Shown piece by piece: positions 1-37,870 of a stretch of DNA of 37,870 nucleotides; position 1 is the stretch's first letter; the number at the start of each line of letters is the position of its first letter. A program made the translations under genes and the position numbers. The notes beneath the pieces are model-generated. The model did not search any database. It was not told the DNA's origin and was given only the letters and a program-made list of their open reading frames with translations. The DNA lies in IMG/VR virus record IMGVR_UViG_3300032177_001611, positions 1-37,870 of that record. One strand, written 5' to 3'. This DNA comes from a virus.

Positions 1-184
1 CTTCTTCTACCAGTGAGAGGGCTCTCTTGAGCTGGTCGGCCTTCGACTCGTAAAACTTGTCGGAGACGAGAGAGCAGGATGCAAGACCGATGAGGTCCGT
101 TTTCTTTGAGGTGGCATACACGCGCTCACAGTGGAAGTTTCTGATAACTTCTGGCTCTGGTTTCTTTTCGTTGAATGCGCTCAT
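1..184 (-). CDS. Partial hypothetical protein (N-terminal 61 residues)
   Basis: The reading frame starts at an ATG at 184-182 and runs off the left edge of the window, so only the first 61 residues are seen (begins MSAFNEKKPEPEVIRNFHCE). An AAAAAGGAGAGACCG ribosome site lies directly before the ATG, and a plausible promoter (TTTACT-17-TATTAT) precedes it. The visible part is charged and soluble-looking, with no signal peptide or membrane segment. I do not recognise the family. It has its own promoter, separated from the upstream deacetylase gene by 143 bp, so it may begin a new transcription unit. Confidence 0.75.
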   Translation of the reverse strand, partial: MSAFNEKKPEPEVIRNFHCERVYATSKKTDLIGLASCSLVSDKFYESKADQLKRALSLVEE

Positions 185-212
185 CGGTCTCTCCTTTTTA
201 TTTAGTGAAGCT

Positions 213-241
213 ATAATATTACATTGTTGGGCCTTAGTAAA
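213..241 (-). promoter_or_regulatory. Sigma70-like promoter for the partial left-edge gene
   Basis: On the minus strand TTTACT (236-241) is followed after exactly 17 bases by TATTAT (213-218), four and five matches to the sigma70 consensus. The predicted start point near 206 gives a short leader containing the AAGGAG ribosome site of the gene starting at 184. The upstream gene ends at 328, so the position suits a promoter. Not tested. Confidence 0.45.
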
Positions 242-246
242 CTAAG
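233..246. promoter_or_regulatory. Small palindrome overlapping the -35 (operator candidate)
   Basis: CTTAGTAAACTAAG consists of perfect 6-base arms around a central AA and overlaps the putative -35 of the promoter at 213-241. This position is typical of a repressor or activator site, but the arms are short and AT-rich, so chance is possible. Confidence 0.25.
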
Positions 247-327
247 TTCGAAATATTTTTTTAATCTATATCAGACTTACAAACTTACTCTTACCCATTT
301 TTGTTTCCTTTTTGTTTTTTAAAGTTT

Positions 328-1038
328 TCATATTATCTTCGAGTATAGTCCCATGGCCTCGGCGTACTCGCACCTAGCTTCCATGCCACGGTATTTTGCC
401 CATTTTTTAATTCCTTCTTCCGATATGTAACTGTCTTTTGCTGCCGCTTGTATTGGGAAGCATGTTCTGTAGATTTCCAATTTTCTTTCTAGTAATTCTT
501 CTGAAAGTTTTACGTATACTATCGGTTTCATGTCGGTGTGAGGACCTGTGGAGTGTATGTACGAAGGGTTGTCGATTATGTATATGTTTTCTGGATAATA
601 CGACATGGTAGGTCTTGTTGCGGCCACCACTGCTTCCCAGACGGCCGTGTGGTCGTGGTGGTAAGACGGTCCTTGCGTGAGGATGACATGTGGTTCCAGT
701 TCTTTTATGATCTTTTCTATCACTGAGACAAGCCTGTTCTTAGGACACGTGTCCAGACAAGACTCCATGTCAAACGGAAGGTCAACAGAAGACCTAGTTC
801 CTCTTATGAAGCATCCTTCCATGATGTCAACGTACTTTTTGTAGTCTATTATCCTTTGTTCTCTTGAGATGTAGCCCATGTGGTTAAGGATGAGACTGGA
901 TGCTGTCACCAGAACGAAATAGTATTGATAGTCATTCTTGTATTTTTCTAGGAATCCACCGGCAAACAGCATGCTGTCGTCGCTGTGAGCCTCTATCACT
1001 AGAAGTCTTTTCTTTTTAAAGGGTCCAGTTTCCATCAT
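328..1038 (-). CDS. PIG-L/LmbE family zinc-dependent deacetylase
   Basis: The 236-residue product has the two hallmark motifs of the PIG-L (GlcNAc-PI de-N-acetylase, LmbE) family: AHSDD at residues 17-21 (usual AHPDD, metal ligands and catalytic Asp) and HHDHT at 127-131, supplying the third metal ligand. Family members (MshB, BshB, PIG-L) remove an acetyl group from N-acetylglucosamine-type sugars using Zn2+. The length is normal for a single-domain cytoplasmic member. The start overlaps the end of the LpxD-like gene by 23 bp, so the two are probably translated together and may act in sequence on one amino sugar. The substrate is not predictable. A strong downstream promoter suggests that this gene ends its unit. 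Confidence 0.85.
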   Translation of the reverse strand: MMETGPFKKKRLLVIEAHSDDSMLFAGGFLEKYKNDYQYYFVLVTASSLILNHMGYISREQRIIDYKKYVDIMEGCFIRGTRSSVDLPFDMESCLDTCPKNRLVSVIEKIIKELEPHVILTQGPSYHHDHTAVWEAVVAATRPTMSYYPENIYIIDNPSYIHSTGPHTDMKPIVYVKLSEELLERKLEIYRTCFPIQAAAKDSYISEEGIKKWAKYRGMEARCEYAEAMGLYSKII

Positions 1039-1744
1039 GTTTCTTGTAGAACTTTGCAGGCGATCCCATGTAGATGCCAGGTTCCGTTATTTCTTTCGTT
1101 ACGCAGGATCCCATTCCTATGACAACGTCGTCGCAGATCTTCACTCCCTGCTTTATGGTTGCGTTGGCGCCTATCCAGCACCTCTTGCCGATGTGGCAGG
1201 ATCCGCAGATGACCGCTCCGCTGGCTATAACGGTTCCGTCACCGGTGACAGTGTTGTGACCGACAGTCACCCTTCCGTCTATCTGCACGTAGTTTCCTAT
1301 CACGGTGGAATCCAGTTCGGCTCGCTCTATGAGGGTCAATGCTCCAACGTTCACCCCGTAGCCGAACACGATGTTTCCAACATGTTTCATTTGAACTCTC
1401 TCTCCGCATGGCCCGACTGCTATTCTGATTCCTTCAAAGATTACAGAACTTGGGTGGATGAAGAGGTTTCTGCCGTATACGTTTTCTGCCGGCTCTCTGT
1501 TTTTGTTTATCTTGTTATGGATCAAGGTAAATTCGTAATCGACGTGTTTTGTTCTGTGGTAGATAATATTTTTTGGAACAAATCTTCCTGAGAGGTCAAG
1601 GTCTTCAGGGATTATTATCAATACGTTCTTGTCGGAACCCATCGCTCGATAGAAGTACTTGAAATTTCTTGCGAACGTTATTGCTCCGTCTTTAAGGTTT
1701 TCTATGGAACATGTTTTGTTGTACCCTTCAAATATGTCACTCAT
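1016..1744 (-). CDS. LpxD-like left-handed beta-helix N-acyltransferase
   Basis: The 242-residue protein has two parts. Residues about 13-50 (IENLKDGAITFARNFKY and following) resemble the N-terminal substrate-binding domain of LpxD. Residues about 95-225 are hexapeptide repeats of the left-handed beta-helix type (for example VTVGHNTVTGDG, HIGKRCWIGANATI). His163 in VGHN sits where the LpxD catalytic His lies in IAHN, in an otherwise well-aligned stretch ending VTKEI. LpxD moves an acyl chain from acyl-ACP to the amino group of a UDP-glucosamine derivative. I prefer the ATG at 1744, which overlaps the helicase stop by 8 bp, over an in-frame TTG at 1750. It overlaps the downstream PIG-L deacetylase. 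Being a sugar O- or N-acetyltransferase of the PglD type is the main alternative. Confidence 0.75.
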   Translation of the reverse strand: MSDIFEGYNKTCSIENLKDGAITFARNFKYFYRAMGSDKNVLIIIPEDLDLSGRFVPKNIIYHRTKHVDYEFTLIHNKINKNREPAENVYGRNLFIHPSSVIFEGIRIAVGPCGERVQMKHVGNIVFGYGVNVGALTLIERAELDSTVIGNYVQIDGRVTVGHNTVTGDGTVIASGAVICGSCHIGKRCWIGANATIKQGVKICDDVVIGMGSCVTKEITEPGIYMGSPAKFYKKHDGNWTL

Positions 1745-3146
1745 TTTCAAACATCTCGTCTCCGGTTTCGTCTTTCTTTTTTGTGGAGAAACTTCCGAAA
1801 CCTATTTCTGTAAAATCGTCTAATGGTACTTGGTCCGATTCTCTTATTATCATGTTCTTGTAGTCTATCTCGCAATGTATCTCTACTCTTGCCTGACCGC
1901 TCCGGTTCTTTCCTACGTACAGTCTGAGCCTGTTCTGTTCAAACTCTTCTCTTGATTGTCTCACTACGAGCACTAGATCGGCGATCATGGCCTTCTCCCA
2001 GGACTCGGAGAGGTTAGAGATGTCCGATTCTGTCCTTTGAAAACCTGCCCTGTTGATCTGAGAAGCTGTCCAGACAGGGCAGCCAAACTCTGCTGCCAGA
2101 GCTTTTAGTTGCCTGTATATGAGTCCTAGGTCGTTTCTTCTTTCTGTGTTTTTGACGGTGGACTTCATGAGGTCGGCGTAGTCGACTATGATGAGGTCCG
2201 GTTTCCTGTTACTGGCCATGATTTTTCTTTTTATGTACATGGCCAACATGTCTTTTGTTAGTACTTCGGGAGGGAATTCCTTGATAAGAAGGTAACCCTT
2301 GTGTTCTTTCATAAATTTATCCACGTATCCTTGGATGACTTCCGGTGGGCTATTTATGATGTCCATCATAGGTCTGCCAGAAATGAGGCAGTCGTACCTC
2401 TGCATAACTTCTGAAGTGGTCATTTCCAGGGAGAAGTGGTACACGGTCTTATCGTGCATCAGAGCTTCTTTTCCTATGTTCACAAGAAACAACGACTTTC
2501 CAAAACCAGGAGGCGCCGCTATGAAGTAGAACTTGCTTGGGTACGCTCCTCCGTTCAGAATGTGGTTCATCTTTTCTGACCAGGTAGGAACTATCTTGTC
2601 CTTGTTCTCAGAGAGCTTGTCTCTTTCTCTCTTGGTAAAGTCGTTCAGCTCCATTTCTCCGAAATCTGCGTCAAAGGTCAGTTCGTTCAGGAGGTTGTAC
2701 AGCCTGGACTTTATGTTTGAAAGGTCCTTCTCTTCGATGAGACCGGCGTTCATGTTCGTGTCGGCCGTTTTTACCGCTCCGACTATTTCTTGCGCGTTCC
2801 TAAGGATTACGAGGGATTTTATCCTTTCGATGAAGTAGTCGATTGTGGAATTTTCGTTTATGTCGTTGGATTCTCTTCTCTTCATCCCCTTTTCTATGGC
2901 TTTGGCTATCTTGGAATTCTTATACTTTTCTATGATGTAAAATTTGTCTTTGTTGTTAAGGCGGTCGCGTATGACGTTGACAAAATCCGTCTGCATTTCT
3001 GGATCAGACAGAATTTGTTCGTCGAAGAAATTAAACTGAAATGCCTTCTCGAACACAAATAGATGGTACTCGTTCACCGACTCCAACAATGTGTTCAAGA
3101 GGTTCACGAACATGTCGTTGGAGAGGTTGATGTATTTATAAATCAA
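1737..3146 (-). CDS. dnaB: DnaB/gp41-like replicative DNA helicase
   Basis: This 469-residue superfamily 4 helicase unwinds duplex DNA ahead of the fork as a hexamer. Residues about 1-160 are a helical N-terminal region. The RecA-like motor has Walker A APPGFGKS at 211-218, SLEMT at 239-243, Walker B DLIIVDYAD at 317-325 and TASQINR at 360-366, as in DnaB and T4 gp41. The start is a TTG at 3146 preceded by GAGGTGA; the first ATG is 11 codons further on. The leader before it contains a tRNA-like structure. It probably works with the primase at 17538-18557, although the two genes are far apart. Confidence 0.9.
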   Translation of the reverse strand: MIYKYINLSNDMFVNLLNTLLESVNEYHLFVFEKAFQFNFFDEQILSDPEMQTDFVNVIRDRLNNKDKFYIIEKYKNSKIAKAIEKGMKRRESNDINENSTIDYFIERIKSLVILRNAQEIVGAVKTADTNMNAGLIEEKDLSNIKSRLYNLLNELTFDADFGEMELNDFTKRERDKLSENKDKIVPTWSEKMNHILNGGAYPSKFYFIAAPPGFGKSLFLVNIGKEALMHDKTVYHFSLEMTTSEVMQRYDCLISGRPMMDIINSPPEVIQGYVDKFMKEHKGYLLIKEFPPEVLTKDMLAMYIKRKIMASNRKPDLIIVDYADLMKSTVKNTERRNDLGLIYRQLKALAAEFGCPVWTASQINRAGFQRTESDISNLSESWEKAMIADLVLVVRQSREEFEQNRLRLYVGKNRSGQARVEIHCEIDYKNMIIRESDQVPLDDFTEIGFGSFSTKKKDETGDEMFENE

Positions 3147-3165
3147 ATGTCACCTCAGGAAAAGT

Positions 3166-3226
3166 AATAGCGGGCCAGGATCGAACCCATTTAATCTCTC
3201 TTATGGAGGAGAGAGAACCCGCTATT
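3166..3226 (-). ncRNA. tRNA-like structured RNA without D-arm
   Basis: On the minus strand the ends pair as AATAGCGGGT with GCCCGCTATT (nine Watson-Crick pairs and one G-U). Inside is a perfect 7-bp hairpin TCTCTCT/AGAGAGA with loop CCTCCATA, which includes U-CCA like a Trp anticodon loop. After it comes GGGTTCGATCC, matching the conserved T-loop consensus. The spacing puts a 7-bp acceptor ATAGCGG/CCGCTAT at the right distance from the T-loop. However, there is no D-arm and the T-stem is poor (one G-C, G-U pairs and mismatches). It is therefore either a decayed tRNA, a tRNA mimic, or a leader element of the helicase mRNA, whose TTG start lies 20 bp downstream. Confidence 0.45.
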
Positions 3227-3240
3227 TTAATCAGATGCTG

Positions 3241-3450
3241 TTAATCTTCTGAAAACGATATTGCTAAACATGCTGTTTTAGGCATGTTTATGAAAACAGG
3301 ATAGCCTGTTTTAGTCTTGCAACTGATCGTGGAGTTGGGTTCTCCTTTTTCCGCTTTTAGAATGACAGTTTTGTCATCCTGTAAATCGGCTAGAGTTACG
3401 CCATTGTCCGATGGATCTGCAGCGAATACGTTTTTGATTTTTATTTTCAT
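3241..3450 (-). CDS. Small hypothetical protein (69 aa)
   Basis: The gene has a strong ribosome site (AAAGGAGAATACG before the ATG). The product starts MKIKIKNVFAADPSDNG and looks like a small soluble beta-rich domain with two Cys residues; no family is recognised. Its leader holds two tandem tetraloop hairpins. It lies between an unknown acidic-tailed protein and the helicase, so a role linked to replication is possible but only by context. Confidence 0.7.
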   Translation of the reverse strand: MKIKIKNVFAADPSDNGVTLADLQDDKTVILKAEKGEPNSTISCKTKTGYPVFINMPKTACLAISFSED

Positions 3451-3469
3451 CGTATTCTCCTTTCGGTTT

Positions 3470-3504
3470 TACGTCCCGCGACGTATTTACGTTTTGCAAC
3501 GTAA
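3470..3504 (-). promoter_or_regulatory. Tandem tetraloop hairpins in the leader of the 69-aa gene
   Basis: On the minus strand TTACGTT-GCAA-AACGTAA (3487-3504) is a perfect 7-bp stem closed by a GNRA loop, followed after one base by TACGTC-GCGG-GACGTA (3470-3485), a 6-bp stem with a related loop. They sit between the stop at 3511 and the ribosome site of the next gene. No U-tract follows, so they look like an mRNA end-protection, processing or binding element rather than a terminator. Confidence 0.5.
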
Positions 3505-3510
3505 GTTTAA

Positions 3511-4200
3511 TTAAAGTTCTATGTTTTCAAAGTCGGCGTCTACTGACGGTTTGCTTCCGACAGGAGTACTTGGAGTCGAATCACCAAAGTCGACGCTCTC
3601 GTCGATCGGAGGAGCTTTCTTGGCGTAGGTGCTGTTTCCGCCCTGTGCTGGTCCAGGTCCTGCGTCTGCAGCGTTTCCGGCTCTTTTCACCGCGTAGTTC
3701 TCTGAGACGATGCGGCTATTCTCTTGTACGAACTGCCAAGCGATGAGAGGGGCCATGTTCACTATGAAATAGGACTCTTCCTCACCAAGACCGAATGAGT
3801 ACGACTTGTTCTTTTGGGAGTTGTAGATGGAGAGCATGACGTTGTACTTGAAGTTGAACGGCGACTTCACGTCGGTAGCGTTCCTGTTCTCTACCCTCTT
3901 CAGTGTGAGGACGGACTTGTGCTTCACGTCTCCGTCTCCAAAATAGTGTTCGAGGGCGTACGTGTCCTGTTTTACTCCGGTTAGGAGGTTCTCAAAGATC
4001 TTCTTGATCTTGAGCACTTCGTTGTAGCCGAAGATCATGGGAATCTTGTTGTCGTAGTCGAACGCTCTGGTCTGCCCTTCCTTCGCAGGAATGACTTCGA
4101 TTCTGAACCTGGTCTGGTCCTTGTAAGAACTGAGTTCGAGTCTGAGAGCGGACGTTTTGTGGTAGAAGAGCTCTGAAAAATAAGTTTTAGGCGTTGCCAT
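3511..4200 (-). CDS. Hypothetical protein with acidic C-terminal tail
   Basis: The ATG at 4200 is preferred because AAAAAGGAGAAACC lies just before it; a longer in-frame start at 4230 has no such site. The 229-residue product begins MATPKTYFSELF. Residues about 1-160 look like a compact alpha/beta domain with many beta strands (LRLELSSYKDQTRFRIEVIP). Residues about 175-205 are a Gly/Ala/Pro linker, and the end is acidic (DADFENIEL). A globular domain, flexible linker and acidic tip is the architecture of ssDNA-binding proteins, but I see no decisive family motif, so the function is left open. Its start lies inside the end of a 55-residue gene, which implies coupled translation. Confidence 0.75.
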   Translation of the reverse strand: MATPKTYFSELFYHKTSALRLELSSYKDQTRFRIEVIPAKEGQTRAFDYDNKIPMIFGYNEVLKIKKIFENLLTGVKQDTYALEHYFGDGDVKHKSVLTLKRVENRNATDVKSPFNFKYNVMLSIYNSQKNKSYSFGLGEEESYFIVNMAPLIAWQFVQENSRIVSENYAVKRAGNAADAGPGPAQGGNSTYAKKAPPIDESVDFGDSTPSTPVGSKPSVDADFENIEL

Positions 4201-4354
4201 TTGGTTTCTCCTTTTTGGCAGTATAGTCACATTGTAGCGTGATTTCGTGCTTTTGACACATAGTTTGTTTAATTATGAATCCGTTAACATAGACGCCGTC
4301 TAGTGGCATCTGAACTTTGTTTTCTATTCTTTTATTGATCTCTATTATTTTCAA
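4187..4354 (-). CDS. Overlooked small gene (55 aa), TTG start
   Basis: An open frame starts at a TTG (4354-4352) with GGAG ten bases before it and runs 55 codons to a TAA at 4187-4189. It overlaps the gene upstream by 23 bp and the gene downstream by 14 bp, filling what would otherwise be a 130-bp gap in a tightly packed array. The product reads like a real protein (DGVYVNGFIIKQTMCQKHEI), with two Cys residues. An internal ATG 15 codons in would give a 40-residue form. No family is recognised. Confidence 0.55.
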   Translation of the reverse strand: MKIIEINKRIENKVQMPLDGVYVNGFIIKQTMCQKHEITLQCDYTAKKEKPNGNA

Positions 4355-5174
4355 TTTTTAAGAGCTCCATTTCAAAAGGAACCACGTCCTTCTTCAGAGT
4401 AAACACTTTTTCCCTAAGCATGTTAAGGTATTTTTTTGGTCTCTGTTTGTTCATGAGTTTTTTGTAATCTACGGAACTATCACTGTTCTTCTTGTCTTTA
4501 AACAACACGTGACTGAACCCGTTCATCACAAACTCAAGAGAAGGAAGTTCCTTGAACTTTTCGACCTTTGTTATTTCCACAAAAACTAGTTCTTGAGAAT
4601 TGTTTTTCTTGTCAAATTCTCTGACCCTTACGATCTCCTTCTTGTTCTCTTTGTTTACTTTAAACAGCATCAGGGTGCAAAGTGCCTCCCCTAGGATTTT
4701 TTGTGCCTGCAGTTTGCTACCGCAGTCCATGGTGTAGATGTCACTGCTGCTCTTCTTGTGGTGGTGAATGCTGGTGTTGCTGATGTTCTCCCTGCTTTCA
4801 AAGTTGATGATTCTCATGGTCCCTGGTTTGATCTCTTCGATCTTTTTCCAACAGTACTGTCCGTGTTCGTAACAGTATACCTGCGTTCCTTCCGCGAACA
4901 TACCCATAAAACCAAGCTCGTCTTCTATACTGTACATCATCTTTTCGCCCGTATAAACTATTCTAGACGGGTACAGCGGCGAATGAGAACAGCTCAGTAG
5001 GGCCACGGAAGACAGGTCCATGTTTACTGGAACTCCGGTCTTGATTGACTCTATCTGGTTGTTGTACAGGACCTTATTTAAGAGCTTGAACAGTTCCATG
5101 CTCCTGAACCTTGGTCCGCCCCATCGATTAGCATAGATGGAAACTGTCTGTAAGAGACTTTCTATGTGAATCAT
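4332..5174 (-). CDS. Hypothetical protein (280 aa)
   Basis: The gene begins MIHIESLLQTVSIYANRWGG and directly follows the stop of the 74-aa gene. There is no signal peptide or membrane segment. The middle has several Cys and His residues (VYCYEHGQYCWKK near residue 100, TSIHHHKK near 138), which could bind metal but do not form a standard zinc motif. The C-terminal third is very rich in Lys. I do not recognise the family. It sits in an unidentified block between the Pol I-type polymerase and the helicase. Confidence 0.75.
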   Translation of the reverse strand: MIHIESLLQTVSIYANRWGGPRFRSMELFKLLNKVLYNNQIESIKTGVPVNMDLSSVALLSCSHSPLYPSRIVYTGEKMMYSIEDELGFMGMFAEGTQVYCYEHGQYCWKKIEEIKPGTMRIINFESRENISNTSIHHHKKSSSDIYTMDCGSKLQAQKILGEALCTLMLFKVNKENKKEIVRVREFDKKNNSQELVFVEITKVEKFKELPSLEFVMNGFSHVLFKDKKNSDSSVDYKKLMNKQRPKKYLNMLREKVFTLKKDVVPFEMELLKIENNRDQ

Positions 5175-5175
5175 T

Positions 5176-5400
5176 TTAATCTTTGTCTAACCAAAGTTCT
5201 TTACCGACAAGATTGACATGAGGCGACATCCAATTATTTGAATCGTTTGGCAATATGACGTCTATTGTTTTAGTTTGCGTGAATTTACCGTCTTCAGTCG
5301 GACAATATTTTACAAATTTGACATTAATTTCATCGCCATATCTTGGATTTAAGTCTATTATTCGACTTAAATAATCTCTTAGTTCTCGTATCGTTGACAT
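5176..5400 (-). CDS. Small hypothetical protein (74 aa)
   Basis: The product begins MSTIRELRDYLSRIIDLNPR and seems to be a small soluble alpha/beta domain. The frame is closely spaced between its neighbours, two bases after the stop of the zinc-ribbon gene and one base before the next start. It mixes CGA and AGA arginine codons. No family recognised. Confidence 0.65.
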   Translation of the reverse strand: MSTIRELRDYLSRIIDLNPRYGDEINVKFVKYCPTEDGKFTQTKTIDVILPNDSNNWMSPHVNLVGKELWLDKD

Positions 5401-5402
5401 AA

Positions 5403-5699
5403 TTAAAGTCCGGTTCTACCCAGCGTCAGAGGACCGGCTATGGCTACCGGACCGCCTTTCTTGTTGTTGTACGACCTCTGGTTTATTCCCATCTGGCTCG
5501 CGTTCATGTTAATTGCGCCTGAAAAATTTATCACCTGATTTTGTTTGTGTAAAAACGCTTTGCATTTCTTGTTAGAACACATTCCTGCAATTACTGTGTC
5601 GACATTGACACCAGGTTCATACGCATTAAAATCACTAAAACTGATGAGTATTTCCGTAAATTTCCCGCACTTGTCGCACTTAAATTCATAAATTGGCAT
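5403..5699 (-). CDS. FmdB-type zinc-ribbon protein
   Basis: The N-terminus MPIYEFKCDKCGKFTE matches the start of FmdB-family regulatory zinc ribbons (typically MPIYEYxCxxCG). The second ligand pair is probably C41 and C46 in MCSNKKC, giving a CxxC...CxxxxC ribbon. The remaining 50 residues (QVINFSGAINMNASQMG, then a Gly/Pro-rich end) are unlike the family. An AAGGAGG ribosome site precedes the ATG, which overlaps the end of the polymerase gene by 14 bp. The role of phage copies is unknown; nucleic-acid or protein binding next to the polymerase is an inference. Confidence 0.75.
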   Translation of the reverse strand: MPIYEFKCDKCGKFTEILISFSDFNAYEPGVNVDTVIAGMCSNKKCKAFLHKQNQVINFSGAINMNASQMGINQRSYNNKKGGPVAIAGPLTLGRTGL

Positions 5700-7899
5700 G
5701 TACTACCTCCTTCATATCGTGAAAGTTTTTGCCTGCGTAAATTTTGTATCTGATGTTTGGTGTCTTCACTGCCATTCCGACAGCAGGTGACTTACCCAAG
5801 ACCTGTTCGTTGAACGTGTTGACTCCTTCCAAGATTATTCCTGGAATCCTTGTGAAAGCCACTTCTATTTCGTCACAGACGTCCTTCATGTGTTCGTCTG
5901 GAACGTTAAAGGTTGCGGAGTCGTGGCAGGTGTTTACCACGTTCACTCCGTACTCTTTCTTTGTCCTATTTATGAATTCTATCATATTTAGCAACATCAT
6001 GTCCGAAGAGGTCGATTGTATCGGCATGTTGTGAGCACTTAGAAAACTCCTCCAGTAATTGTCAGAACTCATGTCGTCTTCGGAATACCTTCTCTTTCTG
6101 AATGACGCTCCGAATATCATTTGGTTCGCCTTAAGGAATTCTCCTACTTTGACCTTCATCTCTTCCATCTTCGGGTACCTCTCGTAAAACAAATCGATGT
6201 ACTTTTGGGCATCCTGTTCGGAAGAATTCAGTTTCTTTGCGAGAGTCGTCTTGCTTGCCAGGTATATCATTGATATTGTGATCTGCTTGGCAATCTCTCT
6301 TTCCTCGTCGTCTATGTCTTCCTTTTTGAAGATGGTCTTTGCAAAGTGCCTGTAATAATCCGGGTTATCATTCAAATCGTCGATTAAATGATAATCCTGA
6401 CAGAGAAGGGCAGCGACCGCCACCTCAGCTTGACTCATGTCAACGTGTACCAAACTGTGTTTCTCGCTATCTGACAGGAAATATTTTGACGTAGGACTCC
6501 CCATCTTCATCTTGTTCAACTGTGGTTCGGCGTACTGCAGCCTTCCGGTCTTTGTGGCGAACACGAAGATCTCCGGGTGTACCCTTCCGTCGGCGCTTTC
6601 TGTTGACATCTTCATGGTGGGTCTTACTATGTCGTCTATCTCCCATGCCTGAAGGCTCATGAGTCCTTTCGCCATCTCTTCGTACGGAGCGACCTTCCAC
6701 CCTGTCCATTGGATGAACAGTTTGTCTAGTTGGACTATATGTGACACTTTCTTGTAATGTTTTACGCTTATTTCGTCCGCTTGGATCTCTCTGTTTATCT
6801 TTAGGAAGAGACTGTGTTCGGCTGCGGCGTCTTCTGCTGCATATTTCAACGATTTAAGCGCACAGTCCAAACATTCATCTGAGGTCATCGTCTGCCAGTT
6901 CTCTATGTATCTTATGTACTGTTTGACGTAGGCGTACTGGGAGTAGTTCAGGAAGTCTCTGGAGACCGACTTAAGGTTGTAACCTTCGATTTGTCTGTTC
7001 TCAGAAATTATGTGAAGCATTTGCATGGCGTCTTTTATGATGTTGTTCTCCAAGAAGTCTTCGAACGATCTTCCAAAAAAATTACATACTCCAAAGATGT
7101 CAAAATCGCACTTCCATGCTGTGAACGTTTTCTTCTTGTCGAATATGTACTTTTCAAGCCTACTAAGGACAGCGATGAGGTTATCGCCTTTTATGTCGTG
7201 CATTACCCCTGGTAATCCGAGATTTATGGCATGACCGTAACCGTCTTCCCAGCTGAAAGAGGCTATGTATATGTGGTGTTTTGTTTTGTCCCATATCTGG
7301 AGACCGGCCGTTTCAAAGTCAATGGCCACTGGGTAATAGTCCGGTAGTGCAAACAGCTCGTCGATCACCTGCATGACCTCGGAGAACTTCATTGCCATGT
7401 TGACCTTGGGCGAGAACCCGTTCTCCACTATATCAACTTTTGGATTCTTGTGTATGTTCTTGCTCTTTGACGTGTAGACCTCTTCCGGACCTGCCTGAAA
7501 GCTTCTTGTGGCCCTCTTGAGACTTTCCAGGCAAGACTCGAATGCCATGAAGGTCTCAGGTTTGGCCATTGTGAAGTCAAGCGGTGGCATGAAGGCGATG
7601 AAGTAGTGTATCCCGCTGCTCTTGATGAAGTAAGAGAACTTGTGAACCTCTTTCCTGTCTTCTTTGTAGAACTCGTTTATGTCGACAAGGAACTTCTTGT
7701 ACAGCGAGGCTCCGAACACAAATAGGATCTCGTCGTTCTGTACCCTGTAGTTCTTGAGACTGTTGACGGCCACAAGGTTGTTGGCTATCTTGAGGTTGAT
7801 CTCGACGCTGTGTTTCTTCTTTATTTCTTTGAAGATCTCCACCAGCTTGTCAAGGTTCTTCTTTTCCTTGGGCTTCTCGCATATTATGTTTATCAGCAT
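5686..7899 (-). CDS. polA: Family A DNA polymerase with 3'-5' exonuclease
   Basis: The 737-residue polymerase has a proofreading domain with Exo I DFETAG (194-199), an Exo II-like CDFDIFG (264-270) and Exo III around AEDAAAEH (355-362). The polymerase domain shows TGRLQ (451-455), motif A VDMSQAE (486-492) and motif C CHDSATF (658-664), with metal-binding Asp487 and Asp660. Motif B is degenerate: EIAKQITISMIYLAS keeps the Lys and Tyr, but the usual NFGxxYG is TISxxYL, and motif C has HDS for HDE. Residues 1-135 replace the 5' nuclease; FVFGASLYKKF and a later HYFIAFMPPLDF faintly resemble a uracil-DNA-glycosylase-like fold. It overlaps its neighbours at both ends and coexists with DnaE, so it may be the repair or lagging-strand enzyme. 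Confidence 0.92.
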   Translation of the reverse strand: MLINIICEKPKEKKNLDKLVEIFKEIKKKHSVEINLKIANNLVAVNSLKNYRVQNDEILFVFGASLYKKFLVDINEFYKEDRKEVHKFSYFIKSSGIHYFIAFMPPLDFTMAKPETFMAFESCLESLKRATRSFQAGPEEVYTSKSKNIHKNPKVDIVENGFSPKVNMAMKFSEVMQVIDELFALPDYYPVAIDFETAGLQIWDKTKHHIYIASFSWEDGYGHAINLGLPGVMHDIKGDNLIAVLSRLEKYIFDKKKTFTAWKCDFDIFGVCNFFGRSFEDFLENNIIKDAMQMLHIISENRQIEGYNLKSVSRDFLNYSQYAYVKQYIRYIENWQTMTSDECLDCALKSLKYAAEDAAAEHSLFLKINREIQADEISVKHYKKVSHIVQLDKLFIQWTGWKVAPYEEMAKGLMSLQAWEIDDIVRPTMKMSTESADGRVHPEIFVFATKTGRLQYAEPQLNKMKMGSPTSKYFLSDSEKHSLVHVDMSQAEVAVAALLCQDYHLIDDLNDNPDYYRHFAKTIFKKEDIDDEEREIAKQITISMIYLASKTTLAKKLNSSEQDAQKYIDLFYERYPKMEEMKVKVGEFLKANQMIFGASFRKRRYSEDDMSSDNYWRSFLSAHNMPIQSTSSDMMLLNMIEFINRTKKEYGVNVVNTCHDSATFNVPDEHMKDVCDEIEVAFTRIPGIILEGVNTFNEQVLGKSPAVGMAVKTPNIRYKIYAGKNFHDMKEVVHANL

Positions 7900-8240
7900 T
7901 TTGTTTTTTGTTCCATATAGTCGATAAATTTATATATTGTGTCGAACCTCTTTGATTCGTCACGGCAATCAACGAATTCGCATCCTAAATAGTCACAGCC
8001 CACTTGTTTGCAATACTCTATGCATTCTTCGTCCGCAGATTTCTTGCTGTCTTCCATCTTTCCTCTTACCATGTCAAGAGTTATTTTGTCACCCGGTTTT
8101 AGATTGAACAACTTGTGATACGTCTTGCCATGCCAATGCATTAGTTCGTTTCCATTATCAAAATCTCTAACGTATATTCCTATTTCCATAATGGTTGCGA
8201 TTACTAGCTTGGGTTTCTCTTTGTATCCCCAGTTTATCAT
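7893..8240 (-). CDS. Hypothetical protein between the two polymerases (115 aa)
   Basis: The start overlaps the DnaE stop by 4 bp (ATGA) and the end overlaps the Pol I-type start by 7 bp, so it is locked into the polymerase cluster. The N-terminal half looks like a small beta domain (LVIATIMEIGIYVRDF, LKPGDKITLDM). The C-terminal half is Cys-rich (C73, C77, C82, C87, C92 and the terminal Cys by approximate count), spaced too irregularly for a named zinc finger. No family recognised; a polymerase accessory role is only suggested by position. Confidence 0.7.
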   Translation of the reverse strand: MINWGYKEKPKLVIATIMEIGIYVRDFDNGNELMHWHGKTYHKLFNLKPGDKITLDMVRGKMEDSKKSADEECIEYCKQVGCDYLGCEFVDCRDESKRFDTIYKFIDYMEQKTKC

Positions 8241-11200
8241 TCTTTGATTTCCTTGACGAACTTTATGTTTTTTACCTGAGCAAAGTTGTTGCTCTTCGAG
8301 ATGGTCCCGTAATAGATGTTATTATACACTGTTCTGCCATCTTTTGTACTATCCTCGAACGCTTCGGCGTATTTCTCCCAGAAGTACACCCTTGGGAGGG
8401 TCGTTACGCCGTCAGATATTTCAAACGTGTGGTACGCCTTCCCCTTAGCTGTCTTTTTCTTGAGGATGCTTTTTATCCTAAATAAGGAGCGTATCTGTGG
8501 CTCTTCTTCGAGTTCGTCTAGGTTGTTAAGTATGATGTCTTTCTTCTTTTCCTTTATGGACTTCTTCAGCATTGCGAAAAAGGTGATCTCTGTGAAACTG
8601 ACATTGGCAAATTCGGACTCGTTCTTGATGATCGCGTTGAGGTCCAGTGTCACCTCTTCGTCTTTGTACTTTCTCTTTTTAACGAAGTAGTTATACATAT
8701 CGGACCTATTCTTTCCTTCAGAGATGGAGTCAAGAGCTCCGGAAAGGATGAGTGCCATGATGACTCTCTTGTTCTTGACGTATTTGTTCTCTGAGCTTAT
8801 CAGGTCGTCAATGGAGGTGAACGGTCTGAGTTCCATGATGGCCTTTGCGGCCTCTTCGGATATTCCTTTTATGAGGGACAGTCCGAAACGCAGGTTGTTG
8901 TCGTCTTCTATTTCAAAGTTCGTATTGGACTTATTCACGTCGACCTGTAGAACCTTCACGTCTCTTCTTGTCTTGAACCTTTCTTCTTCGTAGTAGTAGA
9001 CCGGATTTGTCATGATGTGTGAGATGTACTTTCCTACAGTAGAGGAACCGTACTTGTCTTCTTTCGATCTGGATGTGTTGTTCAATAGAGAACAGTAGAA
9101 CTCTAATCCATAGTGGGCTTTCATCCAGAATTCTCTAAACGAAGTGATTGTGTAGGCGTCACTGTGTGCCTTGTTGAAGGCGTACTTGGAGAAACTGAAT
9201 ATGAGGTCCCACAGTCTCAGGACTTCTTCTTCAGGCATTCTCTTCATTGCGTTGTTTACAAACTTATCTTTCCAAGACATGACTCTGTCTATTCTCATGT
9301 CTTCGAATTTTTTAGACGCTTCTTTCTTTGACAGGTCCTTTCTGACTTTATTCACTTCTATTGCGGTAAATTCGCCAAGTTCTACGAAACACCTCATGAA
9401 TTGTTCCTGGTACGTTAGAACGCCGTACGTTTTGCTCAGGATGTGTTTGTACGAGTCGTGGATGTCCCATTTGCCGTCTCTTTTTCTTTTGGCAAACTCC
9501 CTGTGCATTCCCATCTCAAGAGGACCAGGGCGGATAAGGGCGTTGATGGCCGACAGGTCGTCAAATGTGTCAGGCTGTATCATTGCCATGGTTTGGTTTG
9601 CAAGTTTGCTCTCGAACTGAAAGATTCCGGCAGTGTCCGTTCTCTTGGCAAGTTCGTAGACCTCAGGGGCTTCGTACGGCACGTCGTCCCAGTTTATGTC
9701 AATACCGTGTCTTTTCTTTATCAGGTCCATGGTATCGGTCACGACCTGAAGGTTGTTTAGACCAAGAACGTCAAATTTAACGAAACCTTGTGCGGACAGT
9801 TCGTGGTAGTCACCGCCTTCCGTGTTGGCAGTGACTATGTTCTTTGACGCTCTCACGAGCGGTATCCATTCGCTCAGGTCGACCGAGGACACCACGAGAC
9901 CGGCGGCGTGCATTCCTGTTGATTTTAGGGAGTTCTTTATCCTCTTGAACAGCCTCTTAACATCCGGGTACTTATCGAGGAAGTCCTGTACTTTCGGGAA
10001 CATGGTACACAGTTCCTCGTAAGAAAGGTCGTCTATGGTCATCTTCCTTCCCTCTTCTCCTCTGAGGAAATGGGGAAGGCCGGCGGTGAGCGAGTTTGAC
10101 TCCTGAAAATCCACGTTGTACATCTTGGCGGAGTCCTTGATGGCCGTCTTTACCTTTGAGACGAGGTAGGTACCGATGGACGCAACCTTTGACCTTCCGT
10201 ATTTCTCGGTCAGGTACTCCTTGACGGCGTCTTTTACTTTTGGCTCGAAGTCCATGTCAACGTCTGGAAGGTCTCCTCTTCCTTCGTCGATGAACCTTTC
10301 AAACATTAGTTCGAACTTGATTGGGTCTATGTCTGTTATCCCCAATAGGTAATTCACTAGACTTCCTGCGGATGAACCTCTTCCTGGACCGGCTGCGTAC
10401 TTACCGTATGTTTTTGTCACCCAAGAGTATAAGTCTTCCAATATGAGGATGTAGTCTACAAAACCAAGTTTTACGATAGTGTCGTATTCTTGGCGGCACC
10501 TCTGCTTGTACACCGGGTTTTTGCTGAGGCCTTTGGCTACCAGGGCGTCGGCAACTTTCCGGTACAATATCTTATCGCTGTTCTCAAAGAGCTTGGGAAG
10601 CTTGATGGAGGTGTCCAGTTCTATGTTGTCTATCCTAAGGAATAGTTCGTAGTTGTTCTTGATGCATTCCTCCATGATTTCTTTACAGTCAGAGTTGTAA
10701 GAAGCGTTCATTATGTCTTCTCGTGTCTTCAGGTATAGGTCGTTGACAGAGAACTCCCAGAATTTCTCTTCGGTCTCTTCGTTCTCTATTTCTCCGCTCT
10801 CTTCTCCTTCTTCTTTGTCTTCTTCTTTCGTATACGTCTTCTTGGACTGGAGCATGAGAATGGCTTCGTGTAACTTTTGGTCCTCTGGGTACAGGTAATG
10901 AGCGTCGGAGGTGAGAATGGTCTTAACGCCGTGTTCTTTGGCTATGTCGTAGAGTTTCGGATTCAATTCGAACTGGACGCCATAGTTTATCGACATAAGT
11001 TCTATGTAAAAGTTCTCGCCAAACGTCTCCTTGTACTTCTTGACAAAACTGTCCGCCCTTACTTTTTCTCCTGAGGAAAGGAACCTTGGAAGTTCTCCTC
11101 CGGCACATGCAGTAGAAACGATGATTCCTTCCTTATTTTCCGCAAGAAGGTTAAAATCTATCAGCGGGAACTTGTAGAACGAGTTCATGTAGGCTTCTGA

Positions 11201-11566
11201 CGTGATCTTAAATATGTTCTTGAGACCCTGGTAGGTCTGTGCCAGAACGAGAATGTGGTTCCTTGGTGAAGAGAATTTTTTTCTCATCTCAACGGCGTTG
11301 TCTTCGTCGGAACCTATCCACGGCATCAGCAGTTTTCTGTCAGGGATGATGTACAGTTCCGCTCCAAATATCGGTTTGATTCCGGCTTTCTTGCACGCCT
11401 CGTACTGCCTGAAGTAACAGCTGATGTTGCCATGGTTTGTCAAAGAACATGCCGGTACGTCATGTTCGACTGCCCATTGGACATGTTCGTCGACAGAACC
11501 CATTCCGTCACGCATAGAAAATTCGTTATGGTTGTGAAACGAAATGAAGGGATACTCTGAGGACAT
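8237..11566 (-). CDS. dnaE: DNA polymerase III alpha subunit (family C, DnaE type)
   Basis: The 1109-residue protein has an N-terminal PHP domain (HNHNEFSMRDG at 11-21, TNHG at 43-46, FGAELY at 67-72, TSDAHYL at 219-225). The palm has GPGRGSSAGSL at 393-403, PDVDMDF at 434-440 with two catalytic Asp, and KFDVLGL at 597-603 with the third. IFQFES (648-653) and FNKAHSDAY (797-805) follow, then a helix-hairpin-helix region and a C-terminal OB-fold (RSLFRIKSILKKKTAKGKAY). It polymerises DNA at the fork. A Glu-rich insert at about 246-268 lies within the PHP/palm link. The start ATG overlaps the kinase stop (TAATG). Phage DnaE is uncommon, and rarer with a family A enzyme beside it. Confidence 0.95.
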   Translation of the reverse strand: MSSEYPFISFHNHNEFSMRDGMGSVDEHVQWAVEHDVPACSLTNHGNISCYFRQYEACKKAGIKPIFGAELYIIPDRKLLMPWIGSDEDNAVEMRKKFSSPRNHILVLAQTYQGLKNIFKITSEAYMNSFYKFPLIDFNLLAENKEGIIVSTACAGGELPRFLSSGEKVRADSFVKKYKETFGENFYIELMSINYGVQFELNPKLYDIAKEHGVKTILTSDAHYLYPEDQKLHEAILMLQSKKTYTKEEDKEEGEESGEIENEETEEKFWEFSVNDLYLKTREDIMNASYNSDCKEIMEECIKNNYELFLRIDNIELDTSIKLPKLFENSDKILYRKVADALVAKGLSKNPVYKQRCRQEYDTIVKLGFVDYILILEDLYSWVTKTYGKYAAGPGRGSSAGSLVNYLLGITDIDPIKFELMFERFIDEGRGDLPDVDMDFEPKVKDAVKEYLTEKYGRSKVASIGTYLVSKVKTAIKDSAKMYNVDFQESNSLTAGLPHFLRGEEGRKMTIDDLSYEELCTMFPKVQDFLDKYPDVKRLFKRIKNSLKSTGMHAAGLVVSSVDLSEWIPLVRASKNIVTANTEGGDYHELSAQGFVKFDVLGLNNLQVVTDTMDLIKKRHGIDINWDDVPYEAPEVYELAKRTDTAGIFQFESKLANQTMAMIQPDTFDDLSAINALIRPGPLEMGMHREFAKRKRDGKWDIHDSYKHILSKTYGVLTYQEQFMRCFVELGEFTAIEVNKVRKDLSKKEASKKFEDMRIDRVMSWKDKFVNNAMKRMPEEEVLRLWDLIFSFSKYAFNKAHSDAYTITSFREFWMKAHYGLEFYCSLLNNTSRSKEDKYGSSTVGKYISHIMTNPVYYYEEERFKTRRDVKVLQVDVNKSNTNFEIEDDNNLRFGLSLIKGISEEAAKAIMELRPFTSIDDLISSENKYVKNKRVIMALILSGALDSISEGKNRSDMYNYFVKKRKYKDEEVTLDLNAIIKNESEFANVSFTEITFFAMLKKSIKEKKKDIILNNLDELEEEPQIRSLFRIKSILKKKTAKGKAYHTFEISDGVTTLPRVYFWEKYAEAFEDSTKDGRTVYNNIYYGTISKSNNFAQVKNIKFVKEIKE

Positions 11567-12198
11567 TACTTCTTAAACGTTTCTTTGTAGATGATGTCTG
11601 CTACTTCCTTCTTAGTCTTATTGGATGTGTCAATATAGACAGTATTTAGATCAAGTTCATCTATAAATCTTTGGTATTTTCCTTCGATTGTTCTTTGTGC
11701 TTTCATCTTTTCTGCAATCGTTTCAGGCTCTGGCATAAAACCACCTGAGTTTCTTATACCGTATGTTTTTGTTGCATCATCTTTTAAGCGTTTTATGATT
11801 CTATTTTTTAAAGCTTCGTCTGTGTTTACGGTTAAGAAAAAGATTTTGTACTCGAAATTATTCTTAAGGACGCTGACGAATTCGTTATAAATTTGTTTGT
11901 CATATAGCTCATTATACACCATTTCTGACAAGAAGCATCTGTCTAGGAGAATTTTTTTATCTTTAACTGAAATGAGGTACTTGAGACAAGTCATATGAGA
12001 GATCTGATAGACAACATCACGAGGGACGTGAATATTATGAGGATATATGATGGTGCCCGCCACATTATAATTGAAAGCGAAATGCTGCGCATCATTGAAT
12101 CTCGGATGGTAAAACATGATGATGGACTTCTTCTTCTTAAGGATGTCTAGCGTGGTCGTCTTGCCTACGTAGTTCGCGCCTTCGATTATCGAGAGCAT
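11566..12198 (-). CDS. Thymidylate-kinase-like dNMP kinase
   Basis: The 210-residue P-loop kinase has Walker A EGANYVGKTTT at 6-16, the form seen in phage and viral thymidylate or deoxynucleoside kinases (usual EGxDGxGKTT). It has the DR motif in LLDRCFLSEMVY near residue 85 and a basic lid-like stretch (IIKRLKDDATKTYG) near 130-145. It should phosphorylate dTMP or another deoxynucleotide with ATP. It overlaps the dCMP deaminase by 13 bp: deaminase makes dUMP and kinase acts later on the same dTTP route. No thymidylate synthase is seen in this window. Deoxynucleoside kinase is the main alternative. Confidence 0.8.
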   Translation of the reverse strand: MLSIIEGANYVGKTTTLDILKKKKSIIMFYHPRFNDAQHFAFNYNVAGTIIYPHNIHVPRDVVYQISHMTCLKYLISVKDKKILLDRCFLSEMVYNELYDKQIYNEFVSVLKNNFEYKIFFLTVNTDEALKNRIIKRLKDDATKTYGIRNSGGFMPEPETIAEKMKAQRTIEGKYQRFIDELDLNTVYIDTSNKTKKEVADIIYKETFKK

Positions 12199-12710
12199 GC
12201 CTCCGCCTTAATGGTCTCTATCCCGTTTGACTTTAGGTATACGAGACCGTCGTGGTTTCTGTATTCTTCTACATAGTACACTGTTTTTACCCCTGACGAA
12301 ACTAGTAGTTGAGCGCAGGATTTGCACGGTTCCTTAGTAATGTAAACAACGCAACCGTCAGTTGCTATTCCGTTTTTTGCACAGAACCCGATGGCATTCG
12401 CTTCGGAATGAATGGAATCAAAACAACCATCCGTCTGCACCGTATAGGGTTCTTCTCCGACTACGTTGATGACCGAGTCTTTTTGTCTGCACGTTATTGA
12501 ATCCAGGCATTCAAGGGCTCCTGGAGGACTTCCGTTGTATCCTGTGCCGATGATTCTGCCGTTTCTGGTTATAACACACCCGGCGTACCCTCTTCTGCAA
12601 GTGGATTTCTTCGCCAACATGAACGCCAGGTTGAGATAAATATCGTGTGTCGTGACGTCCTTAGGAGTGATCAGGCCACTTAAGGGCATCAACATGTTTA
12701 TGTATTTCAC
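12186..12710 (-). CDS. dCMP deaminase
   Basis: The 174-residue zinc enzyme converts dCMP to dUMP. The zinc and catalytic residues are visible: HSEAN at 101-105 (His101 ligand, Glu103 proton shuttle) and PCKSC at 128-132 (Cys129, Cys132). The substrate loop GTGYNGSPPGA at 55-65 is characteristic of T4-type dCMP deaminases. The start appears to be GTG at 12710 behind GGAG with a seven-base gap. It is translationally coupled to the downstream kinase. Confidence 0.93.
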   Translation of the reverse strand: MKYINMLMPLSGLITPKDVTTHDIYLNLAFMLAKKSTCRRGYAGCVITRNGRIIGTGYNGSPPGALECLDSITCRQKDSVINVVGEEPYTVQTDGCFDSIHSEANAIGFCAKNGIATDGCVVYITKEPCKSCAQLLVSSGVKTVYYVEEYRNHDGLVYLKSNGIETIKAEACSR

Positions 12711-12711
12711 T

Positions 12712-12900
12712 TTAACTCTCCACTTCGTATTTCCAACTAGAGATGCAGTCCCCTAACATCTGTCGTCCGTGGTTTTCGTTCTCCACTGTCGAATCTCCGC
12801 AGACTACTATTTCGTCCACGATGGTCTCTATTTCATCCGCTATGTTCACCACCATGTCTTCAAACTCCGGTTCAATGTCGAACTCAAAGATTATTTTCAT
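12712..12900 (-). CDS. Small acidic hypothetical protein (62 aa)
   Basis: An AGGAGACAAA ribosome site precedes the ATG. The product is strongly acidic in its first half (EFDIEPEFEDMVVNIADEIE), which suggests a small DNA-mimic or regulatory protein, but no family is recognised. It lies one base upstream of the dCMP deaminase start, so it is in the same operon. Confidence 0.65.
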   Translation of the reverse strand: MKIIFEFDIEPEFEDMVVNIADEIETIVDEIVVCGDSTVENENHGRQMLGDCISSWKYEVES

Positions 12901-12909
12901 TTTGTCTCC

Positions 12910-13386
12910 TTAGAATGATGGTCCGCAGAGAACTGTTTTCGCACCTGGTTCTATGACACCGCCCTTAAGAGGCATCCAGTCGCCATATTCCTCCGTGTCA
13001 ACAGCCCAAAGCCTTCTAAGTTGAAACTCTGGATCAGTCTTTTCAAATCCTAATACTAACATTTTGCCTGCCTGAAACATCGCCTTAGTACAATCGATTC
13101 GAAACGCAGTAGCAATATATAGAGGCGCGTGAGTGCTAGGAACCACTTTGCAAGCTTCTTTAAATAAATCGCTAGAACTATTGAGTTCAACAATGCCAAC
13201 ATATTCAGTTATGTTATCTTTGTAGTGACGAACGGACGCTTTGTCGAGATAAAGTATGTTACCGTCTTCGGTAGTACTTTGCTTGTAGAAACGATCAGGA
13301 TCATCGCCAACAAACCAAGCGTGTGAAATACAGACTGAAAATGCTACGATTGAAAGAACTAAGAGCGCAACAACTGTTTTTCTCAT
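12910..13386 (-). CDS. Exported protein with cleavable signal peptide
   Basis: The first 23 residues are a textbook signal peptide: a basic start (MRKTVV), a hydrophobic core (ALLVLSIVAFSV) and an AHA-type cleavage site before Trp24. The mature 135 residues (YKQSTTEDGNILYLDKASV; a few Cys that could pair) resemble in layout the small surface-adhesin E-like periplasmic/outer-membrane proteins of Gram-negative bacteria; this is a weak resemblance. It would act in the host envelope during infection, for example altering the surface or excluding other phages (inference). It stands among nucleotide-metabolism genes, right behind rtcB, and mixes CGT/CGA with AGA/AGG arginine codons. Probably a captured host gene. 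Confidence 0.7.
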   Translation of the reverse strand: MRKTVVALLVLSIVAFSVCISHAWFVGDDPDRFYKQSTTEDGNILYLDKASVRHYKDNITEYVGIVELNSSSDLFKEACKVVPSTHAPLYIATAFRIDCTKAMFQAGKMLVLGFEKTDPEFQLRRLWAVDTEEYGDWMPLKGGVIEPGAKTVLCGPSF

Positions 13387-13389
13387 AAT

Positions 13390-14496
13390 TTATCCTTTCA
13401 CGTTTATGATTGGCGTGATAAAATCCACGACATTTACAACCACGCCCTTCTGTGCGTTCATTACATACTCCAAATCCTTGTAAGCATCGGGAGCCTCGTC
13501 CAGAGTCGTTTCGTTCACATTGGCGAGTATCCCATCCATCTGTGTTTTGAACGTATCTAACGTAATGTTCTTTTTAGCAGCACCTCGGGACATCTTACGG
13601 CCAGCCCCGTGTGAAGCCGAGTTGAGGTACTCCATATTGCCCAATCCTTCAGTAATGTACACGCCTGAAAGCATCGAGCCTGGGATTACACCGAGCTCAT
13701 GTAACCGGGCAGGAGTAGCGCCCTTGCGGTGAAGCACATCACCATTATCAAGAACGGTAGCATGATTGTGATTTTCATTGATATAGTTGAACAGTGTAGC
13801 ATTGTGCCCAACCATGATCTTTACAACCTCCTTCAGCATGTTCTTACGATTATCAAGCGCAAACTTCAAAGCAAAGTTCATGTCCGCCAAATAGGCACGA
13901 CCAAGATCAGAATACAACTCGAAGAACTTGTGGTAAAGCTGATTATCCTTTTTCGCCTCATTCATGTACCACTGAGCGATCTCCCACCCTGGACGTCGAG
14001 ACCCAGAGTGAATAGTGATGAAAACAGTTCCCTTGGCATTATAGCCAATTTCAATGAAGTGATTTCCGCCACCGAGAGTGCCATGCTGCTTAGCAGTCTT
14101 CGCGTTCACCTTGTCGGTTAACTCCTTATCGTTAGACTGAGACCGAAACTGTTCAGGATAAGGATTGTCGTGTTCAGTAAACCCAACAGGGATCTTCTCC
14201 TTGATCAAGTTGAACACTTCAACTCGATCAGCCTGATTGAATCCGTTGATGTCGCTCTGTGGGATTTCATAGCAAATCATCCCGCAACCGATGTCGTAGC
14301 CAACGTATGACGGAGAAATGTGATCTTCTACTAGTGCCACAGCGCCAATGGGCAAATCGTAGCCCTGGTGACAGTCAGGCATGACAGCGATAGTCTTCAC
14401 AAACGGAATGTTTGCGTTGTCGTATATCTGTTGTTGAGCACCCTGCTCAATTTCATTCATTGGAATCAGGGACTTTATTTTGTCCGCATTAGGCAT
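13390..14496 (-). CDS. rtcB: RtcB family RNA-splicing/repair ligase
   Basis: RtcB joins RNA 2',3'-cyclic phosphate (or 3'-phosphate) ends to 5'-OH ends using GTP and Mn2+. The 368-residue protein has MPDCHQGYDLPIG near residue 38, GYDIGCGM with the metal Cys near residue 73, GGGNHFIEIG near 142, IHSGSRRPG near 157, and the nucleophile motif SASHGAGRKMSRGA near 294. It is in the shorter class of about 370-400 residues. In phage infection such a ligase can repair tRNAs cut by host anticodon nucleases. All ten arginines I could read use CGN codons, whereas neighbours use AGA/AGG, a sign of recent acquisition. No kinase/phosphatase partner is adjacent. Confidence 0.93.
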   Translation of the reverse strand: MPNADKIKSLIPMNEIEQGAQQQIYDNANIPFVKTIAVMPDCHQGYDLPIGAVALVEDHISPSYVGYDIGCGMICYEIPQSDINGFNQADRVEVFNLIKEKIPVGFTEHDNPYPEQFRSQSNDKELTDKVNAKTAKQHGTLGGGNHFIEIGYNAKGTVFITIHSGSRRPGWEIAQWYMNEAKKDNQLYHKFFELYSDLGRAYLADMNFALKFALDNRKNMLKEVVKIMVGHNATLFNYINENHNHATVLDNGDVLHRKGATPARLHELGVIPGSMLSGVYITEGLGNMEYLNSASHGAGRKMSRGAAKKNITLDTFKTQMDGILANVNETTLDEAPDAYKDLEYVMNAQKGVVVNVVDFITPIINVKG

Positions 14497-14514
14497 TAAG
14501 TTCTTTCCTTACTT

Positions 14515-16821
14515 TCATAGGGCACATGTTCCTAGTGAATTTCCACAGTGAGGACAGACGTAACATTTTCCTTCCTTTACCATGGATGTATTACATTTAG
14601 AACACACTTCTGTTTTTACACCGTGCGGTTCCACTTCTTCTTTTACTTTGATCAGTCCAAGTTCTGTCAGGGTGTCCCATATACAGTCCTTTACGGCTGC
14701 TAAAATGTTATCGTACTCTCTGTTATTATATATAAACGTTTCTTTCTGTTTGTATACTTTGTTGTCCCTCATTTCGTAGTAGTTCTCTTCTATGTAGTTC
14801 ATGTCTTCTAGTTCTTTCAAGAGTTCTAGGATGTTCTGTAGGTTCTTCTCCCTGGTGAACATCATGGACAATAAGCGAGCTATTGGAAGGAGCTGTTTGA
14901 AGTACTCCAGGTCCTTACAGCTCAGGAACATTTCTCTGATCTCGTTCTCTTTGAAGGTTATGATCGTGTGGATGCTTGGCCTATTCGACCTTCTGAAGAT
15001 CTGGTACTTGTAGGCCTTCATCTTGTGGAGGGCCTCTTTGGTTTTCGGTCTTTCGTCAACGTCCGTTAGAATAGAAGCTATTGTTCCTTCGCGGAACACA
15101 GTCATTCCTTTTATGTAGTAATTTCCTGTAAAGACCTCTTTCATGAAATGACGATAATTTTCCTTACTTGTTGTTTCTGGGAAATTAATGGTCTTTGAGA
15201 TGCTGTTGTCTATGTACTGTTGTATCTTGTTCTGCATTTTTAAGTGACCGTCAAGGGATACGTCTCTTGTAGTTTGAAAGAAGTCCGGTCTTTCTCCGTA
15301 CATCTTTTCAAAACCGAGGGACTTGAACATATTAAAGGCGTAGTTACGGAGTTCCGATTTTCTGGTCAAGTTACCGAATTCATCCCTCATTCTTCTATTT
15401 TGGATTAAAGAGAATATTGGTTCTATGCCAGACGACACGTTATTCAGAAGTAATGAAATTGTTCCTGCAGGTTGACAGGTTAACATGGCAACGTTTCTTA
15501 TCCCATGTTCTTCTATTCCTCTCTTTATGGCGTCAGGAAGGGTCTGTACGAATTTTCCCTGTAAGAATTTTTCCTTGTCAAACTTTGGAAACGGTCCTTT
15601 CATCTGAGAAAGTTCTACGGAAGCTTCGTAGGCGGAGTTTCTTATTGTCTGCATGAGCGCGTCAACAAACCCTATGGCCTCTTCCGAATCGTATTTGATC
15701 TTCAACATGGCTAACATGTCACCCAGTCCGGTGACTCCTACGCCTATTCTCCTGTCTTGCATGGAGACTTTCTCGGTTTGTTTCAGGGGATAATTCGTCT
15801 CGTCCAACACGGCGTCGAGCATCCACACCATGTCGTGGACCGTCTGTCTCAGTCTTTCTATGTCGACTTCTTTGTTGACAAATGGACTCTTTACGAAGGT
15901 CGGCAGAACGACCATCCCAAGGTCACAACAGCCGTAATCAGGGAGGGTTATTTCTCCGCACGGGTTGGTTGCTTCTATCTTTTGAAAGTACCAGGAGTTG
16001 CTGTACTCGTTCACTCTGTCCTTGAACAAGATCCCAGGTTCGTTGTAATCGTAGGTGTTATCCACGAATTTTTCGAAGATCTCTTTGGCTCTGATCTTTC
16101 CGTAAACGGTCGTGCCGTGTTTTAGTTCTATCTCTCCGTCGGTTTTGAGGGCGTCTATGAACTCTTTCGTGACCCCTATGGAGATGTTGAAGTTGGTCAG
16201 GTCCTTGTTGCTCTTCTTCGCCGTGATGAATTCCATGATGTCGGGGTGGTTCACGTCCAGGATGGCTATGGCCGCTCCTCTTCTGTTGCCAGCGGACGCG
16301 ATCGTGGCTACCATGGAGTCAAAAGACCTCATGAACGAGATGGGTCCGGACGCCGCCGCCTTCACTCCCTTCACGAACGCTCCTCTTGGCCTGATCTTGC
16401 TGAAGTTAAAGCCTACTCCACCTCCGGCCTGTTGTACTTTTGCCGCCTGCTTGATGGTCTCGTAGATTCCTTCTATGGAGTCATCTATGACTGGCAGGAC
16501 GAAACAGTTGAGTGCCGTGACGTTGGTTTCCTTGTTCCCTATGGCCAGGAGGGGTCTTCCGGCGAGCATTCCTCTCCTCTCGGAGAGCATCTTGTAGAAC
16601 GTCTCTTCTATGGACTCTTCCGTGTAATCGTACAGTTCTTTGTCCTTGATGCTTTCCACGAACTTTTTTGCGAGAACGCCGGAGACCCTCTTGAACGCCT
16701 GAGAGACTTCCGTTTCGGAGGGTTTCATCTCGTTATCCCTCACTGCATATTTTTCCTGAAAGATTTCCTTGTTGAAATCAAACAGTCGTTCAGCACGAGA
16801 AAGGTCAAGTTCTGTCATCAT
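14515..16821 (-). CDS. nrdJ: Adenosylcobalamin-dependent (class II) ribonucleotide reductase
   Basis: The 768-residue enzyme reduces ribonucleotides to deoxyribonucleotides. It shows the first redox Cys in LNCFVLP (C106), QQAGGGVGFNFSKIRPRG (131-148), the catalytic core ATNPCGE with radical Cys288, the second redox pair region YGCCDLG (296-302) and the phosphate-binding CQPAGTIS. The C-terminus is a zinc ribbon (CSKC...CPHCG) as in NrdJ proteins. There is no small-subunit (NrdB) gene nearby, consistent with class II. The ATG overlaps the MazG-like stop. It supplies all four dNTP precursors independent of oxygen but needs B12 from the host. Confidence 0.92.
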   Translation of the reverse strand: MMTELDLSRAERLFDFNKEIFQEKYAVRDNEMKPSETEVSQAFKRVSGVLAKKFVESIKDKELYDYTEESIEETFYKMLSERRGMLAGRPLLAIGNKETNVTALNCFVLPVIDDSIEGIYETIKQAAKVQQAGGGVGFNFSKIRPRGAFVKGVKAAASGPISFMRSFDSMVATIASAGNRRGAAIAILDVNHPDIMEFITAKKSNKDLTNFNISIGVTKEFIDALKTDGEIELKHGTTVYGKIRAKEIFEKFVDNTYDYNEPGILFKDRVNEYSNSWYFQKIEATNPCGEITLPDYGCCDLGMVVLPTFVKSPFVNKEVDIERLRQTVHDMVWMLDAVLDETNYPLKQTEKVSMQDRRIGVGVTGLGDMLAMLKIKYDSEEAIGFVDALMQTIRNSAYEASVELSQMKGPFPKFDKEKFLQGKFVQTLPDAIKRGIEEHGIRNVAMLTCQPAGTISLLLNNVSSGIEPIFSLIQNRRMRDEFGNLTRKSELRNYAFNMFKSLGFEKMYGERPDFFQTTRDVSLDGHLKMQNKIQQYIDNSISKTINFPETTSKENYRHFMKEVFTGNYYIKGMTVFREGTIASILTDVDERPKTKEALHKMKAYKYQIFRRSNRPSIHTIITFKENEIREMFLSCKDLEYFKQLLPIARLLSMMFTREKNLQNILELLKELEDMNYIEENYYEMRDNKVYKQKETFIYNNREYDNILAAVKDCIWDTLTELGLIKVKEEVEPHGVKTEVCSKCNTSMVKEGKCYVCPHCGNSLGTCAL

Positions 16822-17231
16822 TTTACTCCGTTTTCTTTCTTGGTTGTCCAGTCCCTAGCCATGACCCGTTCCACTTCTTCGAAGAAGAACGGTGCTACTT
16901 CTACACCAAGGTGACTACTCATCTGGAGTAAGAACACAATGGCGTCTGTCACGCCGTCGGCTATCTTGTCCTTAACTTCAGGAGTTAGTCCGTCCTGGTA
17001 CTCTCTTATTCCCTGTTTAGACTTGAGAAGGATGTGTCCTATCTCGCCGAGTTCCTCTACGGCGCCGATAAAGCACCACTCGTAAGAGGTGTCTTCCGGT
17101 TTGAAGTTTTTCTCTTGCCATTTCTTGAGTCTCACCTGGACGTCATGGAGATAATTGGTTGCTATTTCCTTGTTTGTTTTTTCCAATAGTTCTGTTATGG
17201 ATTTTTTTTCTTCATCGCTTAGGTTGATCAT
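16818..17231 (-). CDS. MazG-like nucleotide pyrophosphohydrolase
   Basis: The 137-residue all-helical protein has the Mg2+-binding signature of the MazG/all-alpha NTP-PPase superfamily: EELGE at 59-63 and a second acidic helix DGVTDAIVF at 92-100. Such enzymes hydrolyse (d)NTPs or alarmones such as ppGpp to monophosphates, and phage copies are thought to tune nucleotide pools or stringent signalling. It starts within the stop of the preceding gene (ATGA) and overlaps the ribonucleotide reductase start, which fits a role in dNTP supply. Confidence 0.75.
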   Translation of the reverse strand: MINLSDEEKKSITELLEKTNKEIATNYLHDVQVRLKKWQEKNFKPEDTSYEWCFIGAVEELGEIGHILLKSKQGIREYQDGLTPEVKDKIADGVTDAIVFLLQMSSHLGVEVAPFFFEEVERVMARDWTTKKENGVK

Positions 17232-17566
17232 GTCACTATCAGTCCTTTTTCTTGTTTGGCTTCTGCTTCTTCTTTTTCTTTCATGGCCGTTATGAACGCG
17301 TCCATCTGTTTCTTCTGATCGGCCACGTATTTTACGGAGAAATCGTCGAACTTTTTCTTCATTTCTTCGTTTTCTTTCCCTTCGCTGACGATCTGTAGGA
17401 CGAAATTCAGGTGCAAGGTGATTCTCTGAACGTCCTGGACGAGCATTCTTACGGCGTCTTTTACTTGTCCGTCGACCATTCCTAGAGCTCTTGTCAGAGT
17501 GTCTATCCTTTGGTTTATGTCGTATAGAACCTTCGCGTCAATCCCTGCTTGTTGCGATGTCTTCAT
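17228..17566 (-). CDS. Hypothetical helical/coiled-coil protein (112 aa)
   Basis: GGAGATAG precedes the ATG. The sequence is almost wholly helical, with heptad-like spacing (INQRIDTLTRALGMVDGQV) and a charged Lys/Glu-rich tail from about residue 85. No enzyme motif is visible. It overlaps the end of the primase gene by 29 bp. A structural or accessory role is possible; I do not recognise it. Confidence 0.65.
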   Translation of the reverse strand: MKTSQQAGIDAKVLYDINQRIDTLTRALGMVDGQVKDAVRMLVQDVQRITLHLNFVLQIVSEGKENEEMKKKFDDFSVKYVADQKKQMDAFITAMKEKEEAEAKQEKGLIVT

Positions 17567-18557
17567 CTATCTCTCCTATTTCTATTTGTGTTATTTCTTC
17601 CATGTTCATCATTTCTATGAACAGGGACTGAAGATTTTTTGTCTTGAACAAAAGATCTCTTAATTCCTCTTTGTTCTTCATCTCTGCTATGTCGTTTGTC
17701 ACCATGTCTCTTGGATCTATAAAGCTAAACTGACTTACTGGAATATGTTTTGCCAGTTTTTTGCAGTAGGTATCAATAGATTCTAGTTTAACATCTTTGT
17801 CAAAAGCTAGACATATAGGTCGACCGTTTCCCTCGTTTTTTAAGAATTCTAGGGTAGACTTCCAGTTACCCTTTCCAAACGTACACACGGCACTGTAACC
17901 GAACTGAGCCGCCTTTAGTAGATTAAACATTGATTCTACCACTATTGTGTGTCTATCGAACCCGGCGTTGTGGAAGAAGTACATCGGTCTGTCTATTCCT
18001 GTTTCCAGTTTCTTTATTATGTGCGGTGGACTGTACGGAGTTAACTTAAGGAATTTCCTGCAGTAGAACGACCATTTGTTCACCGGGAATATTATGTAAC
18101 CGAAGTACCTGTTGTTTCTGTCGGTTATTGGGTACAGCGGAATTATGGCCCTGGCGATGTCGTAGTCTATTCCTCTCATGTCTAGGTATAGGTGGAATTT
18201 TTCTTTTACTGTCGGGTCTGTCATTCCTGCAACGTTGGTCGGCAGCACTATCTCCGGTTCCTTCGGCTTTTCGACCTGGTTCTCTTCCAGGATGTTATCC
18301 GTGAACGGCTTCTTGAACCTGAACGGGATACCGTAGTTCTTTAGGAGTCTAGTCAGAGGTCCGCTGGTAGAACACTTGAAACAGTTGTAGGCGTTCTTGT
18401 TGAAACTGAGGCCAAGGTGGTACTTCCTGTCATTACAGAACGGACATCTTACGCTTAGTTCGCCGCGCTCTAAGTTGGAATGGTACTCGTCCAACTTGAA
18501 CTTGTAACCTATCTCCTTCGCAATGCCCTTGATGTCTATGAACTGTATCTCATTCAC
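17538..18557 (-). CDS. dnaG: DnaG-type DNA primase
   Basis: The 339-residue protein makes RNA primers for replication. An N-terminal CHC2-like zinc finger has Cys38/Cys41 and Cys59/Cys62 (CPFC...CFKC). The catalytic Toprim-like domain has the Glu motif IVVESMFNLLKAA near residue 205 and the acidic pair in CLAFDKDV near 248. The protein is shorter than bacterial DnaG and lacks an obvious C-terminal helicase-binding domain, similar to T4 gp61 in size. Its ATG overlaps the SbcC stop behind an AGGTGA ribosome site, which ties primase to the recombination nuclease genes. Confidence 0.88.
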   Translation of the reverse strand: MNEIQFIDIKGIAKEIGYKFKLDEYHSNLERGELSVRCPFCNDRKYHLGLSFNKNAYNCFKCSTSGPLTRLLKNYGIPFRFKKPFTDNILEENQVEKPKEPEIVLPTNVAGMTDPTVKEKFHLYLDMRGIDYDIARAIIPLYPITDRNNRYFGYIIFPVNKWSFYCRKFLKLTPYSPPHIIKKLETGIDRPMYFFHNAGFDRHTIVVESMFNLLKAAQFGYSAVCTFGKGNWKSTLEFLKNEGNGRPICLAFDKDVKLESIDTYCKKLAKHIPVSQFSFIDPRDMVTNDIAEMKNKEELRDLLFKTKNLQSLFIEMMNMEEITQIEIGEIDEDIATSRD

Positions 18558-20307
18558 CTGTGTAACTTATCCTCGAGTTTCCATCGACGTCTTTGATAGC
18601 AAATATCTTGTTGTCAAACAAGTAGTCCAGTTCTTCTACGACAGAGTGGTGACTTATCAATAGTACCATACAATTTAGCTGAACAGCATATTGTTTGATG
18701 AACTCTATCACGTATCTTGCCCAAATGTTGTCAAGGTGGTCGGTCGCTTCGTCTACGATCAAGAATTTCAATCGATTGTTCTTAAAAAACGTCATTGCTA
18801 TGTCCAAAAGAGAAAGCACGATGATGATATCGATCTTTTGTTTCTCTCCAGAACTCATCTGATCGTATTTGATCTTCTTCCCGGCTATGGTTAATTGTTC
18901 GGAAATACTGTTGTCGTTTACGACAAAATTAAATTTTACGTCTTTTGTATAAAAGTTGGCTATGAATTTGTTGATGTTTATGTTTAGGACCTTAATCAGG
19001 TCCCCGGCAAGTTTCATCCTGTGCGGCGATTTTGGTGTTAACAGTTCTCTCCAGAATGCTGTCGCCTTCAGGTTAAATTTGGCTTCCGAGTGCTCGTTTT
19101 GTATCTCTTCGATTTTATTTTTTGTGTCTTTGATCTGTTCGGCCTGGGACGTCAAAGATCTCATTTTTAGAACAGTTCCGCTGTCGTGTTCTATATTATA
19201 ATTCAGGTCTCTAATGTCAGATTTTAAGCCAGCAAGTGTTTTCTCAACGTCTGCCTGTTCCTTCCAGACGTTCACTGAGTTGATCTCTTTTTGGAGTTCT
19301 TCCAGTCTGGCTATTTCGTCTTTTGCTGCCTTACCTTCTATTTTCTTGGAATCTATGATTTCCTGTCTGTTTGGAAGCGGCTGTTTACACGTCTCGCAGT
19401 TCTCGTTCTTCTCGTAGAACTTTATGGATTTTATGCATTCCTTCTTGACGAATTCAAGTGCGGAAAGTTGTTCTATCACAGGGTTCAGTCTTTCCGTGGT
19501 TTCCTTTACGACTTTTTGCTTTTCCACCAAAACTTTCTGTAGGTCACAGAACTCTACCTGTTTTGTTTCTAAAATAACTTTGTTTTTCTCTATGTTGGAG
19601 GACAGAACTTCTATCTGTTCTTCTACGTTCTTTCTGACCTCGTCTTCTTGTTTCAGGAGACCCTCAAGGGTCTTTTCAAGGGCGTAAAACTCTGTGTTTA
19701 TTGCTTTGTAGTTCTCTTCGTCGTCTTTTTCAGATTTTGTCAGTATGTTGTACATCTTGGAGATTATGTTTAGGTTGAGGACCTTCTCAAGAGTCTCGAT
19801 TTTCTGTGTGCTGGAAGACTTAATGAACTTAAACAGTTCTGGATTCAGGACGTTATTGTTCATGAACATGAAGTAGTCTATTCCAAGGATGTTTTCTATC
19901 TTTGTCTGAGTTTCCGTGTTAGTAAGGTCTTTCGAAACTTCCTCTCCGTTAATATACAGGTTGACGATGGTGTTTGGAGGGTTTCTGCGTCTAACTATGA
20001 TGTATTCGTTCAAAAGCTTGCCACCAGAAGACTCGAAGAATTCCAGTTTTAATTCCCAAAATTTCTTTTCCGCATCTATACAGATTAGGTCGTCTAGGTT
20101 GAGTTCCTTTTTTATGGATTTTCCAAAGAAAGCAAGAACTATTCCTTCTATGATGGTGGACTTGCCGGCGCCGTTTGAGGACATGTCATGAAGGTCAATT
20201 CCTTTTACGAACACGAGGTTTCCCTGGTGTTCTAAGAAGTTTATTTCGTGCTTGCCCTTGAACGAGTTTAGGTTTTCTATTCCAAGTTTTTTTAGTTTAA
20301 TTGACAA
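18550..20307 (-). CDS. sbcC: SbcC/Rad50-like recombination ATPase (T4 gp46 type)
   Basis: The 585-residue SMC-like ATPase has Walker A SNGAGKST at 44-51, long coiled coils (about 180-300 and 320-400), a zinc hook CETC at 304-307 that joins two molecules, the ABC signature MSSGEKQK near 484 and Walker B LIVDEATDHLD near 515. With SbcD it processes DNA ends for recombination-dependent replication. It starts at TTG (20307); no ATG is available before the ATPase domain. It overlaps SbcD by 16 bp. The size matches T4 gp46 rather than the 1000-residue bacterial SbcC. Confidence 0.93.
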   Translation of the reverse strand: MSIKLKKLGIENLNSFKGKHEINFLEHQGNLVFVKGIDLHDMSSNGAGKSTIIEGIVLAFFGKSIKKELNLDDLICIDAEKKFWELKLEFFESSGGKLLNEYIIVRRRNPPNTIVNLYINGEEVSKDLTNTETQTKIENILGIDYFMFMNNNVLNPELFKFIKSSSTQKIETLEKVLNLNIISKMYNILTKSEKDDEENYKAINTEFYALEKTLEGLLKQEDEVRKNVEEQIEVLSSNIEKNKVILETKQVEFCDLQKVLVEKQKVVKETTERLNPVIEQLSALEFVKKECIKSIKFYEKNENCETCKQPLPNRQEIIDSKKIEGKAAKDEIARLEELQKEINSVNVWKEQADVEKTLAGLKSDIRDLNYNIEHDSGTVLKMRSLTSQAEQIKDTKNKIEEIQNEHSEAKFNLKATAFWRELLTPKSPHRMKLAGDLIKVLNININKFIANFYTKDVKFNFVVNDNSISEQLTIAGKKIKYDQMSSGEKQKIDIIIVLSLLDIAMTFFKNNRLKFLIVDEATDHLDNIWARYVIEFIKQYAVQLNCMVLLISHHSVVEELDYLFDNKIFAIKDVDGNSRISYTGE

Positions 20308-21449
20308 AGGGTCTTCAACCTGTCTATGTATTTTTCTTTCAGTTCCACGTCTACACCGGACTCGTTGAGAGCTTTTTCTCCCTGTTCTATGATGAGGTCA
20401 ATTATGTTTATGACTGAAACAGACGCAGTTTCCATGTCAGATTCTGTGATTTCGTTCTCGTCCTCAAGGCACTTTACTTCGTACGAGGTGAAAACGTGGA
20501 AGTACTTGTTCATGAAGTCTTCCACCTTCTTCCTGCCAGAGTCGCTATTCAGAGCAAATATTCTACCATACACGTTGGTGTGAGTATACTTTTTTAGCTC
20601 TTCTTCTATGATTTCCATCTTTCTGTTCGTTTTCTCCTCGTCTTCCAGGTTCAACTGGACGAACAGAGGACAGTACGGGTTCTTTATGAATTCAATGTTG
20701 TACCCACTGGAGGTGATTTCCAGGATGGCTATCTCCTTCTTTTCCAGTCTGTCTCCGAAGTTTTGGTTAAGGCACGAGCCAACATAACGAAAGTTATCCC
20801 TTATCTTCATCTTGTTGTGGATATGACCGGAAAACACGGCGGCGTATATGTCCAAATGCAGGTCGTCGTACGAATTGGTTTGGCTTACTTGAAAACTGGA
20901 CGCATGTAATGTCTGGACGTGTTCTTTGAGGTCTATGTGGCAGAATACGTAGACGTTGTTTGACTTATTCTTCTTGAATTTTTCGTATAATTTGCCAAAC
21001 ACTTCCTTGAGTTTTTCAGGGTCCCTTATGTATGGGACAAACACAAAATGGGAATTTATCTCGCTCATGTATTTTATCTTTATGCTGTTATTCACAAGAG
21101 TCGTATTTGAATAGTTCTCCAGAGTCTCAACGGCCGATATGTTGTCGCTCTTGTCGTGGTTTCCTTCTATGACTATCCCCATCTGGCTCGTGGACGACTT
21201 GTTTATGGTCGTGATGGCGTTGATGGTGGTATTATACCTTTCGACGTAGAACCGCAACGCCTGGTGAAACGTGTCCCCAAGGTTTATCGGTAGCGCTATC
21301 CCCTTTTCTTTTACGACGGTTGCTATCCAAGCAAGCGTAGAATACAGTTCGTCTACTCTGGAATATTCCGATATGACAAACTTACTTCTTTTTACGTTGA
21401 ACGGGTATATGTTGGCGGAGTGAAGATCGGAGTACAGAAGAAGAAACAC
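20292..21449 (-). CDS. sbcD: SbcD/Mre11-like nuclease (T4 gp47 type)
   Basis: The 385-residue metallophosphoesterase shows all the Mre11 motifs: SDLH at 7-10, NLGDTFH at 56-62, EGNHD at 95-99, a CHIDLKEH motif near 173 and SGHIH near 216. It is the Mn2+-dependent nuclease partner of the SbcC-like ATPase next door. The start is a GTG that shares its first G with the TAG stop of the flap nuclease gene (TAGTG). The C-terminal region (about 260-385) would cap and bind the Rad50-type partner. Confidence 0.93.
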   Translation of the reverse strand: MFLLLYSDLHSANIYPFNVKRSKFVISEYSRVDELYSTLAWIATVVKEKGIALPINLGDTFHQALRFYVERYNTTINAITTINKSSTSQMGIVIEGNHDKSDNISAVETLENYSNTTLVNNSIKIKYMSEINSHFVFVPYIRDPEKLKEVFGKLYEKFKKNKSNNVYVFCHIDLKEHVQTLHASSFQVSQTNSYDDLHLDIYAAVFSGHIHNKMKIRDNFRYVGSCLNQNFGDRLEKKEIAILEITSSGYNIEFIKNPYCPLFVQLNLEDEEKTNRKMEIIEEELKKYTHTNVYGRIFALNSDSGRKKVEDFMNKYFHVFTSYEVKCLEDENEITESDMETASVSVINIIDLIIEQGEKALNESGVDVELKEKYIDRLKTLCQLN

Positions 21450-22468
21450 TAGGCCGTCTCCTTTGGAAGCATGTTAACGAACGGGTCTATGAACCTGTCG
21501 GTTGATGCCAACAGGCTGTTTATGTTTTCCCTTATCAGGTGCTGCACAAACTCCATCTTACTGTACGAAGGCTTGCTTTCGATGGCCTTGTATATGACAG
21601 ACAGAGCTTGTGGAGAGAAGGTACAGTCAAGGAGGTCCACTAGTTCGTAGTTCATGGCAAGGAGTTTCTTATTTTCTTCTGTGAAGTACTTACCAAACTT
21701 CTTGACGAGTTTCTCGTATTCTGGATGGTCCTTGGCTTCGTCAAAGACGGTAAACAGCTGTTCTATGGTGGTTGGGCACTCGTGACCGGAAGCTACTATG
21801 AGGTCCAGTATCAACTGTCCTCTCTTGTTTCCTATGTTTGGTAACCCTATGATGTTGTCACCCTTATCTCCTATCATCGATTTGAACACTCTCCATGCAG
21901 GCGGAGGTATGTCGATTTTAGAAACTTCAGTAAGGTTCTTCTGCGTTATCTTTATCTTCTTGTGCGGATTCCACATGCAGATGTTTGGCTTGCACAACAG
22001 CTGGTAGAAGTCTCGGTCGTTGGAGACTATGGTCACCGTCTTGTTTCTATCCGAGAAGTGTCTGGCTACGTACGCCATAAGACTGTCTCCCTCTATCTGT
22101 TGGAGGAGGACGAGTTTGACCGGCAGCGTCTTGAGGATGTCTATTATGACGGCCTTCTGTCTCTTGAAGGACTCGCTCTTGTTCACGGCTATGTCGTAGT
22201 CTGAACCGCTGAGGTCGGAGAGGTTTATGTCTCTGTTCGCCTTGTAGTTCTTGTACAGCTGTTTCTTGCGGGTGTCCCTTCCGAAGTCAAAGATGATGTA
22301 CGTCTCTTCTGGTTTTTCTTCGGAGATTCTCAGCCTAAGACCTATGAGAAAATTGTATATGGCGGTCGTTTCCTGTCCTTGGGAGTTCTGGAGAGGACCG
22401 GACGAAGACATTCCGTAAAGGGCTCTTACGAAGAAGTTCGAGCCGTCGATTATGAGGATGTCACTCAT
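21449..22468 (-). CDS. 5'-3' exonuclease / flap endonuclease
   Basis: The 339-residue protein resembles the Pol I 5' nuclease and T4 RNase H. It has the N-terminal metal Asp in IIDGSNFFVRALYG (5-18), FDFGRDTRKKQLYKNYKANR near 60-79, the acidic centre VSNDRDFYQLL near 150 and the helix-hairpin-helix region GDKGDNIIGLPNIGNKRG near 200-217. It should remove RNA primers and flaps from Okazaki fragments. The family A polymerase of this phage lacks a 5' nuclease domain, so this is the separate counterpart. Start and stop overlap its neighbours by one base (TAATG, TAGTG). Confidence 0.9.
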   Translation of the reverse strand: MSDILIIDGSNFFVRALYGMSSSGPLQNSQGQETTAIYNFLIGLRLRISEEKPEETYIIFDFGRDTRKKQLYKNYKANRDINLSDLSGSDYDIAVNKSESFKRQKAVIIDILKTLPVKLVLLQQIEGDSLMAYVARHFSDRNKTVTIVSNDRDFYQLLCKPNICMWNPHKKIKITQKNLTEVSKIDIPPPAWRVFKSMIGDKGDNIIGLPNIGNKRGQLILDLIVASGHECPTTIEQLFTVFDEAKDHPEYEKLVKKFGKYFTEENKKLLAMNYELVDLLDCTFSPQALSVIYKAIESKPSYSKMEFVQHLIRENINSLLASTDRFIDPFVNMLPKETA

Positions 22469-22731
22469 TACTTACCGTCCATTGTTGCAAATGAAGCTGG
22501 CAAAGCATTTTCTTCAGTGACCGAAACTATTTGTTCGGACTTTTTCTTTTCTTCTGCGATCTCTTTTGTGATGACACACTGACACACGATGGGGATTCTG
22601 TCCCTTTCGGAACCTTTCACTACGGTCTTGTACCCTCTTCTGCCGGTACTAAGACACTTGTTGCATCCGCTCTTTGCTTTGCTGACGAGATACGCGTCGT
22701 TGTACTTGTCCCTGTACTCTTCAACTGTCAT
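22468..22731 (-). CDS. Small Cys-rich putative zinc-binding protein
   Basis: I place the start at the ATG 22731 (MTVEEYRDKYND), with a G-rich site eight bases upstream; a GTG two codons earlier overlaps the sigma-gene stop and is the alternative. The 87-residue product has CNKCLSTGRRGYK and later VCQC, so a CxxC...CxC metal site reminiscent of a DnaJ-type zinc repeat is likely. The C-terminal 35 residues are charged and probably disordered. Function unknown; it lies between the sigma factor and the flap nuclease. Confidence 0.65.
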   Translation of the reverse strand: MTVEEYRDKYNDAYLVSKAKSGCNKCLSTGRRGYKTVVKGSERDRIPIVCQCVITKEIAEEKKKSEQIVSVTEENALPASFATMDGK

Positions 22732-22733
22732 TT

Positions 22734-23372
22734 TCACTTCCCCCCAGTGTACGTTTTGTATATCTTTTCCAAGACATGTCTTATGTTCTTTTTCGGTATC
22801 TTCGTTTCTTTTTGAATCTCTCTTATGAGGTCTGCATACACGATATTGTCTATGGACTTGCCTTCGTTACATATGACCTTATTTTTGATGCACTCAAGTA
22901 TTCTTTTGTTCTCGTCGGTGCTTCTTATTTTTAGGTCACTCATTTTGATTTTGGTTATAAATTCTAAGACAGCATACGTGTGTTCTACGTTTTCTGGGTG
23001 ACTTCCCATGTATATGTCGAAGTTGGCGTTATTGTCGTCCACGTTGACGGTGATTGGTTCATCAGAGGTTATTGACGTGTCTTTGTACTGGTTCTTTAAG
23101 TACCAGAATATCTTGTTCTTAGATATGGCAGTGAAGAACGAGAACGCGTCTCCCTTTGTCTTGTCCCATTTGTGGATGGCTTCCATGATGCCGACCCACG
23201 CTTCTTGCGCAAGGTCATCATTTATGTAATTTCTCCTAAGGAGTTTGTACCTACTTATTACGCCGTTTATGAGGTTCTTGAATATAGGTTCAAGTTCTTC
23301 AATGATTTTAATGTCACGAGTCCTTTGGTACTCTAGGACTCGCTCTTCGACCTCTTCGTTTTTGAAATACAT
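22734..23372 (-). CDS. Sigma-factor-like protein (late sigma candidate, T4 gp55-like)
   Basis: Residues about 20-98 match sigma region 2: DDLAQEAWVGIMEAIHKWDK (52-71) corresponds to the helix that binds the RNA polymerase clamp, and the following FSFFTAISKNKIFWYLKNQ to the -10 recognition helix. No clear region 4 is seen; the C-terminal half (about 125-212) is helical and could hold a degenerate one. That arrangement, the 212-residue size and the position beside the gp46/gp47 homologues are like T4 gp55, which directs late transcription from promoters with a -10 only. Confidence 0.75.
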   Translation of the reverse strand: MYFKNEEVEERVLEYQRTRDIKIIEELEPIFKNLINGVISRYKLLRRNYINDDLAQEAWVGIMEAIHKWDKTKGDAFSFFTAISKNKIFWYLKNQYKDTSITSDEPITVNVDDNNANFDIYMGSHPENVEHTYAVLEFITKIKMSDLKIRSTDENKRILECIKNKVICNEGKSIDNIVYADLIREIQKETKIPKKNIRHVLEKIYKTYTGGK

Positions 23373-23379
23373 GATCGCA

Positions 23380-24390
23380 CTATAGAACCTCGTAAATTCT
23401 TTGTTTGTTTTCTTCGTATACCTGGCCGAACTCTGTTCTCTTAAATTTTATGACCCCTTCCTGGTTTCCAAGGTCCTCGTTGAGGTTGAGGATCCATGTT
23501 GGACCAGAAGAGTTTATTCTCTTGTTTTCCTTGAGATGCTCGAATGCAGTCTGCACTGGATCAAACATTCCAAGATTGTTGTTGAAGATGGAAGTACATT
23601 CCAATAGCGGTTGGTGTATCTTGTTTTTGATGGTCTTAAAGTCGATCTTCTTTCCGACTATTCCTGCCGCCTTATCTATGTCGTAATTTCCTGCGTTGGC
23701 CATTTTGAGTCTTTGGATTGCTGCGTACTTAGGACCGTGACCACCAGGGGTGAGATACTTGTCACCAAACATCTGGCCAACGTTTTCTCTGTACTGGTTC
23801 ACTATGAGAAAGCACACCTTGGCTTCGGACAAAGGAACGATGAGTTTTCTCAGTCCTGCTGAGTTCACTCTGGCTCTGATGGCCATCTCTTTGTCGTAGT
23901 CTTCGCTTTCTACCTCTTTGAGAGCCGGTGTTGCCGCAAGACTGTCCCACACTATGAGAGCAGGTCCGGTGAACGCTTTGTCGACGATTTTGGACTTGAC
24001 GACAGTCTTGACCATGTTGTACACGTCTTCCAGGCACCTAGGTTGCATGTAGATGAGATCTTCGGTTTTTACTCCGATGTTCTTTAGTCTTGCTATGGAC
24101 ATTGCGGCCTCTGTGTCAAGGTAGATGACCGGGTATCCCTTTTTCTGTGCCTGTGCTGTCACCATCGCAGCAAGAGTTGACTTGCCAGACGCTTCAAGTC
24201 CTGCAATCTCTACGGTTCCTCCAAGGATGAACCCGCCACCAAGGATCTTATCCAGAGTAGGTATACCGGTAGGTATTACGTCAAAGGACTCTATCTCGTT
24301 CTGTTCGTCTCCGTGGGTACCGTATATGATCGCCCTCAGCTTGTCAGTGTCCGATCCTCCAGACACCATGTTTCCACCCTTAATCTTCAT
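23380..24390 (-). CDS. recA: RecA/UvsX-type recombinase
   Basis: The 336-residue protein drives strand exchange. It has Walker A GLEASGKST at 64-72, DTEAAM at 92-97, Walker B ALIVWDSLA at 144-152, and the ssDNA-binding loop region with VNQYRENVGQMFGDKYLTPG near 203-222. The N-terminal MAW-like domain of bacterial RecA is mostly lacking, as in phage UvsX-type proteins. GGAGG lies four bases before the ATG, which overlaps the stop of a 55-aa gene (ATGA). With the SSB candidate upstream and SbcCD downstream it forms a recombination-dependent replication set. Confidence 0.92.
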   Translation of the reverse strand: MKIKGGNMVSGGSDTDKLRAIIYGTHGDEQNEIESFDVIPTGIPTLDKILGGGFILGGTVEIAGLEASGKSTLAAMVTAQAQKKGYPVIYLDTEAAMSIARLKNIGVKTEDLIYMQPRCLEDVYNMVKTVVKSKIVDKAFTGPALIVWDSLAATPALKEVESEDYDKEMAIRARVNSAGLRKLIVPLSEAKVCFLIVNQYRENVGQMFGDKYLTPGGHGPKYAAIQRLKMANAGNYDIDKAAGIVGKKIDFKTIKNKIHQPLLECTSIFNNNLGMFDPVQTAFEHLKENKRINSSGPTWILNLNEDLGNQEGVIKFKRTEFGQVYEENKQRIYEVL

Positions 24391-24554
24391 TTTGCCTCCA
24401 GATTGACTACTTTTCTTGCGTTGAATTTGGGAGAAGAGCTGGAATAGTCCTTGAAGAATTCGTAAATGTCTCCGGTTTCCTGATTCAAGAAGAATGTTTT
24501 TGGAATATCCGACTGGTGTTCTTTATACTCGAATCTTACGTATTTTTCTTGCAT
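24387..24554 (-). CDS. Overlooked small gene between SSB candidate and recA (55 aa)
   Basis: An ATG at 24554-24552 shares a base with the upstream stop (TGATG), and the frame runs 55 codons to a TGA that overlaps the recA ATG. The product begins MQEKYVRFEYKEHQSDIPKT and contains FFLNQETGDIYEFF. It carries the recA ribosome site at its 3' end. Exact start/stop linkage on both sides strongly supports a real gene. Its place between the ssDNA-binding candidate and RecA is where T4-like phages may put mediator-type small proteins, but no family is recognised. Confidence 0.7.
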   Translation of the reverse strand: MQEKYVRFEYKEHQSDIPKTFFLNQETGDIYEFFKDYSSSSPKFNARKVVNLEAK

Positions 24555-25393
24555 CAGAACGGGTCCTCCTCGTTGTTGATAACACTGTCTGTAACTGGTT
24601 CATTTGGTGGCAGGTCGTCGTCTTTTTTGAATCCTTCTACTGCCGCCTTTAGGGAATCTGTATTCTCTTGCATTTTCTCTTTTCGTTTCTCATCTTTTTC
24701 CATGTCAATGACTTCTTGGGTGTAGTCCTTGAGATGTTTGAGAAGTTCAGTCATGAACTCCGGTTCAGCACAGATGTTCTGTTCGATGTAGAGGTCAAGG
24801 GGCTTCTTATTAACTACGTTCAACACGTTCATATAACCAGAAGATTCTGCGTTGATTGGGTTTTCTACTTCCATGGCAACGTCAAATCTTCCTTCTGGGT
24901 TTGTGTATACTTTCACCCTGTAGCGAAAGACGTCAATCAGGTTTATGTTCAGTTCTGCCATTATCTTAGAGATCCTGTCAAGCAGAATGACGTAGAGATA
25001 GTCCTGGAAAGAGGCAATCTTGATTTTCTTCTCGTGGATGACGTAAGCGTTGAAAAACTTGGTAGGAACTGCGACGCGCCAGACCGCTTTGGGGACCTTA
25101 GTTTCGGATAACCACTTGTCCACCACACATCCTTTGCAGTTGATCCTCTGTGCTCTTAGTCCTCTTGCTTTGGCAAGATCGTAGAGACCAAAGTGAGTGT
25201 TGACTTCCTCAAACGGGTAATCAATCTCGACTTCGTCCTTTTCCAAATCAATGGAAACAACTTTAGGGACGATAAGGAACGAATAAGTGTTGTTCTTGAG
25301 GAACTTGAGGTAGTCTACCGATCCATTTGTGGAGACCGTGTTCTTTGTTGCTGTGAATTTTTTTTCAAAAGTCTCTTTTGCTCTTATCTTCAT
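24554..25393 (-). CDS. Putative ssDNA-binding protein (gp32-like role)
   Basis: The 279-residue product has a basic N-terminus (MKIRAKETFEKKFTATKN), a beta-rich core with a CxxC (CKGC near residue 88), a helical charged stretch (about 215-250) and a highly acidic end NNEEDPF. An acidic tail ending in Pro-Phe is the interaction tip of bacterial SSB (DDIPF) and resembles the acidic tail of gp32. Location next to recA and a strong own promoter with a perfect TATAAT fit an abundant replication protein. I see no definitive OB-fold motif, so the assignment rests on the tail, size and context. Confidence 0.6.
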   Translation of the reverse strand: MKIRAKETFEKKFTATKNTVSTNGSVDYLKFLKNNTYSFLIVPKVVSIDLEKDEVEIDYPFEEVNTHFGLYDLAKARGLRAQRINCKGCVVDKWLSETKVPKAVWRVAVPTKFFNAYVIHEKKIKIASFQDYLYVILLDRISKIMAELNINLIDVFRYRVKVYTNPEGRFDVAMEVENPINAESSGYMNVLNVVNKKPLDLYIEQNICAEPEFMTELLKHLKDYTQEVIDMEKDEKRKEKMQENTDSLKAAVEGFKKDDDLPPNEPVTDSVINNEEDPF

Positions 25394-25421
25394 ACTGGCT
25401 CCTTTTTATGCTACTTTTTAT

Positions 25422-25449
25422 ATTATACATCATGCTAATTGGTTGTACA
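25422..25449 (-). promoter_or_regulatory. Promoter of the ssDNA-binding candidate
   Basis: On the minus strand TGTACA (25444-25449) is followed after 16 bases by a perfect TATAAT (25422-25427), giving a start point about 20 bp before the AAAAAGGAGCC ribosome site. The -35 sequence GTGTACA is also found, at a 17-base spacing, in the promoter before the terminase genes. Confidence 0.6.
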
Positions 25450-25458
25450 CAGAGTTTC

Positions 25459-26112
25459 TTATTTTGTTGTTATGCTATTAAGGCTGCTCCCTACCTTCTT
25501 CTTTAGGAATTCATTTAGGCTCTCCTCGCTTGCGTTTTTTGTGAAGTCCACGGTAAACAAGTAGTTCATGATACACAATTTTTCAGTGGTAAGACTCTTT
25601 TCTACGTCGAGCTCTTTTCTTTTGGCGCTGTTGGCTCCAAGTATGAAATACGTGCTTCCGGATTCGTCCACACCGGAGAGTTTCTCAATCATGTTGTTCA
25701 GGAGCTTGGTGGAATTGATGGTGTAAAATATGTAAGACGGCTTCTGTTCTCCCTTGTCTATCTTCTTCCTGTGGGCTCGGATGATGTTCACGTTCTTGGT
25801 GAGTTCTGGATCGAGCAACCCGGTGAGTTCCAGGTTCTTCGTCTTGTCTATGGAAAGCATGAGGACGATGGTCTTGTTGGTGACGACCTCGAACGTGTCT
25901 CCGAACTTCTCTTTTCCCCAGTCGAATGTGTAGAAGTGTTCGTTGTCTATCCTGTAGACGATGACTTTTTCAGAGAACTCTTTTAGTCTAGGAATGAACT
26001 GCGTTATCTGGTTGGCTATGAAGCCGTTACTGAACTTGTGTGAGAGCGGTTTGATCGGAAAGAACACGCTCATGATCTTCGTGGTTGATACTTTCTCTGT
26101 GGTTGTTTCCAT
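25459..26112 (-). CDS. Hypothetical protein (217 aa) between portal and SSB candidate
   Basis: The gene begins METTTEKVSTTKIMSVFFPI behind AGGGGTAAAAG. The sequence is an alpha/beta mix with many Lys residues and no membrane segment. It has runs such as NKTIVLMLSIDKTKNLELTG that look like a globular core. A weak promoter lies upstream. I do not recognise the family. It marks the junction between packaging genes and replication genes on this strand. Confidence 0.7.
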   Translation of the reverse strand: METTTEKVSTTKIMSVFFPIKPLSHKFSNGFIANQITQFIPRLKEFSEKVIVYRIDNEHFYTFDWGKEKFGDTFEVVTNKTIVLMLSIDKTKNLELTGLLDPELTKNVNIIRAHRKKIDKGEQKPSYIFYTINSTKLLNNMIEKLSGVDESGSTYFILGANSAKRKELDVEKSLTTEKLCIMNYLFTVDFTKNASEESLNEFLKKKVGSSLNSITTK

Positions 26113-26133
26113 CTTTTACCCCTGCAATTTGGT

Positions 26134-26163
26134 ACTATACTAATACCTTCTTGTATTTTTGAA
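26134..26163 (-). promoter_or_regulatory. Weak promoter candidate before the 217-aa gene
   Basis: TTCAAA (26158-26163) lies 18 bases before TATAGT (26134-26139) on the minus strand, in the 65-bp gap between portal and the 217-aa gene. GGTA and TACC arms flank the -10. The -35 is poor (four of six), so the call is tentative. Confidence 0.3.
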
Positions 26164-26177
26164 CACGTAGTTACTCG

Positions 26178-27887
26178 TTAGCCGCCGATAGTGGTTGGCG
26201 GTTCGCGCGAAGTGTCGATTCCACCGGACGCTAATGTCGGTCCACCCATGCTAGTCTTGAAATCGCTTTCTCCGCCGTATTCGTCAACAGAGTCTTCCCC
26301 GTCGTCGGCGTTGAACATTTCGTCTTCGCTTTCCTCTTCTGTTGCGGTCTCACCTGCGACCATGTCTCCTCCGGTGTCATCACCGGGAGGTTTTCCCTGT
26401 TCGACGTCAAGTTGCTGTTTCTGCATCTTGTACTGTACGTAGGTAGGATTGAGGATGATGTCTCCACCTTCAAGAGGCTTCAGACCGTACTGTGATCTCA
26501 TCTCGTTCACGGTCCTTAGATAACCGACTTCCTGGGTTTCCATGTTCATCTTCTGGGCGTCGATGACGTCCGTGTAACCGTAGAAACTGAATTCCCATTC
26601 TCCGTCGGTAAGAGGACTGATGATGTATTTATTTATGACAGTTTCCATGAACTTTAGGAAAGGAACAAGCCCTTTGTCCTTCGAGAACTTGATTCTTTCG
26701 ATAGCAGAGGAATCGCTTAGACTCCTTCCGCCGGCACCACCGGAAACACCCCCCTTGTTGGGGAAGTTGATTTCGACCGGGTCAATCTGGTATATGGCGC
26801 AGATGACGTTGACAAGGTATTCCAACCACCTTGCGAACTCCATCTCTCTGTTGGACTGGTTGAAGTTGATCCATTCAAGACCCTCAGAGGCGATGATTGG
26901 AGTCTTCCAAGCGTTGTTCACTCCGGCTATCTGCGAGTGCCAGGCTCTGCGGAACGCGTCAAGTTCTTCGGTCGGCAAGGAGGTTCCCTTGACGTTCAGG
27001 ATTCCCTTCGGTGCTGAACCCTGCGTGAAAAACCTCTTGTTGTACTCTTCTCCGTAGATTTGAGCGGCGATGTAGTTGAGTGCCATCTCGATTTCAGATA
27101 CGCCGTAACCGTTCGTCCTAATGTCCGTGGTCGGGTTTCTGAGAGCGAAGGCCATCTCGTCGTAGGTGTAACCGGTGTACAAGATACCGTCTAGGTATTG
27201 GACGAAGTATATCCCCTTGTCCCTTTTTGTTTTCGGGTCGGCGATCCTGATGGTCCCTGAATCCACGGCATAAACCGCGGCAGGCTTGTTAGTCTTAGGA
27301 TCTTTCACGATTTCGAAACACAGTTGGTCGAAGGTGAGGCTATCTCTCGTTATCTTCTTGAGAAATTCCATGAAATTACTTCTTTCAGGATCGTTTCCCA
27401 GTGTTTCTCTCTCCCCGCAGTTTTCGATGAAGTCCATGAGGTACATCATCTTCTTAACCTGTTCTTCGGTCATGGTTTGAGGAGGAAGGTTTGGATTGGC
27501 CTGTCTTAAGAGGTGACCGAACTTCTGTGATTTTGGGTAGACCGTGTAACCGATCCTGTCATTTGGAGTAAGGTACTGGCTGGAAAACAGGGAGACCTGG
27601 TTCACCCTGGTATTTATGATGGAGGCTATTACGCCGTTCCTGTAAGAGATCTTTCTAAGAAGTTGGTAGGACAGCGACCACGACGTGTTCTTCGACTTGA
27701 ATTGCAAATAGTCGAGTACGAACAGCGGGTCGTAAAATTTGGATACCGGTTTCTGTTCTGAGGGGTCCTGTGCTCCGACTATCTTTCCGCCAGACAGTTC
27801 TACTTGCTTAGACTTAGATATGTCCGCCGTTCCACCATTCTCTACGAAAAGAGGACCAGCTAAAGTCGCGTTCTTTTTTCTTGCCAT
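26178..27887 (-). CDS. Portal protein
   Basis: The 569-residue protein should form the dodecameric portal at the capsid vertex through which DNA enters. Evidence: size, direct position after the large terminase gene, an alpha-rich middle with NGVIASIINTRVNQVS (about residue 83) and the YQIDPVEINFPNKGG motif near 370, which is the core signature seen in many portal families. Residues about 495-569 are acidic and Gly/Thr-rich, likely disordered. AGGAG stands before the ATG. Unusually, it is transcribed away from the protease and capsid genes. Confidence 0.8.
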   Translation of the reverse strand: MARKKNATLAGPLFVENGGTADISKSKQVELSGGKIVGAQDPSEQKPVSKFYDPLFVLDYLQFKSKNTSWSLSYQLLRKISYRNGVIASIINTRVNQVSLFSSQYLTPNDRIGYTVYPKSQKFGHLLRQANPNLPPQTMTEEQVKKMMYLMDFIENCGERETLGNDPERSNFMEFLKKITRDSLTFDQLCFEIVKDPKTNKPAAVYAVDSGTIRIADPKTKRDKGIYFVQYLDGILYTGYTYDEMAFALRNPTTDIRTNGYGVSEIEMALNYIAAQIYGEEYNKRFFTQGSAPKGILNVKGTSLPTEELDAFRRAWHSQIAGVNNAWKTPIIASEGLEWINFNQSNREMEFARWLEYLVNVICAIYQIDPVEINFPNKGGVSGGAGGRSLSDSSAIERIKFSKDKGLVPFLKFMETVINKYIISPLTDGEWEFSFYGYTDVIDAQKMNMETQEVGYLRTVNEMRSQYGLKPLEGGDIILNPTYVQYKMQKQQLDVEQGKPPGDDTGGDMVAGETATEEESEDEMFNADDGEDSVDEYGGESDFKTSMGGPTLASGGIDTSREPPTTIGG

Positions 27888-27976
27888 TACGAACTCCTAT
27901 TTTTATTTAAATAAATTTCTTACTTTTCCGACGTATATCTTACCGTCGACTAAATTAGTTGTTTTATAGACAATCA
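27888..27976 (-). promoter_or_regulatory. Leader between large terminase and portal genes
   Basis: This 89-bp gap contains a perfect 14-base palindrome TTTATTTAAATAAA (27902-27915) just upstream of the portal ribosome site, and a 5-bp hairpin CGACG...CGTCG with a 10-base loop. No convincing promoter is seen. The palindrome could fold at the ribosome site or be an AT-rich protein site. Confidence 0.3.
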
Positions 27977-29749
27977 TTAGATAAACTTTTTATAGTCAAT
28001 AAGTTCTGCTGTATCTGGTAACAGGAATCTTATGTGTTCGTTTCTATTTGTATCCTGTTGTTCCTTATATACAGAGAGCCGGTCGTCATACATTGTCTTT
28101 TTATTGTCTGGTTGCGGGTGTAATGTCACTCCAGTTCCAGGGAACTGGTCAGCGTTTAGGAATCTAAAGCTAGAGACCTGCTTTTGGTTTATCAGGATGA
28201 ACGTTCCAATGGCAACCGCGATGATGGAGTCGTCCTTTTTGCCGGCTTCCGCTTCTGGTTTGTTCTTTTCAGAGTAAACAAAGCTTAGGGCCTGGTCCAA
28301 CCATATCTTGCTGTACACGACCAACATGTTGTTCCTAAGAACTTCAGACAGGTTGTCCAGAATGAGAGGCCTGGTGGCAGAATTTGTCACGAACCCCGGT
28401 TTTCCGTCTGTTCCGTGGTATATATTAGGGTACTTGTCAAGCACTTTGGTGCCGTCCTGTAACAACCCGTTGACGGCCCAGTAACACAGAAGGTGACCGT
28501 GGTTGTTCCTTTCGATGGCCAACTGTGGGTACCTGTAGAGGGAACCCAGGTGGTACAGGAGTCTCCAGAACTTTGGCATAGGTATCTTCTCGCTTATTTC
28601 GGCGCACATCTCTATCCTTACTGGGTCCTTGTGCAGTCTTAACATGTAGGCAGCAGACGAGGAACCGGTAGGGTTTCCTTCCGCCGGATCAACACAGAGT
28701 ATGTGTCTAAACTTTGGATCCGGATCGAATGTCTTGTAGATCTTTATCTTCTCCTGTTCCACTTTCTGCCATTCGACGACCTTGTTGGCTTCTATCCAGA
28801 GACTGATTGACTTTATCATGTCCCTGTCAAAGAAGGGTTTTCCGGACGAGAGGAAACAGGACTGGTCGTCTTCTGGGTACTCTTGGAGGAACTTTTCCTT
28901 TAGGGTCTGTTGTTTTGACCTTCTCCACGCCATCTGTTGGAGGTTAGTACCGTGAACGACCATGAAATCTTTTTCTTCGTCGGTCAGAGTCTCCTGTATG
29001 TAGGCCTGTTCTTCGTTCCCTATTTCGAACTTGTACTCGGCGTGATCGAACCAGCGGTAGAAGTGAGGATAAGGAACGTCATTTATCTTTCTCTCTATCT
29101 CCGAAGTCCTGACGGCTTCCATGTAACTGTCGTGGAAGTGGTTGTACCCGTTCGCAGTGGTCTCGAAGATGATGACACCGTTCTCCATTGGGACGGTCTG
29201 AATGAGCGACGGAAGGATCTCTTCTGGTTTGTCCCAGAAAGCAAATTCTGAACAGTGGAGTAGGTTGATGGTAGTTCCTCGACCAAACCCGGTGGATCCG
29301 GCGGTACCGATGAAGATCTTCGAATTGATCGTCTCGAAGACGATTTCTCTCCTTGACGAATACTTGCTGACCGGTCTTATCTCGTCGGGGAGATTGTCGT
29401 ACATGAGTTTCGTGATTTCGAAGATTCTGGCAGTAGACTCTGCGTCGTGAGCGATGATGACCGCGACGGTGTTGGGAACCAAAATGGCTTCTGCCAAGAA
29501 CAGGGCACAGATCATAGTGGTAAAACCAAGCTGCCTTGGCTTCAGGATTATGTGCTGCCTGATCCCCTTTTTTCTTAGGTCCAGGTACGTCGCGTAAAAC
29601 TGTTCCTGTATGTCGTTGAACAGAAACGGTATGATCTGGCGCTTCTTGTCCTTGATGGAGATGAAGGTCTCAGTAAAGAACCTGTAATCGTTCAGACACA
29701 GACCGACTATGTTTTCTTGGGTGTATTCGGGGACGGTCTTACTTGTCAA
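27977..29749 (-). CDS. terL: Terminase large subunit
   Basis: The 590-residue packaging motor has the variant Walker A KPRQLGFTT near residue 70, the Walker B-like LLHCSEFAFWDKPEE near 160 and coupling motif ETTANG near 195. The C-terminal RNase H-like nuclease shows VDPAEGNPTGSS near 350, IERNNHG near 410 and KDDSIIAVA near 510. It cuts concatemers and pumps DNA into proheads. The start appears to be a TTG at 29749 with AAGGAA upstream, overlapping the small-subunit gene by 11 bp. No ATG lies near. Confidence 0.93.
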   Translation of the reverse strand: MTSKTVPEYTQENIVGLCLNDYRFFTETFISIKDKKRQIIPFLFNDIQEQFYATYLDLRKKGIRQHIILKPRQLGFTTMICALFLAEAILVPNTVAVIIAHDAESTARIFEITKLMYDNLPDEIRPVSKYSSRREIVFETINSKIFIGTAGSTGFGRGTTINLLHCSEFAFWDKPEEILPSLIQTVPMENGVIIFETTANGYNHFHDSYMEAVRTSEIERKINDVPYPHFYRWFDHAEYKFEIGNEEQAYIQETLTDEEKDFMVVHGTNLQQMAWRRSKQQTLKEKFLQEYPEDDQSCFLSSGKPFFDRDMIKSISLWIEANKVVEWQKVEQEKIKIYKTFDPDPKFRHILCVDPAEGNPTGSSSAAYMLRLHKDPVRIEMCAEISEKIPMPKFWRLLYHLGSLYRYPQLAIERNNHGHLLCYWAVNGLLQDGTKVLDKYPNIYHGTDGKPGFVTNSATRPLILDNLSEVLRNNMLVVYSKIWLDQALSFVYSEKNKPEAEAGKKDDSIIAVAIGTFILINQKQVSSFRFLNADQFPGTGVTLHPQPDNKKTMYDDRLSVYKEQQDTNRNEHIRFLLPDTAELIDYKKFI

Positions 29750-30335
29750 GGCCGCGTTCCTTGCGTTTTCCTATGACAAATTCTGCCAACCTTATCGTGG
29801 TCTCGTCACCACCGGAAGCCGCAGCTTTGGCTACCTGTGATATGGTGGAAGCGGTCCTGTCGTTTAAGGCGTCCTGCAGTAATTCTTTGGCATTCTCTAT
29901 CAGCAGAGCCGCGGATTGCATTCTGACTTTGTCTTCGTCTGCGGTTACCAGTAAATCTGAAAGGGTGTTGATGGCGTCGTCGAACTTGCCTAAAATCTTG
30001 GCCATCAGGTAGGTCTTGTTGTCCTGCACGAGTTTCTGTTTGATGTCTTCGAACTCTGCACTGAGGATTATTTCTTTGAATTCTTTACTGGACAGACCAA
30101 GGGAGAGCATGATGTCTTGGCGCTTGTTACCTTCGAACTGCATTGTGGCGACTTTTTCCACCAAAGACGAAAACTCTTCATTATCTATCTCTACTATGGA
30201 GAGGCCGCTATTTATCTTCTCAATACTGGACAGTTGGGGGTTAGATTCAACTATACCGTCTTTTGCCCTTACTAGTCTGTTGAGATCATTGAGCTCTCGC
30301 TGCATATCTCTTAAGCCATCATTGCCACTGTTCAT
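29739..30335 (-). CDS. terS: Terminase small subunit candidate
   Basis: The 198-residue, mostly helical protein lies directly upstream of and overlapping terL, the usual place for the DNA-recognition subunit. RQDIMLSLGLSSKEFKEII (about 76-94) looks like a helix-turn-helix, and the following long helices (about 100-175) could form the ring. Residues 1-45 are charged and probably coiled. GAGGTACCAA precedes the ATG. It is the first gene of the leftward array. Identity rests mainly on position and architecture. Confidence 0.65.
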   Translation of the reverse strand: MNSGNDGLRDMQRELNDLNRLVRAKDGIVESNPQLSSIEKINSGLSIVEIDNEEFSSLVEKVATMQFEGNKRQDIMLSLGLSSKEFKEIILSAEFEDIKQKLVQDNKTYLMAKILGKFDDAINTLSDLLVTADEDKVRMQSAALLIENAKELLQDALNDRTASTISQVAKAAASGGDETTIRLAEFVIGKRKERGLDK

Positions 30336-30528
30336 TTGGTACCTCTATTTGTTTTGCATTCCAAGTGTTATTCTCAATACTATAAGAATATACAGCTTCC
30401 TAAAAAGTATGTACACGAACCTCGTGAATTTTTATTTCTCGGCTCGTCGTCAATCGATAAATTAGTGGGAAAGGACGATTTCCTTAGCTAATGTATAACG
30501 TTAGAAACAATCCATCCTGGAGAAGTTA
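30336..30528. promoter_or_regulatory. Divergent promoter region between packaging and capsid modules
   Basis: No gene lies in these 193 bp. Leftward: TGTACA (30410-30415), 17 bases, TATATT (30387-30392), and a second -10-like TATAGT at 30379-30384. A CACGA-ACC-TCGTG inverted repeat (30414-30426) abuts the leftward -35 and may be an operator. Rightward: TATAAC at 30494-30499 without a recognisable -35, and GATAAATTA at 30456-30464, a possible late-type element, both upstream of the protease gene. GGAAA and TTTCC arms (about 30468-30483) form a further inverted repeat. Confidence 0.5.
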
Positions 30529-31485
30529 ATGACGACACAAGACGAGATAAAAGACGACTTTAACGTCTTTTCCGACGACCTTCACATCTCCGAAGAAAAA
30601 GTCGATCCCGAAATCCTGAAGGCCAGACAGGTGGACCTGAAGAACGCCACCCAGAGGATAATTAAGGGTATGGCTTCTACCGGACACGAAGACACAGACA
30701 AAGAAAGAGTCATCCAAGAAGGCCTGGACATATCGTATTTTAAGTCCCAGGGTTGGTTCAACTGGATGCACAACAACTCCCCAAGTCACATAATTGGTTG
30801 CCCGACCGAAGCACACGTAGATTCCAAGGGACTCTTCGTCAAGGGGATGCTCTTCAAGACTGAGATGGCCAACCACGTCTGGAACCTCATATGCGAACTC
30901 CACGACGTAGGGAACCCGAGAAACATGGGCTTCTCTATAGAAGGGAAGGTCACGGAGAGGTCCGAGGTCAACAAGTCCAAGATCCTAAAAGCAAGAATTA
31001 CTAACGTAGCCATCACGCACATCCCGGTCAACATCAAGGCCACCCTAACTATAGATTTTTTGACCAAGTCCATGGTTCCTGCTAATTATGATGATGTTCT
31101 AAGATACGTCATCAATGACATGAACAAGGATGTCATGGCAGCTGTCGGTTCTGTCGGATTACAGGCCGGAGTCTCAACTGCAGGAATAGCCAACGAAGGA
31201 ACCACCGGGGGAGCGGCTATCAGGAAACAGGACTTAGAAGGTGCTAAAGAAAAGAAGAACAAGGGCGTTCCGGAAACTACTCAACTGACTGATCCAACTA
31301 TGGAAAATGAGTTTAGAAAGAAATCTATTCTTCTTTTCGAGACCAAGAAAGAACTCCACGACATAATCAAGACCGTCAATCCTGGCGCTCATGACGCCGT
31401 TATCGACGAGGTCATCAACCTCATAACGAAAGCAGGCGGCCTGGACAATTTCTTTCAAGTACTCGAAAAGAGCGATATTTTTTAA
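30529..31485 (+). CDS. Prohead maturation protease
   Basis: The 318-residue protein has a herpes/HK97-type prohead protease domain: IKGMASTGHEDTDKERV (45-61), GWFNWMHNNSP with the likely catalytic His81, IGCPTEA, and GFSIEG at 134-139 with the likely nucleophile Ser136. It cleaves scaffold and capsid N-termini before DNA packaging. After the domain (about residue 210) comes a 21-residue motif GVSTAGIANEGTTGG... that recurs at the N-terminus of the capsid protein, then a charged helical C-terminal region possibly acting as scaffold or delta domain. TGGAGAAG precedes the ATG. First gene of the rightward module. Confidence 0.82.
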   Translation: MTTQDEIKDDFNVFSDDLHISEEKVDPEILKARQVDLKNATQRIIKGMASTGHEDTDKERVIQEGLDISYFKSQGWFNWMHNNSPSHIIGCPTEAHVDSKGLFVKGMLFKTEMANHVWNLICELHDVGNPRNMGFSIEGKVTERSEVNKSKILKARITNVAITHIPVNIKATLTIDFLTKSMVPANYDDVLRYVINDMNKDVMAAVGSVGLQAGVSTAGIANEGTTGGAAIRKQDLEGAKEKKNKGVPETTQLTDPTMENEFRKKSILLFETKKELHDIIKTVNPGAHDAVIDEVINLITKAGGLDNFFQVLEKSDIF

Positions 31486-31538
31486 GGAAAAAACTACATT
31501 TTCCGTTAATTTACTTTACCGACAGACGGAGGAATCAC

Positions 31539-32450
31539 ATGTCATTACTGAAAAGAATCGATGATCTCATCAATAAGGCGTCAGCAGGGGAAGCTGTCGA
31601 GCACACCCTGAGTACTCCGCCTAAGGAAGACGAAGAGAAGAAGGAAAAGAATCCTGCTAACTCTGGAACTCGGGCCAAAAAGAATTTAGGTCCTTTGTCT
31701 CGTCCTGAACCTGGCAAGGTCCAAGTTGACATTGACGAAGGCGAAAATCAGGGTTACATCAACACCAAAGAAGGTGGCGGAAACGCTCCTTTGGCGCGTC
31801 CTGAGACCAAGAAGCACGAGGGTGGAGAAAAGTCTATCGAAGATGCCGATCTGACCAAGGGCGGCGACGACGAAGAAGACGACAAGAATCCTCAACACGA
31901 AGCCGGCGAATCGGAAGAGGAAGAGAAGAAGGAAAGAAAGACTGGGAAAGAGGACGAGAAGAAAGCTTCAACTCCTTCGGCCGCGATCTATCTAGACATT
32001 GACGAGTTCAAGGCGGAGATCGCCAAGAGCGTTGTCGAAGAGGTCATCGCTCTGATCGAAGACAAGTACGCCGACGCGTTTGCCAAGGCCTCACAGTCCG
32101 AGATCATAGGAACCGGTCTTGCCGCTTCCATCGAAGCCACGCTCGAAAGAGTCGAGGACATCGAAAAGTCCCACAACGAGTACACGGACAAGGTCGCTCT
32201 GGTGGAAAAGGTTCTCACGAACATCACCAAGGCACTTTCGGTTCGCAAGTCGGTCCTTAAGAAGTCCGACATGATAAAGAATGAAAGTATGGAAGGCACG
32301 TCTACTATGTCAAAGTCTGAGATCTGTGATGCTCTCTTGGACATGTCGATGAAGGGCCAAGGAGTAGATCCTCACACGGTGGTCAAGTTTGAGACATCTG
32401 GGGACATTAACGTAATACCTGAGAACATTAGAACTTCTCTAGGTCTCTAA
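31539..32450 (+). CDS. Capsid scaffold-like protein
   Basis: The 303-residue protein has a highly charged, low-complexity first half (Lys/Glu/Asp/Gly runs, about 20-145) with a repeated motif PLSRPEPGK / PLARPETKK (about 51-59 and 86-94). A predicted coiled-coil region follows (about 150-240), and a compact C-terminus ends NVIPENIRTSLGL. This fits a prohead scaffold that is removed during maturation, and it lies between protease and capsid genes. An ACGGAGGAATCAC ribosome site precedes the ATG. Arginine codons are mixed. No sequence motif proves the role. Confidence 0.6.
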   Translation: MSLLKRIDDLINKASAGEAVEHTLSTPPKEDEEKKEKNPANSGTRAKKNLGPLSRPEPGKVQVDIDEGENQGYINTKEGGGNAPLARPETKKHEGGEKSIEDADLTKGGDDEEDDKNPQHEAGESEEEEKKERKTGKEDEKKASTPSAAIYLDIDEFKAEIAKSVVEEVIALIEDKYADAFAKASQSEIIGTGLAASIEATLERVEDIEKSHNEYTDKVALVEKVLTNITKALSVRKSVLKKSDMIKNESMEGTSTMSKSEICDALLDMSMKGQGVDPHTVVKFETSGDINVIPENIRTSLGL

Positions 32451-32473
32451 ACAAATTCTAACGGAGGACAAAA

Positions 32474-33955
32474 ATGTTAGATTTTAACGGATTCGGGATT
32501 GGGTCCGGCCAAGACGTTCAGGAGCTGAACAAGGCGCTGGAAGGTGCCGCGGCTCTTGGTCTCGCAGGCGGAGTCTCAACCGCGGGTATCGCAATTGACG
32601 GTACCACCGGCGGCGCGGCACTTAGGGTGCAGTCGCTTGACAGTTCGCTGAAGGTCATCACCTTCACCGACAAGCACATCAACTTCTGGAAAGACATTCC
32701 TAAGACGCCTGCTTACAGCACCGTTGAGGAATACAACCAGCTGACCTCTTACGGAACTCAGACCGGTGGGTTTGTGACGGAAGGCGAACTTCCTTACTCA
32801 ACCACGTCGGACTACTTACGTAAGGTAGCCCTGGTCAAGTACGTGGGAACGACCCGTTCGGTCTCCCACCCTATGACCCTCGTTCGTACGATGGTTCCTG
32901 ACGTTATCGCTCAGGAGAACAGCAACGGCATCATGTGGATGCTGCGCCAGATCGAAAACGCCCTCTTCTGGGGCAACGATAAGGGCCGTGACGCCGCAGA
33001 ATACGTGGAGTGGGCGGGCCTCGATCAGCAGATCGGTGGAGCGACCGGAATCGGTACCGGTGGTGGAAACAACTACGACATGCGCAACGTGAACCTGGCC
33101 ACAACGCCTTTCACGACCGTCGTAAACTCTCTGGCTCAGACAGTAGTCGACCAGTTCGGTTTCCCAACTGACATCTACCTTCCGTACCAACTGTTGGCGA
33201 AGATCAACGACGAGTTCGCGGGCACTGCCGCTCAGCGTATCGTCCTTCCTACGCCTCAGGGCAACACCCAACTCAACATCAACGTGGACAGTCTGATGAC
33301 CCAGGCGGGAAAGGTCAACCTGAAGCCGACCTACTTCCTCCAGAAGACAAGGACTGCTCCTACGGCCTCCAAGATCCTGAAGAGCGACACGATGGCCGCC
33401 GCAAAGGCGCTTACCGTCACCGCTTCTAACGCTGGTACCGTAGTGACCGCTCCTGGAGCCGGTTGGTACAGGGTCCAGTACACCTGGGAGAACAAGTACG
33501 GTGAGACGCTTGCCATCAACAGCGGACAGCCTTTCGTGACCGCTACCAACACCTCCGCTGCGTATACCGTCAGCGCCTCTCAGACGATCAGAATGACCCT
33601 CAGCGGTCCTGATGCGACGGCTGCGGACAACGCGGAGTACCTTAACCTGTTCGTCAGCGAACCGGCGGCCTCAGAAGTTCTTGCGGAAGCGGCCACCTGT
33701 TACTGGGTGCAGAGACTTCCTCTTACCAATGCCGGTCAGACCTTTGACTGGGACGGAAAGAGACTTCCCAACACCTACACGGCGTTCATCGGACAGAACA
33801 CCTCGGACGTACTGACGTTCAGGCAGCTTGCACCGCTGGTAAAGATGGACCTTGCCACCATCGCACCGGCCTACAAGTGGATGATCTTGCTTTACGGGAT
33901 GCCAATTATCTTTGTCCCACAAAAGTGGACGAGAGTGATAAACATCAGGCTCTAA
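32474..33955 (+). CDS. Major capsid protein (HK97-type fold expected)
   Basis: The 493-residue protein is in the standard place after protease and scaffold, with an extra-strong ribosome site (AACGGAGG) and a terminator after it, as expected for the most abundant virion protein. Residues about 1-55 precede the shell domain and contain GGVSTAGIAIDGTTGGAALR (32-51), shared with the protease; part may be cleaved off. WKDIPKTPAYSTVEEYNQLT (about 69-88) is typical of this capsid family. Residues about 305-405 (VTASNAGTVVTAPGAGWYRV onward) look like an Ig-like surface insertion. Arginines at codons 116-255 are all CGT/CGC, while those before and after are AGA/AGG. Confidence 0.88.
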   Translation: MLDFNGFGIGSGQDVQELNKALEGAAALGLAGGVSTAGIAIDGTTGGAALRVQSLDSSLKVITFTDKHINFWKDIPKTPAYSTVEEYNQLTSYGTQTGGFVTEGELPYSTTSDYLRKVALVKYVGTTRSVSHPMTLVRTMVPDVIAQENSNGIMWMLRQIENALFWGNDKGRDAAEYVEWAGLDQQIGGATGIGTGGGNNYDMRNVNLATTPFTTVVNSLAQTVVDQFGFPTDIYLPYQLLAKINDEFAGTAAQRIVLPTPQGNTQLNINVDSLMTQAGKVNLKPTYFLQKTRTAPTASKILKSDTMAAAKALTVTASNAGTVVTAPGAGWYRVQYTWENKYGETLAINSGQPFVTATNTSAAYTVSASQTIRMTLSGPDATAADNAEYLNLFVSEPAASEVLAEAATCYWVQRLPLTNAGQTFDWDGKRLPNTYTAFIGQNTSDVLTFRQLAPLVKMDLATIAPAYKWMILLYGMPIIFVPQKWTRVINIRL

Positions 33956-34015
33956 TCTGTAAATAACAGGTCAGAGAAGAAAACGTAAAGGTATAGATAA
34001 ATAAAAGGCGAAACG

Positions 34016-34057
34016 GAGGGGACTGCTGGGCAAACTTGGTGGTCCCCTCTTTTTTTT
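34016..34057 (+). terminator. Rho-independent terminator after the capsid gene
   Basis: GAGGGGAC (34016-34023) pairs perfectly with GTCCCCTC (34042-34049), with an 18-base loop, followed by eight T (34050-34057). It lies 61 bp after the capsid stop and 21 bp before the next ATG. It should end most capsid transcripts and lower expression of the collagen-like gene downstream. Confidence 0.9.
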
Positions 34058-34078
34058 CAACTCTAACGGAGGTAAGAT

Positions 34079-35032
34079 ATGTCAGACTACACGCCATCCG
34101 GCTTCAAGTACGAAAACACTTTTCACAACCACTCGCACACCATGTCGGAGATCTCGGACTTTAGCGGAGCTTCCGGTGCGCCTGGAATAGGCACGCAAGG
34201 AATTTCCGGTCTGTCAGGTTTCTCCGGTTATTCTGGAATGTCGGGTGGAGCCGGTGCGACCGGCGGTTCCGGTTACTCCGGCTTCAGCGGTTACTCAGGA
34301 ATGGGTGCTTCTGGCTACTCGGGCATCATAGGCGGTTCCGGTTACTCCGGCATCGTGGGCGGTTCCGGTTACTCCGGCATCGTTGGAACTTCTGGATATT
34401 CCGGCAAGTCAGGTTACTCTGGCATCGTCGGTAGATCCGGTTACTCTGGTTTCTCTGGGGACTCGGGTTACTCCGGTATCGTAGGAATTTCTGGGTATTC
34501 CGGTAAATCAGGTTACTCTGGCATCGTCGGAACTTCCGGTTATTCTGGTATCGTTGGAACTTCCGGTTACTCTGGCTTCTCAGGAGAGAGTCTTGGCGAA
34601 TCAGGTTACTCCGGTATCGCAGGCAGTTCCGGTTACTCCGGAATCTTGGGTCTCTCTGGGTACAGCGGTGTGACGCTGGCTTCAGGTTATTCTGGTATTG
34701 CTGGCACTTCCGGTTATTCTGGAGCGACGAGCGCGTCCGGTTATTCCGGCGTTTCTCCTGCTTCCGGTTACTCCGGCATAGCAGGCAGTTCCGGTTACTC
34801 CGGTTTTGCAGGTGCTAAGGTGACAGGCACGTTCACAGCAACTGGCGGTGCGACCTCCATAGTTGCCACTGCTTCCGCAGGGACTGGTAACAAGATCTTC
34901 TTGACGCCGACTTCTGCCGCGGCTGCAGGCCTTAACGCTTACATCTCGGCGATCAGCAACGGGGTAAGTTTCACGGTCGCGCACGACACAGCGGCCGGAA
35001 CCGAAACCTTCAACTACGTAATATTCGTTTAA
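34079..35032 (+). CDS. Collagen-like virion protein
   Basis: The 317-residue protein has a short N-terminal region (about 1-28), then about 215 residues of Gly-X-Y triplets dominated by the unit SGYSGIVG, with a few breaks (such as GESLGESG). It ends in a 70-residue C-terminal domain (VTGTFTATGGATSIVAT ... FTVAHDTAAGTETFNYVIF). Phage collagen-like segments form trimeric stalks in fibres or head decorations. There is almost no Pro; Ser and Tyr fill the X/Y places. A CTAACGGAGG ribosome site matches that of the capsid gene. The C-terminal domain recurs as the next gene, which suggests a capsid- or trimer-binding module. Confidence 0.82.
   Translation: MSDYTPSGFKYENTFHNHSHTMSEISDFSGASGAPGIGTQGISGLSGFSGYSGMSGGAGATGGSGYSGFSGYSGMGASGYSGIIGGSGYSGIVGGSGYSGIVGTSGYSGKSGYSGIVGRSGYSGFSGDSGYSGIVGISGYSGKSGYSGIVGTSGYSGIVGTSGYSGFSGESLGESGYSGIAGSSGYSGILGLSGYSGVTLASGYSGIAGTSGYSGATSASGYSGVSPASGYSGIAGSSGYSGFAGAKVTGTFTATGGATSIVATASAGTGNKIFLTPTSAAAAGLNAYISAISNGVSFTVAHDTAAGTETFNYVIFV
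34231..34815 (+). repeat. Tandem GGTTACTCCGG-type coding repeats
   Basis: The collagen-like segment is encoded by many near-identical 18-base units built around TCCGGTTACTCCGGCATCGT, with blocks such as 34326-34385 almost unchanged between copies. Such DNA can gain or lose units by slippage or recombination, so the stalk length probably varies between isolates. Confidence 0.8.
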
Positions 35033-35047
35033 CAAGGAGATACATAG

Positions 35048-35392
35048 ATGACATCCTCTACTACACCAACCGCAAGCGTGCTCTCTCATCCGATCCAGAA
35101 GTGGGTCGGACACGGACACGATTCCGATTTTGTACACTTCATAACAGGAACGCTGACAATAGAAGACGCTGCGACGACCACTCTTTCTGACGTGAGAATC
35201 CTTGCTGGAGCTCATGTACAGCTCACGGCAACCAGTGCTCAGGCAGCTCTCATGGTTCTTGGTGGTACGAATGCTACGGCAGGCATTTATGTGTCAGAAG
35301 TGATAAATGGTAGTTTCACCGTCACCCATGATGCCGACAACGCGCACACGGCCGCAACTTTCGATTATGTCGTATTCAACACAGTGTACTAA
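35048..35392 (+). CDS. Small virion protein, paralogue of the collagen-like protein's C-terminal domain
   Basis: This 114-residue protein ends NGSFTVTHDADNAHTAATFDYVVF, closely matching NGVSFTVAHDTAAGTETFNYVIF at the end of the preceding gene; the preceding strands (TGTLTIEDAATTTL with TGTFTATGGATSIV) also align. It appears to be a free-standing version of the same beta-sandwich-like domain, possibly a head decoration or fibre tip protein. An AAGGAGATACATAG ribosome site is present. No enzymatic motif. Confidence 0.75.
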   Translation: MTSSTTPTASVLSHPIQKWVGHGHDSDFVHFITGTLTIEDAATTTLSDVRILAGAHVQLTATSAQAALMVLGGTNATAGIYVSEVINGSFTVTHDADNAHTAATFDYVVFNTVY

Positions 35393-35421
35393 AAAAAAGT
35401 CATGGTTAAGGAGAAAATAGT

Positions 35422-35697
35422 ATGTCGAACGATTACATTTACATTCCAGGCAGAGGGACCGTTCTAAACAACAACGTAGTTGGCGACCAGTTCGCCAGCG
35501 CGAAGATCATACAGGCACAAGTCAAAGCACCGTCGGAAGTGGTGTTTGACGTAAGACCGAAAGACGAAGAACCGGTGGCAGAAAACCCACCGGTCATCGT
35601 CGAACTTGCACCACCACCAGGACCTCCGTCGCCCGAATCGGTAAAAGGATCGACCAAGAAAAAGGCAGAAAAGACAAAGACAGAATCGAAAGACTGA
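35422..35697 (+). CDS. Hypothetical protein with Pro-rich middle and Lys-rich tail
   Basis: The 91-residue product begins MSNDYIYIPGRGTVLNNNVV. It then has a Pro-rich stretch (VELAPPPGPPSPES) and a basic tail (KKKAEKTKTESKD) that is probably disordered. AAGGAGAAAA precedes the ATG. Its place among virion genes suggests a minor head protein, perhaps binding DNA through the tail; no family recognised. Confidence 0.65.
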   Translation: MSNDYIYIPGRGTVLNNNVVGDQFASAKIIQAQVKAPSEVVFDVRPKDEEPVAENPPVIVELAPPPGPPSPESVKGSTKKKAEKTKTESKD

Positions 35698-35757
35698 GGG
35701 CTTCCCAATGATAAATAAGACAAACGATCTTTTTGTTCGTTCTAGTTAGGAGGGGTC
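35698..35757 (+). promoter_or_regulatory. Gap with late-promoter-like element
   Basis: The 60-bp gap contains GATAAATAAG (35710-35719), similar to the T4 late TATAAATA element, followed by a weak AACGA...TCGTT inverted repeat and the ribosome site TTAGGAGGGG. A phage late-type sigma protein is encoded at 22734-23372, so the element is a candidate late promoter. Confidence 0.3.
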
Positions 35758-36138
35758 ATGACGATTGCTACCGCTTCAGACATGACATTTTCGCCTCTTC
35801 CGACCGTTTCGTACAACACGGCATCGATCATAAGATTCAGGAATTTTTATAAGACCGGAACTTCGCAGGTTGTTTTACAACCGGAAGGTGTCGGTACCAG
35901 GTTCATAATCACGGCGCTCAGGACCTTAGGAAGGTCCGTTGAGATAGGGTTTGGGACCATAGACGCCGGAGTAATAACAGAAAGTCTCTTCACTTATTCA
36001 CAAGCAGCCGGCCCGGTCGACCTGTCGGAATTCTTCTCTTCGGCTCCGTTCTGTCATTACAGGCCCGGGAAAGAACTTGTGATAAATTTTGAGGGTGGAG
36101 CCACTGGCACCGTAGCTTACGTACCTTACAAGGGCTGA
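35758..36138 (+). CDS. Hypothetical virion protein (126 aa)
   Basis: A beta-rich, soluble 126-residue protein (for example VGTRFIITALRTLGRSVEIG, GKELVINFEGGATGTVAYV) with TAGGAGGGG before the ATG. It is similar in size and character to small head-decoration or stopper proteins, and it lies in the head gene cluster. No family motif recognised. Confidence 0.65.
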   Translation: MTIATASDMTFSPLPTVSYNTASIIRFRNFYKTGTSQVVLQPEGVGTRFIITALRTLGRSVEIGFGTIDAGVITESLFTYSQAAGPVDLSEFFSSAPFCHYRPGKELVINFEGGATGTVAYVPYKG

Positions 36139-36146
36139 GGTGACAG

Positions 36147-36899
36147 ATGCTGTTTAGTGACTTAACACCTGACTGGTTGAAAGAGGCCTACCTGTACAGG
36201 ATTCCGATCTCTTACGACAACGACTTTCTGACTGACGATGTTCTCAATTTCTACATCAACTCGGCCAAGAACCAGGCAGAGATTCTGCTTGGTATAGACA
36301 TAGACAAACACGTCGACAACCAGGAGCGCCACGACTACCGCTTGGAGGAGTGGACTTCCGGTTACGGTTTCCTACAGATGTACAGGAGACCTTCCATTAA
36401 GGTCAAGAGCCTCCAGCTCAACATCATAACCAGCACCATAGACATCCCCCAGGAATGGATACAGCTGAAGAAGAAGAATTCCCAGTTACAACTCATTCCA
36501 TACTACGGTATACTTACTTCCGCAGCCATTGGTAACCAACTGATAATGTTCATGCCACTCCTCTCTTCGACGACCTACGTTCCGCAGATCATACTTGTCA
36601 AGTACGATTCTGGATTCGAACCGGATGACGAGTTGCCAGGAGCGCTCGCGCAACTGATAGGAAACCTTGCCGCCTCAGGAGTGTTGGCGGTCCTCGGCGA
36701 AATAGCCCTTGGTGGTCAGGCCGCTCTTGCTGGTTACTCCATCGGTGTCGACGGTCTATCACAGTCCGTCAGTACTACTCTGTCCGCTGAAAACCACGCT
36801 TATTCGGCGAGGACCAGACAGTACGAGAGGGAGAACCAGAACTTAGTCAAGATGCTGAAGGACTTCTACTACGGAATTAGAATGGCGGCACTGGCCTAA
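36147..36899 (+). CDS. Head-tail connector (adaptor) candidate
   Basis: The 250-residue protein begins with an acidic helical region (MLFSDLTPDWLKEAYLYRIP) and DVLNFYINSAKNQAEILLGI (about 30-49), the kind of start seen in gp6-type connector proteins that dock under the portal. The middle is beta-rich (about 60-155). Residues about 160-190 are an Ala/Leu-rich helix (LIGNLAASGVLAVLGEIALG). The end is charged and helical (NHAYSARTRQYERENQNLVK). GAGGTGACAG precedes the ATG. It overlaps the next start by one base. Assignment rests on position and layout. Confidence 0.55.
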   Translation: MLFSDLTPDWLKEAYLYRIPISYDNDFLTDDVLNFYINSAKNQAEILLGIDIDKHVDNQERHDYRLEEWTSGYGFLQMYRRPSIKVKSLQLNIITSTIDIPQEWIQLKKKNSQLQLIPYYGILTSAAIGNQLIMFMPLLSSTTYVPQIILVKYDSGFEPDDELPGALAQLIGNLAASGVLAVLGEIALGGQAALAGYSIGVDGLSQSVSTTLSAENHAYSARTRQYERENQNLVKMLKDFYYGIRMAALA

Positions 36900-37660
36900 T
36901 GACTGTCTCAACTGGGGCCGCAAGGCTAAACTTCAAACCTAGCAAGATAGATTACAACACCGAGGCCGTGATCTCGCTCATCAACTCTTACGGTTCGAAC
37001 TGGGACTGGTACAACACCATGATCTGTCCCTGCACGGTGCAGACGCAGCAGGTCGAACACAAGTTCCAGAAACTCTCCTGTACCCTGTGCAACGGCACCG
37101 GATGGGCTTATGTCTTTAATAGGGCGATCAAGGCGATCCCGTACTCCTTCCAGAGGGAGGAAGCGACGCTCACCTACAGGGTCCCTGAACAGGGGATCAT
37201 GGCGAACATATACGCTTCCCTCAACCTGCTACCGACGGACAAAGTGAACATAAGGGACAGGGTGGTTTTCAAGGACTCCGTCACTTTCAGGTCGGAGGTC
37301 AAACAGTATTTGACTTCTATGGAGAAGTACTCGTTCACCTACAGGATAGTCGAACTCATGAGGGTCATCGACAACGACGGGAAGCAGTATGACTGCACTC
37401 ACGCTTATGCGGACCAGAGGGACGTCGACGTCGATGCCGACGGCAGACTCTTCTGGGTCACCGGGAACCACTTTCCTCCGGACGGGATGGCGTTCTCCAT
37501 TTACTACAGCTTTAACCCTTCGTACATAATTATCAGCGCGAATCACGAGATAAGAGGGTTCACCGCAGGCGGAAACAAGTTGACGGATACACAGACTTGG
37601 GAAAATTTGCCGAGGGTGGTCCACATGAAACTCGAAATTCCAGACTCTTATCTATTTTAG
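36899..37660 (+). CDS. Neck/head-completion protein candidate with Cys cluster
   Basis: The ATG shares its A with the upstream stop (TAATG). The 253-residue product has a likely zinc-binding cluster at about residues 43-67 (CPC ... CTLCNGTGW), then a beta-rich remainder (about 85-253). Coupling to the connector candidate suggests a neck or tail-terminator component. The exact family is not recognised, and the zinc call is from Cys spacing only. Confidence 0.6.
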   Translation: MTVSTGAARLNFKPSKIDYNTEAVISLINSYGSNWDWYNTMICPCTVQTQQVEHKFQKLSCTLCNGTGWAYVFNRAIKAIPYSFQREEATLTYRVPEQGIMANIYASLNLLPTDKVNIRDRVVFKDSVTFRSEVKQYLTSMEKYSFTYRIVELMRVIDNDGKQYDCTHAYADQRDVDVDADGRLFWVTGNHFPPDGMAFSIYYSFNPSYIIISANHEIRGFTAGGNKLTDTQTWENLPRVVHMKLEIPDSYLF

Positions 37661-37671
37661 GGGTAATTACG

Positions 37672-37870
37672 ATGAATGACATTACAAAAGAAGAGTTAAG
37701 AGAATATATCAAATCTGCGCTAGAAGAAGTCACCGATGGCCACGAAGCGCTCGTTATTCGTAAATCGAAGGACGGTATTCCTTGGGACACGATTTTCAAG
37801 ATATCTCAGATTGCTATCTTTCCAGCTTTAGGCGTGATCTTCTATATGCTGACGCAACTTGGCAATCTTG
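37672..37870 (+). CDS. Partial membrane-associated hypothetical protein
   Basis: GGGGTAATTACG precedes an ATG at 37672, and the frame is open to the window end (66 codons seen). It begins MNDITKEELREYIKSALEEV, a helical acidic region. Residues about 48-66 (ISQIAIFPALGVIFYMLTQL) form a likely transmembrane helix. It could be a holin or membrane-anchored protein, but the C-terminus is missing, so no call is made. Confidence 0.7.
   Translation, partial: MNDITKEELREYIKSALEEVTDGHEALVIRKSKDGIPWDTIFKISQIAIFPALGVIFYMLTQLGNL

Follow-up and report, generated by a model that had tools for sequence, protein, structure and literature searches.

In the tunicamycin (i.e. TunE/TunC) and teicoplanin-type antibiotic pathways, a PIG-L type deacetylase frees the amine of GlcNAc and an N-acyltransferase re-acylates it; to our knowledge, the TunC and teicoplanin-type acyltransferases are not LpxD-like. 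Enzymes of the NeuD/PglD/VioB group N-acetylate amino sugar nucleotides, and BshB acts as a deacetylase after BshA. LpxC and PIG-L enzymes have unrelated folds. For LpxD, H239 is described as the catalytic base and the amide of G257 as the oxyanion site (PMC6286764). According to the same source, F41 and Y47 sandwich the uracil and N44 binds the pyrophosphate, with F41A raising the acceptor KM 29-fold and Y47A having little effect; His276 contacts the alpha-phosphate and H276A lowers kcat 32-fold (PMC6286764). ACP is reported to be bound by the C-terminal helix bundle of LpxD (PMC6820557), and lpxD appears among reported viral auxiliary metabolic genes (PMC10284932, PMC8401523). No report of a PIG-L/LpxD-like gene pair in phages was found in the open-licence literature.

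The window (i.e. the whole stretch of DNA that was analysed) is a viral contig of 37,870 bases, probably a fragment, corresponding to positions 1 to 37,870 of IMG/VR record IMGVR_UViG_3300032177_001611. A sequence-only reading of this DNA had proposed that overlapping genes for a PIG-L deacetylase and an LpxD-like N-acyltransferase form an amino-sugar re-acylation pair. Both open reading frames were present on the minus strand as claimed (acyltransferase, 1744 to 1016; PIG-L, 1038 to 328), as was their 23-bp overlap, which shortens to 20 bp if PIG-L begins at its second ATG (i.e. the start used in relative L003). An overlap was kept in L003 (20 bp) and in relative L018 (1 bp). The minus-strand order was a DnaB-type helicase, the acyltransferase, PIG-L and a TROVE/Ro60-like gene, with the end of the helicase gene overlapping the start of the acyltransferase gene by 8 bp (1737-1744). 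Placement of the pair after a helicase gene suggests early expression. The features of the locus are as follows.

1737-3146, minus strand: DnaB-type replicative helicase, directly upstream of the acyltransferase (DnaB_C, E 2.8e-30)
1016-1744, minus strand: LpxD-like hexapeptide N-acyltransferase gene, 242 aa (TIGR01853, E 1.8e-33, below the curated cut-off)
1481-1744, minus strand: LpxD-like N-terminal domain of the uridine-binding type, residues about 1-88 (hhalign, VIA-align)
1655-1675, minus strand: F24-x-x-N27-x-x-Y30 motif, counterpart of E. coli LpxD F41/N44/Y47 (alignment with 42 LpxDs)
1040-1471, minus strand: left-handed beta-helix, residues about 92-235, with a GSPA loop at its end (hexapeptide, TIGR01853 and structure matches)
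1256-1258, minus strand: H163, counterpart of the E. coli LpxD catalytic base His239 (His in 42/42 aligned LpxDs and in the phage rows)
1145-1147, minus strand: G200, at the position of the invariant LpxD His276 (His in 42/42 LpxDs; Gly in the window and L018)
1016-1038, minus strand: 23-bp overlap of the acyltransferase and PIG-L genes, counted from the first PIG-L ATG
328-1038, minus strand: PIG-L family deacetylase gene, 236 aa (PF02585, E 3.1e-10)
976-987, minus strand: HSDD motif (H18, D20, D21), invariant in alignment A4
649-660, minus strand: HHDH motif (H127, D129, H130), all three residues invariant in alignment A4
2-184, minus strand: start of the TROVE/Ro60-like gene downstream of PIG-L, cut by the contig end (complete in L003, 3214-4800)

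The wider genome was compared with known phages. The capsid and terminase genes lie at 32474-33955 and 27977-29749. The major capsid protein was SPO1-like (37-40% identity), its nearest relatives being SPO1-like phages that infect Gram-positive bacteria; its 571 matching records also include a few phages of Gram-negative hosts, with Bacteroides, Thermus and Pseudomonas phages among the matches, and do not fix the host. For the large terminase, the nearest matches were in Roseobacter, Vibrio and environmental phages (24-28%). Judged by these comparisons, this is a mosaic lineage combining an SPO1-like capsid with a differently related terminase, and no close named relative was found. A collagen-like protein with many G-Y-S-G repeats adjoins the capsid genes (34079-35032, plus strand; Pfam Collagen, E 1.7e-22). 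The replication region encodes a phrog_17-type DNA polymerase (5686-7899; Pol I-like by eye), a DnaE-type polymerase of 1109 aa (8237-11566) and, at 4332-5174 on the minus strand, a 280-aa ORF with no Pfam or PHROGs match. The TROVE/Ro60-like protein (E 9.9e-30 in L003) has relatives in 90 phage records and, together with an RtcB RNA ligase (13390-14496; PHROG E 7.1e-104), suggests a phage RNA-repair set. Elsewhere, a 914-aa ribonucleotide reductase frame in L186 (15497-18241) seemed by eye to hold an intein.

The deacetylase of the window scored 41.1 bits against PF02585, above the gathering cut-off of 28.2. The HxDD and HxDH motifs of PIG-L, which we take to be the metal/base motifs with roles carried over from MshB, were both intact, in agreement with the AHSDD and HHDHT motifs first read from the translation; their residues were invariant across the four phage PIG-Ls of alignment A4, in which identity falls to 20%. 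Equivalog scores were all under cut-off for BshB2 (25.5 versus 195.25 bits), BshB1 (18.3 versus 182.5) and MshB (13.6 versus 224.35). A sequence search for solved structures matching PIG-L found none.

Hexapeptide repeats were detected in the acyltransferase (Pfam, E 2.9e-14). The LpxD model TIGR01853 matched residues 90-235 only, at 115.9 bits against a curated equivalog cut-off of 242.5. The NeuD/PglB/VioB model TIGR03570 (E 7.7e-26) was likewise under its cut-off (90.9 versus 160.8 bits) and was outscored by the LpxD model. Residues 91-235 shared 41% identity with Salmonella LpxD, and the E. coli LpxD structure 3eh0 matched with an E of 5.5e-29; VioB and PglD structures also matched. In the alignment with 42 LpxDs, the catalytic-site counterparts were kept, with H163 falling on E. 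coli His239 and G181 on the oxyanion Gly257, while D156 aligned with LpxD D232. The expectation of an LpxD-like beta-helix with its His in place was thus borne out.

As to the proposed LpxD-like N-terminal domain, a Pfam search of the acyltransferase found no LpxD-type N-domain. When the N-domains of the three phage proteins were made into a profile and compared with 76 LpxD N-domains using hhalign, phage residues 8-51 paired with LpxD residues 25-68 (Prob 69, P 4.5e-5), the match stopping at residue 51. None of 400 column-shuffled queries reached this score (best shuffle 23.6, real query 28.95) and the reversed query scored 11.5; the L018 N-domain alone gave a weak score of 17.5. The MAFFT alignment with 42 LpxDs misplaces the later N-domain, and its columns between residues 52 and 90 carry no conclusion. 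A structure model from three alignment rows was poor (pLDDT 45). A model from 45 rows, of which 42 were LpxD, reached a pLDDT of 68 with a good N-domain (10-residue blocks of 74-91 across residues 1-70) and a weak helix (about 50 after residue 150). The top 15 Foldseek rows for this model were all LpxD, just two of them with E <= 0.001, and TM-scores were low. VIA-align placed residues 1-81 onto the LpxD N-domain in the top 11 rows (72-77 residues, rmsd 2.4-2.8 A) with Z of 5.9-7.5, values under 8 being ones that may reflect a common arrangement; the rows after LpxD were MurE, also a UDP-sugar binder (Z 5.2). The LpxD rows in the 45-row alignment make this structural match partly circular, whereas the hhalign comparison is not circular. 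The two comparisons agree on an LpxD-like N-domain, and a simple O-acetyltransferase fold lacking one, which the sequence-only reading had named as the outcome that would count against it, was not what was found.

Comparison with genuine LpxD revealed losses as well. In addition to the Gly in place of His276, Asn233 of LpxD (42/42) was replaced by Gly, the DGFG loop was lost, and the C-terminal ACP-recognition helices were absent, the phage protein stopping 12 residues past the GSPA loop. In L018, N27 was replaced by Lys; with the exchange of His276 for Gly in both lineages, this suggests that UDP binding is weakened or different. A tree was built from three phage proteins, 42 LpxDs, one LpxD-like O-antigen gene and eight other hexapeptide proteins. 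The phage clade (99/95) lay outside the branch holding all 42 LpxDs and a Sphingomonas plasmid gene (L040; 99/99), in a tree that was rooted by midpoint only and contains long branches. The missing ACP-binding helices, the change at His276 and this separate clade indicate, at the level of sequence, that the phage acyltransferase is not LpxD.

Cellular counterparts of the acyltransferase were sought in several scans. A scan of cellular genome contigs with alignment A3 matched 15 stretches and yielded no relatives. With alignment A5, 76 of the 80 loci examined (i.e. the best 80 of 574 relatives) held fabZ and/or lpxA, which is the mark of a lipid A lpxD; PIG-L was seen in none of these 80 using a small profile from six phage PIG-Ls, which may miss distant ones. 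Among the matches listed for 395 Bacteroidota and 398 Pseudomonadota genomes (phylum names of the loci used as centres), none began before query residue 86, and almost every one lay in a frame of at least 300 aa. Together with the separate clade, these starts and frame lengths led to rejection of a captured host LpxD, and a recent capture of host lpxD is not what the tree looks like, within the limits of its long branches and midpoint rooting. High-coverage plasmid matches from Aeromonas (H98) and Fusobacterium (H97) were ordinary LpxD. No cellular member of the acyltransferase subfamily was seen in these searches, a weak indication since they were either very narrow or dominated by true LpxD. 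In Sphingomonas plasmid L040 (4413-6147), an LpxD-like gene is followed by a polysaccharide deacetylase-like protein (by eye) in an acetamidino-sugar cluster, which is a possible cellular parallel using another deacetylase family. A defence system was considered and set aside, with no PADLOC match for four proteins.

Five contigs carrying this acyltransferase, including the window, were recovered from IMG/VR scans; two additional pattern scans returned the same contigs only, with every other locus negative. Identities to the window acyltransferase were 99% for L002, 95% for L003 and 52% for L018 and L019, the last two being identical across the 10,714 bases compared. L018 represents a different phage, with a G+C content of 35% in the fetched locus versus 45% in the window and a differing gene content. 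In each of the five contigs, an overlapping PIG-L gene immediately followed the acyltransferase gene in the same arrangement, a co-occurrence that rests on two phage lineages (n = 2). The search for the same pair in other phage genomes, put forward as a check by the sequence-only reading, was therefore positive in an unrelated phage (L018/L019), and the contrary prospect of two genes that never co-occur in relatives did not materialize. The L018 partner is a genuine PIG-L (PF02585, E 8.2e-8, 33.2 bits), yet the PIG-Ls of the two lineages scored only 0.7-2.7 bits against each other, as compared to 64-82 bits for the window PIG-L against those of three other phages. As acyltransferases with 52% identity have partners with almost no direct similarity, the association has persisted beyond any one partner sequence; the PIG-Ls would be either very far apart or separately acquired, with the acyltransferase keeping one in both cases. 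PF02585 was absent from 21/21 control records with other hexapeptide acyltransferases, several of which are fragments or near-duplicates, and no such acyltransferase was found within about 5 kb of three other-phage PIG-L loci (L010, L011 and L017). Directly after the pair, L018 encodes a GT2 glycosyltransferase (E 2.4e-15) and a methyltransferase, and L003 has a methyltransferase beyond the TROVE gene. Glycos_transf_2, the one glycosyltransferase family searched for, was not matched in the window or its two close relatives, all of which are fragments.

Selection on the pair was assessed by comparing the window with L003. The dN/dS ratios were 0.106 for the acyltransferase and 0.065 for PIG-L; this purifying selection on both genes argues that the pair is not due to chance and, with its conservation, led to rejection of a chance or artefactual pairing. 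DNA identity was 98-100% over the first 160 codons of the acyltransferase and 73-83% beyond, and low identity continued through PIG-L (57-90% in 60-base windows). By this pattern, the acyltransferase C-terminus and PIG-L are one block that was exchanged or diverged together.

The presence of the same coupled pair in a second, unrelated phage indicates that it is probably a real sugar-editing module. Our preferred reading, held tentatively at slightly less than an even chance, is a deacetylation/N-acylation relay on a nucleotide-linked amino sugar, in which a single linked sugar-editing module would be LpxC-LpxD-like in function and use PIG-L chemistry. The genes with their motifs, the domain resemblance, the overlap, the co-occurrence and the selection are observations; the shared substrate of the two enzymes, its UDP linkage, the donor, the product and the target are inferred. 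The two genes would form one translationally linked module. PIG-L, a zinc hydrolase by family, would strip acetyl from an N-acetylated amino sugar. The LpxD-like enzyme, presumably a trimer by analogy with LpxD, would hold the nucleotide-linked sugar through F24/N27/Y30 of its N-domain, a uridine motif that suggests a UDP-sugar, and would transfer a different acyl group onto the freed amine using His163 as base. Acyl-CoA would be a likelier donor than acyl-ACP since the phage enzyme lacks the C-terminal helices with which LpxD binds ACP, and loss of both these helices and His276 suggests an altered acceptor geometry besides a CoA rather than ACP donor. Were the donor acetyl-CoA, removal and return of acetyl on the same amine would be futile; the acyl group would thus have to be something else, or each enzyme would have its own amine. 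The N-acyl sugar nucleotide would finally pass to a glycosyltransferase (phage-encoded in the second phage) for decoration of DNA, virion or host surface. A narrower version, in which a virus-only PIG-L/LpxD-like relay swaps the acetyl of UDP-GlcNAc or a relative and the new sugar decorates the phage's own DNA, is very doubtful.

In a somewhat unlikely alternative, both enzymes belong to one glycan pathway but serve different amines or different stages of it, for example with the acyltransferase N-acetylating an amino sugar nucleotide and PIG-L deacetylating GlcNAc after its transfer. The GSPA loop and the similarity to NeuD/PglB/VioB (i.e. the TIGR03570 match and the VioB and PglD structures) are in keeping with this, as are Vibrio phage PIG-L genes lying beside those for glycosyltransferases, methyltransferases and ParB_N proteins, and the gene table of phage DLP3, which names a BshA-type synthase with PIG-L (PMC7326821). 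The higher score of the LpxD model and the LpxD-like N-domain speak against it, and strict adjacency with overlap suggests consecutive steps.

The Vibrio phage genes occur in operon-like runs (L010, 6007-12013; L011, 5998-11993) of PIG-L, two WbqC-like proteins, a methyltransferase, a glycosyltransferase and a ParB_N protein, with domains checked in L010 only; these runs are possibly another phage glycan or DNA-modification cluster. An announcement of phage DLP5 is said to describe a PIG-L gene in a phage glycan cluster. In the DLP3 gene table, WcaG, WecE and a methyltransferase come after PIG-L and ParBc lies further along, and this PIG-L-to-ParBc stretch resembles the Vibrio phage runs (PMC7326821). 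A different partnership was seen in L017 (4091-5696), where a phage PIG-L gene overlaps a gene for an ATP-grasp ligase (by eye).

It is decidedly unlikely that the pair edits sugars already on phage DNA or a polymer, i.e. a finished glycan rather than sugar nucleotides. SPO1 DNA contains hydroxymethyluracil, and the capsid is SPO1-like. The pair immediately follows the DnaB helicase gene within the replication region, the window encodes a dCMP deaminase and a thymidylate-kinase-like enzyme, and the second phage has ThyX about 1.9 kb upstream of the pair. However, genes for ThyX, deaminase and kinase are widespread in phages, we noticed no nucleobase hydroxymethylase in the 37.9-kb fragment represented by the window, and a polymer substrate needs no uridine-binding N-domain. 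Still less likely are unrelated neighbours with separate functions, adjacent by chance or through general clustering of glycan genes: just two lineages are known, but they share order, adjacency and overlap although their genomes differ and their PIG-Ls have diverged greatly, and PIG-L occurred in 0/21 control records. The host LPS precursor had been listed among possible targets; diversion of lipid A synthesis, with the pair replacing or competing with LpxC and LpxD, has the LpxD-like helix, catalytic His and uridine motif in its favour but is extremely unlikely given a protein lacking the ACP-binding C-terminus and His276, a clade apart from the 42 LpxDs, no lipid A genes nearby in the window and a SPO1-like capsid whose relatives mostly infect Gram-positive bacteria, so that lipid A appears to be the least likely target.

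If the relay reading is correct, the pair would be a compact two-gene route for exchanging the acyl group on an amino-sugar nitrogen, combining an LpxC-unrelated deacetylase with an LpxD-like acyltransferase freed from ACP. New sugar nucleotides and glycans would also arise from it, possibly including restriction-proof DNA sugars and virion or surface glycans. For virome annotation there is a warning, as such proteins can be labelled lpxD and then read as LPS auxiliary metabolic genes.

Among known systems, the clusters of Vibrio phages VH2_2019 and V-YDF132 and of Stenotrophomonas phages DLP3 and DLP5 resemble this locus in having PIG-L with a glycosyltransferase and a methyltransferase; unlike here, the two Vibrio loci examined have no LpxD-like acyltransferase and carry WbqC and ParB_N genes instead. 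The phage enzyme shares with the NeuD/PglD/VioB N-acetyltransferases a hexapeptide helix, a catalytic His and a C-terminal GSPA loop, presumably a feature of acetyl-CoA enzymes, but falls below the TIGR03570 cut-off and has an LpxD-like N-domain; PglD-type phage proteins fall apart from its clade in the tree. Unlike in the tunicamycin and teicoplanin pathways, both genes are phage-borne and overlapping. As in LpxC-LpxD of the Raetz pathway, a deacetylase is proposed to free an amine of a UDP-sugar that an LpxD-type N-acyltransferase then acylates, although the phage deacetylase is a PIG-L. The phage acyltransferase is shorter than the LpxDs used (242 versus 320-372 aa) and lacks the ACP helices, His276, Asn233 and the DGFG loop, whilst keeping the helix and the counterparts of His239, Gly257 and F41/N44/Y47.
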